Below are positions 1-43,214 of a DNA stretch of 43,214 nt, one piece after another. The stretch is from an uncultured Bacteroidota bacterium (lineage in GTDB: Bacteria; Bacteroidota; Bacteroidia; Bacteroidales; VadinHA17), in the NCBI GenBank assembly GCA_937864815.1, contig CALMJY010000275.1, positions 1 to 43,214 of the forward strand, written 5' to 3'. Position numbers and translations under genes: made by a program. The notes beneath the pieces are model-generated. The model saw only the letters and a program-made list of their open reading frames with translations, did no database searches and was not told the origin of the DNA. How positions within the stretch are numbered: the stretch's first letter is position 1; each line of letters starts with the position of its first letter.

Positions 1-1
1 A

Positions 2-1906
2 ATGATAAACAGGCTTAAATTCAAAGTAATTCAGGTATTTCAGAAACATTCACTTCCGAGGTGGGTGGTTTTGGCTATCGATTTATTTGCTGTTTATGTG
101 ACATTCATTTTTGCATATCTTTTACGGTATAATCTTGATCCATTTGTTTTTAGCATTAACCGGTCTCTATATCAGGGTCTGTTTGTATCTTCAGAGTATC
201 TGATTTTTATGTTTTTGTATAAATCTTATTCAGGTTTAATTCGGCAGACAACAATTAAGGACACATTCATTTTAGGGATTACTACTACTTCATCTGTACT
301 GGTTCTTTACCTGGTCACCTATATTAGCAGGGGTATAGCAATAGAGAGTTTTTTTAATATCTCTTTCGCAATTCTTACAATCCATTATGTAACAGTTACT
401 GTATCGTTGACTTTCTTCAGGGTATTGATAAAAATGTTCTATGTTTTTGTTTCCGTCCCTACATCCAACAAAAAGAATGTACTTATTTACGGAGCAGGAA
501 ATACGGGATTGATAGTTAGGAGAGTCATTCAGGGTGATCCCCGTAGCAGCTATCAGCTAAAGGGATTTGTTGACGACGATTCAAAAATGCAGGGAAAGAA
601 GGTTGATGGTTACCCTGTTTACTCTTTAAAAGTTCTGAATAAGGATTTTATTCAATCGGAAGGAATTTCAGTCTTTATTTTCGCTATCAAGGATATATCA
701 GTTGAGAAGAAACGTGGGGTGCTGGAATCTGTTGTCGGCCTTGGCCTGGAAGTCTTTGACACACCGGTATTTGATCAGTGGCTCAATGGTGATTTGAAGG
801 TAAAACAGCTGAGAAAGGTAGAGTTGGAAGATCTGCTTGGCAGAGAACCTATTACTCTCGATCTCTTAAGGATACAGAAAGGATTGAGGGATAAGGTAAT
901 TCTTGTTACAGGGGCGGCAGGCTCTATAGGTTCAGAAATTGTCAGGCAGTTGATGAAGTTTGAATACAGGCAGCTGATACTTGTTGATCAGGCTGAAACA
1001 CCTTCATTCTATTTGAATAATGAAATTAAGGAGAAATATAAGGAAGCAAATTATAAGCTTATTATCGGTGATGTGACAAATGAGCCGAAAATGGAATTTG
1101 TTTTCAGACGATATAAGCCGGATATTGTCTTTCATGCCGCTGCCTACAAGCATGTTCCTGTTATGGAGGCAAATCCTCATGAATCATTCCGCACGAATGT
1201 GGGAGGAACGAAGGTTGTCTCTGATCTTGCTATTAAGTATAAGGCTGAAAAATTTGTGATGATATCCTCTGATAAGGCAGTAAATCCGACAAATGTAATG
1301 GGTGCAACAAAAAAAGTCTGTGAGCTGTTCGTTCATGCTCAGGCTAAACGTTCAGATATTAAAACAAAGTTTATAACTACCCGTTTCGGAAATGTGCTTG
1401 GTTCAAACGGATCAGTTATTCCTCTTTTCAGAAAACAAATAGCTGAAGGAGGCCCTATTACTATAACACATCCTGATATTACTCGTTTTTTCATGACAAT
1501 CCCGGAAGCTTGCCAGCTTGTACTGGAAGCAGGGTTCATGGGCAAAGGAGGGGAGATCTTTATCTTTGATATGGGGAAACCAATTAGGATCCTTGATATT
1601 GCCATAAAACTCATTCAACTTTCAGGACTTGTCCCTTATGAGGATATTGAAATAAGGTTTACAGGTCTACGGCCAGGGGAAAAGCTGTATGAAGAGTTGT
1701 TTGCTGATACTGAACAGCAGCTAATGACTCATAATCCCAAAATCACAATAGCAAAAGTTTCTGATGCAGATTTTGATTGTATTATTTCAAAGATTAATTC
1801 AACATTATCAGATATATACAATAAAACCGGTACAGAAGTAATTGAAGCAATGATGGACATTGTACCGGGCTATGTAAGTGATTATTCTATTGTTCACAAG
1901 GTTTAG
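2..1906 (+). CDS. UDP-GlcNAc 4,6-dehydratase, membrane CapD/WbpM/PglF family
   Basis: This is a membrane-anchored nucleotide-sugar dehydratase of the long FlaA1/WbpM/PglF type. The family converts UDP-GlcNAc to the UDP-4-keto-6-deoxy sugar, the first step to QuiNAc, FucNAc or bacillosamine. About four hydrophobic segments fill residues 20-150. A first Rossmann fold carries GAGNTG (164-169). The catalytic SDR domain starts with TGAAGSIGSE (303-312). The active-site block SSDKAVNPTNVMGATK (422-437) has Met433 where ordinary SDRs have Tyr, with Lys437 after it, as in WbpM-type enzymes. The length of 634 residues is usual for the family. The ATG lies at the very edge of the window, so an upstream start cannot be excluded. 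Partners that would use its product (WbpV- and WbpL-like genes) sit at the other end of the window. The family is sure; the exact sugar product is inferred. Confidence 0.93.
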   Translation: MINRLKFKVIQVFQKHSLPRWVVLAIDLFAVYVTFIFAYLLRYNLDPFVFSINRSLYQGLFVSSEYLIFMFLYKSYSGLIRQTTIKDTFILGITTTSSVLVLYLVTYISRGIAIESFFNISFAILTIHYVTVTVSLTFFRVLIKMFYVFVSVPTSNKKNVLIYGAGNTGLIVRRVIQGDPRSSYQLKGFVDDDSKMQGKKVDGYPVYSLKVLNKDFIQSEGISVFIFAIKDISVEKKRGVLESVVGLGLEVFDTPVFDQWLNGDLKVKQLRKVELEDLLGREPITLDLLRIQKGLRDKVILVTGAAGSIGSEIVRQLMKFEYRQLILVDQAETPSFYLNNEIKEKYKEANYKLIIGDVTNEPKMEFVFRRYKPDIVFHAAAYKHVPVMEANPHESFRTNVGGTKVVSDLAIKYKAEKFVMISSDKAVNPTNVMGATKKVCELFVHAQAKRSDIKTKFITTRFGNVLGSNGSVIPLFRKQIAEGGPITITHPDITRFFMTIPEACQLVLEAGFMGKGGEIFIFDMGKPIRILDIAIKLIQLSGLVPYEDIEIRFTGLRPGEKLYEELFADTEQQLMTHNPKITIAKVSDADFDCIISKINSTLSDIYNKTGTEVIEAMMDIVPGYVSDYSIVHKV

Positions 1907-1941
1907 TAAATCTATTCCATTCATCTAGTTTTATAATTATC

Positions 1942-3099
1942 ATGGCAGATCGCAAAAAAGTATTTGTGAGCGGCTGTTTCGACCTGCTTCATTCAGGACA
2001 TGTTGCTTTTCTTAAAGAAGCATCACAATTTGGAGATGTTTATGTTGGATTAGGATCTGACAAGACAATTTATGACTTGAAGGGAAGAAAAACGATTAAC
2101 TCTGAGGATGAAAGGAAATACATGCTTGAAGCCCTGGCATGTGTTCACAGTGTTAAAATAAACTGCGGAAGTGGAATTCTTGATTTTCTGAATGATCTTA
2201 AGCTGCTGAAACCTGATATTTTTGTTGTAAATGAGGATGGGCATACACCTGATAAGGAAAAGCTATGCAAGGATATGGGAATGGATTATAAGGTCCTCAG
2301 GAGAATCCCATATGCCAATTTACCTGTTAGATCTACAACATCACTACGAAAGGAAAAGCCTATTCCATACAGGATTGATTTGGCAGGAACATGGATTGAT
2401 CAGCCTTATGTTTCAAAATTTCATCCCGGCTGGGCTATTACTGCTTCAATAGAACCAACAATTGAGTTCAATGAACGTTCTGGGATGGCAACTTCTACAC
2501 GAAAAAAAGCCATTGAATTATGGAATTATCAACTGCCAATGGAGGAACCCGAGAAACTGGCAAAAATTCTATTCAGATATGATAATGATCCCGGAACAAA
2601 AGATGTCAGCGGTTCTCAGGATTCGATAGGTATTGCAATGCCTGGGATTAACAGGTTTTATTATGAAAAAGGAGAGTATTGGCCATCAAAATTTGAAACA
2701 ATAACTGACCTTTCAACAATAAAATGGCTGGAAGACAGGCTTTATATGGTTATGCTATGGCCAAGACCGGATGATTTTGTGGTATTGGAGAATACAAACA
2801 TTACATCTGAAAATGTGATGAGTCTTACAGAAGCTGCTGATTTGACCTGGCATGGTTTGATCAAGCAGGATATTGAAATCTTTTCTAAAGGCTTCAGAGA
2901 ATCCTTTAATTCACAGGTCAGGATGTTCCCTAAAATGCTGAATGGGAAAATATCTCAGGTAATCGACCAGTATAAAGATATTGCAGGAGCATGGAAGCTA
3001 TCCGGGGCAGGAGGTGGAGGATATCTGATACTAATAAGTGAAAAGGAAATACCTAATTCAATAAGAGTCAAGATTCGGATAAAGGATTATTGGCTTTAA
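1942..3099 (+). CDS. Cytidylyltransferase-like / GHMP sugar kinase fusion
   Basis: This is a two-domain protein. Residues 1-135 are a nucleotidyltransferase of the cytidylyltransferase superfamily, with the HxGH signature HSGH at 17-20 and a PVRSTTSLR segment near 128-135. Residues 142-385 resemble a GHMP kinase of the HddA/fucokinase kind: RIDLAGTWID near 144-153, a GSQD motif at 224-227, and the C-terminal glycine-rich SGAGGGGY at 354-361. A kinase joined to a nucleotidyltransferase suggests that one protein phosphorylates a sugar and then activates it with a nucleotide, as HldE and Fkp do with other domain pairings. The substrate cannot be read from the sequence; a heptose or fucose-type sugar is possible. 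It follows the dehydratase by 35 bp and precedes the dead gmd by 15 bp, so they were probably one operon. The usual GHMP ATP-loop motif is not obvious. Confidence 0.8.
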   Translation: MADRKKVFVSGCFDLLHSGHVAFLKEASQFGDVYVGLGSDKTIYDLKGRKTINSEDERKYMLEALACVHSVKINCGSGILDFLNDLKLLKPDIFVVNEDGHTPDKEKLCKDMGMDYKVLRRIPYANLPVRSTTSLRKEKPIPYRIDLAGTWIDQPYVSKFHPGWAITASIEPTIEFNERSGMATSTRKKAIELWNYQLPMEEPEKLAKILFRYDNDPGTKDVSGSQDSIGIAMPGINRFYYEKGEYWPSKFETITDLSTIKWLEDRLYMVMLWPRPDDFVVLENTNITSENVMSLTEAADLTWHGLIKQDIEIFSKGFRESFNSQVRMFPKMLNGKISQVIDQYKDIAGAWKLSGAGGGGYLILISEKEIPNSIRVKIRIKDYWL

Positions 3100-3114
3100 C
3101 AACTATATTGGCCA

Positions 3115-4167
3115 ATGAAAAAAATCGCAATATCAGGGATAATAGGTCAGGATGGCTCTTATTTAACTGAATTACTTCTTGATAAAGGGTAAGAGGTACA
3201 TGGAATAATCAGACGGTCAAGTTCATTCAACACCTTTCGGATTGATCATATCTACAATAATCCTGAATTATTGAACTAAAGGTTTTTTCTTCATTATGGG
3301 AATCTTACAGATTCAAGCAATCTGAACCGTTTGCTTGAAAAAAACCGGCCAACTGAAATATACAACCTTGGTGCCCAGTCGCATATAAAGGTTTCATTCG
3401 AAGTACCAGAGTATACTGCTGAAGTTGACGAAGTTGGAACTTTGAGATTTTTAGATGCCATAAAAGAATTAGGAATAAAGACAAAATTCTTTCAGGCATC
3501 TACATCAGAACTGTATGGAAAAGTCCAGGAGATTCCTCAAACCGAGAAAACGCCATTTTATCCTAGAAGCCCCTATGCTGCTGCTATACTTAATGCATAC
3601 TGGGTTGTTGTTAACTTTCGTGAGACATATAATGTATTTGCAGGCAATGGAATACTCTTTAACCACGAAAGTGAGCGCAGGGGTAAAACCTTTGTAACGC
3701 GAAAAATTACTGTGTTAGCTTCAAAAATAGTCCTGGGACGGCAGGATAATCTGATTTTGGGAAATCTCGACTCCAAACATGACTGGGGCTATACACCTTA
3801 ATATGTTGAAGGGATGTGTCGCATACTTCAGGCTGATGAGCCATACGATTATGTACTTGCTACCAATTAAACACACACTATTCGGGAATTTGTCGTAGAG
3901 ACATTTAAGGTATAAGGAGAAGAGATATATTGGATTGGTAGTGGAGTAGATGAGAAGGGATATCTTAAATCTTCAGGTAAGATCGTTATTGCATTAGAAC
4001 CAAGATACTTCAGATCCACTGAGGTAAATATCCTTATTGGAAATCCAGAAAACGCTAAACAAAAACTTGGATGGGTACCGAAAACTAATTTTAAAGACCT
4101 GGTAAAAATTATGGCAATTGCATATTTTGAAAAGGCAAAATACATACTGACTAGTCACTCCTTATAA
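3115..4167 (+). pseudogene. gmd: Dead GDP-mannose 4,6-dehydratase (five in-frame TAA stops)
   Basis: A single reading frame of 351 codons from ATG 3115 to TAA 4165 aligns by eye with GDP-mannose 4,6-dehydratase from end to end. It shows GIIGQDGSYLTELLL at the start, [30 protein letters not shown], and YFRSTEVNILIGNPENAKQKLGW near the end. It is interrupted by TAA codons at 3190, 3277, 3799, 3868 and 3913 (codons 26, 55, 229, 252 and 267). No frameshift is needed anywhere. The catalytic YxxxK is also lost: the block reads YAAAI (codons 154-158), with Ile in place of the active-site Lys. Such enzymes make GDP-4-keto-6-deoxymannose, the substrate of Fcl, whose gene lies 870 bp downstream. Intact homologues at 10405 and 14168 would make this copy dispensable. 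It is not a recent duplicate of either, because the proteins differ widely. Confidence 0.93.
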
Positions 4168-4424
4168 CAATTTCAAGCTTTTGTTTAATTTGATAACTGG
4201 GGGATTAACCAGCTTATTGACTTCCTTACCTGAAATATTATCAAAAATTAACAATAAAGGGTAGTTTTTCTACCCGATTTTGTAATATATTTGTTGAAGT
4301 TTATTAGAATAGACCATTCTGAGTCTAAGATTTTAATGCCATAACAGTATCCTGAAAATGGGACTGACGTGGCGTAGCAGTATTACGACCTTATAATCTC
4401 TTAACATTTTATCATCATAGCATC
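4168..4424 (+). promoter_or_regulatory. Intergenic leader before the regulator gene; possible promoter
   Basis: This 257 bp stretch has no credible ORF. It holds the inverted repeat listed separately (4259-4275) and, just after it, TATATTTG at 4286-4293, which fits the Bacteroidota -7 consensus TAnnTTTG. No clear -33 TTTG box was found at the expected spacing, so the promoter is only a candidate. If real, it would leave a leader of more than 100 nt before the TTG start at 4425. Confidence 0.35.
4259..4275 (+). promoter_or_regulatory. Perfect 6-bp inverted repeat, GGGTAG-TTTTT-CTACCC
   Basis: GGGTAG at 4259-4264 and CTACCC at 4270-4275 are perfect reverse complements around a five-T loop. The run after the stem is not a clean T tract (GATTTTG), so it would be a weak intrinsic terminator at best. 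Its place between the dead gmd and the regulator, directly before a TAnnTTTG-like box, also fits an operator. The choice between the two is open. Confidence 0.4.
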
Positions 4425-4958
4425 TTGCTAGAAACTCTTGTTACATCAAAGACCAGGTTCAGGCTTATACTTAAATTTTTCCTGAATTCATCGAGTTCAT
4501 CTTATCTGAAAGAGTTGGCAAAAGAATTTGGTGAAAGCAGCAATGCTGTAAGGCTGGAACTCAACCGCTTTGAAAAGGCAGGGCTTCTTCAGTCTGCGAT
4601 CAGTGGTAACAGGAAATTGTATCATGCAAATATACTTCATCCCTTGTACAAGGATATAAATAGTATTATCAGTAAGACTATAGGAATTGATCATATAATT
4701 GAGCAGGTGGTTACCAAACTCGGTGACGTTGAAAAGGCATATATTACCGGAGATTTTGCAGTCGGTAAGAATGGCAAAACGATAGATATACTTCTTATAG
4801 GTAACGATATTAATAAAGACTATCTCCTTACATTGATTGACAAAACAGAAGCTCTGATTAATCGTAAGATCCGCTACCTGATACTTTCTTCATCAGAAGC
4901 CTGGGAACATCTTGGTGATGGGAATAAGGCCATGCTTATTTGGAAGAAAGAAGTGTGA
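4425..4958 (+). CDS. Winged-helix regulator with degenerate nucleotidyltransferase-like domain
   Basis: A 177-residue protein of a type I recall beside Bacteroidota polysaccharide loci. Residues 1-80 form a winged helix: a TSKTRFRLILKFFLN helix, then LKELAKEFGESSNAVRLELNRFEKAGLL as the helix-turn-helix and wing. Residues 95-177 look like a minimal nucleotidyltransferase (MNT) fold with ITGDFAVGKNG at 107-117 and IDILLIG at 120-126. The normal Gly-Ser is Gly-Asp (109-110) and the usual Asp pair is reduced to one Asp (121), so catalysis is unlikely and a sensing role is more plausible. The start is TTG at 4425, because the conserved N-terminal helix begins there and no ATG is near. It lies between the dead gmd and fcl, genes that are usually adjacent, and may control the downstream operon; this last point is inference. 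Confidence 0.82.
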   Translation: MLETLVTSKTRFRLILKFFLNSSSSSYLKELAKEFGESSNAVRLELNRFEKAGLLQSAISGNRKLYHANILHPLYKDINSIISKTIGIDHIIEQVVTKLGDVEKAYITGDFAVGKNGKTIDILLIGNDINKDYLLTLIDKTEALINRKIRYLILSSSEAWEHLGDGNKAMLIWKKEV

Positions 4959-5034
4959 GTATTTTGTTTTAATATTACCATTATAAAACAGATAAACACA
5001 TCTGCAGCATAGTTTAAAATTCTAAACAACTGAA

Positions 5035-6183
5035 GTGGATAAAAATTCGAAAATTTATATTGCCGGCCACAGTGGTATGGTAGGCAGTGCAATAACTCGG
5101 AAGCTAATTTCTGAAGGCTATACTAATCTGGTATTTACATCATTTCCTGCCTATGATTTGACCAATCAGCAAACTGTTGCTGATTTTTTTATAAAGGAGA
5201 AACCTGAATATGTTTTTTTGGCAGCAGCAAAGGTTGGAGGTATATTATCAAATAATAGATATAGGGCTCAGTTCATTTATGATAACCTGATGATCCAGAA
5301 TAATATAATTCATCATAGTTATCTTAATGGAGTAAAAAAATTACTGTTTCTGGGTAGTTCCTGTGTATATCCAAGGTCTTGTCCTCAACCTATTAAAGAG
5401 GAATATCTTCTGACCAGCGAACTAGAATACACTAATGAACCGTATGCAATAGCTAAAATTGCTGGAATAAGGCTGTGTGAATCCTATAATATCCAGTATG
5501 GGACAAACTTTATCTCGGTCATGCCTACCAACATGTACGGACCAAATGATAATTACGATCTCGAGACCTCACATGTACTCCCTGCGCTTATACGAAAGAT
5601 ACATCTTGGAAAGTGTCTGGAAAACAATAACTGGTCCGCAATACGATATGACTTAAAAAAGCGTTCTATCGAAGGTATTAATGAAAATTCCGGTGAAGAG
5701 GAAATTCTACAAATTCTGGCTAAATATGGACTTAAAATAACGTCAGCACCAATTGACCAGTACCCAGCAGCCAACACCTCACAGCCCATACCTCATACCT
5801 CATACCTCGTTACAATAACTCTGTGGGGTTCCGGTTCGCCTTACCGCGAATTTCTGTATGTCGATGACATGGTTGAAGCATGTATTTTCCTTATGTGTGA
5901 AGTAAATTTCAGCGATTTGATATCTGATAACAAGACACCGGTTTTCAGGATCAAAAATACTCAGATTAATATAGGGACAGGAAAGGACCAGACCATTGCA
6001 GAGCTGGCAGAACTTATAAAAGAAGTTGTAGGATTCATGGGTAAGCTAGAATGGGATTCATTAAAGCCTGATGGGACACCGAGGAAGTTGCTGGATGTGA
6101 CAAAAATAAATAATCTGGGATGGACTGAAAAAATCAATCTTGAAGAGGGTATTGCAATGGTCTACAAAAATTACAAAAAATAA
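5035..6183 (+). CDS. fcl: GDP-L-fucose synthase with enlarged internal insertion
   Basis: This NADPH-dependent epimerase/reductase converts GDP-4-keto-6-deoxy-D-mannose to GDP-L-fucose. It has the Rossmann motif GHSGMVG (11-17), SSCVYP (108-113) and YAIAK (137-141), which give the Ser-Tyr-Lys site. It has 382 residues against about 310-320 for the enterobacterial enzyme. The excess lies at about 192-262, between the substrate-binding helix and LWGSGSPYREF. The first part of the insert (NNNWSAIRYDLKKRSIEG and the following EEILQILAKYG) is the kind seen in Bacteroidota homologues. The next 20 or so residues (about 236-260) look extra and are partly encoded by three tandem ATACCTC units. The start is GTG at 5035, immediately before the first beta strand. 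Its substrate must come from the intact gmd at 10405 or 14168, since the nearby copy is dead. Confidence 0.9.
   Translation: MDKNSKIYIAGHSGMVGSAITRKLISEGYTNLVFTSFPAYDLTNQQTVADFFIKEKPEYVFLAAAKVGGILSNNRYRAQFIYDNLMIQNNIIHHSYLNGVKKLLFLGSSCVYPRSCPQPIKEEYLLTSELEYTNEPYAIAKIAGIRLCESYNIQYGTNFISVMPTNMYGPNDNYDLETSHVLPALIRKIHLGKCLENNNWSAIRYDLKKRSIEGINENSGEEEILQILAKYGLKITSAPIDQYPAANTSQPIPHTSYLVTITLWGSGSPYREFLYVDDMVEACIFLMCEVNFSDLISDNKTPVFRIKNTQINIGTGKDQTIAELAELIKEVVGFMGKLEWDSLKPDGTPRKLLDVTKINNLGWTEKINLEEGIAMVYKNYKK
5788..5808 (+). repeat. Tandem heptamer (ATACCTC)x3 inside fcl
   Basis: Three exact copies of ATACCTC lie at 5788-5794, 5795-5801 and 5802-5808, with related CACCTCACAGCC sequence just before them. 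The period is not a multiple of three, so gain or loss of one unit would shift the fcl frame. The repeat encodes part of the extra segment in the protein insertion. Confidence 0.9.
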
Positions 6184-6199
6184 TCTTCTAGAGCCAGCA

Positions 6200-7252
6200 T
6201 TGACATCAAGGATACTATTAATTTCACCAGAGTTCTACGGATTTGAATATGAAATTCAGGCTTCTCTTCAATTCATTGGCTTTGATGTTTCATGGATCAA
6301 CAATAAAGAATTGCCTCTTGATTACCATGGTACCGGTTCAAAACTGAAAATATTTAGACGGATATATTTTTTTTTGTTCCTCCCTCAGATCAGATACCTA
6401 AGACATGAGTTACGTAAGTTAAAAGATCTCAAATTTGATATAATATTCTCTATAAATTGTCATGTAATTTGTCCATATTTATTCAGGGAGTTGAGAAAAG
6501 AAAATCCTGGAATCAGATCAATCCTGTTCTTATGGGATAGTTTATCTATGTATTCCTGGGAAAAAGAAATTAAGTGTTTTGATGAAGTATATACCTTTGA
6601 CTATCTTGATTCAAAAAGGATGAAAATCAGGTACAAACCTAATTTTTTCTTAGTTAAGAATAGTGCCCAGGATAATCATGAGTACGATTTGTTTTTTGCA
6701 GGCAAGTTTAATAGATACCGGCTATTGATAATTGAAAAACTTAATAAAAAGTTTGAAGGAACTGGTATTAAATCATATATAAGGTTATGGCCTGACCATA
6801 AGAACTTTTTGCATAATGTTCTGATATACTCTATCCTGAAGATCTTAAATTCTTCAAAAAACTGGATTTTAGATTATGTATATAATTATGAGGCTGTAAC
6901 CGGGATTTTAGCTAGAAAGTATGTTAATACAAATAAGCTTGAATATGGATTCATTCAGAATTGTGCATCAGTTTCAAATGTAATTCTGGATCTGCCGTTT
7001 AAAAATCAGACAGGTTATTCACACAGATTAATTGATGCTCTGGCAAACGGTAAAAAGATTTTAACTACTAATGCATTCATTCTGGGTGAGAGTTTTTATA
7101 ATCCTGAGCAAATAAAAGTTCTTAACTCTGTTGATCAAGATATTGATGTGGATTGGATTTTTACGAAATCCAAGTTTAAAGCTCCAGAATATATTAGAGA
7201 TCTTGAATTAACAGTATGGTTAAAATCAATACTTAATGTTGAATTTTCTTAA
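6200..7252 (+). CDS. CgeB-like / glycosyltransferase family 1-like protein
   Basis: A 350-residue putative GT-B glycosyltransferase. The first strand SRILLISPEFYGFEYEIQ and a middle block of charged helices end in a C-terminal segment YSHRLIDALANGKKILTTN, which resembles the nucleotide-sugar-binding part of CgeB-like proteins (compare RLxDALACG motifs). The open frame extends upstream to a TTG at 6140 inside fcl. I prefer the TTG at 6200, which begins the first beta strand directly and lies 16 bp after the fcl stop. It overlaps the next gene by 17 bp, so the two are probably translated together. Donor and acceptor sugars are unknown. The low similarity to well-known families keeps the call general. 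Confidence 0.65.
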   Translation: MTSRILLISPEFYGFEYEIQASLQFIGFDVSWINNKELPLDYHGTGSKLKIFRRIYFFLFLPQIRYLRHELRKLKDLKFDIIFSINCHVICPYLFRELRKENPGIRSILFLWDSLSMYSWEKEIKCFDEVYTFDYLDSKRMKIRYKPNFFLVKNSAQDNHEYDLFFAGKFNRYRLLIIEKLNKKFEGTGIKSYIRLWPDHKNFLHNVLIYSILKILNSSKNWILDYVYNYEAVTGILARKYVNTNKLEYGFIQNCASVSNVILDLPFKNQTGYSHRLIDALANGKKILTTNAFILGESFYNPEQIKVLNSVDQDIDVDWIFTKSKFKAPEYIRDLELTVWLKSILNVEFS

Positions 7253-8450
7253 GAAGGAAATCAATTTATCATTCCTGATTAATCCCTTTTATATTTATTG
7301 TGCAACTTTTTCTTTATCAATTTTTATCTACTCTTGGGGATGGAGTAGCATTTATCCTGAAATTTCTTATTCTCTTATTTTTTTTCTATTGTGCACTTTC
7401 AGCATTTCGGTTATCTTGGGCAGGGTATTTAGCAGATGCCAAAACTTTAGTTCAGGCAAAGAACGAAGGTTTAGAAATCACTATCTCCTCCTTGATATTA
7501 TCTTTTATCTCATTATCTTTCTTGGAATACTTGATGTAAGCCTGACCGGATATGTTCCTTTCCTGGACAGATCACGCAATCATTTGGAATTTGGATTTCC
7601 TGTGCTTGATCCCATCTTTAACTCCCTTAGCATTTTTTTCTCTGTTTTCTTTTTTCAGACTTTTCTGGAAAGCCGCAGGAAGAGATACATCATTTATCTT
7701 TTAATTATAATTGTATTGCAACTTTTTATCTTCAGAAGGTCGACAGTAATATGGATACTGACGGCATCAACATTTTTATTTATTCGATACAGGAAACAGA
7801 TAAGGGCAATTGTTCTTTTAAGCAGTCTCTTATTTATTCCATTGATATCATACGGATTCGGACTTTATGGTAATGTACGTAATGACCTTGGAAAGTCTTA
7901 TATTATGAATGAATTAGGTCCGAGTGAGTATTTTAAAAGTTCAGGAATCAATTCAAACCATTATCTTACATATTTATATTTGTCTTCTCCTTTGGCTAAT
8001 CTTCAAAACACAATTAATCAAGAAAATGGATTCACAAATGATGGTGAATTAAAAGATTTTTTGTTCTATAGTATACTGCCTCAAAGTCTTACTAAACGAA
8101 TTGAGAGACCTTTAAAACTATCTGCACCTGAATATAATCTTATTCATCCTCATTTAATTGTCGGAACATTTTTATTCTTAAGTTTCAGCTCTTTAGGCTG
8201 GCTGGGAATGATATTAATGATTCTGTACCTGATTATTTATATAATTACATGTTTAGTCGTCATAAGACGTTGGGATTCATTCAGTATGACAACATATTCT
8301 ATTCTTGTCACTACAGTTGCATTACTAACTTTCGCAAACTTTCTTAATCGTCTTGATGTGATGCTGACATTATTTGTGTATCCTGTTGTTTTCCATTATG
8401 TCTTCAGGTTCGCAGGAAATGAATTATCAGAGCCTTTAATCAGTAAATGA
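7236..8450 (+). CDS. Wzy-like O-antigen / oligosaccharide repeat-unit polymerase
   Basis: This is a 404-residue integral membrane protein with roughly ten hydrophobic segments spread over its whole length. An extracytoplasmic loop of about 90 residues (about 205-300) is rich in charged and polar residues. Short motifs typical of bitopic polymerases are visible, such as PFLDRSRNHLEFGFP near residue 110 and FRRSTVIWIL near 165. Such proteins join undecaprenyl-linked repeat units on the outer face of the inner membrane. Wzy proteins are too divergent to assign a linkage. The ATG at 7236 overlaps the glycosyltransferase gene before it by 17 bp, and the stop overlaps the next ATG (ATGA at 8447). 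Its presence beside an ABC exporter (11578-13718) is unexpected, because Wzm/Wzt systems normally do not need Wzy. Confidence 0.75.
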   Translation: MLNFLKKEINLSFLINPFYIYCATFSLSIFIYSWGWSSIYPEISYSLIFFLLCTFSISVILGRVFSRCQNFSSGKERRFRNHYLLLDIIFYLIIFLGILDVSLTGYVPFLDRSRNHLEFGFPVLDPIFNSLSIFFSVFFFQTFLESRRKRYIIYLLIIIVLQLFIFRRSTVIWILTASTFLFIRYRKQIRAIVLLSSLLFIPLISYGFGLYGNVRNDLGKSYIMNELGPSEYFKSSGINSNHYLTYLYLSSPLANLQNTINQENGFTNDGELKDFLFYSILPQSLTKRIERPLKLSAPEYNLIHPHLIVGTFLFLSFSSLGWLGMILMILYLIIYIITCLVVIRRWDSFSMTTYSILVTTVALLTFANFLNRLDVMLTLFVYPVVFHYVFRFAGNELSEPLISK

Positions 8451-9490
8451 AGGTTGCTATAATTGTCCCGTCATTGGCTCATTCAGGACCTGTATTGGTC
8501 ATGAAGTATCTAACAGATGAGCTATTAGAAAATTATAAGATCAATGTAAGGGTATACTATCTTGATAAGAAGGTTGATCCGGGGTTGGAAATAAAAGTTC
8601 CATATGAACGTTTATCCCTTAGAAAATTCCCTTTTGATGATTTTGATATAATTCATACAAATGGTTTACGTCCCGATCTGATTGCTTTTTTAAAAAGAAA
8701 AAAAATTAAATATCACATTTCAACCATCCATAATTTTGTTTTTCAGGATTTATCATTCAGATATCCAAACATAGTTTCCTGGCTCATTGCTATTATTTGG
8801 TTGATACTCTGGAGGAGGACAGATAAGTTGATCTGTGTATCTGCCACAATGAAGGCATACTATATGCAATGGTTTCCCGAAACAAAACTGACAGTAATTC
8901 ATAATGGGATTCCTGAATATGGAACTTACAGCAAGCCCGATAATGATATAATAGAGATTATAGATCATTATCACTCAAAAGGTTTTATTGTTGTTGGTGT
9001 TGCCTGCAATTTAAACAGGGGTAAAGGGATAGATGTTCTATTGAAACACATAGCAACTGATAATGAATTTGCTTTGGTTATTATTGGTACCGGACCTGAT
9101 TTAAAGAACCTTAAAGAAATAGTACGGAAGCTTAAATTAAACGACAGGTGTAATTTTCCCGGTTTTAAATCATTTGCAGTAAAATATCTTAATTATATGG
9201 ATCTTTTTCTTGTGCCATCGAGATCTGAGGGATTTTGTCTGTCCCTGGTAGAAGCAGTTCAGCAGAAGGTTCCTGTTGTATGTTCAGATATTCCTGTTTT
9301 CAGAGAATTATTTAATAATGAGGAGGTCACATTCTTTAATCTGGATACCACTATTTCTTTGGCAACAGCAATACAAACAGCAAAAAGAAACTGCAAATCA
9401 AAGATAGATTTGGCATATCAAAAATTTAAAGTCCGTTATACAAGCAAGGTGATGGCTCAAAAATACATGGAACTATATCAATCAGTTTAG
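8447..9490 (+). CDS. Glycosyltransferase family 4 (GT-B)
   Basis: A 347-residue retaining GT-B glycosyltransferase. The N-terminal domain opens with VAIIVPSLAHSGPVLVMKYL, the usual glycine/serine loop. The linker region carries ISTIHNF and LICVSATMK. The C-terminal donor domain starts near VGVACNLNRGKGIDVLLKHI and contains the E-x7-E block SRSEGFCLSLVEAVQQ. It is joined to the polymerase gene by an ATGA overlap (4 bp) and followed by a GT2 gene 9 bp away. It should add one sugar of the repeat from a nucleotide-activated donor on the cytoplasmic face; which one is unknown. Confidence 0.88.
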   Translation: MKVAIIVPSLAHSGPVLVMKYLTDELLENYKINVRVYYLDKKVDPGLEIKVPYERLSLRKFPFDDFDIIHTNGLRPDLIAFLKRKKIKYHISTIHNFVFQDLSFRYPNIVSWLIAIIWLILWRRTDKLICVSATMKAYYMQWFPETKLTVIHNGIPEYGTYSKPDNDIIEIIDHYHSKGFIVVGVACNLNRGKGIDVLLKHIATDNEFALVIIGTGPDLKNLKEIVRKLKLNDRCNFPGFKSFAVKYLNYMDLFLVPSRSEGFCLSLVEAVQQKVPVVCSDIPVFRELFNNEEVTFFNLDTTISLATAIQTAKRNCKSKIDLAYQKFKVRYTSKVMAQKYMELYQSV

Positions 9491-9499
9491 AATAAAAAC

Positions 9500-10321
9500 A
9501 TGACAGACCTTGCAGTGATAATGTCCATTTATAAGAAAGACAAGCTGAATTTTGTAAAAGAGTCGGTTCAGAGCATCCTTTCCCAGACATTTACTCAGTT
9601 TCATTATTACCTGATATTTGACGGTCCTGTATCAGCTGATATTGAAGAGTACTTCTCCGATATTCAAGATCAACGTTTGAGACTATTCAGATCTCAGGCT
9701 AATATGGGATTGGCAACGGCATTGAATAAATTATTAGGTGAGGTGCTCAAAAATCCTGAATATAAGTTTATTGCCAGAATGGATGCTGATGATGTATCTA
9801 TGCCAGAAAGATTAAGGTTGCAACGCGATTTTTTAATTATGAATTCTGATATTTCATGTGTTGGTTCATGGTACTGGGAGATAGATGAGGATGGCAAACA
9901 GCTTTTTGAGCGAAAATTGCCAACAGGGAGTGAAGAACTTCGGAATTATTATTTCAAACGAGCTCCATTTGCACATCCTTCTGTAATTTACAGACGTGAG
10001 CTGATTGAAATAGCAGGATTCTACCCGGTGGATACTATCTTACTTGAAGATAATGTTTTATGGGGAAATGCCCTACGCCAAGGTTTGAAATTTGCCAACC
10101 TTCCTCAATTTCTGATTCAATTCAGGATTGATAAAAATTTTTTCAGAAGGAGATCCGGTATTAAATATGGTTGGAATTATATCATAAGCAGGTTTAAAAT
10201 AAATAAAAAATTAAACTCTCAGCCAGGTACTTATCTCTATTCATTATTTAGTGGCACAATCAGGATGTTGCCCTCTTTTATTTTCAGATTTATATATATA
10301 AAAGGCAGAAATAAATATTAG
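9500..10321 (+). CDS. Glycosyltransferase family 2 (GT-A)
   Basis: A 273-residue inverting GT-A enzyme. It opens with LAVIMSIYKKDKLNFVKESVQSIL, the standard GT2 first strand and helix. The metal/donor-binding DxD is in FIARMDADDVSMPERL (about 90-105), and the acceptor-side AFAHPSVIYRRE and LLEDNVLW follow. The C-terminal 60 residues are basic and hydrophobic, which suggests membrane association. It is the last gene of a tight run that began at fcl; an 83 bp gap separates it from gmd. Confidence 0.88.
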   Translation: MTDLAVIMSIYKKDKLNFVKESVQSILSQTFTQFHYYLIFDGPVSADIEEYFSDIQDQRLRLFRSQANMGLATALNKLLGEVLKNPEYKFIARMDADDVSMPERLRLQRDFLIMNSDISCVGSWYWEIDEDGKQLFERKLPTGSEELRNYYFKRAPFAHPSVIYRRELIEIAGFYPVDTILLEDNVLWGNALRQGLKFANLPQFLIQFRIDKNFFRRRSGIKYGWNYIISRFKINKKLNSQPGTYLYSLFSGTIRMLPSFIFRFIYIKGRNKY

Positions 10322-10344
10322 TTTAAAAGGTTTCGTTTTGATAT

Positions 10345-10385
10345 TTAACTAGTTGCAGAGAAATAATTGATTACTTATTAACTAG
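10345..10385 (+). repeat. Short direct repeat TTAACTAG before gmd
   Basis: TTAACTAG occurs at 10345-10352 and again at 10378-10385, 33 bp apart, in the 83 bp gap before the intact gmd. The spacing of about three helical turns would suit a binding site, but eight-base repeats in AT-rich DNA arise by chance, so the functional claim is weak. Confidence 0.25.
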
Positions 10386-10404
10386 AAGCTAACAAACTTA
10401 TTAT

Positions 10405-11520
10405 ATGGGAAAAGTAGCATTGATTACAGGAATTACAGGCCAGGATGGAGCATACCTGACAGAATTACTACTTAAAAAAGGTTATATAGTTCATGGTATT
10501 AAAAGGAGGAGTTCACTGATTAATACGGAACGAATTGATCATTTGTATAAAGATCCTCTTCTTGAAAAAACAAATCTTTTCCTGCACCACGGTGATTTAT
10601 CTGATTCATCAAACCTGATAAGAATAATACAGGAAACACAACCAGATGAAATTTACAACCTTGGTGCAATGAGCCATGTTCATGTAAGTTTCGAAACAGC
10701 AGAATATTCTGGTAATATTGATGGATTAGGCACATTGCGAATTCTTGAAGCAGTAAGATTACTGAAGCTAATTGGTAAATCCAGGATTTATCAGGCTTCT
10801 AGCAGTGAATTGTTTGGAAAGGTCAAAGAAATACCACAGAATGAAAATACACCATTCCATCCCAGAAGTCCCTATGCAGTTGCCAAACAGTATGCATATT
10901 GGATTACTGTCAACTACAGGGAGGCTTATAATATATTCGCAAGCAATGGTATATTGTTTAATCATGAATCTCCTATCCGGGGAGAAACGTTTGTCACACG
11001 CAAAATCACTCGTGCTGTCGCAAGAATAGCTCTTGGTCTGCAGAAGAAAATGTATTTGGGAAACCTCGCAGCAAAACGAGACTGGGGTCATGCCAGAGAT
11101 TATGTTGATGCGATGTGGAGAATTCTTCAGATTGACAAACCGGATGATTTTGTTATTGCAACCGGCGTAACCACAGAGGTAAGGGATTTTGTCAGAATGG
11201 CATTTCAGGAAATCGGAACCGAAATTGCATTTGTAGGTACTGGTGTAAATGAAAAGGGAATTGTTACAAAATGCACTACTGAATATCCAACGATTGAAAT
11301 TGGACAGGAAGTTATTGCTGTTGATCCGTATTATTTCAGACCTACAGAAGTAGATATTCTGATAGGAGACCCGTCCAAAGCAAAAAAGATTCTCGGCTGG
11401 GAACCTCGATATACAGTACGTGATATTGTTAAGGAAATGATCCAGTCTGATATTCATATTTTTAAAGGTCAGAAATTAATGAAGGATAATGGGTTCATTT
11501 CAAAAGATTACTGGCATTAA
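10405..11520 (+). CDS. gmd: GDP-mannose 4,6-dehydratase (intact copy 1)
   Basis: This enzyme makes GDP-4-keto-6-deoxy-D-mannose from GDP-mannose, the branch point for GDP-L-fucose and GDP-perosamine. It shows GITGQDG (9-15), [16 protein letters not shown] (82-97), the SSSE site (132-135), YAVAK (157-161), [31 protein letters not shown] and [22 protein letters not shown] near the C-terminus. All key residues are present. It has 371 residues, slightly long because of an added stretch around [14 protein letters not shown]. It is followed after 57 bp by the ABC exporter genes. It is the likely replacement for the dead gmd at 3115 and the likely source of substrate for Fcl. Confidence 0.95.
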
Positions 11521-11577
11521 TACTACTCAGCAGATTAAAAAACTACATTGAATAAATCGGAAATAAATACATAAAAC

Positions 11578-12411
11578 ATGATGAATGATCAGTTTGATCT
11601 AATAATAGAACCTGGCAGAACGGGTAAAAATTACTGGCGTGACCTGTGGAGATTTAGGGAATTATTCTACATTTTATCATGGAGAGATATAAAAGTAAGA
11701 TATAAACAAACAGTAATAGGCGTAGCCTGGAGCATTATGCGACCATTACTGACAATGTTAATTTTTTCATTTGTCTTTGGGAAATTAGCGAAACTGCCAA
11801 GTGAAGGTGAAGCACCTTATTCCATTATGGTTTTTGCAGCATTATTACCCTGGCAGTTCTTTTCAAATTCCATTACTGAAAGCAGTAACAGCCTTATTGG
11901 AAATGCAAATTTGATCTCCAAAGTATATTTCCCGCGACTTATAATTCCTGCAAGTTCCGTAATCACAAGTTTTATTGATTTTATTATTTCATTTGTGATT
12001 ATGGTCTGTATAATGGTATATTATCGTTTTGTACCATCTTTAAATATTCTGTGGATACCTCTTTTTGTGATACTTTCTTTCCTGGCTTCCTTAGGTACGG
12101 GATTATGGTTAACAACCATGAACGTTAAATACAGGGATTTTCGTCACATTGTACCTTTTATAGTCCAGCTTGGATTGTACATATCTCCTGTTGGATTCAG
12201 CAGCAGTGTTGTACCTGATAAATGGAAGCTGTTATACTCACTTAATCCTTTGGTGGGTATTATTGACGGTTTCCGTTGGTGTATTTTAGGTGGTGGAAGT
12301 GATATCTATATACCGGGTTTAATTATTTCAGTTAGTGTAATCCTATTGATTGTAGTTTATTCTGTTTTCCACTTCAGGAAAATGGAAAAATCATTCGCAG
12401 ACATTATATAA
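11578..12411 (+). CDS. wzm: Polysaccharide ABC transporter permease (Wzm)
   Basis: This 277-residue ABC-2-type permease exports lipid-linked O-antigen or capsule across the inner membrane. It has a conserved amphipathic N-terminal region (LFYILSWRDIKVRYKQTVIGVAWSIMRP), then six hydrophobic segments at roughly 60-75, 80-97, 121-150, 157-183, 190-207 and 244-265. LLPWQFFSNSITESSNSL is typical of the LPS/teichoic-acid export family. Two successive ATG codons open the gene. The ATPase partner follows after 14 bp. With Wzt it forms the only complete export machine seen in the window. Confidence 0.93.
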   Translation: MMNDQFDLIIEPGRTGKNYWRDLWRFRELFYILSWRDIKVRYKQTVIGVAWSIMRPLLTMLIFSFVFGKLAKLPSEGEAPYSIMVFAALLPWQFFSNSITESSNSLIGNANLISKVYFPRLIIPASSVITSFIDFIISFVIMVCIMVYYRFVPSLNILWIPLFVILSFLASLGTGLWLTTMNVKYRDFRHIVPFIVQLGLYISPVGFSSSVVPDKWKLLYSLNPLVGIIDGFRWCILGGGSDIYIPGLIISVSVILLIVVYSVFHFRKMEKSFADII

Positions 12412-12425
12412 TCAGATTAATATAA

Positions 12426-13718
12426 ATGAATAAAGAAGTTATTAATATTGAAAATATCAGCAAATCATATCTGATAGGGCATGAAACTAAAGAGTCTTTT
12501 ATAACTTTCAGAGATGTTGTTGCAAAAACAGCTAGGCAGACTTTTCAAAAAACTAAGGGTTTGCTTAAAGGTGACCAACTGATTGCTGGAAATCAAATTG
12601 AGGAATTTTGGGCATTAAAGGATATATCTTTAAATGTAAATAAAGGAGAAAGATTAGGGATTATTGGTGGTAACGGTGCAGGTAAAAGTACATTACTGAA
12701 AATATTAAGCAGAATAACTGAACCAACAAAAGGCAGAGTAAAGATATCTGGCAGAATAGCCAGTCTCCTGGAGGTAGGCACTGGTTTTCATCCAGAATTG
12801 TCAGGAAGGGAAAATATATTTTTAAATGGGGCAATTCTTGGCATGAATCGCTTGGAAATTAAAAAAAAATTTGATGAAATTGTCGATTTCTCTGGAGTTG
12901 AAAAATTTCTTGATACACCAGTAAAAAGATATTCGAGCGGGATGTACGTGAGACTCGCTTTTGCTGTGGCTGCACATCTGGAGCCAGAAATCCTGCTTGT
13001 GGATGAAGTTCTAGCAGTAGGTGATGCAGAATTTCAAAAAAAATGTCTTGGTAAAATGCAGGATGTAAGTGAAGGTGGAAGAACAGTAATCTTTGTAAGC
13101 CATAATATGCAGGCATTAAGGCAGTTATGCACCAGGAGCATTTTACTGTCCGCAGGAAATCTGATTATGGATGATTTTACACCCAAAGTTATAGATAATT
13201 ATTTGCAGGCACATAGAAATGTATTCGAGAGTAAAAGCATGGATGAAATTATTAATTCGCTGCCTCCCGATCCAGTTTTTAGGTTCGTCGAAATAAAAAT
13301 AATCCAGGATAATCAGCCTGTTTATTCTGTTGTTGAAAATGGAAAGCCTCTGGAAATTGAGGTGAAATATCAGGTATTTAAAAAAACCAGTGGTCTTGAG
13401 GTATACTTCGATTTAATAGATGACCAGGGAGTGGTTCTTTTTAGATCTTTTCATGATGAAGATAATGATGGAATTCCTACTATGGAAGAGGGAGTATATG
13501 TTTCAATAGCAGAAATACCGGCTGATATTTTGGCCCCCATTAGTTACGAGCTGAAGATATTGGCTACAATTTATAATGTACGAACTTTTTATCCAAATGG
13601 TATTTCCATACCTTTGGACGTTGTTAGAACCGGTAAGACTAATCGTGCATATTTGTCTGAACCAATAATTGGTAAGCTGGCACCTTTTATTAAATGGGAT
13701 ACTCTGAAAATTAATTAA
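12426..13718 (+). CDS. wzt: Polysaccharide ABC transporter ATPase with carbohydrate-binding C-domain (Wzt)
   Basis: The nucleotide-binding domain (about 1-260) carries Walker A GGNGAGKST (81-89), signature YSSGM (169-173), Walker B ILLVDEVLAVGD (189-200) and the H-loop His in VSHN (224-227). Residues about 275-430 match the Wzt C-terminal beta-sandwich that binds the exported chain, with GKPLEIEVKYQVF and LEVYFDLIDDQGVVLF as its strands. In studied systems such a C-domain recognises a specific non-reducing terminal modification, such as a methyl or methyl-phosphate group. That makes the several methyltransferases in this locus candidates for the chain terminator. The length of 430 residues is normal for C-domain-bearing Wzt. 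Confidence 0.94.
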   Translation: MNKEVINIENISKSYLIGHETKESFITFRDVVAKTARQTFQKTKGLLKGDQLIAGNQIEEFWALKDISLNVNKGERLGIIGGNGAGKSTLLKILSRITEPTKGRVKISGRIASLLEVGTGFHPELSGRENIFLNGAILGMNRLEIKKKFDEIVDFSGVEKFLDTPVKRYSSGMYVRLAFAVAAHLEPEILLVDEVLAVGDAEFQKKCLGKMQDVSEGGRTVIFVSHNMQALRQLCTRSILLSAGNLIMDDFTPKVIDNYLQAHRNVFESKSMDEIINSLPPDPVFRFVEIKIIQDNQPVYSVVENGKPLEIEVKYQVFKKTSGLEVYFDLIDDQGVVLFRSFHDEDNDGIPTMEEGVYVSIAEIPADILAPISYELKILATIYNVRTFYPNGISIPLDVVRTGKTNRAYLSEPIIGKLAPFIKWDTLKIN

Positions 13719-13734
13719 TTATATGATATAAACT

Positions 13735-14145
13735 ATGCCAATGGAGAAAATTTATTCAACATTTCAGCCAGAAACCTTATTGCATATTATATGTTATAAA
13801 GATGATATTAGTGAAAGAACAAATGTATCACCAGATGAGGAATTCTTGCAGGTGAGCGCAATGAAATTGAACAAAGGTCAGACATTCAAGGCTCATAAGC
13901 ACATCTTCCTTGAACGTTTAACTACAATTACTCAGGAAAGCTGGTTAGTTCTCCAGGGCAGCGTGAAATGCTTATTATATGACCTTGATGACAAAATTAT
14001 TGCTGAAAGAATTCTCAAACCAGGGGATTGTTCTGTTACTTTTAGAGGAGGACACAACTATCTGATATTAGAAGAAGATACCATTGTCTACGAATTTAAG
14101 ACAGGTCCATATTTTGGACAAAAGAAAGATAAAGAATTACTATAA
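13735..14145 (+). CDS. Cupin-fold protein, sugar-locus type (copy 1)
   Basis: A 136-residue single-domain cupin. The likely metal ligands are His54 and His56 in AHKHIFLER (53-61), a Glu at 68 and His107 in RGGHNY. The C-terminal KTGPYFG (122-128) closely mirrors KQGPYAG in the second cupin at 22950. Cupins in sugar loci act as 3,4-ketoisomerases (FdtA), 3,5-epimerases or small-molecule binding proteins. Motifs of FdtA or RmlC are not evident, so no reaction is assigned. It sits 16 bp after wzt and 22 bp before a second gmd, a methyltransferase and an aminotransferase, which suggests action on a GDP-linked 4-keto or 4-amino sugar. Confidence 0.72.
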   Translation: MPMEKIYSTFQPETLLHIICYKDDISERTNVSPDEEFLQVSAMKLNKGQTFKAHKHIFLERLTTITQESWLVLQGSVKCLLYDLDDKIIAERILKPGDCSVTFRGGHNYLILEEDTIVYEFKTGPYFGQKKDKELL

Positions 14146-14167
14146 AACGAAAAATAGCAGAAATTAA

Positions 14168-15133
14168 ATGAAAAAGGCATTTATTACAGGTATTGGTGGT
14201 CAGGATGGAAGTTACCTTTCAGAGTACCTTTTAGAGCTTGGTTATGAAGTTCACGGGATTATTCGCCGAAATTCGATCCCTGAGCATCAATCAACAAGGA
14301 TAGATTTTAACGTGAAAAATCTGAATGTCTATTATGGTGATTTACTTGATATTTCAAGCCTTGAAAAGCTACTTAAAAAGATTCAACCTGACGAGATATA
14401 CAATCTGGCGGCTCAAAGCCATGTAAGGATTAGCTTCGATATTCCTCAGTTTACAACCCAGGTTAACGCCCTCGGCACCATGAATATACTTGAGGCATAC
14501 AGAAATGCTTGCCCTGAGGCAAAATACTATCAGGCAAGTTCTTCTGAAATGTTCGGGTTATCTGTTGATTCAGATGGTTTTCAAAGAGAAACGACCAGAT
14601 TTATGCCAACCAGCCCATATGGATGTGCAAAAGTTTTTGCATTCAATATAACCAGAAATTACAGACTGGCCTATAACCTTCATGCTGTAAATGGAATTCT
14701 CTTTAACCATGAATCCCCAAGAAGGGGTAGCAACTTTGTAACAAGTAAAGTTGTAAAAGAGGCTGTCCGGATTAAGAAGGGTTTAAGTAAAATCCTTGAA
14801 CTGGGTAATATGGACTCCTTCAGGGATTGGGGACATTCCAAAGACTATGTACGTGCAATGCATTTAATTATTAATCATTCTGTGCCTGATGATTTCGTTG
14901 TTGCAACAGGTCAGACTCACTCTGTAAGAGAAATGACCGAGTACGTGTTCTCTAAACTTAATCTCGATTACAAGGATTTTGTTGTTCAGAATCCAATTTA
15001 CCTCAGACCTGAAGAGCTACCATATTTAAGAGGCGATAGCTCGAAGTTAAAAAGTACATTCGATTGGAAGCCCCAGTATGACTTTTACGCACTAATGAAT
15101 GAAATGATAGATTTTTGGATGGGAATATTATAG
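14168..15133 (+). CDS. GDP-mannose 4,6-dehydratase-like enzyme (intact copy 2)
   Basis: A 321-residue SDR enzyme of the GDP-mannose 4,6-dehydratase type: GIGGQDGSYLSEYLLELGYE at the start, EIYNLAAQSHVRISF, SSSEMFG (124-130), YGCAK (151-155), [30 protein letters not shown], and a C-terminal RPEELPYLRGDSSKLKSTFDW. It is about 50 residues shorter than the copy at 10405 and clearly a separate lineage (for example EMFGLSVDSDG in place of [11 protein letters not shown]). It probably makes GDP-4-keto-6-deoxymannose or a close relative for the neighbouring aminotransferases. Two intact copies may serve two branches, fucose and perosamine, though that is inference. Confidence 0.87.
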   Translation: MKKAFITGIGGQDGSYLSEYLLELGYEVHGIIRRNSIPEHQSTRIDFNVKNLNVYYGDLLDISSLEKLLKKIQPDEIYNLAAQSHVRISFDIPQFTTQVNALGTMNILEAYRNACPEAKYYQASSSEMFGLSVDSDGFQRETTRFMPTSPYGCAKVFAFNITRNYRLAYNLHAVNGILFNHESPRRGSNFVTSKVVKEAVRIKKGLSKILELGNMDSFRDWGHSKDYVRAMHLIINHSVPDDFVVATGQTHSVREMTEYVFSKLNLDYKDFVVQNPIYLRPEELPYLRGDSSKLKSTFDWKPQYDFYALMNEMIDFWMGIL

Positions 15134-15157
15134 TCGGAATAAATTGAAAGAAAGTAT

Positions 15158-15709
15158 ATGAAATTGCATTTAGGTTGCTGGCACAGGAATATACCTGGCT
15201 TCGTTCACGTAGATATATGCGATATGCCACATATAGATTACAAACGTAGTATTGATGATCTTTCTATGTTTGAAGATTGTTCGGTTGAATTAATATATTG
15301 TAGTCACAGTTTTGAGTATTTTGACAGACAGCAGGCTGTGTCTGTTTTAAAAGAATGGCGCAGAGTACTCAAACCAGGAGGTATTCTGAGATTAGCTGTT
15401 CCTGATTTTGATAAATTAATTGAGGTATATAAACAAACCGGCCAGGTCGAAAAAATACTGGGCCCCCTTTATGGAAGAATGGATATCAAATCCACTGAAT
15501 CAAATGTCATAATTTATCATAAAACAGTTTATACATTTAAATCACTTGAGACACTCTTAACTGATAACGGTTTTTCTGACGTCTCACGCTATGATTGGCA
15601 GAAAACAATCCATAAAGATTATGATGATCATTCTCAGGCATATTTCCCTCATATGGATAAAGAAAATGGAATTTTAATAAGTCTTAATATTGAAGCTGTC
15701 CGGATATGA
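15158..15709 (+). CDS. SAM-dependent methyltransferase, Methyltransf_11-like
   Basis: This is a 183-residue class I methyltransferase of the short type common in glycan loci. MKLHLGCWHRNIPGFVHVDI is a variant motif I (HLGC in place of DxGxG) and DLSMFEDCSVELIYCSHSFEYF covers motifs II-IV. LKEWRRVLKPGGILRLAVPDF is the diagnostic motif V-VI block. The C-terminal part is short. The ATG at 15706 of the aminotransferase overlaps its stop by 4 bp. It may O- or N-methylate the amino sugar or act on the chain end. The acceptor cannot be told from sequence. Confidence 0.82.
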   Translation: MKLHLGCWHRNIPGFVHVDICDMPHIDYKRSIDDLSMFEDCSVELIYCSHSFEYFDRQQAVSVLKEWRRVLKPGGILRLAVPDFDKLIEVYKQTGQVEKILGPLYGRMDIKSTESNVIIYHKTVYTFKSLETLLTDNGFSDVSRYDWQKTIHKDYDDHSQAYFPHMDKENGILISLNIEAVRI

Positions 15710-16803
15710 AATTTATATATCAAATGGAGCCCTGGTATGGGACAGAAGAGAAGATTGCCCTGATTGAATATATGGAATCAGGAGGCTGGCTTACCGAGTA
15801 TCAGAAAACTCTTCAGTTTGAAAAAAGCATCGCTGAATATACCAATAGCAAGCATGCTATAGTTGTAAACAATGGTACAATAAGTTTGACACTTGCTGCT
15901 ATTGCACTGAATATCGGTTATGGTGATGAGGTGATTATTCCGAATTATACAATGATAGCCTCGCCAAATTCTATTAAAATGCTTGGAGCTGTACCACGGT
16001 TTGTTGATGTCGATGAAGATACTTTGTGTCTCAGTCTTGATAAAACAAAGCAGGCAATTAATAAGAAAACCAAAGCAATAATGATCGTACTAGCAAATGG
16101 AAGATATCCGTCTGAAGGTATTAATAGCTTTGTCGAACTGGCAAAAAAACATAATATATCGTTGATTGAAGATGCTGCTCAGGCCTTAGGCTCTTACTAT
16201 CCTGATGGAAAACATATTGGAACAGTCGGTGAAATTGGCAGCTTTTCATTTTCAACTCCTAAAGTAATCACTACAGGTCAGGGCGGTGCCCTTATTACAA
16301 ATAGTGATATTTTAGCTTCAAAAATTAGAAAATTAAAGGACTTTGGAAGATCGGGTGGAGGGAATGATATCCATGATTCAATCGGATATAATTTTAAATT
16401 TACCGAGATGCAGGCTGTTATTGGAATTGAGCAGATGAAAAAGCTACAGTTTCGTGTGGAAAGAAAAAAGTCTATTTATAGACTGTATAAGAAAAATCTG
16501 GAGGGACTAAATTCAGTCAGATTCTTTAATCAAGATCTTGTTAATACAACTCCTTGGTTTATTGATGTACTAGTTGATAAACGAGATGAATTGCAGGAAT
16601 TCTTAAAACAGAAAAGTATTGGCACAAGGATAATGTATCCTCCAATTAATAGGCAAATGGCTTATAATCTGGATGGGGAATATCCGGTATCGGCTAAAGT
16701 TGGAAAAATGGGACTATGGTTGCCATCTGGCAGTCAACTTAAAGATGAAGAAATTGAGTATATATGTGAATCCATTAGGATGTTTTATAATTTTCCCAGG
16801 TAA
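15706..16803 (+). CDS. DegT/DnrJ/EryC1-type PLP sugar aminotransferase (copy 1)
   Basis: A 365-residue fold-type I aminotransferase. NNGTISLTLAAIAL is the PLP-phosphate region, IIPNYTMIASPNSI follows, IEDAAQALGS holds the cofactor Asp156, and SFSFSTPKVITTGQGG holds the Schiff-base Lys186. Lys is present, not His, so it should transaminate and not dehydrate like ColD. The stretch VLANGRYPSEG replaces the more usual VHLYGxP loop, so its substrate may differ from that of copy 2 at 23381. It overlaps the methyltransferase before it by 4 bp. A GDP-4-keto-6-deoxyhexose is a likely substrate, by position only. Confidence 0.88.
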   Translation: MKFIYQMEPWYGTEEKIALIEYMESGGWLTEYQKTLQFEKSIAEYTNSKHAIVVNNGTISLTLAAIALNIGYGDEVIIPNYTMIASPNSIKMLGAVPRFVDVDEDTLCLSLDKTKQAINKKTKAIMIVLANGRYPSEGINSFVELAKKHNISLIEDAAQALGSYYPDGKHIGTVGEIGSFSFSTPKVITTGQGGALITNSDILASKIRKLKDFGRSGGGNDIHDSIGYNFKFTEMQAVIGIEQMKKLQFRVERKKSIYRLYKKNLEGLNSVRFFNQDLVNTTPWFIDVLVDKRDELQEFLKQKSIGTRIMYPPINRQMAYNLDGEYPVSAKVGKMGLWLPSGSQLKDEEIEYICESIRMFYNFPR

Positions 16804-16832
16804 TTTCCAGATTTTTATTTTACTCAAGAAAC

Positions 16833-18668
16833 ATGTTCTTTAAGAGATCTGATTCCAGTCTGGTATCCAGCTTAGTTAAACGTGAAATGGTTATTATTGA
16901 GGTTGGAGCAGGTAAGGGAAGGAATACTGAATTCATCGCAAAAAAAGTTGGTGTAGGTGGGCAGATACATGTTTTTGAACCAGATTTATTACTATTTAAT
17001 CAGCTGCAGCTAAGTCCTTATATTCTGAATTTTGATAACATTTTCCTGAATAGAAAAGCGATACTTCATAAAAGCTGCAAGTGTACATTGGATACAGAAA
17101 GGTCCAGATTCTCAAACAATTTGATTTCATATATAATTCATTACTTTATAATTGCATCAAATATATTTCTGAAACTTGTTAGATATGACCCTTCCAGGCT
17201 TTTCTTCAGAATAAATACTGCCCAGAATAAACCGATACATTTTTCAGATAATCCTATCATATCTGATAAGGTACTACATATATATTATGATTGTACAACT
17301 ATCGACGATTATTCGGCTTCATTTTCCAGACTAGACCTTATTATTGTTGAAGTCAGTGGGTATTCTGTTCAGGCATTATTAGGTGCTTTCAGAACAATAC
17401 GTAAATTCCGTCCTGAGATATTAATTAATTTCAATGAAAAAGATTTATTGGATAAAGGTTATTGTTCCCATTTTCTGCTTCAGTGGTTAAAGGCTTTGGG
17501 ATACATGCCTTTTTATAAATCATCACCTGTCTCATATGATATATTAGAATCAAAAGCTGAAATAGATCCTAATTGGTGCTTTACGATTCTGTTTAAACCA
17601 GAAAAAAACCTGTTGGTAAGGAAAAATGAAGGATCTAAGATCGTAATTAAGGAAGAATCCGGTCCTCCTGATTTTATTGATATGAAATCATTAAGATTTT
17701 TTTATGCCTTCCCTGCAATGAATTCTGAAATAAAAAATCTGACCGAGCAGAGAATTGAAAGGATGAGATATAGAGGTTATAATATTAAAAGTTTCTGTCT
17801 GCCATTGTCAGCTCCGGGTCCTTTGCTAATATGGTCTGAACTGGATTCTTTATGGAAAAGTAAGGATCGGACACTTCTTAATAAGTACGAATTACTGCTC
17901 AGAGAAATTGAAGGTGCTGACATTCTGATTAATTATGGAGGAGCTAACCTGCATCCTGAGTTTATTAAAACTCTTCCCACCTTTAATGTTTTTACCTGCC
18001 ATGATGATCCTGAAGCTTCAGAGCATTTATCACATTATGTAGCACCGGCATATGATTATTGTTTTGTTGGAAATTCAGGCTGTATAGATATGTATACAGG
18101 GTGGGGAATTGATCATGTTTCCTATCTTCCCTTAGGTGTATATGACTCTGATCGAGATTTAACAATAACCGAGGAAAAGATATTAAACGGAGAGAGAGAT
18201 ATACCCATCGTTTTTCTGGGTTCAAAAGATAAACATCGTGATTATATTTTAAACAAATTATTGATTTATTATCCTGATACTCTCGTTTATGGCTATGGAT
18301 GGCCAAATAAGTATTTGCCTCTTAACGAGCAGATTAAATTATATGGACAGACAAAACTAGGATGGAACCTTGATCAATCTGTTGGACCCGCTACATCCAG
18401 AACCTTTAAATTGCCAGCAAATGGAGTAATGCTGATCGGAAATAACAGCAGCCATCTCGGGATGTTATATAAATTAGGTGTCGAAGCTGTTGGCTTTGAT
18501 ACTATTAAAGAGTGCGTCGATTATACTTCATATTATCTCCATAATGAAGATGAAAGACGCAGAATTGCCTGCGAAGGCTGGAGAAGAACTATAAACTGTT
18601 ATACTGAAGATAAGATTTGGGATGAAATGCTTGAAAAAATCAAGCCATTCATTAAAAAAGTAAGATAA
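16833..18668 (+). CDS. FkbM-like methyltransferase fused to CgeB-like glycosyltransferase
   Basis: A 611-residue protein with two parts. Residues 1-265 resemble an FkbM-type methyltransferase: IEVGAGKGRNTEFIA (22-36) is motif I, HVFEPD (46-51) is motif II, and TTIDDYSASFSRLDLIIVEV leads to the FkbM signature. That signature, normally KxDVEG, reads VEVSG here (172-176), so a key acidic pair is changed and activity is uncertain. Residues 285-611 resemble CgeB/glycosyltransferase family 1-like proteins: FNVFTCHDDPEAS, SYLPLGVYDSDRD, KLGWNLDQSVGPATSRTFKL and NSSHLGMLYKLGVEAVGF. Such a fusion could couple sugar addition to methylation, possibly at a chain end. It lies in a tight run with aminotransferase 29 bp upstream and methyltransferase 11 bp downstream. 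Confidence 0.72.
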   Translation: MFFKRSDSSLVSSLVKREMVIIEVGAGKGRNTEFIAKKVGVGGQIHVFEPDLLLFNQLQLSPYILNFDNIFLNRKAILHKSCKCTLDTERSRFSNNLISYIIHYFIIASNIFLKLVRYDPSRLFFRINTAQNKPIHFSDNPIISDKVLHIYYDCTTIDDYSASFSRLDLIIVEVSGYSVQALLGAFRTIRKFRPEILINFNEKDLLDKGYCSHFLLQWLKALGYMPFYKSSPVSYDILESKAEIDPNWCFTILFKPEKNLLVRKNEGSKIVIKEESGPPDFIDMKSLRFFYAFPAMNSEIKNLTEQRIERMRYRGYNIKSFCLPLSAPGPLLIWSELDSLWKSKDRTLLNKYELLLREIEGADILINYGGANLHPEFIKTLPTFNVFTCHDDPEASEHLSHYVAPAYDYCFVGNSGCIDMYTGWGIDHVSYLPLGVYDSDRDLTITEEKILNGERDIPIVFLGSKDKHRDYILNKLLIYYPDTLVYGYGWPNKYLPLNEQIKLYGQTKLGWNLDQSVGPATSRTFKLPANGVMLIGNNSSHLGMLYKLGVEAVGFDTIKECVDYTSYYLHNEDERRRIACEGWRRTINCYTEDKIWDEMLEKIKPFIKKVR

Positions 18669-18679
18669 TTAAATGTAAT

Positions 18680-19468
18680 ATGACTGAAGATAAAACTAAC
18701 ATATTAACAAATGTAGACTACTGGCTTAATATTCAAAAAGTTGTCAGTAAACTGCCTGAAGGGGGAGTCTGCCCAACATGGTTTGGTAAAATAGAAAATA
18801 TTTTCGTTCAAAATCCCAAGTACAAGTGCCTGGAAATTGGTGCTTTCCCTGGAACCACACTTTTATTTCTGGCCAAACAATTCAATTTTAATTGTACAGG
18901 TATTGATTTTTCTGAAAGGATACAAACACTTTCAACAGCTTTTTTGGTGCAGGGGATATCAGCTAATTTTATTCAAGAGGATTTTTTAGAATGGGATTCA
19001 CCAGAATCATTCGATTTTGTTTATTCCTGCGGCTTCATCGAACATTTTAAGAATTATCCAGATGTTGTAAAAAAGCACTGGACCCATGTTAAACCTGGTG
19101 GTTACATGTTACTAACAGTGCCGGCACTTACTCCATTTCAGTTCTTAATCAGGAAAATTTGTTACAGAAAATCCCGGATGAAACTGATGCTTGATTCACA
19201 TAATATAAAGATTATGAATCTGAATAGTCTTAAAAGAACTGTTTTGTCATTGGAAAATATTGAAATTCAGAATGCTTGCTACTTCTCTGAATTTAAAATC
19301 TGGCTGGATATAAATGATCCTGATATCAGAAATGCAGCAAAACCTTTTTTGAAAATTGTATTAAGAATAACAGGTTTACTTAATCGTCTCAATATGTCAA
19401 ATAGATTTTTTTCTCCAGAAGCTTTAGTATTAGTTAGAAAAAAAAAGCATAGTTTTCTATATACTTGA
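18680..19468 (+). CDS. Class I SAM-dependent methyltransferase
   Basis: This 262-residue methyltransferase has CLEIGAFPGTTLLFLAKQF (motif I, near 54-72) and CTGIDFSE (motif II). DFVYSCGFIEHFKNYPDVV (motif IV) and WTHVKPGGYMLLTVPALTP (motifs V-VI) follow. The C-terminal 100 residues are basic, with a hydrophobic segment near 225-240, and may contact the membrane or the acceptor. It ends a cluster of three methyltransferase domains (15158, 16833, 18680). A 135 bp gap follows. The acceptor is unknown. Confidence 0.85.
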   Translation: MTEDKTNILTNVDYWLNIQKVVSKLPEGGVCPTWFGKIENIFVQNPKYKCLEIGAFPGTTLLFLAKQFNFNCTGIDFSERIQTLSTAFLVQGISANFIQEDFLEWDSPESFDFVYSCGFIEHFKNYPDVVKKHWTHVKPGGYMLLTVPALTPFQFLIRKICYRKSRMKLMLDSHNIKIMNLNSLKRTVLSLENIEIQNACYFSEFKIWLDINDPDIRNAAKPFLKIVLRITGLLNRLNMSNRFFSPEALVLVRKKKHSFLYT

Positions 19469-19603
19469 AGCATAAATACTATTTGAGGAATATTTGATTG
19501 TAAGCGAATAGATTGTGAACTCAGAAAAAATGGCCGAATTTTTCAGTAAAAGTTATTTTTTTGAAATTTGGGATAAAACCTGTCTAATATTATTGATACT
19601 GGT
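19469..19603 (+). other. Intergenic gap, no clear signal
   Basis: This 135 bp AT-rich gap lies between the methyltransferase and the ATP-grasp gene. I looked for a TAnnTTTG promoter box, a stem-loop and a small ORF and found none that convinces. Several TTTG strings occur, but not with the right TA spacing. Confidence 0.4.
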
Positions 19604-20650
19604 ATGACTATAGGTGTTCACTGTGGTAATGAAGATAGCCAGTCTTATTCAAGGAAATGGATTGAAAAGCTTCAAAAATCTGGTATAGATGTATTGTGTC
19701 TGAATCTTTTAATGCCAGATGCACTTGAAAAGGCAATGAAATGTGATGGGATAATGTGCCTGTGGGAACATACACCATTTGACAAACAATCTGCAAGGAT
19801 GATTTTGTATGTTATTGAAAATTATTTACATAAACCTGTCTTTCCAGATACTGCTACTGCTTGGCATTATGATGAAAAGGTAGCGCAGTATTATCTTCTT
19901 AGCTCCTTAAACGCATCAATGCCTGAAACATGGATATTCTGGGATATTGAATATGCATTAAAATGGACAGATTCAGTACAATTTCCTGTTGTTTTCAAAT
20001 TGTCATCTGGAGCCGGATCATCAAACGTATTAAAGGTGAAAAATAAGAAACATGCAATCGAACTAATTAATAAATCATTTCGATACGGCATTTTCCCTTA
20101 TACAATGAATGAGTATAAAAACCAGACAATAATTCCATTAACAACTAATTTGATGAAGCAAACTATCTTTCGGATAAAAGATAGTATTAGTTATATTTTG
20201 TTTGGTGATTTCCCAAGATTAAGACCAACCTGGTGGAAACCTGAATTAGGATATATTTATTTTCAGGAGTTTTTGAATAACAATCAATATGACACTCGCA
20301 TTTCTATTATTGGTAACCGGGCATTCGGTTTCAGACGATTTAACAGATCCGAAGACTTCAGGGCCTCAGGAAGTGGTAATATAGATTATGATCCTGCAAA
20401 AATTGATCAGAGATGTATTAGCGAAGCGTTTAAATTGTCAAAACTTGGCAGATTTCAATCTATGGCATATGATTTTTTGTTCAAAAATGATAAACCAGTA
20501 GTATGTGAAATTAGTTACGCATTTGCTGATTGGGCAGTTCATAATTGTCATGGTTTCTGGGATGATACTTTAACCTGGCATGAAACGGATATCTGGCCTG
20601 AAGATGCTCAGGTTGAAGATTTTATTTCCTTTGTAAGCAATAATAAATAA
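19604..20650 (+). CDS. ATP-grasp domain protein, probable carboxylate-amine ligase
   Basis: A 348-residue protein with the layout of an ATP-grasp enzyme. Residues 1-85 form a pre-ATP-grasp domain (TIGVHCGNEDSQ, GIMCLWEHTP). FPVVFKLSSGAGSSNVLKV (127-145) has the ATP-binding Lys132 and flexible loop. YFQEFLNN (219-226) gives the adenine-site Glu222. DTRISIIGNRAFGFRR (230-245) has the usual D-x-R followed by basic residues. AYDFLFKNDKPVVCEIS (288-304) gives the metal ligands Asp290 and Glu302. Enzymes of this fold join a carboxylate to an amine through an acyl phosphate. In a locus with aminotransferases it could attach an amino acid or similar acid to an amino sugar. That role is inferred from context; the fold is well supported. 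Confidence 0.8.
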   Translation: MTIGVHCGNEDSQSYSRKWIEKLQKSGIDVLCLNLLMPDALEKAMKCDGIMCLWEHTPFDKQSARMILYVIENYLHKPVFPDTATAWHYDEKVAQYYLLSSLNASMPETWIFWDIEYALKWTDSVQFPVVFKLSSGAGSSNVLKVKNKKHAIELINKSFRYGIFPYTMNEYKNQTIIPLTTNLMKQTIFRIKDSISYILFGDFPRLRPTWWKPELGYIYFQEFLNNNQYDTRISIIGNRAFGFRRFNRSEDFRASGSGNIDYDPAKIDQRCISEAFKLSKLGRFQSMAYDFLFKNDKPVVCEISYAFADWAVHNCHGFWDDTLTWHETDIWPEDAQVEDFISFVSNNK

Positions 20651-20716
20651 TAGGGGTTGAGTATGGGATTTTTATTTATTATGCAATTTTAATAACTTGG
20701 TTATAACTGAATTTCA

Positions 20717-21877
20717 ATGTGCCTTCCTTCTCAGATGAATACTAATAAACTGAAATTAAAATTCATCTTCATATTGGGGACCACTGAAATTGGAGGAGCT
20801 GAAAAACAAGCTATTCTATTGGGTAATGAACTTCAGAAGATTCAATCTTACAAAGTCTTTTTTATTTTATTCGGGAATAAAACAGGGAAAGCTGCACTAA
20901 GACTGGAAAAGTTAGGTATTCCTTACAGGATACAAAAAATGCCGGATTCTTTTTTTACCATAGTAAAATTATACAAAACTTTGTTGTATATTTTTAGGTT
21001 AAGACTTTTTAAGCCGACAGTATTGCTTCCATATACCAACGGCCCCAATATCTGTACTTCATTGATCTGGAAGTATACTGGTGCCAAAGCCTGTTTTTGG
21101 AACCAGCGTGATGAAGGAATCGGATTAATTAATAACAGTATAACTCGAAAGGCAGTTAGCAATGCTACCTGCTTCATTGCAAATTCACTCGGGAGCAGGG
21201 ATATTCTTGTTAAAATGTTTCCAACTATAGAACAGAGAATATTTTTAGTCAATAACGGAATAGAGACCATTAAAATAAATGTAAACAGGCAGGAATGGCG
21301 CAAACGGTTCTCTTTTAGTGAAAATGATTATTTAATATGCATGGTCGCAAATTTGCATAAGGACAAAGATCATGAAACATTAATTAGGGCATTCAAGAAA
21401 ATCGTTGATGATTCAAATTGTAGTGATAAAGAAAAATTTAAGTTGTTACTTGTTGGAAGGCATGATGACAAATACAATTATTTGCTTAAATTATCCAAGG
21501 ATCTGAATCTTCTTGAAAGAACCTATTTTTTGAATGAAATCGAAAGTATTCCCGATATATTAAACGCAGTGGATATTTCTGTATTATGCACCTTTTCCGA
21601 GGGATTGTCAAATGTTGCAATTGAATCAATGATTGTCGGTGTCCCATTTACTGGTTCTAGAATCGATGGAATTGTGGAGGTAGTAGGTTCAGATTATACA
21701 GCTTATCTGGCAAATCCCCGAGACTCTGAAGATCTTGCTGCTAAAATCCTGTTCTTCAGGAATAATCAACAGGTAACTAAAGAACTTGTAAAAAGAAATA
21801 AAGAAAGAGCAACGAATCTCTTCTCAGTTGATAGGTTATACTACGATTCTTTGAATTTGTTTCTAAGTTATCTTTAA
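20717..21877 (+). CDS. Glycosyltransferase family 4 (GT-B)
   Basis: A GT4 enzyme of 386 residues from the ATG at 20717, or 380 from the ATG at 20735, which precedes the first strand (KLKFIFILGTTEIGGAEKQ) more closely. ILGTTEIGGAEKQAILLGNEL is the classic N-terminal glycine loop. ACFWNQRDEGIG and CFIANSLGSRDI line the cleft. VANLHKDKDHETLIRAF opens the donor domain. FSEGLSNVAIESMIVGVPF is the E-x7-E block. The donor sugar is unknown. It stands 66 bp after the ATP-grasp gene and 69 bp before a GT2 gene. Confidence 0.9.
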   Translation: MCLPSQMNTNKLKLKFIFILGTTEIGGAEKQAILLGNELQKIQSYKVFFILFGNKTGKAALRLEKLGIPYRIQKMPDSFFTIVKLYKTLLYIFRLRLFKPTVLLPYTNGPNICTSLIWKYTGAKACFWNQRDEGIGLINNSITRKAVSNATCFIANSLGSRDILVKMFPTIEQRIFLVNNGIETIKINVNRQEWRKRFSFSENDYLICMVANLHKDKDHETLIRAFKKIVDDSNCSDKEKFKLLLVGRHDDKYNYLLKLSKDLNLLERTYFLNEIESIPDILNAVDISVLCTFSEGLSNVAIESMIVGVPFTGSRIDGIVEVVGSDYTAYLANPRDSEDLAAKILFFRNNQQVTKELVKRNKERATNLFSVDRLYYDSLNLFLSYL

Positions 21878-21946
21878 CTTATTTATGATCATTTAAAAAT
21901 CTCTGTTTTAAATCACATTAGTTTACATTCAGTCGTTGATCAAATA

Positions 21947-22936
21947 ATGATAATTGACTCTGCACATCCACATTTCTCTGTAATAATTCCAACATACAAT
22001 AGGGCAAGGTTGCTTCCTCGGGCAATCAATAGTGTTTTATCGCAATCATTTGGTGATTTTGAATTGATACTTGTTGATGATGGTTCTCAAGATGATACTC
22101 AACAGGTTATGATGAAAATAACGGATCCGCGGGTAAGATATTTCAGACAAAATGAGAACAGAGGTCAAAATCCTGCCTTGAACTTTGGTGTTAGTCAGGC
22201 AAGAGGAGAGTACATCGCTTTCTTGGATTCGGATGATGAGTGGCTTCCAGAATTTCTGGAAAATATTCAGGCACTATTCGTTAAAGATAGCTCAGTCGGA
22301 GCTGTTTATTCAAAGGCATACGGATGCACCAATAACGGGGTTCTTTATGATGGATATCAATTTCATTTGCAGGGGAATGTATACAAAGAAGTACTCCTTC
22401 AGGGATATCTGTCTTATATGATCACAATTGTAGTAAAAAGGAATATAATTGACAGTCTTGGTTCTTCCCCATTTGATCCTTCATTCGTTTATGGTCAGGA
22501 TGACGATTTTTGTTTCAGGATCTCTAAATTATGCAAAATCGGACTTGTTAAAGAACCTCTTGCTATAATACATAATGATGGTGATGTGAAAGGCAATGAA
22601 CCCAGTATCTCCAGGAATGTGAAATTGGTTGCAGAAGGGCGTCATAAGCTGATTAATAAATATAAGGACGATATACTTCATTATTGTGGCGAAAAAGTTC
22701 TCGCCACTAAATATTTATCTTTAGGGATAGTTTACCTCCAGTGTCATAATTATGAAATGGCAGTTTATTCAATTTCAGCATCTGTTAAACTGCGCAAGGC
22801 TCTGACTGCATTCATTTATTTGATCTACGCAAAATCTTCTTTATTAAGAAAAATATCAAAATTCATAATATTGGTTTATTGGTTCTTAAAAAAAATAGTC
22901 AAAAGTTTGACAGACTTGGTAAAGAGTCGGACTTAA
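21947..22936 (+). CDS. Glycosyltransferase family 2 (GT-A)
   Basis: A 329-residue GT2 enzyme. FSVIIPTYNRARLLPRAINS is the canonical start. ELILVDDGSQDDTQQV holds the first acidic motif and ARGEYIAFLDSDDEWLPEFLE holds the DxD. Residues 190-200 (GQDDDFCFRISK) supply the catalytic-base region. The last 80 residues form helical hydrophobic and basic segments (FIILVYWFLKKIVKSL) that would anchor it to the membrane. A cupin gene follows 13 bp later with a rare clear Shine-Dalgarno-like AGAGGA. Confidence 0.9.
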   Translation: MIIDSAHPHFSVIIPTYNRARLLPRAINSVLSQSFGDFELILVDDGSQDDTQQVMMKITDPRVRYFRQNENRGQNPALNFGVSQARGEYIAFLDSDDEWLPEFLENIQALFVKDSSVGAVYSKAYGCTNNGVLYDGYQFHLQGNVYKEVLLQGYLSYMITIVVKRNIIDSLGSSPFDPSFVYGQDDDFCFRISKLCKIGLVKEPLAIIHNDGDVKGNEPSISRNVKLVAEGRHKLINKYKDDILHYCGEKVLATKYLSLGIVYLQCHNYEMAVYSISASVKLRKALTAFIYLIYAKSSLLRKISKFIILVYWFLKKIVKSLTDLVKSRT

Positions 22937-22949
22937 GAGGAATTATGTT

Positions 22950-23375
22950 ATGATAACAGAAATAATGCATGATGACAAAATATTTGCAATTATAATTAGG
23001 AATCAATTTTGCGATTTCGGAGTTAAATTTGTCACTCCTGATGATTCTTCACAGCAGATGGCATTCATGAGACATCAGAAAGGTAAAGTTATTGAACCAC
23101 ATATTCACAATCCGGTTGAGCGCATTGTTCAATTTACCAAAGAAGTATTGTTTATCCGGAAAGGAAAACTGAGAGTGGATTTTTATACCAATGAACAGAA
23201 ATATGTGGAAAGCTATATACTAAATGCAGGGGATGTCATCCTGCTCTCCGAAGGGGGACATGGATTTGAAGTTATTGAAGAAATTGAAATGATCGAGATA
23301 AAGCAGGGTCCTTATGCAGGAGAATTGGATAAGATCCGTTTTAAGGATAATAATGATATAATAATAATAAAATAG
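22950..23375 (+). CDS. Cupin-fold protein, sugar-locus type (copy 2)
   Basis: A 141-residue cupin related to the one at 13735. Shared features are H-x-H-x3-ER (PHIHNPVER, with His51 and His53), a following Glu at 65, EGGHGFEV with His104, and KQGPYAGELD at 118-127. A purine-rich AGAGGA lies 8-13 bp before the start, unusual in this window. It is 5 bp before the perosamine-synthase-like aminotransferase, repeating the cupin plus DegT pairing seen at 13735-16803. A role in handling the keto or amino sugar is likely, but the reaction is not evident. Confidence 0.75.
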   Translation: MITEIMHDDKIFAIIIRNQFCDFGVKFVTPDDSSQQMAFMRHQKGKVIEPHIHNPVERIVQFTKEVLFIRKGKLRVDFYTNEQKYVESYILNAGDVILLSEGGHGFEVIEEIEMIEIKQGPYAGELDKIRFKDNNDIIIIK

Positions 23376-23380
23376 AATTT

Positions 23381-24502
23381 ATGGATTTCATTCCTGTTTG
23401 TGAACCGTTTTTGAATGGCAGGGAGATGGAGTATGTGCAGGATTGCATAAGCACCGGCTGGATTTCTTCATCTGGAAAATATGTTAAGGCATTTGAAGAA
23501 AAATTTGCTGAATATTGTCAGGTTAAATATGGCGTAGCTGTATGTAATGGGACAATGGCTCTTCATCTTGCACTGGTTGCTGCAGGAATTGCTCCAGGCG
23601 ACGAAATTATTATTCCAAACTTTACAATGATTGCCTCAGCATTTGCTGCATGCTATATCGGTGCAATACCCGTATTCGTTGATGCAGAACCAGATACATG
23701 GAATATAGATGTTAGCAGGATTGAGGAAAAAATCACAATAAGGACCAAAGCTATAATGCCTGTTTCAATTTTTGGTCAGCCTTGTGAAATGGACAAAATA
23801 TGGGAGATTGCTAAAAAATATAATCTGAAAATTATTGAAGATGCAGCAGAATCTCATGGTGCAGAATATCGAGGAAAAAAAACCGGAAATTTAGCCGATA
23901 TTACTGCCTTTAGTTTTTTTGCAAATAAGAATTTGACAACAGGAGAAGGTGGAATGGTAGTCACAAATAATGAAGTTCTGTATGATCGAAGCAGATATTA
24001 TAAAAACTTATGCTTTCCACTGGATGCCCCTCGAAATTACAACCATTCTGATATAGGTTATAATTACAGAATGTCAAATCTACATGCAGCTATCGGCCTG
24101 GCTCAGGTAGAGAAAGCAGATGAGTACAGAGCGCTGAGAATTAAAAACCGGAATTTTTATCAGCAGTTTTTGACAACCATACCAGGAATTTCAATTCAAG
24201 AAACCAGATCTGATGTCTTAAATGTTCACTGGATGAATGGATTGGTTATTGACTCAGAATTATATGGACGCACGAGGACAGAATTAATTAATCATTTGAG
24301 AGAAAACAATATCGAGACTCGTCTTTTTTTTATTGGCATGAACAGACAGCCATCCCTTATTAAATATGGATGCAGTCCTGATGGTAATTATCCTGTAACG
24401 GATAATCTTTCTGAAAATGGATTTTATTTGCCTTCTGGCAGCAACATGACCAAAGATAAAATCGAATTTATTTGTGAAATTATTAACAATTATAAAAGGT
24501 AA
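23381..24502 (+). CDS. DegT-type aminotransferase, probable GDP-perosamine synthase
   Basis: A 373-residue PLP aminotransferase that closely resembles perosamine synthases (Per/RfbE) as I remember them: FIPVCEPFLNGREMEYVQDC at the start, STGWISSSGKYVKAFEEKFA, CNGTMALHLAL, IIEDAAESHGAEYRGKKTG with Asp154, and FSFFANKNLTTGEGGMVVTN with Schiff-base Lys183. IGYNYRMSNLHAAIGLAQVE and YLPSGSNMTKDKIEFICE complete the pattern. The reaction would be GDP-4-keto-6-deoxymannose plus glutamate to GDP-perosamine. Gmd enzymes upstream supply the substrate, and a hexapeptide acyltransferase two genes downstream could N-acylate the product. GDP-perosamine is the best guess, but related 4-aminations are possible. 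Confidence 0.85.
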   Translation: MDFIPVCEPFLNGREMEYVQDCISTGWISSSGKYVKAFEEKFAEYCQVKYGVAVCNGTMALHLALVAAGIAPGDEIIIPNFTMIASAFAACYIGAIPVFVDAEPDTWNIDVSRIEEKITIRTKAIMPVSIFGQPCEMDKIWEIAKKYNLKIIEDAAESHGAEYRGKKTGNLADITAFSFFANKNLTTGEGGMVVTNNEVLYDRSRYYKNLCFPLDAPRNYNHSDIGYNYRMSNLHAAIGLAQVEKADEYRALRIKNRNFYQQFLTTIPGISIQETRSDVLNVHWMNGLVIDSELYGRTRTELINHLRENNIETRLFFIGMNRQPSLIKYGCSPDGNYPVTDNLSENGFYLPSGSNMTKDKIEFICEIINNYKR

Positions 24503-24513
24503 TATTGGTATAA

Positions 24514-25608
24514 ATGAAGGTAAGAATAGTTTGTCTGAATAGTTGTTTTCAATGGATTTTTGGCAAGTTTGTCAACAAATTGTATGAAAATTTACAGGAA
24601 TATGGCATTGAAGTTGACATTGCAGAAACTCCGGATGAAAATGCCGATGTAAATCATTACATTCCTTATAATGTATATGAATGTCCAAATAAAGGTATCA
24701 CAACATTAATGATCACTCATATTGATAATATCGATAAACTGAAATACATATCAGAACAGGCTAAAAATGCATCCGCGCTAATCTGTATGTCGAAGGAAAC
24801 CTCCAATAAATTGGCGATGCTGGGGATTGATAAAAACAAATTGTGTTATGTCAATCCTGCTCACGATGGAATAATGCCTATAAGAAAAATAGTAATCGGT
24901 TGGTCATGCCGGGTACAGGAAGATGGTCGTAAACGCGAGTTTTTTATTGATAAATTGGCAAATAAACTTGATCCAAGGTATTTTCTTTTTAAAATAATGG
25001 GAGAATTTTGGGAACCCCAGGTGCAGAAATTAGAGAAAAATGGATTTGAAGTGGTCTATTTCAATAAGTTCATCTACAGTGAATATGCTGCTTTTATATC
25101 TGGATTGGATTATTATTTATACATGGGGATGGATGAGGGTCAAATGGGTTTTGTTGATGCCCTGGCGGCAGGTGTAAAAACTATTGTAACAGAACAAGGG
25201 TACCATCTGGACGCTCCTAACGGAATTACGCATCCCTTTACTTCTTATGAAGACCTGGAATCTATTTTATTACTGCTGCAAAGGGAGAAAGAAAGCCTAC
25301 TGACTTCAGTAAAAACATGGACATGGGAAGATTATACTAAAAAGCATATTGAAATATGGGAATACCTAATAAATAATCATCCTGTAAGTTCAGATTACCC
25401 TGACGGATTAACATCATTAATAAATTCAAGAAATAATACTCCTGAAAAAAATGAAGAATTTCAAAACAGTGAACTAAAAAAACTGAAAATAGAAAAATAC
25501 AAACATCTTTATTTTTCTTCAAAGCGAAGGATTAAAGTGGCTTATAAAAAATATGGTTTTTTTGGATTATTTTTGAATTTGCTTAGAAAAATTTATAATA
25601 AACAATGA
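24514..25608 (+). CDS. GT-B glycosyltransferase, GT4-like
   Basis: A 364-residue putative glycosyltransferase. MKVRIVCLNSCFQWIFGKFV opens an N-terminal Rossmann-like domain. TTLMITHIDNIDKL and ALICMSKETSNKLAMLGI are the usual acceptor-side elements. KIVIGWSCRVQEDGRKREFF begins the donor domain. MGMDEGQMGFVDALAAGVKT takes the place of the E-x7-E block. The last 70 residues are highly charged, ending in a basic hydrophobic helix (KKYGFFGLFLNLLRKIY) fit for membrane contact. Position between the perosamine-synthase-like gene and an acyltransferase suggests it may transfer the amino sugar. It overlaps the next gene by 4 bp. Confidence 0.75.
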   Translation: MKVRIVCLNSCFQWIFGKFVNKLYENLQEYGIEVDIAETPDENADVNHYIPYNVYECPNKGITTLMITHIDNIDKLKYISEQAKNASALICMSKETSNKLAMLGIDKNKLCYVNPAHDGIMPIRKIVIGWSCRVQEDGRKREFFIDKLANKLDPRYFLFKIMGEFWEPQVQKLEKNGFEVVYFNKFIYSEYAAFISGLDYYLYMGMDEGQMGFVDALAAGVKTIVTEQGYHLDAPNGITHPFTSYEDLESILLLLQREKESLLTSVKTWTWEDYTKKHIEIWEYLINNHPVSSDYPDGLTSLINSRNNTPEKNEEFQNSELKKLKIEKYKHLYFSSKRRIKVAYKKYGFFGLFLNLLRKIYNKQ

Positions 25609-26141
25609 TTATTAAAAAAATATTCCGAAGGTTTAAAATTCTTATTTATCCTGAGAAAATTGCTGAATTTTATAATATTGAATTTGCAAAAAGCCTGGGT
25701 GTTGTTGTCGGTAAAAATTGTAGATTTTTCTCAACATCTTTTTCAACAGAACCATTTCTTATTGAAATTGGAGACCATGTAACTATTACAGATGGTGTTC
25801 AATTCATCACTCATGACGGAGGTGTTTGGGTTTTCAGAGAACAATATCCGGATATCGAGCTATTTGGAAGAATAAAGATAGGTAACAATGTATTTATTGG
25901 ACTAAATTCGATAATTCTTCCAAATACTGAAATAGCTGATAATTGCATAATAGCTGCAGGATCAGTAGTTAAGGGTAAATTTGAACCTAACAGCATTATT
26001 GCAGGAGTACCTGCTAAAAGAATTTCTGGTACAGATGATTATTTTGAAAGGAATAAGGAGAGATTCACTTTTTTTAGATCGCATAAGAATAAAATTAGTT
26101 TAATAAAAAAAATTCCTTATGTTGCTTTTAAGAATAAGTAA
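25605..26141 (+). CDS. Left-handed beta-helix (hexapeptide) acyltransferase
   Basis: A 178-residue acyltransferase of the LbH/WbbJ type. Hexapeptide repeats begin near residue 30 and include IEIGDHVTITDGVQFITHDG, RIKIGNNVFIGLNSIILPNT and ADNCIIAAGSVVKG, ending in NSIIAGVPAKRI. The His in FITHDGG is the likely catalytic residue. Such enzymes use acetyl-CoA or another acyl-CoA to acylate a sugar amine or hydroxyl. Linked by an overlap to the glycosyltransferase and near the perosamine-synthase-like gene, it is a candidate perosamine N-acyltransferase. The acyl group is unknown. It is the last gene before a 245 bp gap. Confidence 0.88.
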   Translation: MIIKKIFRRFKILIYPEKIAEFYNIEFAKSLGVVVGKNCRFFSTSFSTEPFLIEIGDHVTITDGVQFITHDGGVWVFREQYPDIELFGRIKIGNNVFIGLNSIILPNTEIADNCIIAAGSVVKGKFEPNSIIAGVPAKRISGTDDYFERNKERFTFFRSHKNKISLIKKIPYVAFKNK

Positions 26142-26386
26142 AATATTAAATAGCTGCAAAAAACCAGGCAGAAAGTTACTAATTCAATTATAATAGGTAT
26201 TATTTGAGCAAGGAATAACGAATTGTTTTACATGAAAAAACCCAACTTGCACTCATTCTATTTTAATATATTCGACGAGATGGTTTTGAAAATGTTATGA
26301 ATATCCACAACTATTTGGTGCGTTTACAATCTATAAAGACATGTATTAACTTAGAGAGATTATTAATTCCATAATCCTTCTTTAAC
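26142..26386 (+). other. 245 bp AT-rich intergenic gap
   Basis: This is the largest gap without a gene or pseudogene after the regulator leader. No ORF, hairpin terminator or well-spaced promoter could be identified. It separates the amino-sugar block from the next set of glycosyltransferases, whose first gene begins with TTG. It may contain a promoter or the scar of a recombination event; nothing in the sequence proves either. Confidence 0.45.
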
Positions 26387-27472
26387 TTGAGAATTTTAAT
26401 AATTAATAAACACCTTAGGGACTATCTAGGTGGAAGTGAGGTACAAAGTGATATTATTGCATCTAGGCTCAGTGAGAGAGGGCACAAAATTATTTATCTT
26501 GCTGTTAATGGTTTTCAGAAAGATTATTCAGTACCATACAAGGTTATTGGAACAACACTGAATTTTTTGAAACTCATAAGTATCATTAAAGTAGAGCACC
26601 CTGACATTATATATTGGAGATATAACAGAACTAAATTACTAAAATCTGTGATAGCCGCCAAACTATGCAGAATGAAGTTTGTATTTGCCATTTCGGGGCC
26701 ATCTGATTTTGAAATATGGATTAAAAGAAAAAGAAATAATCTGAGGCTTTTTAAGTTAATAAAACACACAATTGGATCTGTTTTTTATGAAATTGATTAT
26801 TTATTGAATTATCTGGGATTTTATTTTATTGATGGTGTGATAACACAATTAAATAATCAGACAAATAAATTGCCTGTATCGAGAGAAATAACGATCCCCA
26901 ATTCAGTAAATTTGACATATACTTCATTTGCCTGGAACAGACCATATGTTGTCTGGGTTTCGAATCTGAAATCTACAAAGAATCCAGAAGCTTTCTTGAA
27001 ACTTGCTAAAGAGTTCCAGGATTCAAGTACTGATTTTATTATGGTAGGAAAGATACAGGACAAAAAGTATGAAATTGTTCTGGATGATGCTACAAAGCCA
27101 TCTAATTTATATTACCTTGGTTTTAAGACAGTTGAGGAAACTAATGGTATTATAGCCAATTCTCTTTTTCTTGTTCATACTTGTGATCCTGAAGGATTCC
27201 CAAATGTGATGATACAGGCCTGGTCATTCGGGAAACCTACGATAAGTCTTTACTATGATCCTGATGATCTAATATATCATAATCAGCTGGGTTCAATTTC
27301 AAGGAATTTTGAGACTCTTGTGAGCGATACTGCAAAATATATTGAAGACAGATCTTTAGTAATAAGAGTTGGATTAAAGGCAAAAGAATTTTCAAGAAGT
27401 CATTTCAATTCACAGGTAAATTCTGTTAAGATTGAAAGCTTTCTTCAGGGATTTCTAGGCAAACAATATTAA
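26387..27472 (+). CDS. Glycosyltransferase family 4 (GT-B)
   Basis: A 361-residue GT4 enzyme starting at TTG 26387, chosen because the first strand RILIINKHLRDYLGGSEVQS follows directly and no ATG lies near. The YLGGSEVQ loop is the standard GT4 N-terminal motif. VVWVSNLKSTKNPEAFLKLA opens the donor domain. The catalytic block CDPEGFPNVMIQAWSFGKPT has Gln at the second Glu position, a variation I have seen in related sequences. It is the first gene after a 245 bp gap and is followed 27 bp later by another glycosyltransferase. Confidence 0.86.
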   Translation: MRILIINKHLRDYLGGSEVQSDIIASRLSERGHKIIYLAVNGFQKDYSVPYKVIGTTLNFLKLISIIKVEHPDIIYWRYNRTKLLKSVIAAKLCRMKFVFAISGPSDFEIWIKRKRNNLRLFKLIKHTIGSVFYEIDYLLNYLGFYFIDGVITQLNNQTNKLPVSREITIPNSVNLTYTSFAWNRPYVVWVSNLKSTKNPEAFLKLAKEFQDSSTDFIMVGKIQDKKYEIVLDDATKPSNLYYLGFKTVEETNGIIANSLFLVHTCDPEGFPNVMIQAWSFGKPTISLYYDPDDLIYHNQLGSISRNFETLVSDTAKYIEDRSLVIRVGLKAKEFSRSHFNSQVNSVKIESFLQGFLGKQY

Positions 27473-27499
27473 GAATACAGAAATTGTCAGAGATCTTTA

Positions 27500-28558
27500 A
27501 TGAAAAAAATTGTTTTTATAAATCCCGGACCCTTCGGTAGTCTTACAGATACTTATTACTATTATTTCTTTTTGAAGGAATATTATGAAATTACCTATGT
27601 GGGATTCGATGAAGGGAAAGATATCATAAGATATGATAAAATAAATTTAATTCATGTTAATGGAGGAAGCAAAGAACTTGCAAATAAAATCTGCTTTTTC
27701 AGGAAGGTTCGCGAAGTGCTGAAGCGTGAAAATTTTGATTTTATTATGATAAATTACTTTATTGGTTGTGGTATTATTCGATTATTTTCAGGAAATAAGA
27801 TAGTATTAGATATCAGAACAAGTTACATTTTTAATAATAAGTACAAAAGATTGCTTTATAATACCATTTTATCATTTGAATCTCGCTTGTTTAAGAATAT
27901 TTCTGTTATCACTGAAGGTTTAGCAACTTTTCTGCGCCTTCCTGTGCGATGCCATATTTTACCGCTTGGCGCTCCATTGTTCCCTCTTGTTCACAAAAAC
28001 TTCGATTCATTAAGTATACTTTATGTTGGAACATTCCATCAGAGGAATATTTCTAATACAATAATTGCCTTTGCAAAGTTCTTTCGGGAATACTGTGATG
28101 AAATTCCGATGCACTATACTATCATAGGCTTCGGGTCTGAAGATGAAATTAATAAGATCGTAACTACAATCGAAACTGAAAAAATGACCGATCATATTTT
28201 CTATAAAGGGGTTATAAGATATCCTGAACTTACTGAATATTTAAATGATCATAACATAGGAATGTCATATATACCTATTGAGAATCATTATGAACATCAA
28301 CCACCAACCAAAACATATGAATATTTATTGAGCGGGATGGCTGTAATAGCCACAGGTACTAAAGAAAATAAAAAAGTAATAAACTATTCAAACGGGATAA
28401 TAATTAAAGACTCTGTTGAAGATATATATACCGGTCTGAAGGAAATATATAATCGTAGAAACTTATATGATACTGAAGGAATACAGAAAGATTCCAGAAA
28501 ATACTCCTGGGAAGATATTGTTAACGGAAATTTGATACCTTATATTGAAAACAATTAA
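27500..28558 (+). CDS. Glycosyltransferase, GT4-like
   Basis: A 352-residue GT-B protein. MKKIVFINPGPFGSLTDTYY begins the N-terminal domain. NKIVLDIRTSYIF and ISVITEGLATFLRL are the cleft-side strands. SILYVGTFHQRNISNTIIAF starts the donor domain, and HQPPTKTYEYLLSGMAVIAT replaces the E-x7-E block with the K-x-x-E-Y-L-x-x-G pattern seen in many GT4-like enzymes. No sugar specificity can be read. It is followed 36 bp later by a polymerase/ligase. Confidence 0.83.
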   Translation: MKKIVFINPGPFGSLTDTYYYYFFLKEYYEITYVGFDEGKDIIRYDKINLIHVNGGSKELANKICFFRKVREVLKRENFDFIMINYFIGCGIIRLFSGNKIVLDIRTSYIFNNKYKRLLYNTILSFESRLFKNISVITEGLATFLRLPVRCHILPLGAPLFPLVHKNFDSLSILYVGTFHQRNISNTIIAFAKFFREYCDEIPMHYTIIGFGSEDEINKIVTTIETEKMTDHIFYKGVIRYPELTEYLNDHNIGMSYIPIENHYEHQPPTKTYEYLLSGMAVIATGTKENKKVINYSNGIIIKDSVEDIYTGLKEIYNRRNLYDTEGIQKDSRKYSWEDIVNGNLIPYIENN

Positions 28559-28594
28559 ACATACATTCGATGATCATTTAAACCAGATTATCTG

Positions 28595-29890
28595 ATGCAG
28601 AAAAATATTTTAAGGCATAGTTTAAAAAACTTATTGAAGATATCCTGGATTACATTCAGCGTTGTAGGAGTCGCAATATTGGTATTCCTTTCTGAATGGA
28701 TTCAGAAGGCTGGAATAATCTCATTTCCATTAGGATTCAGACATATGGCCATTTTAGTATTATTTTTAATAAACTGGGTGATATTTGGCAGGCCAATAAT
28801 TCTGAATAAGTTTTATATATTTAATATCATATTAATTATTATATACTTAATTCTTGCTCGCATATTCGTTCCTGTTAAATTGTTTAATTATATACTTGGG
28901 ACTGGATTCACCTTTTTGTTTATAGGGCTTTTTGTTTTGGGATCAAATACAAAATCAGACCTAAATGTTGTGATTAAGATTCTTAAGATCTTGTTGTTGT
29001 TTTTCTTAATTATGTCAATTGGTCCAATTATACAGGGACTTTTAGCACATACTTCCTTAAGACGGCTTCCAGGTATGTTCAGAGAATTGGGAGCTTTTGG
29101 TTCTGCAATGAATATTGGTGTAGTCCTTACCTTTTCGCTATATGTCATGACTGGTGAAAAAAAATACATATTTTATGCCGTATTTTTAAGTTTCGGAGTC
29201 TTTTTGACCATACTAAAAAAATCAATGTTAGGTAATATCATTATCTGGCTGGTTTTTGCTTATTACTATTTATCTTCCAGGAATAGAATTAAGCTGTTAT
29301 TATACGGTATTTTTTTCCTTCTCATAAGTTTTGCCTTTGTAGGTGATAATGTTAAGAAAGATGTCAAATTAAATATTGATTATTATAATAGGGTTGGCCC
29401 CAAAGGTCATGTCAGAGTTGCGATGTACGTAGCTAGTTACAAGATTGCTAAAGACTTTTTCCCATTTGGAAGCGGTATGGGAACCTTCGCTAGTCTTGCA
29501 AGTATCATTGGAGGGTATAGTAAAGTACATATTGATTATGGCGTTTCTGAAATAGGAGGTAACTCACCTATTATTGTTGCACGTGGCGGTCATACACTAT
29601 TAGATACATACTGGCCTCATATATTGGCAGAGTTAGGCTTTATAGGTGCTACAATATTTTTACTACTTTGGTTTTTCCCATTAATATCAAGCATTCATTT
29701 GATGCGTTTATGTAACGATTCAACGATTAGAGGATTATGTTTTTATATAATTCTTATAACTATCGTAATGACAAATGATGGATTTACTTTATATAACCCT
29801 GAAATACCATCATTTGTATTACTACACTCTGGAGTTACTGGTTTATGCTACTATCATATCAATAAATATCGTACTAATATTACTAAGTAG
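28595..29890 (+). CDS. O-antigen polymerase / ligase (Wzy/WaaL superfamily), copy 2
   Basis: This is a 431-residue polytopic membrane protein with about ten to eleven hydrophobic segments. An extracytoplasmic loop of about 90 residues (about 255-345) contains GPKGHVRVAMYVASYKIAKD and FGSGMGTFASLASI. It is followed by HTLLDTYWPHILAELGFIGA and a last pair of membrane helices. The H-x(6)-WPH-x(5)-GxxGA arrangement is that of the Wzy_C/WaaL superfamily. Members either polymerise repeat units or ligate glycans to lipid A-core or proteins; the two roles cannot be separated by sequence alone. It is one of three such proteins in the window. Confidence 0.82.
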   Translation: MQKNILRHSLKNLLKISWITFSVVGVAILVFLSEWIQKAGIISFPLGFRHMAILVLFLINWVIFGRPIILNKFYIFNIILIIIYLILARIFVPVKLFNYILGTGFTFLFIGLFVLGSNTKSDLNVVIKILKILLLFFLIMSIGPIIQGLLAHTSLRRLPGMFRELGAFGSAMNIGVVLTFSLYVMTGEKKYIFYAVFLSFGVFLTILKKSMLGNIIIWLVFAYYYLSSRNRIKLLLYGIFFLLISFAFVGDNVKKDVKLNIDYYNRVGPKGHVRVAMYVASYKIAKDFFPFGSGMGTFASLASIIGGYSKVHIDYGVSEIGGNSPIIVARGGHTLLDTYWPHILAELGFIGATIFLLLWFFPLISSIHLMRLCNDSTIRGLCFYIILITIVMTNDGFTLYNPEIPSFVLLHSGVTGLCYYHINKYRTNITK

Positions 29891-29984
29891 CGATTCTACA
29901 ATTAAATTTTAGGCATCAAAAGCTGGCTCCCATATTTGAAATAGTAAGTACAAATTGATTCGAGTTGATTTAGAATTAAGGTTT

Positions 29985-30587
29985 ATGAAAAAGTTTCTGG
30001 TATTTAGTATTATTCTTTTGTCTTCTTTTACGATAATTAGAAAACATACTATATATTTTATTGGTGATTCATTAACAGTTGGCTATATAAAACCTTATCA
30101 AAGCTTTACGCCTTCTAATTATGTTATTGCAAACAAGGATAAAGTTAATTTGGGGATTGCTGGCTTGAAAATGACTGAATTAGATAGTATAATCGGCCCA
30201 AAATTATATAAAACAAGAAAGAAAGAGATTATGATAATCCAAATCGGTACAAATGATATTGGATCAGGAGGATTACCGCAAATTGAGTTCAATAGTTTAG
30301 AAACTTTTTGTAAGAAGTATAAGAAGAAAGGTTTAATAATTCTTGCTGCAACTTTGCCATCTGTAATTATTCAATATGGAGGTCAAGAAAGATTTATTTA
30401 ATATGACTTGATAAGAAATAATTATAGAGAATTTTCTGATGGATTAATTGATCTTGATATAGATGGAAGAATTGGGAAGTATAATTCTTGTCAAGAAACA
30501 TTATATTTCTCCGATGGATTCCATCTAACTGCAAATGGTTATTATGTAATTGCATCGATTATACAAAAGTCCCTAGATGATTTATAA
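29985..30587 (+). pseudogene. SGNH/GDSL hydrolase interrupted by one in-frame TAA
   Basis: One frame of 201 codons encodes an SGNH hydrolase with a signal peptide or anchor (KKFLVFSIILLSSFTII), block I GDSLTVGY, block III GTNDIG and block V DGFHLTANGYY. The frame is broken by TAA at 30399-30401, after QERFI, and continues without a shift to TAA at 30585. The upstream fragment alone lacks the Asp-His pair of the active site. The ATG at 29985 is preferred over an in-frame ATT further up, because it begins the signal sequence. The intact ancestor was probably a periplasmic esterase, for example a glycan O-deacetylase. It could also be a sequencing or assembly error, which read data would settle. 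Confidence 0.8.
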
Positions 30588-30654
30588 TTATCATGATTAT
30601 TGAAGATCCGAGATTGGCTATTACTTATTTTCTAACCTAATCAAATACTAAATA

Positions 30655-30798
30655 ATGGGATATCTGCTTTATATTGATCCTGGAACCGGAACATTACTGT
30701 TTCAAATGCTAATCGCCGGATTTGTAACCCTGATTGCATTTTCCAGAAAAGTTAAATTATTCATTGTTAATTTCTTTTCTCATTTTTTCAAAAAATGA
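30655..30798 (+). CDS. Small membrane protein (47 aa), IDPGTG-type
   Basis: A short ORF of 47 codons with an ATG start at 30655. The N-terminus MGYLLYIDPGTGTLLFQML is followed by a hydrophobic helix (IAGFVTLIAF), then a basic stretch and a second hydrophobic segment (LFIVNFFSHFFKK). The YIDPGTG motif recurs in small membrane proteins that I recall upstream of NoeA-like methyltransferase and sulfatase-like genes. Its stop overlaps the next start (ATGA at 30795), a sign of translational coupling. It may be a subunit or chaperone of the neighbouring membrane enzyme. The function is unknown. Confidence 0.75.
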   Translation: MGYLLYIDPGTGTLLFQMLIAGFVTLIAFSRKVKLFIVNFFSHFFKK

Positions 30799-32210
30799 AA
30801 CAAGCTTCCTTCAGGGATCCTGATGGTTTCCTTGTCAGCAAGGATGATAAGTTATTCAGGATTATCCTTACTGATTGGGAAAAGGAAATGAATCTACTGC
30901 AACCAGATTTTTTTGATTGCTTTGCCATTCCCTCTCATTATGATATTACATCAGAACTCTCTTCTGAACTATGTGATAAACTCAAGGAAAATGGATTAAA
31001 TAGCTCCAGAATTCTGAAAATTCTAGAGGTAGAAAAACTTGAACCGATTACATACCCCTGGGAATGGACTCCAACGATGCTTCTTGAAGCAGGTTGTTTC
31101 ACAATATATACGCAACTGAAACTGATGGAATCAGGTCTAACTCTAAAAGATGCTTCTTTTTTTAATATACAATTTCAGAATAACAAAATCTTTTTTTTAG
31201 ATCTGTTATCTGTTAAAAGAGCAGTTGGATTCTATCCATGGGTTCCATACGGTCAGTTTCTCAGACATTTTGTTTACCCTGCAACACTCATTAAATATAA
31301 TATAATTACTAATCTTAAATCATTATGGAGTAACCTAGATGGATTCACTCTTGAATATCAAATAAGTCTGTTACCATTAAAAATTATTCTGAATTTGTAT
31401 GAACTAATTCATTATAAAATCGGAGGTAGGGTAAAAAGTGAATCTTATACAAATGACAGACCTGAAACAGGAAATAAAAACTCAAAACAAAAATTACAGA
31501 ATCTGCTTGAATGGAACTTAACCTATCTACAATCTATTCGGAAGAGAATTGCTAGCCGGAATAGCTTTTGGTCAGGATATTATGATAGAGATGTTGATCT
31601 TGCTTATTTTACTGAAAAGCGAAAAGCATTAACTGAAATTTTAAAGGATATTGATGAAAAAATAAGAGTTCTTGATATAGGATCAAATATTGGAGAATAT
31701 TCTTCTGTCTTTCTAGAATTTTTAGATGAAATAATCTGTCTGGAAAAAGACATAGTTTGTTGCGAGCATTTATATTCCACTTTGTCAGCGACATATCCTT
31801 TTGGGTCGGGAAAAAAATGGGCAATAGTTAATTCGGATATTGTAAATCCTGATCCCGGTCTTGGATGGATGAATACAGAAAGAAAATCGTTGATCGAAAG
31901 AATAAGATCGGATTTAGTTTCTGCTCTTGGAATTATACACCATTTATACTTCACAGAAAGCATAGATTTACATCAGCAATCAAAGCTGTTCTGTAACCTC
32001 TCAAAGGAGCTTTTTATAACAGAATTTATCTCATCTGATGATGAAAAGGTAAAAATAGTGGCCCATACTAATCCAACAAGACTGAAATATTATGATAGGA
32101 ATTACTTTCTAGGTGCATTCTCAGATAATTTCAAGGTATTGAAGAATATTAAAATTAATGAAACTCGTGAATTATTTCTCTTTTCTAAAAGAACTGGCTT
32201 TGAATCCTGA
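30795..32210 (+). CDS. NoeA-like SAM methyltransferase with kinase-like N-terminal half
   Basis: A 471-residue protein. The C-terminal half is a class I methyltransferase: RVLDIGSNIGEYSSVF (291-306) is motif I, CLEKDI is motif II, and a long acceptor region follows. The N-terminal half has a family-specific FRDPDGF opening, WEWTPTMLLEAG (89-100), and LKDASFFNIQFQNNKIFFLD (117-136). This last block has the spacing of the protein-kinase catalytic triad (Asp119, then Asn124, then Asp136, compare HRDxxxxN and DFG). The glycine-rich loop and Lys of true kinases are not obvious. Some relatives are annotated as nodulation protein NoeA. A kinase-methyltransferase similar in logic to WbdD is a hypothesis. 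It is coupled to its neighbours by a 4 bp overlap upstream and a 53 bp overlap downstream. Confidence 0.7.
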   Translation: MKQASFRDPDGFLVSKDDKLFRIILTDWEKEMNLLQPDFFDCFAIPSHYDITSELSSELCDKLKENGLNSSRILKILEVEKLEPITYPWEWTPTMLLEAGCFTIYTQLKLMESGLTLKDASFFNIQFQNNKIFFLDLLSVKRAVGFYPWVPYGQFLRHFVYPATLIKYNIITNLKSLWSNLDGFTLEYQISLLPLKIILNLYELIHYKIGGRVKSESYTNDRPETGNKNSKQKLQNLLEWNLTYLQSIRKRIASRNSFWSGYYDRDVDLAYFTEKRKALTEILKDIDEKIRVLDIGSNIGEYSSVFLEFLDEIICLEKDIVCCEHLYSTLSATYPFGSGKKWAIVNSDIVNPDPGLGWMNTERKSLIERIRSDLVSALGIIHHLYFTESIDLHQQSKLFCNLSKELFITEFISSDDEKVKIVAHTNPTRLKYYDRNYFLGAFSDNFKVLKNIKINETRELFLFSKRTGFES

Positions 32211-33561
32211 AAAATCATTACGAATTCATTTTTCATTAATTCTGGTCTATACTTCATATTGTTCGATCTATTATTTAAATCATCATGCAGATTTTGAAAT
32301 ACTTTTTACTTTATCCGGAATTAAATTGTTCTGCTTTATTCTCGGGTTTCAGTTTCTGGCTACATTGCTGTTAAACACCTTCCAGTCCAACAAAACAAAA
32401 GCTGGATATCTTTTTATAGTTTTCAGTTCATTTTTGTTACTTAACCTTGCTGGTTTTCTGGTATATGCTACAGAATTCCTTAACAAATACCTGACATTTT
32501 ATCTGAGAATCAGGGATTTGCTTATAGCCTTTCTATTGGTTTTGGCATTTCTTTCTTTTATATTGAAGTCAAAGTTCGATAATACAATTAGGATTTTTAA
32601 TACATTTCTTGCAGTTTTGATTATAGGTAACATAGGCAGAGTGACTATTTCAGGAAGAATCGTTACTGAAAAAGGTCCCTTAAGGGATAATGAAAATGAA
32701 ACTACTAGGATCCCTTATTCGGATGACGGCGTAAATAAATACGCAAAACAAAACATTTTGTTAATTCTTCTTGATGAATATAGCTCATGGGACGAGTTGG
32801 AAAACTATCAGGAAAGTAATGAAGAACCTAACGATTTAAGAAATTTTCTTGATTCTGCTGGATTCACTGTAAAAACATCACATACATTGAAAAACTCTAC
32901 AATCAATTCATTGAATATGATCTTTAACAGGAATTCTAATCTGTCGTTTAGAGATGAATCTCATGAAAATGCATCAAAGGAACTCAAAGAATCAGCAGTA
33001 ATAAACAGTCTTCACGAAAAGGGTTATAAATTCAAAAATTTCAGCTTTTTTAATATTGGGAATCATGAATCATTTTACAGTTGGCAAGGTCCATATAGCT
33101 ATAATGAATTTGAACTTTTACTCAGCTTGTCAATATATCCTATGGTCTTGTCAAGTCTGAAAGAAGACTCAGCATCCAATGCAGGATATAACAGGGAAGT
33201 GGAAAAACAGTCTCTGGAGTATTTAAAAAACCTAGGGCCAAATGAGAATATTTTTGTTTATGTTCATTTCCTCTTTCCGCATGGTCCTTTTTACCTTGAA
33301 AATGAGTTTTCGTATTTAGAAAGGAATCTTGACAATTACATAACTTTCTGGAATTTCTGTAACAAAAAAATAGTGAATTATCTTAAATCTGTGCCAGACC
33401 TTAATACTTATAAGATTATTATAACTGGAGATCACGGATTTAGGTCTGACAGACGGATTGATCCTTCTTATACAATTACTGCATTTTACAATTTTGATAA
33501 TGATGAGATTGAAAGAATATCGACAGTACAAGATATTGGAAGTTTGCTTCTTTCCCAGTAA
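32158..33561 (+). CDS. Membrane alkaline-phosphatase-superfamily (sulfatase-like) transferase
   Basis: A 467-residue protein. About five membrane helices occupy residues 25-165, followed by a periplasmic catalytic domain of the sulfatase/alkaline phosphatase superfamily. ILLILLDEYSSWDEL (200-214) gives the first metal Asp206, TLKNSTINSLN (243-253) holds the likely Ser/Thr nucleophile, HFLFPHGPFY (370-379) and GDHGFRSD (424-431) give further metal ligands. This layout resembles phosphoglycerol and phosphoethanolamine transferases (LtaS, OpgB, EptA), which move a phospho-alcohol from a phospholipid to a glycan. The exact group is unknown. The start overlaps the NoeA-like gene by 53 bp, an unusually long overlap that indicates co-translation. 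Confidence 0.83.
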   Translation: MKLVNYFSFLKELALNPEKSLRIHFSLILVYTSYCSIYYLNHHADFEILFTLSGIKLFCFILGFQFLATLLLNTFQSNKTKAGYLFIVFSSFLLLNLAGFLVYATEFLNKYLTFYLRIRDLLIAFLLVLAFLSFILKSKFDNTIRIFNTFLAVLIIGNIGRVTISGRIVTEKGPLRDNENETTRIPYSDDGVNKYAKQNILLILLDEYSSWDELENYQESNEEPNDLRNFLDSAGFTVKTSHTLKNSTINSLNMIFNRNSNLSFRDESHENASKELKESAVINSLHEKGYKFKNFSFFNIGNHESFYSWQGPYSYNEFELLLSLSIYPMVLSSLKEDSASNAGYNREVEKQSLEYLKNLGPNENIFVYVHFLFPHGPFYLENEFSYLERNLDNYITFWNFCNKKIVNYLKSVPDLNTYKIIITGDHGFRSDRRIDPSYTITAFYNFDNDEIERISTVQDIGSLLLSQ

Positions 33562-33688
33562 ATTATTGTGGTTTAGATTTTTAACACTTCAAATATTTAA
33601 TTTCTATTGAAAAACAAAATAGATAATCTTGAAATTGTTTATTATGTGAGCTGCAAAATTAAAATATTCATAAAATTTGTGCGATAAA
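33562..33688 (+). other. Intergenic gap after the transferase trio
   Basis: This 127 bp AT-rich gap separates the transferase from the epimerase gene. No stem-loop with a T tract was found. A TAAAATTTG string at about 33671-33679 is close to the Bacteroidota -7 box but has one base too many between TA and TTTG. No clear function can be given. Confidence 0.35.
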
Positions 33689-34618
33689 ATGAGAAAAATA
33701 TTAATAACAGGGGGGGCAGGTAATATTGGTTCAAGTCTCGCTGATAGACTTTCCAATGATGAGAATAATGAAATAGTCATTGTTGACAATTTATTAACGG
33801 GAGATCCTTCGAAAATACCTTCAAACAAGCGCAACATAACTTTTATAAAGAGTGATGTTAATAATTATAGCGAGATAAGCGCTATTATGCTATGTCATAA
33901 GTTTGATTATGTATTTCATTATGCAGCTGTTGTTGGTGTAAAGCGAACTATTGATAATCCAAAAATGGTATTGAATGATATTGAAGGAATAAAAAATATA
34001 CTCGATTTATCAAAAAATACATCTATTAAGAAGGTTTTCTTTTCATCTTCTTCTGAAGTTTATGGTGAGCCTGTTGAAATACCCCAATATGAAGATACAA
34101 CACCACTCAATTCACGGCTTCCATACGCAATAGTAAAGAATGTAGGGGAAGCATTTTTTAGAACTTATCACCTTGAATATGGCTTGAATTATACAATATT
34201 TCGCTTTTTCAATACATATGGTCCACGGCAGAGTACAGATTTCGTAATTTCTAAATTTATTAGGCAGGCTCAGCAGAATAAAGATATTACTATTTATGGT
34301 GATGGTTTACAAACACGTACATTCTGTTATATTGATGATAATCTCGAAACAACTGAAAGAATTCTAAATCAGTCGAGTTTTAATAATGAAGTAATTAATA
34401 TAGGAAGTGATCAGGAAGTTACGATTTTGGATTTAGCAAAAAAAGTTATTATACTATTAAACTCTAAATCTAAAATTATTCATGTTGATCCATTAAAGGA
34501 GGGAGATATGACACGTCGCAAGCCTGATATATCTAAGATGAAGCTTGTTCTTACCCGGGCCTTAACGAGTCTAGACGATGGAATTATACTGACTTCAAAA
34601 AGTGGATTTTTGCAATGA
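33689..34618 (+). CDS. NAD-dependent nucleotide-sugar epimerase/dehydratase
   Basis: A 309-residue extended SDR enzyme. KILITGGAGNIGSSLADRL is the NAD-binding Rossmann motif. FFSSSSEVYGEPVEIPQYED, then YAIVK (146-150 from the ATG at 33689), gives the active-site Ser-Tyr-Lys. RFFNTYGPRQSTDFVISKFI and FCYIDDNLE follow as in UDP-glucose 4-epimerases and UDP-glucuronate decarboxylases. An upstream TTG adds four residues, but the ATG fits the first strand better. The C-terminus ends soon after the last helix (SLDDGIILTSKSGFLQ), a little short for the family. Substrate is unresolved. The next gene starts within its stop (ATGA at 34615). Confidence 0.85.
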   Translation: MRKILITGGAGNIGSSLADRLSNDENNEIVIVDNLLTGDPSKIPSNKRNITFIKSDVNNYSEISAIMLCHKFDYVFHYAAVVGVKRTIDNPKMVLNDIEGIKNILDLSKNTSIKKVFFSSSSEVYGEPVEIPQYEDTTPLNSRLPYAIVKNVGEAFFRTYHLEYGLNYTIFRFFNTYGPRQSTDFVISKFIRQAQQNKDITIYGDGLQTRTFCYIDDNLETTERILNQSSFNNEVINIGSDQEVTILDLAKKVIILLNSKSKIIHVDPLKEGDMTRRKPDISKMKLVLTRALTSLDDGIILTSKSGFLQ

Positions 34619-35913
34619 TTAAGTCATCGTCAAACAGGCTCAAAGTGTTGCTTTCTGCACACGAAATTTCACCAGTTGTAGGATCAGAATGTGCATCAGG
34701 TTGGAATATAATTACTCGATTAGGATATTATCATGATATTACGTTGCTTTATGCAGAATCAAATCAGTTTGATACGAATAATTATAAAAACCAGATATAT
34801 GATTACATCCAAAAAAACGGAAATATACCGGGTATTGAATTTTTTCCGGTTCCACAACCTTTAATCACAAAAAAGATTGCTTCAATTAACCGAAGAATAT
34901 CTAGCAAAAAAACCAGTGTGGGATTATCTTTTCTCTATTTTATGGGAGTTAAATATTGGGAGAAACAAGTCTTTAGGGCTGTAAAAAAATTATTAAAAGA
35001 TAGAGAATACGACTTGGTGCATCACTTTAACCATATTTCTTTTCGGGAACCGGGTTTTCTCTGGAAAATTAATCTTCCATTCGTTTGGGGTCCTACAAGT
35101 GGATTGTCAAGGATTCCATTTCAGTATATAACAGATATGCCACTTAACGAAATATTCTATAATACCCTACGAAACTTTCTCAATTATACTCAGTTTTACC
35201 TTAACAGACGTATCCATCTTGCCATAAAAAAAGCAAGATTAGTATATTATGTCACCTCTGATGATGGTCATTTTTTTTCAAAAAAAAATACATATTCTGA
35301 AAACCTTTTAGATATGGGTGCATATGAGGTTATAGGTGACAAGGTGAAATACCATAATACAAATATAATATCTATTCTCTGGGTTGGAAGATTATACCAC
35401 CTGAAAGCTCTTGATATTTTGTTGAATGCAGTTGGGTCGAGCGAAATATTAAAGAAGATACTTGAAATTAAAATCATTGGTGACGGACCTCAGAAAGAAT
35501 ATTACCAGAAATTGGCTATTAGTTTAACACTGTCTAACATTAAGTGGATTGGCCTTATCTCAAAAGATGATGTATTCAAAGAAATGAGAAACTCCGATGC
35601 ACTGGTTCATACTAGCATAAAAGAAGCAGCCTCTGCAGTTATTTTAGAATCTATTTCGGCAGGTCTTCCGGTAATCTGTCATGATTCATTCGGGATGAAA
35701 TTTGCTATAAATGAGACATGTGGAATTAAAGTACCGTATATTTCCCGGGAAAAAAGTGTGGAAGGCTTCAGGATTGCGCTAGAAAAATTATGTACTGAAC
35801 CGAGTCTTATTGATACTCTGAGCATTGGTGCGGTTAAAAGAGCCAAAGAGCTATCCTGGGATTCAATGGCTGCCAAGATAGCTTCAGACTATATTTCAAT
35901 AATTAACTCTTAG
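34615..35913 (+). CDS. Glycosyltransferase family 4 (GT-B)
   Basis: A 432-residue GT4 enzyme with an N-terminal domain beginning LKVLLSAHEISPVVGSECASG, a loop typical of GT4 enzymes of this branch. LPFVWGPTSGLSRIPFQY is the acceptor-side element. IISILWVGRLYHLKALDILLNA opens the donor domain. KEAASAVILESISAGLPVIC is the E-x7-E block. It is larger than its neighbours because of a long insertion in the first domain. It is coupled to the epimerase gene by a 4 bp overlap. The sugar added is unknown. Confidence 0.88.
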   Translation: MIKSSSNRLKVLLSAHEISPVVGSECASGWNIITRLGYYHDITLLYAESNQFDTNNYKNQIYDYIQKNGNIPGIEFFPVPQPLITKKIASINRRISSKKTSVGLSFLYFMGVKYWEKQVFRAVKKLLKDREYDLVHHFNHISFREPGFLWKINLPFVWGPTSGLSRIPFQYITDMPLNEIFYNTLRNFLNYTQFYLNRRIHLAIKKARLVYYVTSDDGHFFSKKNTYSENLLDMGAYEVIGDKVKYHNTNIISILWVGRLYHLKALDILLNAVGSSEILKKILEIKIIGDGPQKEYYQKLAISLTLSNIKWIGLISKDDVFKEMRNSDALVHTSIKEAASAVILESISAGLPVICHDSFGMKFAINETCGIKVPYISREKSVEGFRIALEKLCTEPSLIDTLSIGAVKRAKELSWDSMAAKIASDYISIINS

Positions 35914-35987
35914 GAGTTATTTTCCAATTATTTGTGTTTTGTTGTGCAGTTGAAAATAGTAAATTTAAAATCGGATAACTTAAATTA

Positions 35988-37205
35988 ATGCGAATTCTGC
36001 TGATCAATAATCATCATTTTATAAAAGGAGGAGCTGATAGGGTATATTTTAATACCATTAAGCTTCTGGAAGAGAATAATCATTCAGTTGCGAATTTTAG
36101 TACCTTGAATTCACTTAATGTTGAGAGTCTGTATACCAGGTACTTTATTCCATTGGATAATTATCGTCATAATGGTATTATTTATAAAATTAAAGGCGTT
36201 AAGAACTACCTCTATAACACCACCTCATATAATAATCTAAAAAGGCTCATAGAGGATTTTCGACCTGATATTGCGCATATACATCTGTTCTATGGAGGTC
36301 TTACTGCCTCAATCCTAAAAGTACTAAAAGAGTATAATATCCCAATTATTCAGACTGTTCATGATTATAGAATTTTATGTCCTGCCAATGCATTCCTCGA
36401 TGGAAAAAATCAGATTTGTGAAAAATGTAAAAACAAATTCTTTTTGCAATGTTCAATCAACAAATGTTTGGAGCAGAATATCTTCTACAGTTCAATACTA
36501 ACAATTGAAGCATATACACGCAAGTATCTTTTAGATCCAATCGAATATATTGATCATTTTATTTTTGTGAGCAAATTCTCCAGGGCTAAGCATATTGAGT
36601 TTGACATAAGGTTCTCCGACAAATCGTCACATCTCTATAATTTTACTTTAATCCCTGATACATATTCAACTGAAAGTTCCAAAAGTTATTTGTTATATTT
36701 TGGCAGATTGTCTGTCGAAAAGGGATTGATAACATTGCTTGAGGCGATGAAAAGGCTGGATATCAAACTTAAAATAGCCGGCACAGGTCCATTACAAAAT
36801 AAAGTTGAGAAATACGTCAGTAATAGTCAAAATGTCGAATATCTTTTCAATAAATCCGGTCAGGAACTTGAAGATTTGATTGCAAATGCATCATTCATTA
36901 TTGTACCATCTGAATGGTATGAAAACAATCCAATGACAATTTTGGAGGCATATGCAAATGGTAAGCCTGTAGTTGGTGCGGCTATTGGAGGTATCCCGGA
37001 AATCATACTAAACAATCAAACAGGATTCATGTTTGAATCAAGAAACATTTTTGACTTGATAAATACACTTGAAAGGGCTATGTCATTATCCAACTCAGAA
37101 TATATTAGTTACTCAAATTCAGCAAGAAAATTTGCTACAGATAATTTCTCACCAAATCAGCATTATCAACAACTGTTGAGGGTTTATACGAATATCCTAA
37201 AGTAA
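35988..37205 (+). CDS. Glycosyltransferase family 4 (GT-B)
   Basis: A 405-residue GT4 enzyme with the usual landmarks: MRILLINNHHFIKGGADRVY as N-terminal loop, IIQTVHDYRILCPANAFLDG with a Cys-rich insertion (CEKCKNKFFLQCSINKC), HFIFVSKFSRAKHIEF, LLYFGRLSVEKGLITLLEAM, and the donor block SEWYENNPMTILEAYANGKPV. The Cys-rich segment, with four Cys in about 18 residues, occurs in a known GT4 subgroup and may bind metal. The stop codon overlaps the start of the acyltransferase by one base (37205). Confidence 0.9.
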   Translation: MRILLINNHHFIKGGADRVYFNTIKLLEENNHSVANFSTLNSLNVESLYTRYFIPLDNYRHNGIIYKIKGVKNYLYNTTSYNNLKRLIEDFRPDIAHIHLFYGGLTASILKVLKEYNIPIIQTVHDYRILCPANAFLDGKNQICEKCKNKFFLQCSINKCLEQNIFYSSILTIEAYTRKYLLDPIEYIDHFIFVSKFSRAKHIEFDIRFSDKSSHLYNFTLIPDTYSTESSKSYLLYFGRLSVEKGLITLLEAMKRLDIKLKIAGTGPLQNKVEKYVSNSQNVEYLFNKSGQELEDLIANASFIIVPSEWYENNPMTILEAYANGKPVVGAAIGGIPEIILNNQTGFMFESRNIFDLINTLERAMSLSNSEYISYSNSARKFATDNFSPNQHYQQLLRVYTNILK

Positions 37206-37915
37206 TGATGAAAAGGTTTGTGTCACTATTAATTATGAAACTGGGCAGATCAAATTATACTCTTGATCCGAATTTAACGTCATTCAGTCTTCTTAAAATC
37301 ATATTAGAGAAATTAATATGTATGGTTAGGGGATTTAGTATAAAATATTTCCTTGGCAATTCCAAAGGAATAATATTCTTAGGCAGAAGTTGCAGGATAA
37401 AACATAAGAGTTATATTAGTCATAGTGGTACCATTACAATTGGTGACAACGTTGAGATAAATGCATTGTCCAGGTCGGGAATAGATATAGGAAAAAACTT
37501 TTCTATCCACAGAAATTCCATAATTGATTGTACGGGTGTCATCAGGTGCCTGGGCGAAGGTCTTAAAATTGGAAACAATGTTGGAATAGCACAGAATTGT
37601 TTTATTCAGGTAAGGGGGATGGTAACGATAGGGAATAATGTAATTTTTGGCCCAGGAGTTTCAATATTTTCTGAGAACCATATTTTCGATGATCCTGATT
37701 TGCCTGTGAATGTTCAGGGAGAAACTAGAAAAGGAGTAACAATAGAAGATGGAGCCTGGATTGGAACCCGCTCTGTCATTCTGGATGGTGTTACTGTGGG
37801 AAGAAACAGTGTTGTTGCCGCAGGAAGCATTGTAAACAAAGATGTACCTCCATACTCAGTTGTTGGGGGTGTCCCTGCAAAACTTATTAAAGACAGAAAA
37901 ATGACTAACGATTGA
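37205..37915 (+). CDS. Left-handed beta-helix (hexapeptide) acyltransferase
   Basis: A 236-residue LbH acyltransferase. Repeats run from about residue 70 to 215: SGTITIGDNVEINALSRSGI, GLKIGNNVGIAQNCFIQVRG, MVTIGNNVIFGPGVSIFSEN with the probable catalytic His in SENHIF, then VTIEDGAWIGTRSVILDGVT and NSVVAAGSIV, ending in SVVGGVPAKLI. It resembles the WcaF/WbbJ O-acetyltransferase group. It is a soluble cytoplasmic enzyme and probably acylates a sugar of the repeat. The acceptor is unknown; the gene runs directly on from a GT4 gene. Confidence 0.88.
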   Translation: MMKRFVSLLIMKLGRSNYTLDPNLTSFSLLKIILEKLICMVRGFSIKYFLGNSKGIIFLGRSCRIKHKSYISHSGTITIGDNVEINALSRSGIDIGKNFSIHRNSIIDCTGVIRCLGEGLKIGNNVGIAQNCFIQVRGMVTIGNNVIFGPGVSIFSENHIFDDPDLPVNVQGETRKGVTIEDGAWIGTRSVILDGVTVGRNSVVAAGSIVNKDVPPYSVVGGVPAKLIKDRKMTND

Positions 37916-37927
37916 TTTTATTTTAGT

Positions 37928-38827
37928 ATGAAGAAAATTTATATTGCCGGCTGCGGAGGGATGCTCGGTGAAGCATTTTATAAAGTTTTTAGAGATGAAT
38001 ATATTTTGAAATGTACTGACAAAGATGTTAATGAAAATTGGCTGACATATCTTGATTTCAGAAATTTTGATTTATATAAAATAGATGTTGAAGATTTTAA
38101 ACCAGATTATCTGTTCCATTTAGGTGCCTATACGGATCTTGAATACTGTGAACTAAATCCAGACGACACTTATCTTACAAATACAATTGCGGTTGAGAAT
38201 GCAGTTTATATTGCTAATAAACTGAACATCCCCCTGTTATATATAAGCACGGCCGGAATTTTTGATGGGAAAAAAGAAATGTATGATGACTGGGATATGC
38301 CAAATCCTCTTGGTGTTTACGCAAGGTCAAAGTATATGGGAGAAAGATTTGTGGTCGAGAATTCTAGACATTATCTGGTATGCAGGGCCGGATGGATGAT
38401 GGGCTCAGGTCCTTCCAAGGATAAGAAGTTCATACAGAAGATCATGAAGCAAATCAAACAGGGGAACAAGACCTTGAACATAGTAAATGACAAAGATGGT
38501 ACTCCCACATATACACATGATTTTGCCACGAATGTGAAACTTCTTATTGAGAAGGAATTATGGGGTTTATATAATATGGTTTGCGGCGGTCAGACTAGTC
38601 GTATTGAAGTAGCAACTGAACTTCTGAAAATACTTAAAATGGAAAAAAATATTAAGATTAATCCGGTAGACTCGGATTACTTTAAAGATATCTATTTTGC
38701 CGAAAGACCACCATGTGAGAGACTTGAAAACAGAAAGCTGAGGTTACGAAATACAAACATAATGAGGGATTGGAAAATTGCTTTGCAGGAATATATTGAA
38801 AACTATTATCAGGGATATTTAGAATAG
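37928..38827 (+). CDS. RmlD-like sugar-nucleotide reductase
   Basis: A 299-residue SDR enzyme of the RmlD substrate-binding family, which reduces NDP-4-keto-6-deoxy sugars (dTDP-L-rhamnose synthesis is the classic case). GCGGMLGEAF (8-17) is the NAD(P) motif. LFHLGAYTDLEYCELNPDDT (62-81) and STAGIFDGKKE (107-117) are typical, and YARSK (131-135) gives the Tyr and Lys. No RmlA, RmlB or RmlC gene is visible, so it may draw on a GDP-linked or UDP-linked keto sugar made here, or on dTDP-sugars from elsewhere in the genome. It precedes a rhamnosyltransferase-like gene by one base. Confidence 0.8.
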   Translation: MKKIYIAGCGGMLGEAFYKVFRDEYILKCTDKDVNENWLTYLDFRNFDLYKIDVEDFKPDYLFHLGAYTDLEYCELNPDDTYLTNTIAVENAVYIANKLNIPLLYISTAGIFDGKKEMYDDWDMPNPLGVYARSKYMGERFVVENSRHYLVCRAGWMMGSGPSKDKKFIQKIMKQIKQGNKTLNIVNDKDGTPTYTHDFATNVKLLIEKELWGLYNMVCGGQTSRIEVATELLKILKMEKNIKINPVDSDYFKDIYFAERPPCERLENRKLRLRNTNIMRDWKIALQEYIENYYQGYLE

Positions 38828-38828
38828 A

Positions 38829-39887
38829 TTGAAAAGAGTAGCTATTATTGGATCTCATGGTCTTTATGCAAATTATGGTGGCTGGGATCAACTTGTAAAA
38901 AATCTGGCAGAAAAAAAATCAGAGGAAATAGAGTATCTTGTTTTTAATTCTTCTGATTCAGCCCAGATAAATAAATCAGTACCATCTGGAGTTATTGTAA
39001 AACGGTTAAAGCTCAGAGCTTCGGGTTTTGAAGGACTGTTCTATGATTTCTTGTCAATCATTTTATGTTATTGGAAGGTAGACACTTTACTATTTCTGGG
39101 TGTGCAAGGCATGCCAATTATCCCTTTTTTGAAATTATTTCGTAAGGTAAAGATTGTTGCTAATGTAGGAGGTATAGAGTGGGAGAGACCAAAATTTGGT
39201 TTCTTTGCGAAGACATATTTAAGAGCATGTTTTAAATTGAGTTTTATTTATTCTGATTATGTTATCCTGGATAATCAGTATTATAAAATCTTTGAGCCTG
39301 AAAAAAATAAAGCCGCAGTCATAGTTATACCATATGGAGGAGAGATAGATAGGACATTGGAAATAGATGATTATTTAATTGATAAGTATCCTTTTCTGAG
39401 ATATGAATATTTTCTTTCTATTAGCAGATCACTGCAAGATAATCAGCTTGATGAGCTATGTGAGAGCTTCTCAAAATCTGAATTTCTTCTTGTTCTGATC
39501 TCAAACCTTACTAATTCTTCCTATGGAATGGAGGTTATGAAGAAATGGGGTAGTTTCAGCAATATTATACTAATTAACGGATTATACAGTAAACCGGAAC
39601 TGGATCTAATCAGGAGAAAATGCAAAGCCTATATTCATACTCATACTCTATGTGGAACGGCACCTTCGTTGGTGGAGATGATAATTTCAGGAGTTCCGAT
39701 TTTTTCGGTTGATCGCCCTCAAAACCGGTATACGCTGAATGATGAAGGTTATTTGTATTCCTCCTTTTCTGATTTGCATAAATTCTTATCTCTGGAATCA
39801 GATTTTAAAAAGTTCATTCCGTCTGAAAATCTAAAAAAACTATATGATTGGAACAGAATAATCAGAGCGTATGAAATGTGTTTTTAA
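38829..39887 (+). CDS. Glycosyltransferase, DUF1972 / rhamnosyltransferase-like
   Basis: A 352-residue GT4-type enzyme whose N-terminus (KRVAIIGSHGLYANYGGWDQ) is the DUF1972 signature shared by rhamnosyl- and galactosyltransferases of polysaccharide loci. KIVANVGGIEWERPKFGFFA is the conserved VDGxEWKRxKW block in a variant form. Near the C-terminus, HTLCGTAPSLVEMIISGVPI is the donor block. The start is TTG at 38829, one base after the RmlD-like stop, chosen because the first strand follows directly. Pairing with an RmlD-like reductase suggests transfer of a 6-deoxyhexose such as rhamnose, by inference. Confidence 0.85.
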   Translation: MKRVAIIGSHGLYANYGGWDQLVKNLAEKKSEEIEYLVFNSSDSAQINKSVPSGVIVKRLKLRASGFEGLFYDFLSIILCYWKVDTLLFLGVQGMPIIPFLKLFRKVKIVANVGGIEWERPKFGFFAKTYLRACFKLSFIYSDYVILDNQYYKIFEPEKNKAAVIVIPYGGEIDRTLEIDDYLIDKYPFLRYEYFLSISRSLQDNQLDELCESFSKSEFLLVLISNLTNSSYGMEVMKKWGSFSNIILINGLYSKPELDLIRRKCKAYIHTHTLCGTAPSLVEMIISGVPIFSVDRPQNRYTLNDEGYLYSSFSDLHKFLSLESDFKKFIPSENLKKLYDWNRIIRAYEMCF

Positions 39888-39931
39888 CTTTCTTCCTCCC
39901 AGATATCCATTTTAAATTCAATTTATAAATA

Positions 39932-42094
39932 ATGATTGTGTCTAGAGACCTGGAATTCAATAAAATAATCGAAAAATATCTCATTAGTCTGGCGGTATTA
40001 CTATATATACTCAGAACTGCAATACCATTCCTTAAATTCCCGTTCCTTGTTTTGTTTTCTATATTGTTGATATATTTCTTAGTTATTTACAGAAATACAT
40101 TAGGTAATTCGGTTTTACAGTTCCTTAAAACATATTACCTGATTTTAATTCTTGCTGCACAATTATTACTGGCTTTTCTGCTGTCATATAAATTGTACCT
40201 TCTGGTTTTCAAAGATCTTGTAAATGCACTAATATTAATTTTAATTGGGTTTATTCTTTTTATTACAACAAAAGACAGGGATGATCTGAAAACAATTACT
40301 AATGCATTGATCAATACTCTGATAGTATTCGGGATACTGATTTCAATAGTCAGAATTGTTGATTTGCTAAATATATTTAGTTCGAGCGAGAAGACTACAG
40401 TTTATCAGGTACCTTATACTATTGAAATTGGAAGCTTGCCAATCGATTATAATTTTGCAATTCTGCCGGTTTTTCTATCCATGATAAGTATATATTTCTT
40501 AATGACAGAGAAAATTACATGGCAGAGAAATATTCTTTTTAATGCTATTTTGATTTTATCTTCGATTAGTATAATATTTTCTGGATCTCGACGTGGGCTA
40601 ATTGTTCTTTTTTTGTTGGTTCTTATCTCTATTTTATCACATCTAAGTTTTATTAACAGGCACAATTACAAGATAAAGCAGATTTCCATAAATACCAGAA
40701 TCTTTGTGATAGGTTTATTCATGTTTGTTACCTGCTGCTTATTTGTAGTGTATAATACATCATATGTATATAAAAACAGGCTTATTGAAAATCTTGGATC
40801 CAAAAACCTTGTCGGAACCAAAGGAGAAATTGCAAATGCCATTGCCCGGTATACTTCGGTTTTTAACAAAAATGCAGATTATGAATCTGTCTATAATATC
40901 ATCTGGACTCCCGGATTTGATCCAAGGGATCCGGACAGCGGATGGGGATCCAGAATGCATAAATCAGTTTATCCGCTTTCGGGTGAAAATGTTTCAATTG
41001 TCCCTGAAGATTCAAAAGGTTATTATATGGATTATACTTCCAATGCGGATACACTAAATGGAAATGCTTATTCCGCATCATGGATATTTAATCATGAATT
41101 TAATGAAAATATGATATTGGATGCTTCAGTTTATTGTTTTGTTTCTGATAGTTGCCAGGCATCTGTAGTAATGATATGTTCACTCGGTGCAATGGGGAAC
41201 CCTGGGGCATTATATGATTTAGAGAAAAAGGGAATTTGGCAAAAACTTAATTTTATTGTCGATGGAAGGAATGGAGGTGCAGGTATTTTATTGTTTTTTT
41301 CACAAAATAGTGTTAAAGATTTTTCAAAGCTGGGAGGATATATAATTTATGCTTATCCGGAAATAAGAATAATTGATAAACGTGATGGTACAATTATTAA
41401 ATCAACAAGTTTAGCTCCTGTCCAAAGTGCAGATCCAATTGTTTTGTCTAAAAATAAATACTCGCTTTTTTATAACAAGGATTCATCTGCTTACAAGTCG
41501 GCCAGAAAAAAAATATATCATTCAGAATTTGGGACTGGTTTCTTATCTCTTCATAGATTTCTAACTAATATAGATTCTATTGACCAGGATCCAATCAGAA
41601 GGTTTACTTCAAAGTTGATTTCAGAGGATACTACATACCGCAATCCTGAGTCACTACTAGATGTAGGTTCGACATCTTTTGATTTAATACTTGGTCGTAC
41701 ATTGCGATGGCAGTTTGCATGGCAGATCTATACTAATGAGTATAATTTTTGGGAAAAGATTTTTGGAGGTGGATTCCGCTTCCTGAATTGGTATGGAAAT
41801 TATTTCTTAAAGGATAAAACTAAAAGCGATTATCCACATAATCCTTTTTTATCAGTTTTGTTATATTCCGGTTTGTTTGGATTATTCTTTTATCTTGTCT
41901 TTCTTGGTAAATTGTTTAAGATAATATTAAAACATTATTACCAACATCCGCTAATTTCACTATTTTTCTTTATTACTTTCTTTTTCTCATTTTTTAGTTC
42001 AGGAAGCCCATTTGATCCGCCTATAATGGGTTTCTTTTCGATACTTATTTTTCATATTTACCATGTTATAAATAAAACGTGCCCGGATGAATGA
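39932..42094 (+). CDS. O-antigen ligase/polymerase superfamily protein with large periplasmic insert
   Basis: A 720-residue protein, far above the usual 400-450. Residues 1-280 contain about nine hydrophobic segments, including GSRRG (218-222), the basic loop typical of WaaL/Wzy proteins. Residues about 290-590 are soluble. Within them, about 325-485 look like a beta-sandwich: GYYMDYTSNAD, ASVYCFVSDSCQASVVMICS, then GIWQKLNFIVDGRNGGAGIL and YPEIRI, reminiscent of a carbohydrate-binding module. The C-terminus returns to the superfamily pattern, FGGGFRFLNW, then PHNPFLSVLLYSGLFGL (635-651) and three more membrane segments. Its likely task is ligation or polymerisation on the periplasmic side; the added domain may hold the glycan. 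The WbpV-like gene overlaps it by 8 bp. Confidence 0.82.
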   Translation: MIVSRDLEFNKIIEKYLISLAVLLYILRTAIPFLKFPFLVLFSILLIYFLVIYRNTLGNSVLQFLKTYYLILILAAQLLLAFLLSYKLYLLVFKDLVNALILILIGFILFITTKDRDDLKTITNALINTLIVFGILISIVRIVDLLNIFSSSEKTTVYQVPYTIEIGSLPIDYNFAILPVFLSMISIYFLMTEKITWQRNILFNAILILSSISIIFSGSRRGLIVLFLLVLISILSHLSFINRHNYKIKQISINTRIFVIGLFMFVTCCLFVVYNTSYVYKNRLIENLGSKNLVGTKGEIANAIARYTSVFNKNADYESVYNIIWTPGFDPRDPDSGWGSRMHKSVYPLSGENVSIVPEDSKGYYMDYTSNADTLNGNAYSASWIFNHEFNENMILDASVYCFVSDSCQASVVMICSLGAMGNPGALYDLEKKGIWQKLNFIVDGRNGGAGILLFFSQNSVKDFSKLGGYIIYAYPEIRIIDKRDGTIIKSTSLAPVQSADPIVLSKNKYSLFYNKDSSAYKSARKKIYHSEFGTGFLSLHRFLTNIDSIDQDPIRRFTSKLISEDTTYRNPESLLDVGSTSFDLILGRTLRWQFAWQIYTNEYNFWEKIFGGGFRFLNWYGNYFLKDKTKSDYPHNPFLSVLLYSGLFGLFFYLVFLGKLFKIILKHYYQHPLISLFFFITFFFSFFSSGSPFDPPIMGFFSILIFHIYHVINKTCPDE

Positions 42095-42980
42095 AATTAA
42101 GATGTCCAAAACTCTTATTACAGGGGCTAATAGTTTCGTAGGCAGCAATTTCATAAGATTTTCCTGCATCAAAAGTATTGACGAAGTATCATTATTTGAG
42201 AATAAACCTGCGGATATCGATTTTTCAAAATACAATATTATTATTCATCTGGTAGCAATTGTTCATCAGTCAGAACAGATTCAGGAAGATGAGTATTTCA
42301 GGATAAACAGGGATCTTTGTTTAAATGTTGCCCAAAGAGCTAAAGATGCCGGGGTAAAACAATTCATATTTCTGAGTACTGTTAAAGTTTATGGTGAGTA
42401 TAATCCGGTTTCCGGCCCATGGAATGAGGATTCAGTTTGTAATCCTGATGACTCCTATGGCAAAAGCAAATATGAAGCAGAAATTGAACTCCGCAAAATG
42501 GAGACTCCTGATTTCACTGTATCCATAATAAGAACACCTCTTGTATATGGTGTCGGGGTAAAAGCTAATATGCTAAGTATCTTAAAACTGGTTGACAGGT
42601 TTCCTGTCCTTCCCCTGGCTAAAGTCAATAACAAGAGGAGTTTCACTTCTGCAGAGAACCTCGTTGCATTCATTGACCGGATTATTGAAAAAAGAGCATC
42701 CGGAATATTTATAGCTATGGATGAAAAACCTCTGTCTACAACTGAACTGGTTAAAATGATCTCAAAATATCTCAACAAGAAAATATGGTTATTCAGGATG
42801 CCTGGTTTTATTGTCAGGATGGGTAAGGCAAGGATACCAAAGATATTTGACCGTTTATACGGCTCATTTGAAATGGATAATAGCAAGACTCTTAAGCTTC
42901 TTGATTTCAGGCCTCCATTGTCTTCCGAGGAAGGCATTCAGAGTATGGTTGAGTCCTATGTAAAAATTAAAAATGCTTAG
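42087..42980 (+). CDS. WbpV-like NDP-sugar reductase/epimerase
   Basis: A 297-residue extended SDR enzyme. TLITGANSFVGSNFI is the Rossmann motif, IIHLVAIVHQSEQIQEDEYF is typical of the WbpV/WbpK branch, LSTVKVYGEYN supplies the Ser or Thr, and YGKSK (124-128) the Tyr-Lys. WbpV-type enzymes reduce the 4-keto product of WbpM to UDP-QuiNAc or UDP-FucNAc. It is followed 33 bp later by the WbpL-like transferase that would use that sugar. The start is ATG at 42087; the ATG at 42102 (MSKTLITG) is a good alternative. UDP-GlcNAc 4-epimerase activity is less likely. Confidence 0.85.
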   Translation: MNEIKMSKTLITGANSFVGSNFIRFSCIKSIDEVSLFENKPADIDFSKYNIIIHLVAIVHQSEQIQEDEYFRINRDLCLNVAQRAKDAGVKQFIFLSTVKVYGEYNPVSGPWNEDSVCNPDDSYGKSKYEAEIELRKMETPDFTVSIIRTPLVYGVGVKANMLSILKLVDRFPVLPLAKVNNKRSFTSAENLVAFIDRIIEKRASGIFIAMDEKPLSTTELVKMISKYLNKKIWLFRMPGFIVRMGKARIPKIFDRLYGSFEMDNSKTLKLLDFRPPLSSEEGIQSMVESYVKIKNA

Positions 42981-43013
42981 GTTTGGTACGCCTATAATCT
43001 GCTTCAGGATTTA

Positions 43014-43214
43014 ATGAGACAGGTATTATATATATCAGCAGGACTTCTTCTGGTCTCGTATATGCTGACTTTTTTAATCAGGAAAATAGCTCTTAAACAT
43101 TCTCTTCTTGATATCCCGAATGAGAGAAGTTCACATGAAATTCCCACACCCAGGGGAGGTGGGATTGCAATAGTGATAAGCTGGTTTTTTGGAATCAGTT
43201 CGTTATGGCATTTT
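43014..43214 (+). CDS. WbpL/WecA-like undecaprenyl-phosphate sugar-1-P transferase (partial, 3' cut off)
   Basis: The first 67 codons of a polytopic prenyl-phosphate sugar transferase run into the window edge. MRQVLYISAGLLLVSYMLTF is the first membrane helix, and IALKHSLLDIPNERSSHEIP with PTPRGGGIAIV is the diagnostic N-terminal block of the WecA/MraY superfamily, WbpL branch. It should load the first sugar phosphate, QuiNAc, FucNAc or GlcNAc, on undecaprenyl phosphate and so start the repeat unit. Position after the WbpV-like gene supports a 6-deoxy-HexNAc. Only the N-terminus can be seen. Confidence 0.88.
   Translation, partial: MRQVLYISAGLLLVSYMLTFLIRKIALKHSLLDIPNERSSHEIPTPRGGGIAIVISWFFGISSLWHF

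What the first reader, a model, noticed from the sequence alone, without database searches (positions are those of the whole stretch)
30655..33561. Coupled trio: 47-aa membrane peptide, NoeA-like methyltransferase, membrane phospho-transferase-like enzyme
The three genes overlap by 4 bp and 53 bp, so they are likely made as a unit. The peptide (YIDPGTG motif) is too short for most gene finders. The third protein has the layout of LtaS/EptA-type enzymes that add phospho-alcohols to glycans from the periplasmic side. Together they could be a decoration or chain-capping module, with the peptide as an accessory subunit. I know of no described function for this combination.
Basis: partly seen in the sequence, partly recalled or inferred. 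Interest (0 to 1): 0.75.

Follow-up and report, generated by a model that had tools for sequence, protein, structure and literature searches.

The report
Envelope phospho-decoration operon with tiny membrane protein
Three overlapping genes - a tiny membrane protein, a fused kinase-methyltransferase and a membrane phosphotransferase-like enzyme - form a unit seen in many bacterial phyla and in a rhizobial nodulation operon, and they probably decorate cell-surface molecules with a capped phosphate group.

Summary
The trio is real at the stated coordinates. The "methyltransferase" is a NoeA-type kinase-methyltransferase; R22/D119/N124/D136 are invariant in 62 of 62 rows. The third protein is an alkaline-phosphatase-fold (AlkP) membrane enzyme, as NoeB is. 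The same trio forms the rhizobial nodL-[71 aa]-noeA-noeB operon. A 2022 paper already describes NoeA as kinase-methyltransferase with conserved neighbours, so the enzyme pair is not new.

New here: the peptide family (YxDPG[TS]GS...Q) is NoeA's near-constant partner. It lies just upstream in 75 of 81 loci and elsewhere in the locus in 5 more. It is under purifying selection.

In one Bacteroidota family 43 genomes have the peptide: 40 with NoeA beside it. The other 3 lack a NoeA match and have a CDP-glycerol-phosphotransferase-like gene there. In the 2 readable ones it heads a phosphonate cassette, followed by a retained AlkP gene.

Best reading: NoeA loads a capped phosphoryl group (such as methylphosphate) in the cytosol and AlkP acts outside. 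Chemistry, acceptor and the peptide's job are inferred.

The parts
30655..30798 (+). 47-aa membrane microprotein MGYLLYIDPGTGTLLFQ...; motif YIDPGTG at 30670-30690; short leader without a cleavable signal in this copy
   Evidence: one hydrophobic segment at residues 11-29, 5 K/R and no D/E after residue 26
30795..32210 (+). NoeA-family kinase-methyltransferase, 471 aa
30795..31454 (+). kinase-like half of NoeA (about residues 1-220; R22, D119, N124, D136)
   Evidence: invariant residues; kinase assignment from PMC9758233 passages; kinase fold not confirmed by the fold search rows shown
31548..32210 (+). class I methyltransferase half of NoeA (about residues 252-471)
   Evidence: profile match to WbdD methyltransferase 1.4e-5
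32158..33561 (+). AlkP-superfamily membrane enzyme (NoeB position), 467 aa
   Evidence: Pfam Sulfatase 2.5e-10
32899..32901 (+). codon of Thr248, presumed nucleophile
   Evidence: invariant in 38 of 38 rows; role inferred from the superfamily (recalled)
33430..33435 (+). Asp425-His426, presumed metal ligands
   Evidence: 38 and 33 of 38 rows; role recalled

Best explanation
The trio is a NoeA-NoeB-type envelope-decoration module with its own microprotein. Shown: gene identities, conservation, coupling, selection on the peptide, intact candidate catalytic residues, and occupation of the NoeA place by a phosphonate cassette in a few relatives. Inferred: on the cytosolic side NoeA phosphorylates a membrane-associated acceptor (sugar or lipid-linked sugar) and methylates that phosphate, as WbdD does, giving a capped methylphosphate group. 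The microprotein, predicted with its YxDPGTGS end outside and basic tail inside, holds the loading enzyme at the membrane beside the acceptor. Where an AlkP protein is encoded it acts on the outer side through Thr248, moving or trimming the capped group. A methylphosphodiester and a phosphonate monoester are alike in shape and charge, so one AlkP could serve either loading enzyme.
For: R22/D119/N124/D136 invariant in 62 of 62 NoeA rows. WbdD, which phosphorylates and then methylates, is the best solved-structure profile match, over the methyltransferase half only, and rank 7 in Foldseek. Peptide just upstream in 75 of 81 loci, 5 more elsewhere in the locus. Of 43 peptide-bearing genomes in one family, 40 have NoeA beside it; the 3 without are the only 3 of 147 with the PF04464 gene, each beside the peptide. 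G378 and G337 keep an AlkP gene after a phosphonate cassette, and these AlkPs fall among NoeA-linked ones. The flanking-gene tree needs at least two changes. AlkP model resembles EptA/LtaS.
Against: No chemistry tested. No kinase structure among the 50 Foldseek rows shown. Half the loci lack an AlkP directly downstream by my profile (36 of 72 have it; 3 more by Pfam). The exchange rests on 3 genomes, one a 60%-complete genome whose contig ends inside the cassette, and the cassette is inverted relative to the peptide. The top AlkP fold match is PbgA/YejM, known as a regulator rather than an enzyme (recalled). The AlkP model is only moderate (pLDDT 73). One orphan peptide with neither partner exists (G346).
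Confidence: 0.42

Rival explanations
1. WbdD-like chain terminator: NoeA caps the non-reducing end of an ABC-exported polysaccharide with methylphosphate; peptide and AlkP are separate functions.
For: The window has an ABC exporter pair at 11578-13718 and many glycosyltransferases; WbdD is the nearest solved methyltransferase.
Against: In the G292 family the unit sits beside an M42 peptidase in 32 of 40 NoeA loci (counted from the table), not in an evident polysaccharide cluster; the peptide is near-constant; domain order is reversed against WbdD (its methyltransferase lies at residues 37-179).
Confidence: 0.2
2. The peptide is a subunit of the AlkP transferase, and NoeA prepares the donor.
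For: Peptide and AlkP are both kept when NoeA is replaced (2 of the 3 sites, the third unreadable); order peptide-AlkP-NoeA in L015, L058, L074.
Against: 31 of 68 loci with room have the peptide but no AlkP directly downstream, 1 the reverse; AlkP could lie elsewhere in those genomes, which was not searched.
Confidence: 0.2
3. Regulatory unit: NoeA modifies proteins and the AlkP-fold protein is a PbgA-like sensor.
For: Top fold match of AlkP is PbgA/YejM, E 1.3e-6; kinase-like domain.
Against: T248, H375, D425 invariant in 38 of 38, unexpected for a dead enzyme; exchange with a phosphonate cassette.
Confidence: 0.08
4. The NoeA/phosphonate exchange is a hotspot accident without functional meaning; peptide and AlkP there are leftovers.
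For: Cassette inverted and convergent with the peptide gene; only 3 cases; AlkP number varies at the spot.
Against: The PF04464 gene occurs in 3 of 147 genomes, only where NoeA is unmatched and only beside the peptide; 57% and 39% identity to the G378 copy; at least two changes on the tree; peptide and AlkP remain intact open frames.
Confidence: 0.3

Closest known systems
nodL-noeA-noeB operon of Sinorhizobium/Rhizobium (Ardourel 1995, seen only as cited in papers read in passages)
   Same: Peptide, NoeA and AlkP protein in the same order; 71-aa YLDPGTGS peptide annotated 'hypothetical protein'
   Different: No nodL and no nodulation context in the window; peptide there has a signal-like leader; window AlkP is 17-18% identical to the rhizobial ones
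Lani_1194 kinase-methyltransferase family (PMC9758233, passages)
   Same: Kinase-like half plus methyltransferase; conserved neighbours, one with the alkaline phosphatase fold
   Different: The passages read do not describe the peptide or the phosphonate exchange; identity of Lani_1193 not checked
WbdD (E. coli O9a; paper PMC3482155 seen in search listing only)
   Same: Kinase and methyltransferase in one protein; methyltransferase halves related by profile
   Different: Reversed domain order; no peptide or AlkP partner known to me (recalled)
EptA / LtaS / LtaP membrane phosphotransferases
   Same: AlkP fold with membrane N-terminal part
   Different: Low TM-scores (about 0.3-0.5) and 9-19% identity in the rows shown; substrate unknown
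DltX microprotein (PMC12148441, passages)
   Same: Small membrane protein with an invariant Tyr in a short motif on the outer side, encoded with loading and transfer enzymes
   Different: Motif at the N-terminal end and unrelated (YxDPGTGS against FXYXXF); no MBOAT partner seen

Membership tests
NoeA / Lani_1194 kinase-methyltransferase | Kinase-like catalytic residues (Arg for Lys, catalytic Asp, Asn, second Asp) | tested here: met
   R22, D119, N124, D136 in 62 of 62 rows including the window; assignment follows PMC9758233 passages
NoeA / Lani_1194 kinase-methyltransferase | Kinase fold of the N-terminal half | tested here: inconclusive
   Confident model (pLDDT 89.8) but only methyltransferases in the 50 Foldseek rows shown
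NoeA / Lani_1194 kinase-methyltransferase | C-terminal class I methyltransferase | tested here: met
AlkP superfamily phosphotransferase (EptA/LtaS type) | AlkP fold with conserved Thr and metal ligands | tested here: met
   residue roles recalled
AlkP superfamily phosphotransferase (EptA/LtaS type) | Five-helix membrane domain | tested here: inconclusive
   Four hydrophobic segments by a simple scan; model weak there
AlkP superfamily phosphotransferase (EptA/LtaS type) | Phospho-alcohol transfer activity | not testable with these tools
   needs an assay
WbdD | N-terminal methyltransferase followed by kinase | tested here: not met
   Order reversed: WbdD methyltransferase at residues 37-179, here profile positions 252-405
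DltX | C-terminal FXYXXF motif on the outer side | tested here: not met
   Peptide motif is N-terminal YxDPGTGS
noeA-noeB nodulation operon | Peptide-noeA-noeB gene order | tested here: met
noeA-noeB nodulation operon | Role in nodulation | not testable with these tools
   The window organism has no named host and nodulation cannot be tested

The most novel reading that the evidence does not exclude
The YxDPGTGS microprotein is a DltX-like carrier: its outer Tyr (or Thr/Ser) transiently holds a capped phosphoryl group - methylphosphate made by NoeA or a phosphonate made by the stand-in cassette - and hands it to the AlkP transferase, a phosphoryl counterpart of the acyl-shuttle systems. It would make the 71-aa ORF a working fourth gene of the nodL-noeA-noeB operon.
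Probability: 0.1. Interest if true: 0.9.

Novelty: new variant of a known kind. Interest (0 to 1): 0.6.

Why it matters
noeA and noeB are long known as host-range genes of rhizobia, and the passages read give no reaction for them. Tying them to a near-constant microprotein present in many phyla, and to an exchange with a phosphonate-transfer cassette, gives a concrete testable chemistry (capped phosphoryl decoration) and points to a small gene annotated only as hypothetical in the two nodulation operons looked at.

Tried and rejected
A single-sequence scan of genome contigs with the window NoeA found no relative; a profile did. The window AlkP alone finds only itself and one other genome of 296, as this protein diverges fast. 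The kinase half was not confirmed by fold. Co-folding of peptide with enzymes was not possible with single-chain prediction. No DNA match to the trio in the plasmid collection. Considered and set aside: the peptide as partner of AlkP alone (one search counts), and a classical sulfatase (fold matches lead with PbgA, EptA, LtaP, LtaS, and Thr248 is invariant; but sulfatases also appear and no search for the sulfatase signature was made).

Rows dropped before counts: the G331 peptide hit (E 8.3e-4 in a 662-aa frame) from the 43 peptide genomes; 4 of 85 loci from the upstream count and 13 of 85 from the downstream count for lack of room. In the table the peptide is hidden in five rows (L013, L020, L196, L197, L198) by my overlap filter, although searches find it there.

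Full report
Observation. The window is one whole contig (C275) of a 4.66-Mb genome in 348 contigs. Around the trio lies a polysaccharide cluster with glycosyltransferases, sugar-nucleotide enzymes and an ABC exporter pair at 11578-13718. In the window's order only 4 of 119 genomes, its own included, have a NoeA match, and the one listed same-genus genome (G544) has none, which suggests horizontal gain.

The middle protein. Pfam alone sees a weak methyltransferase. A 2022 survey (PMC9758233, passages only) recognised the kinase-like domain of this family, with Arg for the usual Lys. In my 62 rows R22, D119, N124 and D136 are invariant. The model is confident (pLDDT 89.8, pTM 0.90). Of 50 Foldseek rows shown the best are methyltransferases, with WbdD at rank 7; the profile's best solved match is WbdD over the methyltransferase half (1.4e-5). 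The kinase fold was therefore not confirmed here by structure.

The third protein. Pfam Sulfatase 2.5e-10; model moderate (pLDDT 73, pTM 0.69); best matches PbgA/YejM, EptA, LtaP, LtaS, with sulfatases further down. T248, H375 and D425 are invariant in 38 of 38 rows, H370 and D206 in 37, H426 in 33. The window copy is divergent (12-23% identity to the other rows).

The peptide. The window peptide as a single query hit 8 of 296 genomes, its own included, all beside NoeA. The 44-row profile hit 9 of 296; as all 9 are rows of that profile, only the absence of others is new information. The two NoeA-hit genomes without a peptide are a divergent copy (G222) and a short match in a 2,295-aa frame (G109). 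In 81 loci with room upstream (from the 80 best genome hits and 5 plasmid loci) 75 have the peptide directly upstream, and 5 of the other 6 have it elsewhere in the locus; L093 has none seen. The peptide profile used was built from peptides of these loci, and the loci are the closest relatives of one query, so the fraction may fall among remote ones. PMC9758233 gives 65% and 38% for two neighbours in 816 neighbourhoods; whether Lani_1193 is this peptide I did not test.

Motif and topology. In 89 aligned peptides Tyr1, Asp3, Pro4 and Gln12 are constant, Gly7 88, Ser8 87; Asp and Pro were fixed by the selection pattern, Tyr was one of five allowed letters, Gln was free. Three further peptides break the pattern (YVDWGSAS, YIGAGTGS, YLDGGSGS) but keep Tyr and Gln. 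Of 90 peptides, 52 have a hydrophobic leader and an AxA-type site just before Tyr, 19 have leaders under 15 residues, 19 fit neither; 89 of 90 carry three or more Lys/Arg behind the membrane segment. The window's own copy has a five-residue leader and Thr in place of Ser8. This favours outside N-terminus and inside tail (positive-inside rule, recalled). Selection: pooled pN 0.10, pS 0.66 over 10 pairs; five give finite dN/dS of 0.02-0.10, five are saturated.

The nodulation operon. In Ensifer canadensis T173 and Rhizobium sp. T1470 the order is nodL, a 71-aa 'hypothetical protein', noeA (unnamed in the second), 'sulfatase-like hydrolase/transferase' (gene name noeB in the first). The 71-aa proteins read ...PAHAYLDPGTGSMLVQ.... 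[quoted passage not shown] truncatula genotypes.

Partner of the peptide. Of 68 loci with room on both sides, 32 have peptide and AlkP directly downstream, 31 peptide only, 1 AlkP only, 4 neither. AlkP is undercounted: Pfam finds Sulfatase in L085, L103 and L057, not in L046. In the family of G292 (147 genomes) 43 genomes have the peptide and 42 a NoeA match; 40 have both, same contig and strand, 38 within 93 bases, the others 488 and 1694. Three of those genomes contributed rows to the peptide profile. NoeA-only: G306 (partial gene) and G320 (fragment with stops). Peptide-only: G378, G337, G428. G346 has a second, orphan peptide.

The exchange. Counting the table by eye, 32 of 40 NoeA loci have the M42 peptidase upstream and 31 of 40 an AlkP directly downstream on the same strand. 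In G378 (100% complete, no NoeA match) the place of NoeA holds an inverted cassette: PF04464 CDP-glycerol-phosphotransferase-like gene, Fe-alcohol dehydrogenase, phosphonopyruvate decarboxylase (TIGR03297, 9e-124) and PEP mutase (TIGR02320, 2.3e-119) fused to a cytidylyltransferase domain, then AlkP and bioB. G337 (83% complete) has the matching genes plus a TylF-type methyltransferase, then AlkP. G428 (60% complete) shows the peptide and a PF04464 fragment (1.8e-4, just under Pfam's cut-off; 39% identity to the G378 gene) before its contig ends. The PF04464 gene occurs in 3 of 147 genomes, exactly these. The M42 tree needs at least two changes, G428 pairing with NoeA-bearing G348 of its genus. 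The AlkPs of G378 and G337 fall at different places among NoeA-linked AlkPs. A PEP mutase with an N-terminally fused cytidylyltransferase is the Fom1 architecture, which makes CMP-hydroxyethylphosphonate (PMC6697681, passages); that this cassette makes it too is inference.

Mechanism. The simplest account is that NoeA and the cassette do equivalent jobs, placing a capped phosphoryl group on a membrane-side acceptor, with peptide and, where present, AlkP as common machinery. Anatomy, conservation and exchange are shown; chemistry, acceptor, topology and the AlkP reaction are inferred. The boldest version, a Tyr-based phosphoryl carrier like DltX (PMC12148441, passages), is not excluded but has a difficulty: the kinase should be cytosolic and the motif outside.

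Novelty. No paper in the library holds both 'noeA' and 'phosphonate'; 'DPGTGS' occurs in one unrelated paper; 'noeA' with 'kinase domain' and 'methyltransferase' from 2022 gives only PMC9758233. Supplements and most subscription papers could not be searched. Hence new variant of a known kind.

Noticed in passing
L233 2582-5533; L234 3832-5305: Two IMG/VR viral contigs carry the module: L233 peptide, NoeA and a 504-aa protein resembling the AlkP; L234 peptide and NoeA, with no AlkP in the stretch held.
   Followed up: partly
L191, L192, L193, L196, L200, L206, L213, L222: Two or three AlkP genes in a row follow NoeA.
   Followed up: no
L185 2335-2487 (G346 C135): A second peptide in one genome without NoeA, AlkP or the phosphonate genes in the stretches read, at the edge of what looks like a polysaccharide cluster.
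   Followed up: partly
window 29955-30587: An SGNH/GDSL-type hydrolase just before the trio looks split into two in-frame pieces by a stop codon; Pfam covers only the first part of the domain.
   Followed up: no
window 1942-3099: 385-aa protein with an N-terminal cytidylyltransferase-like domain and no other Pfam match at 1e-8.
   Followed up: no
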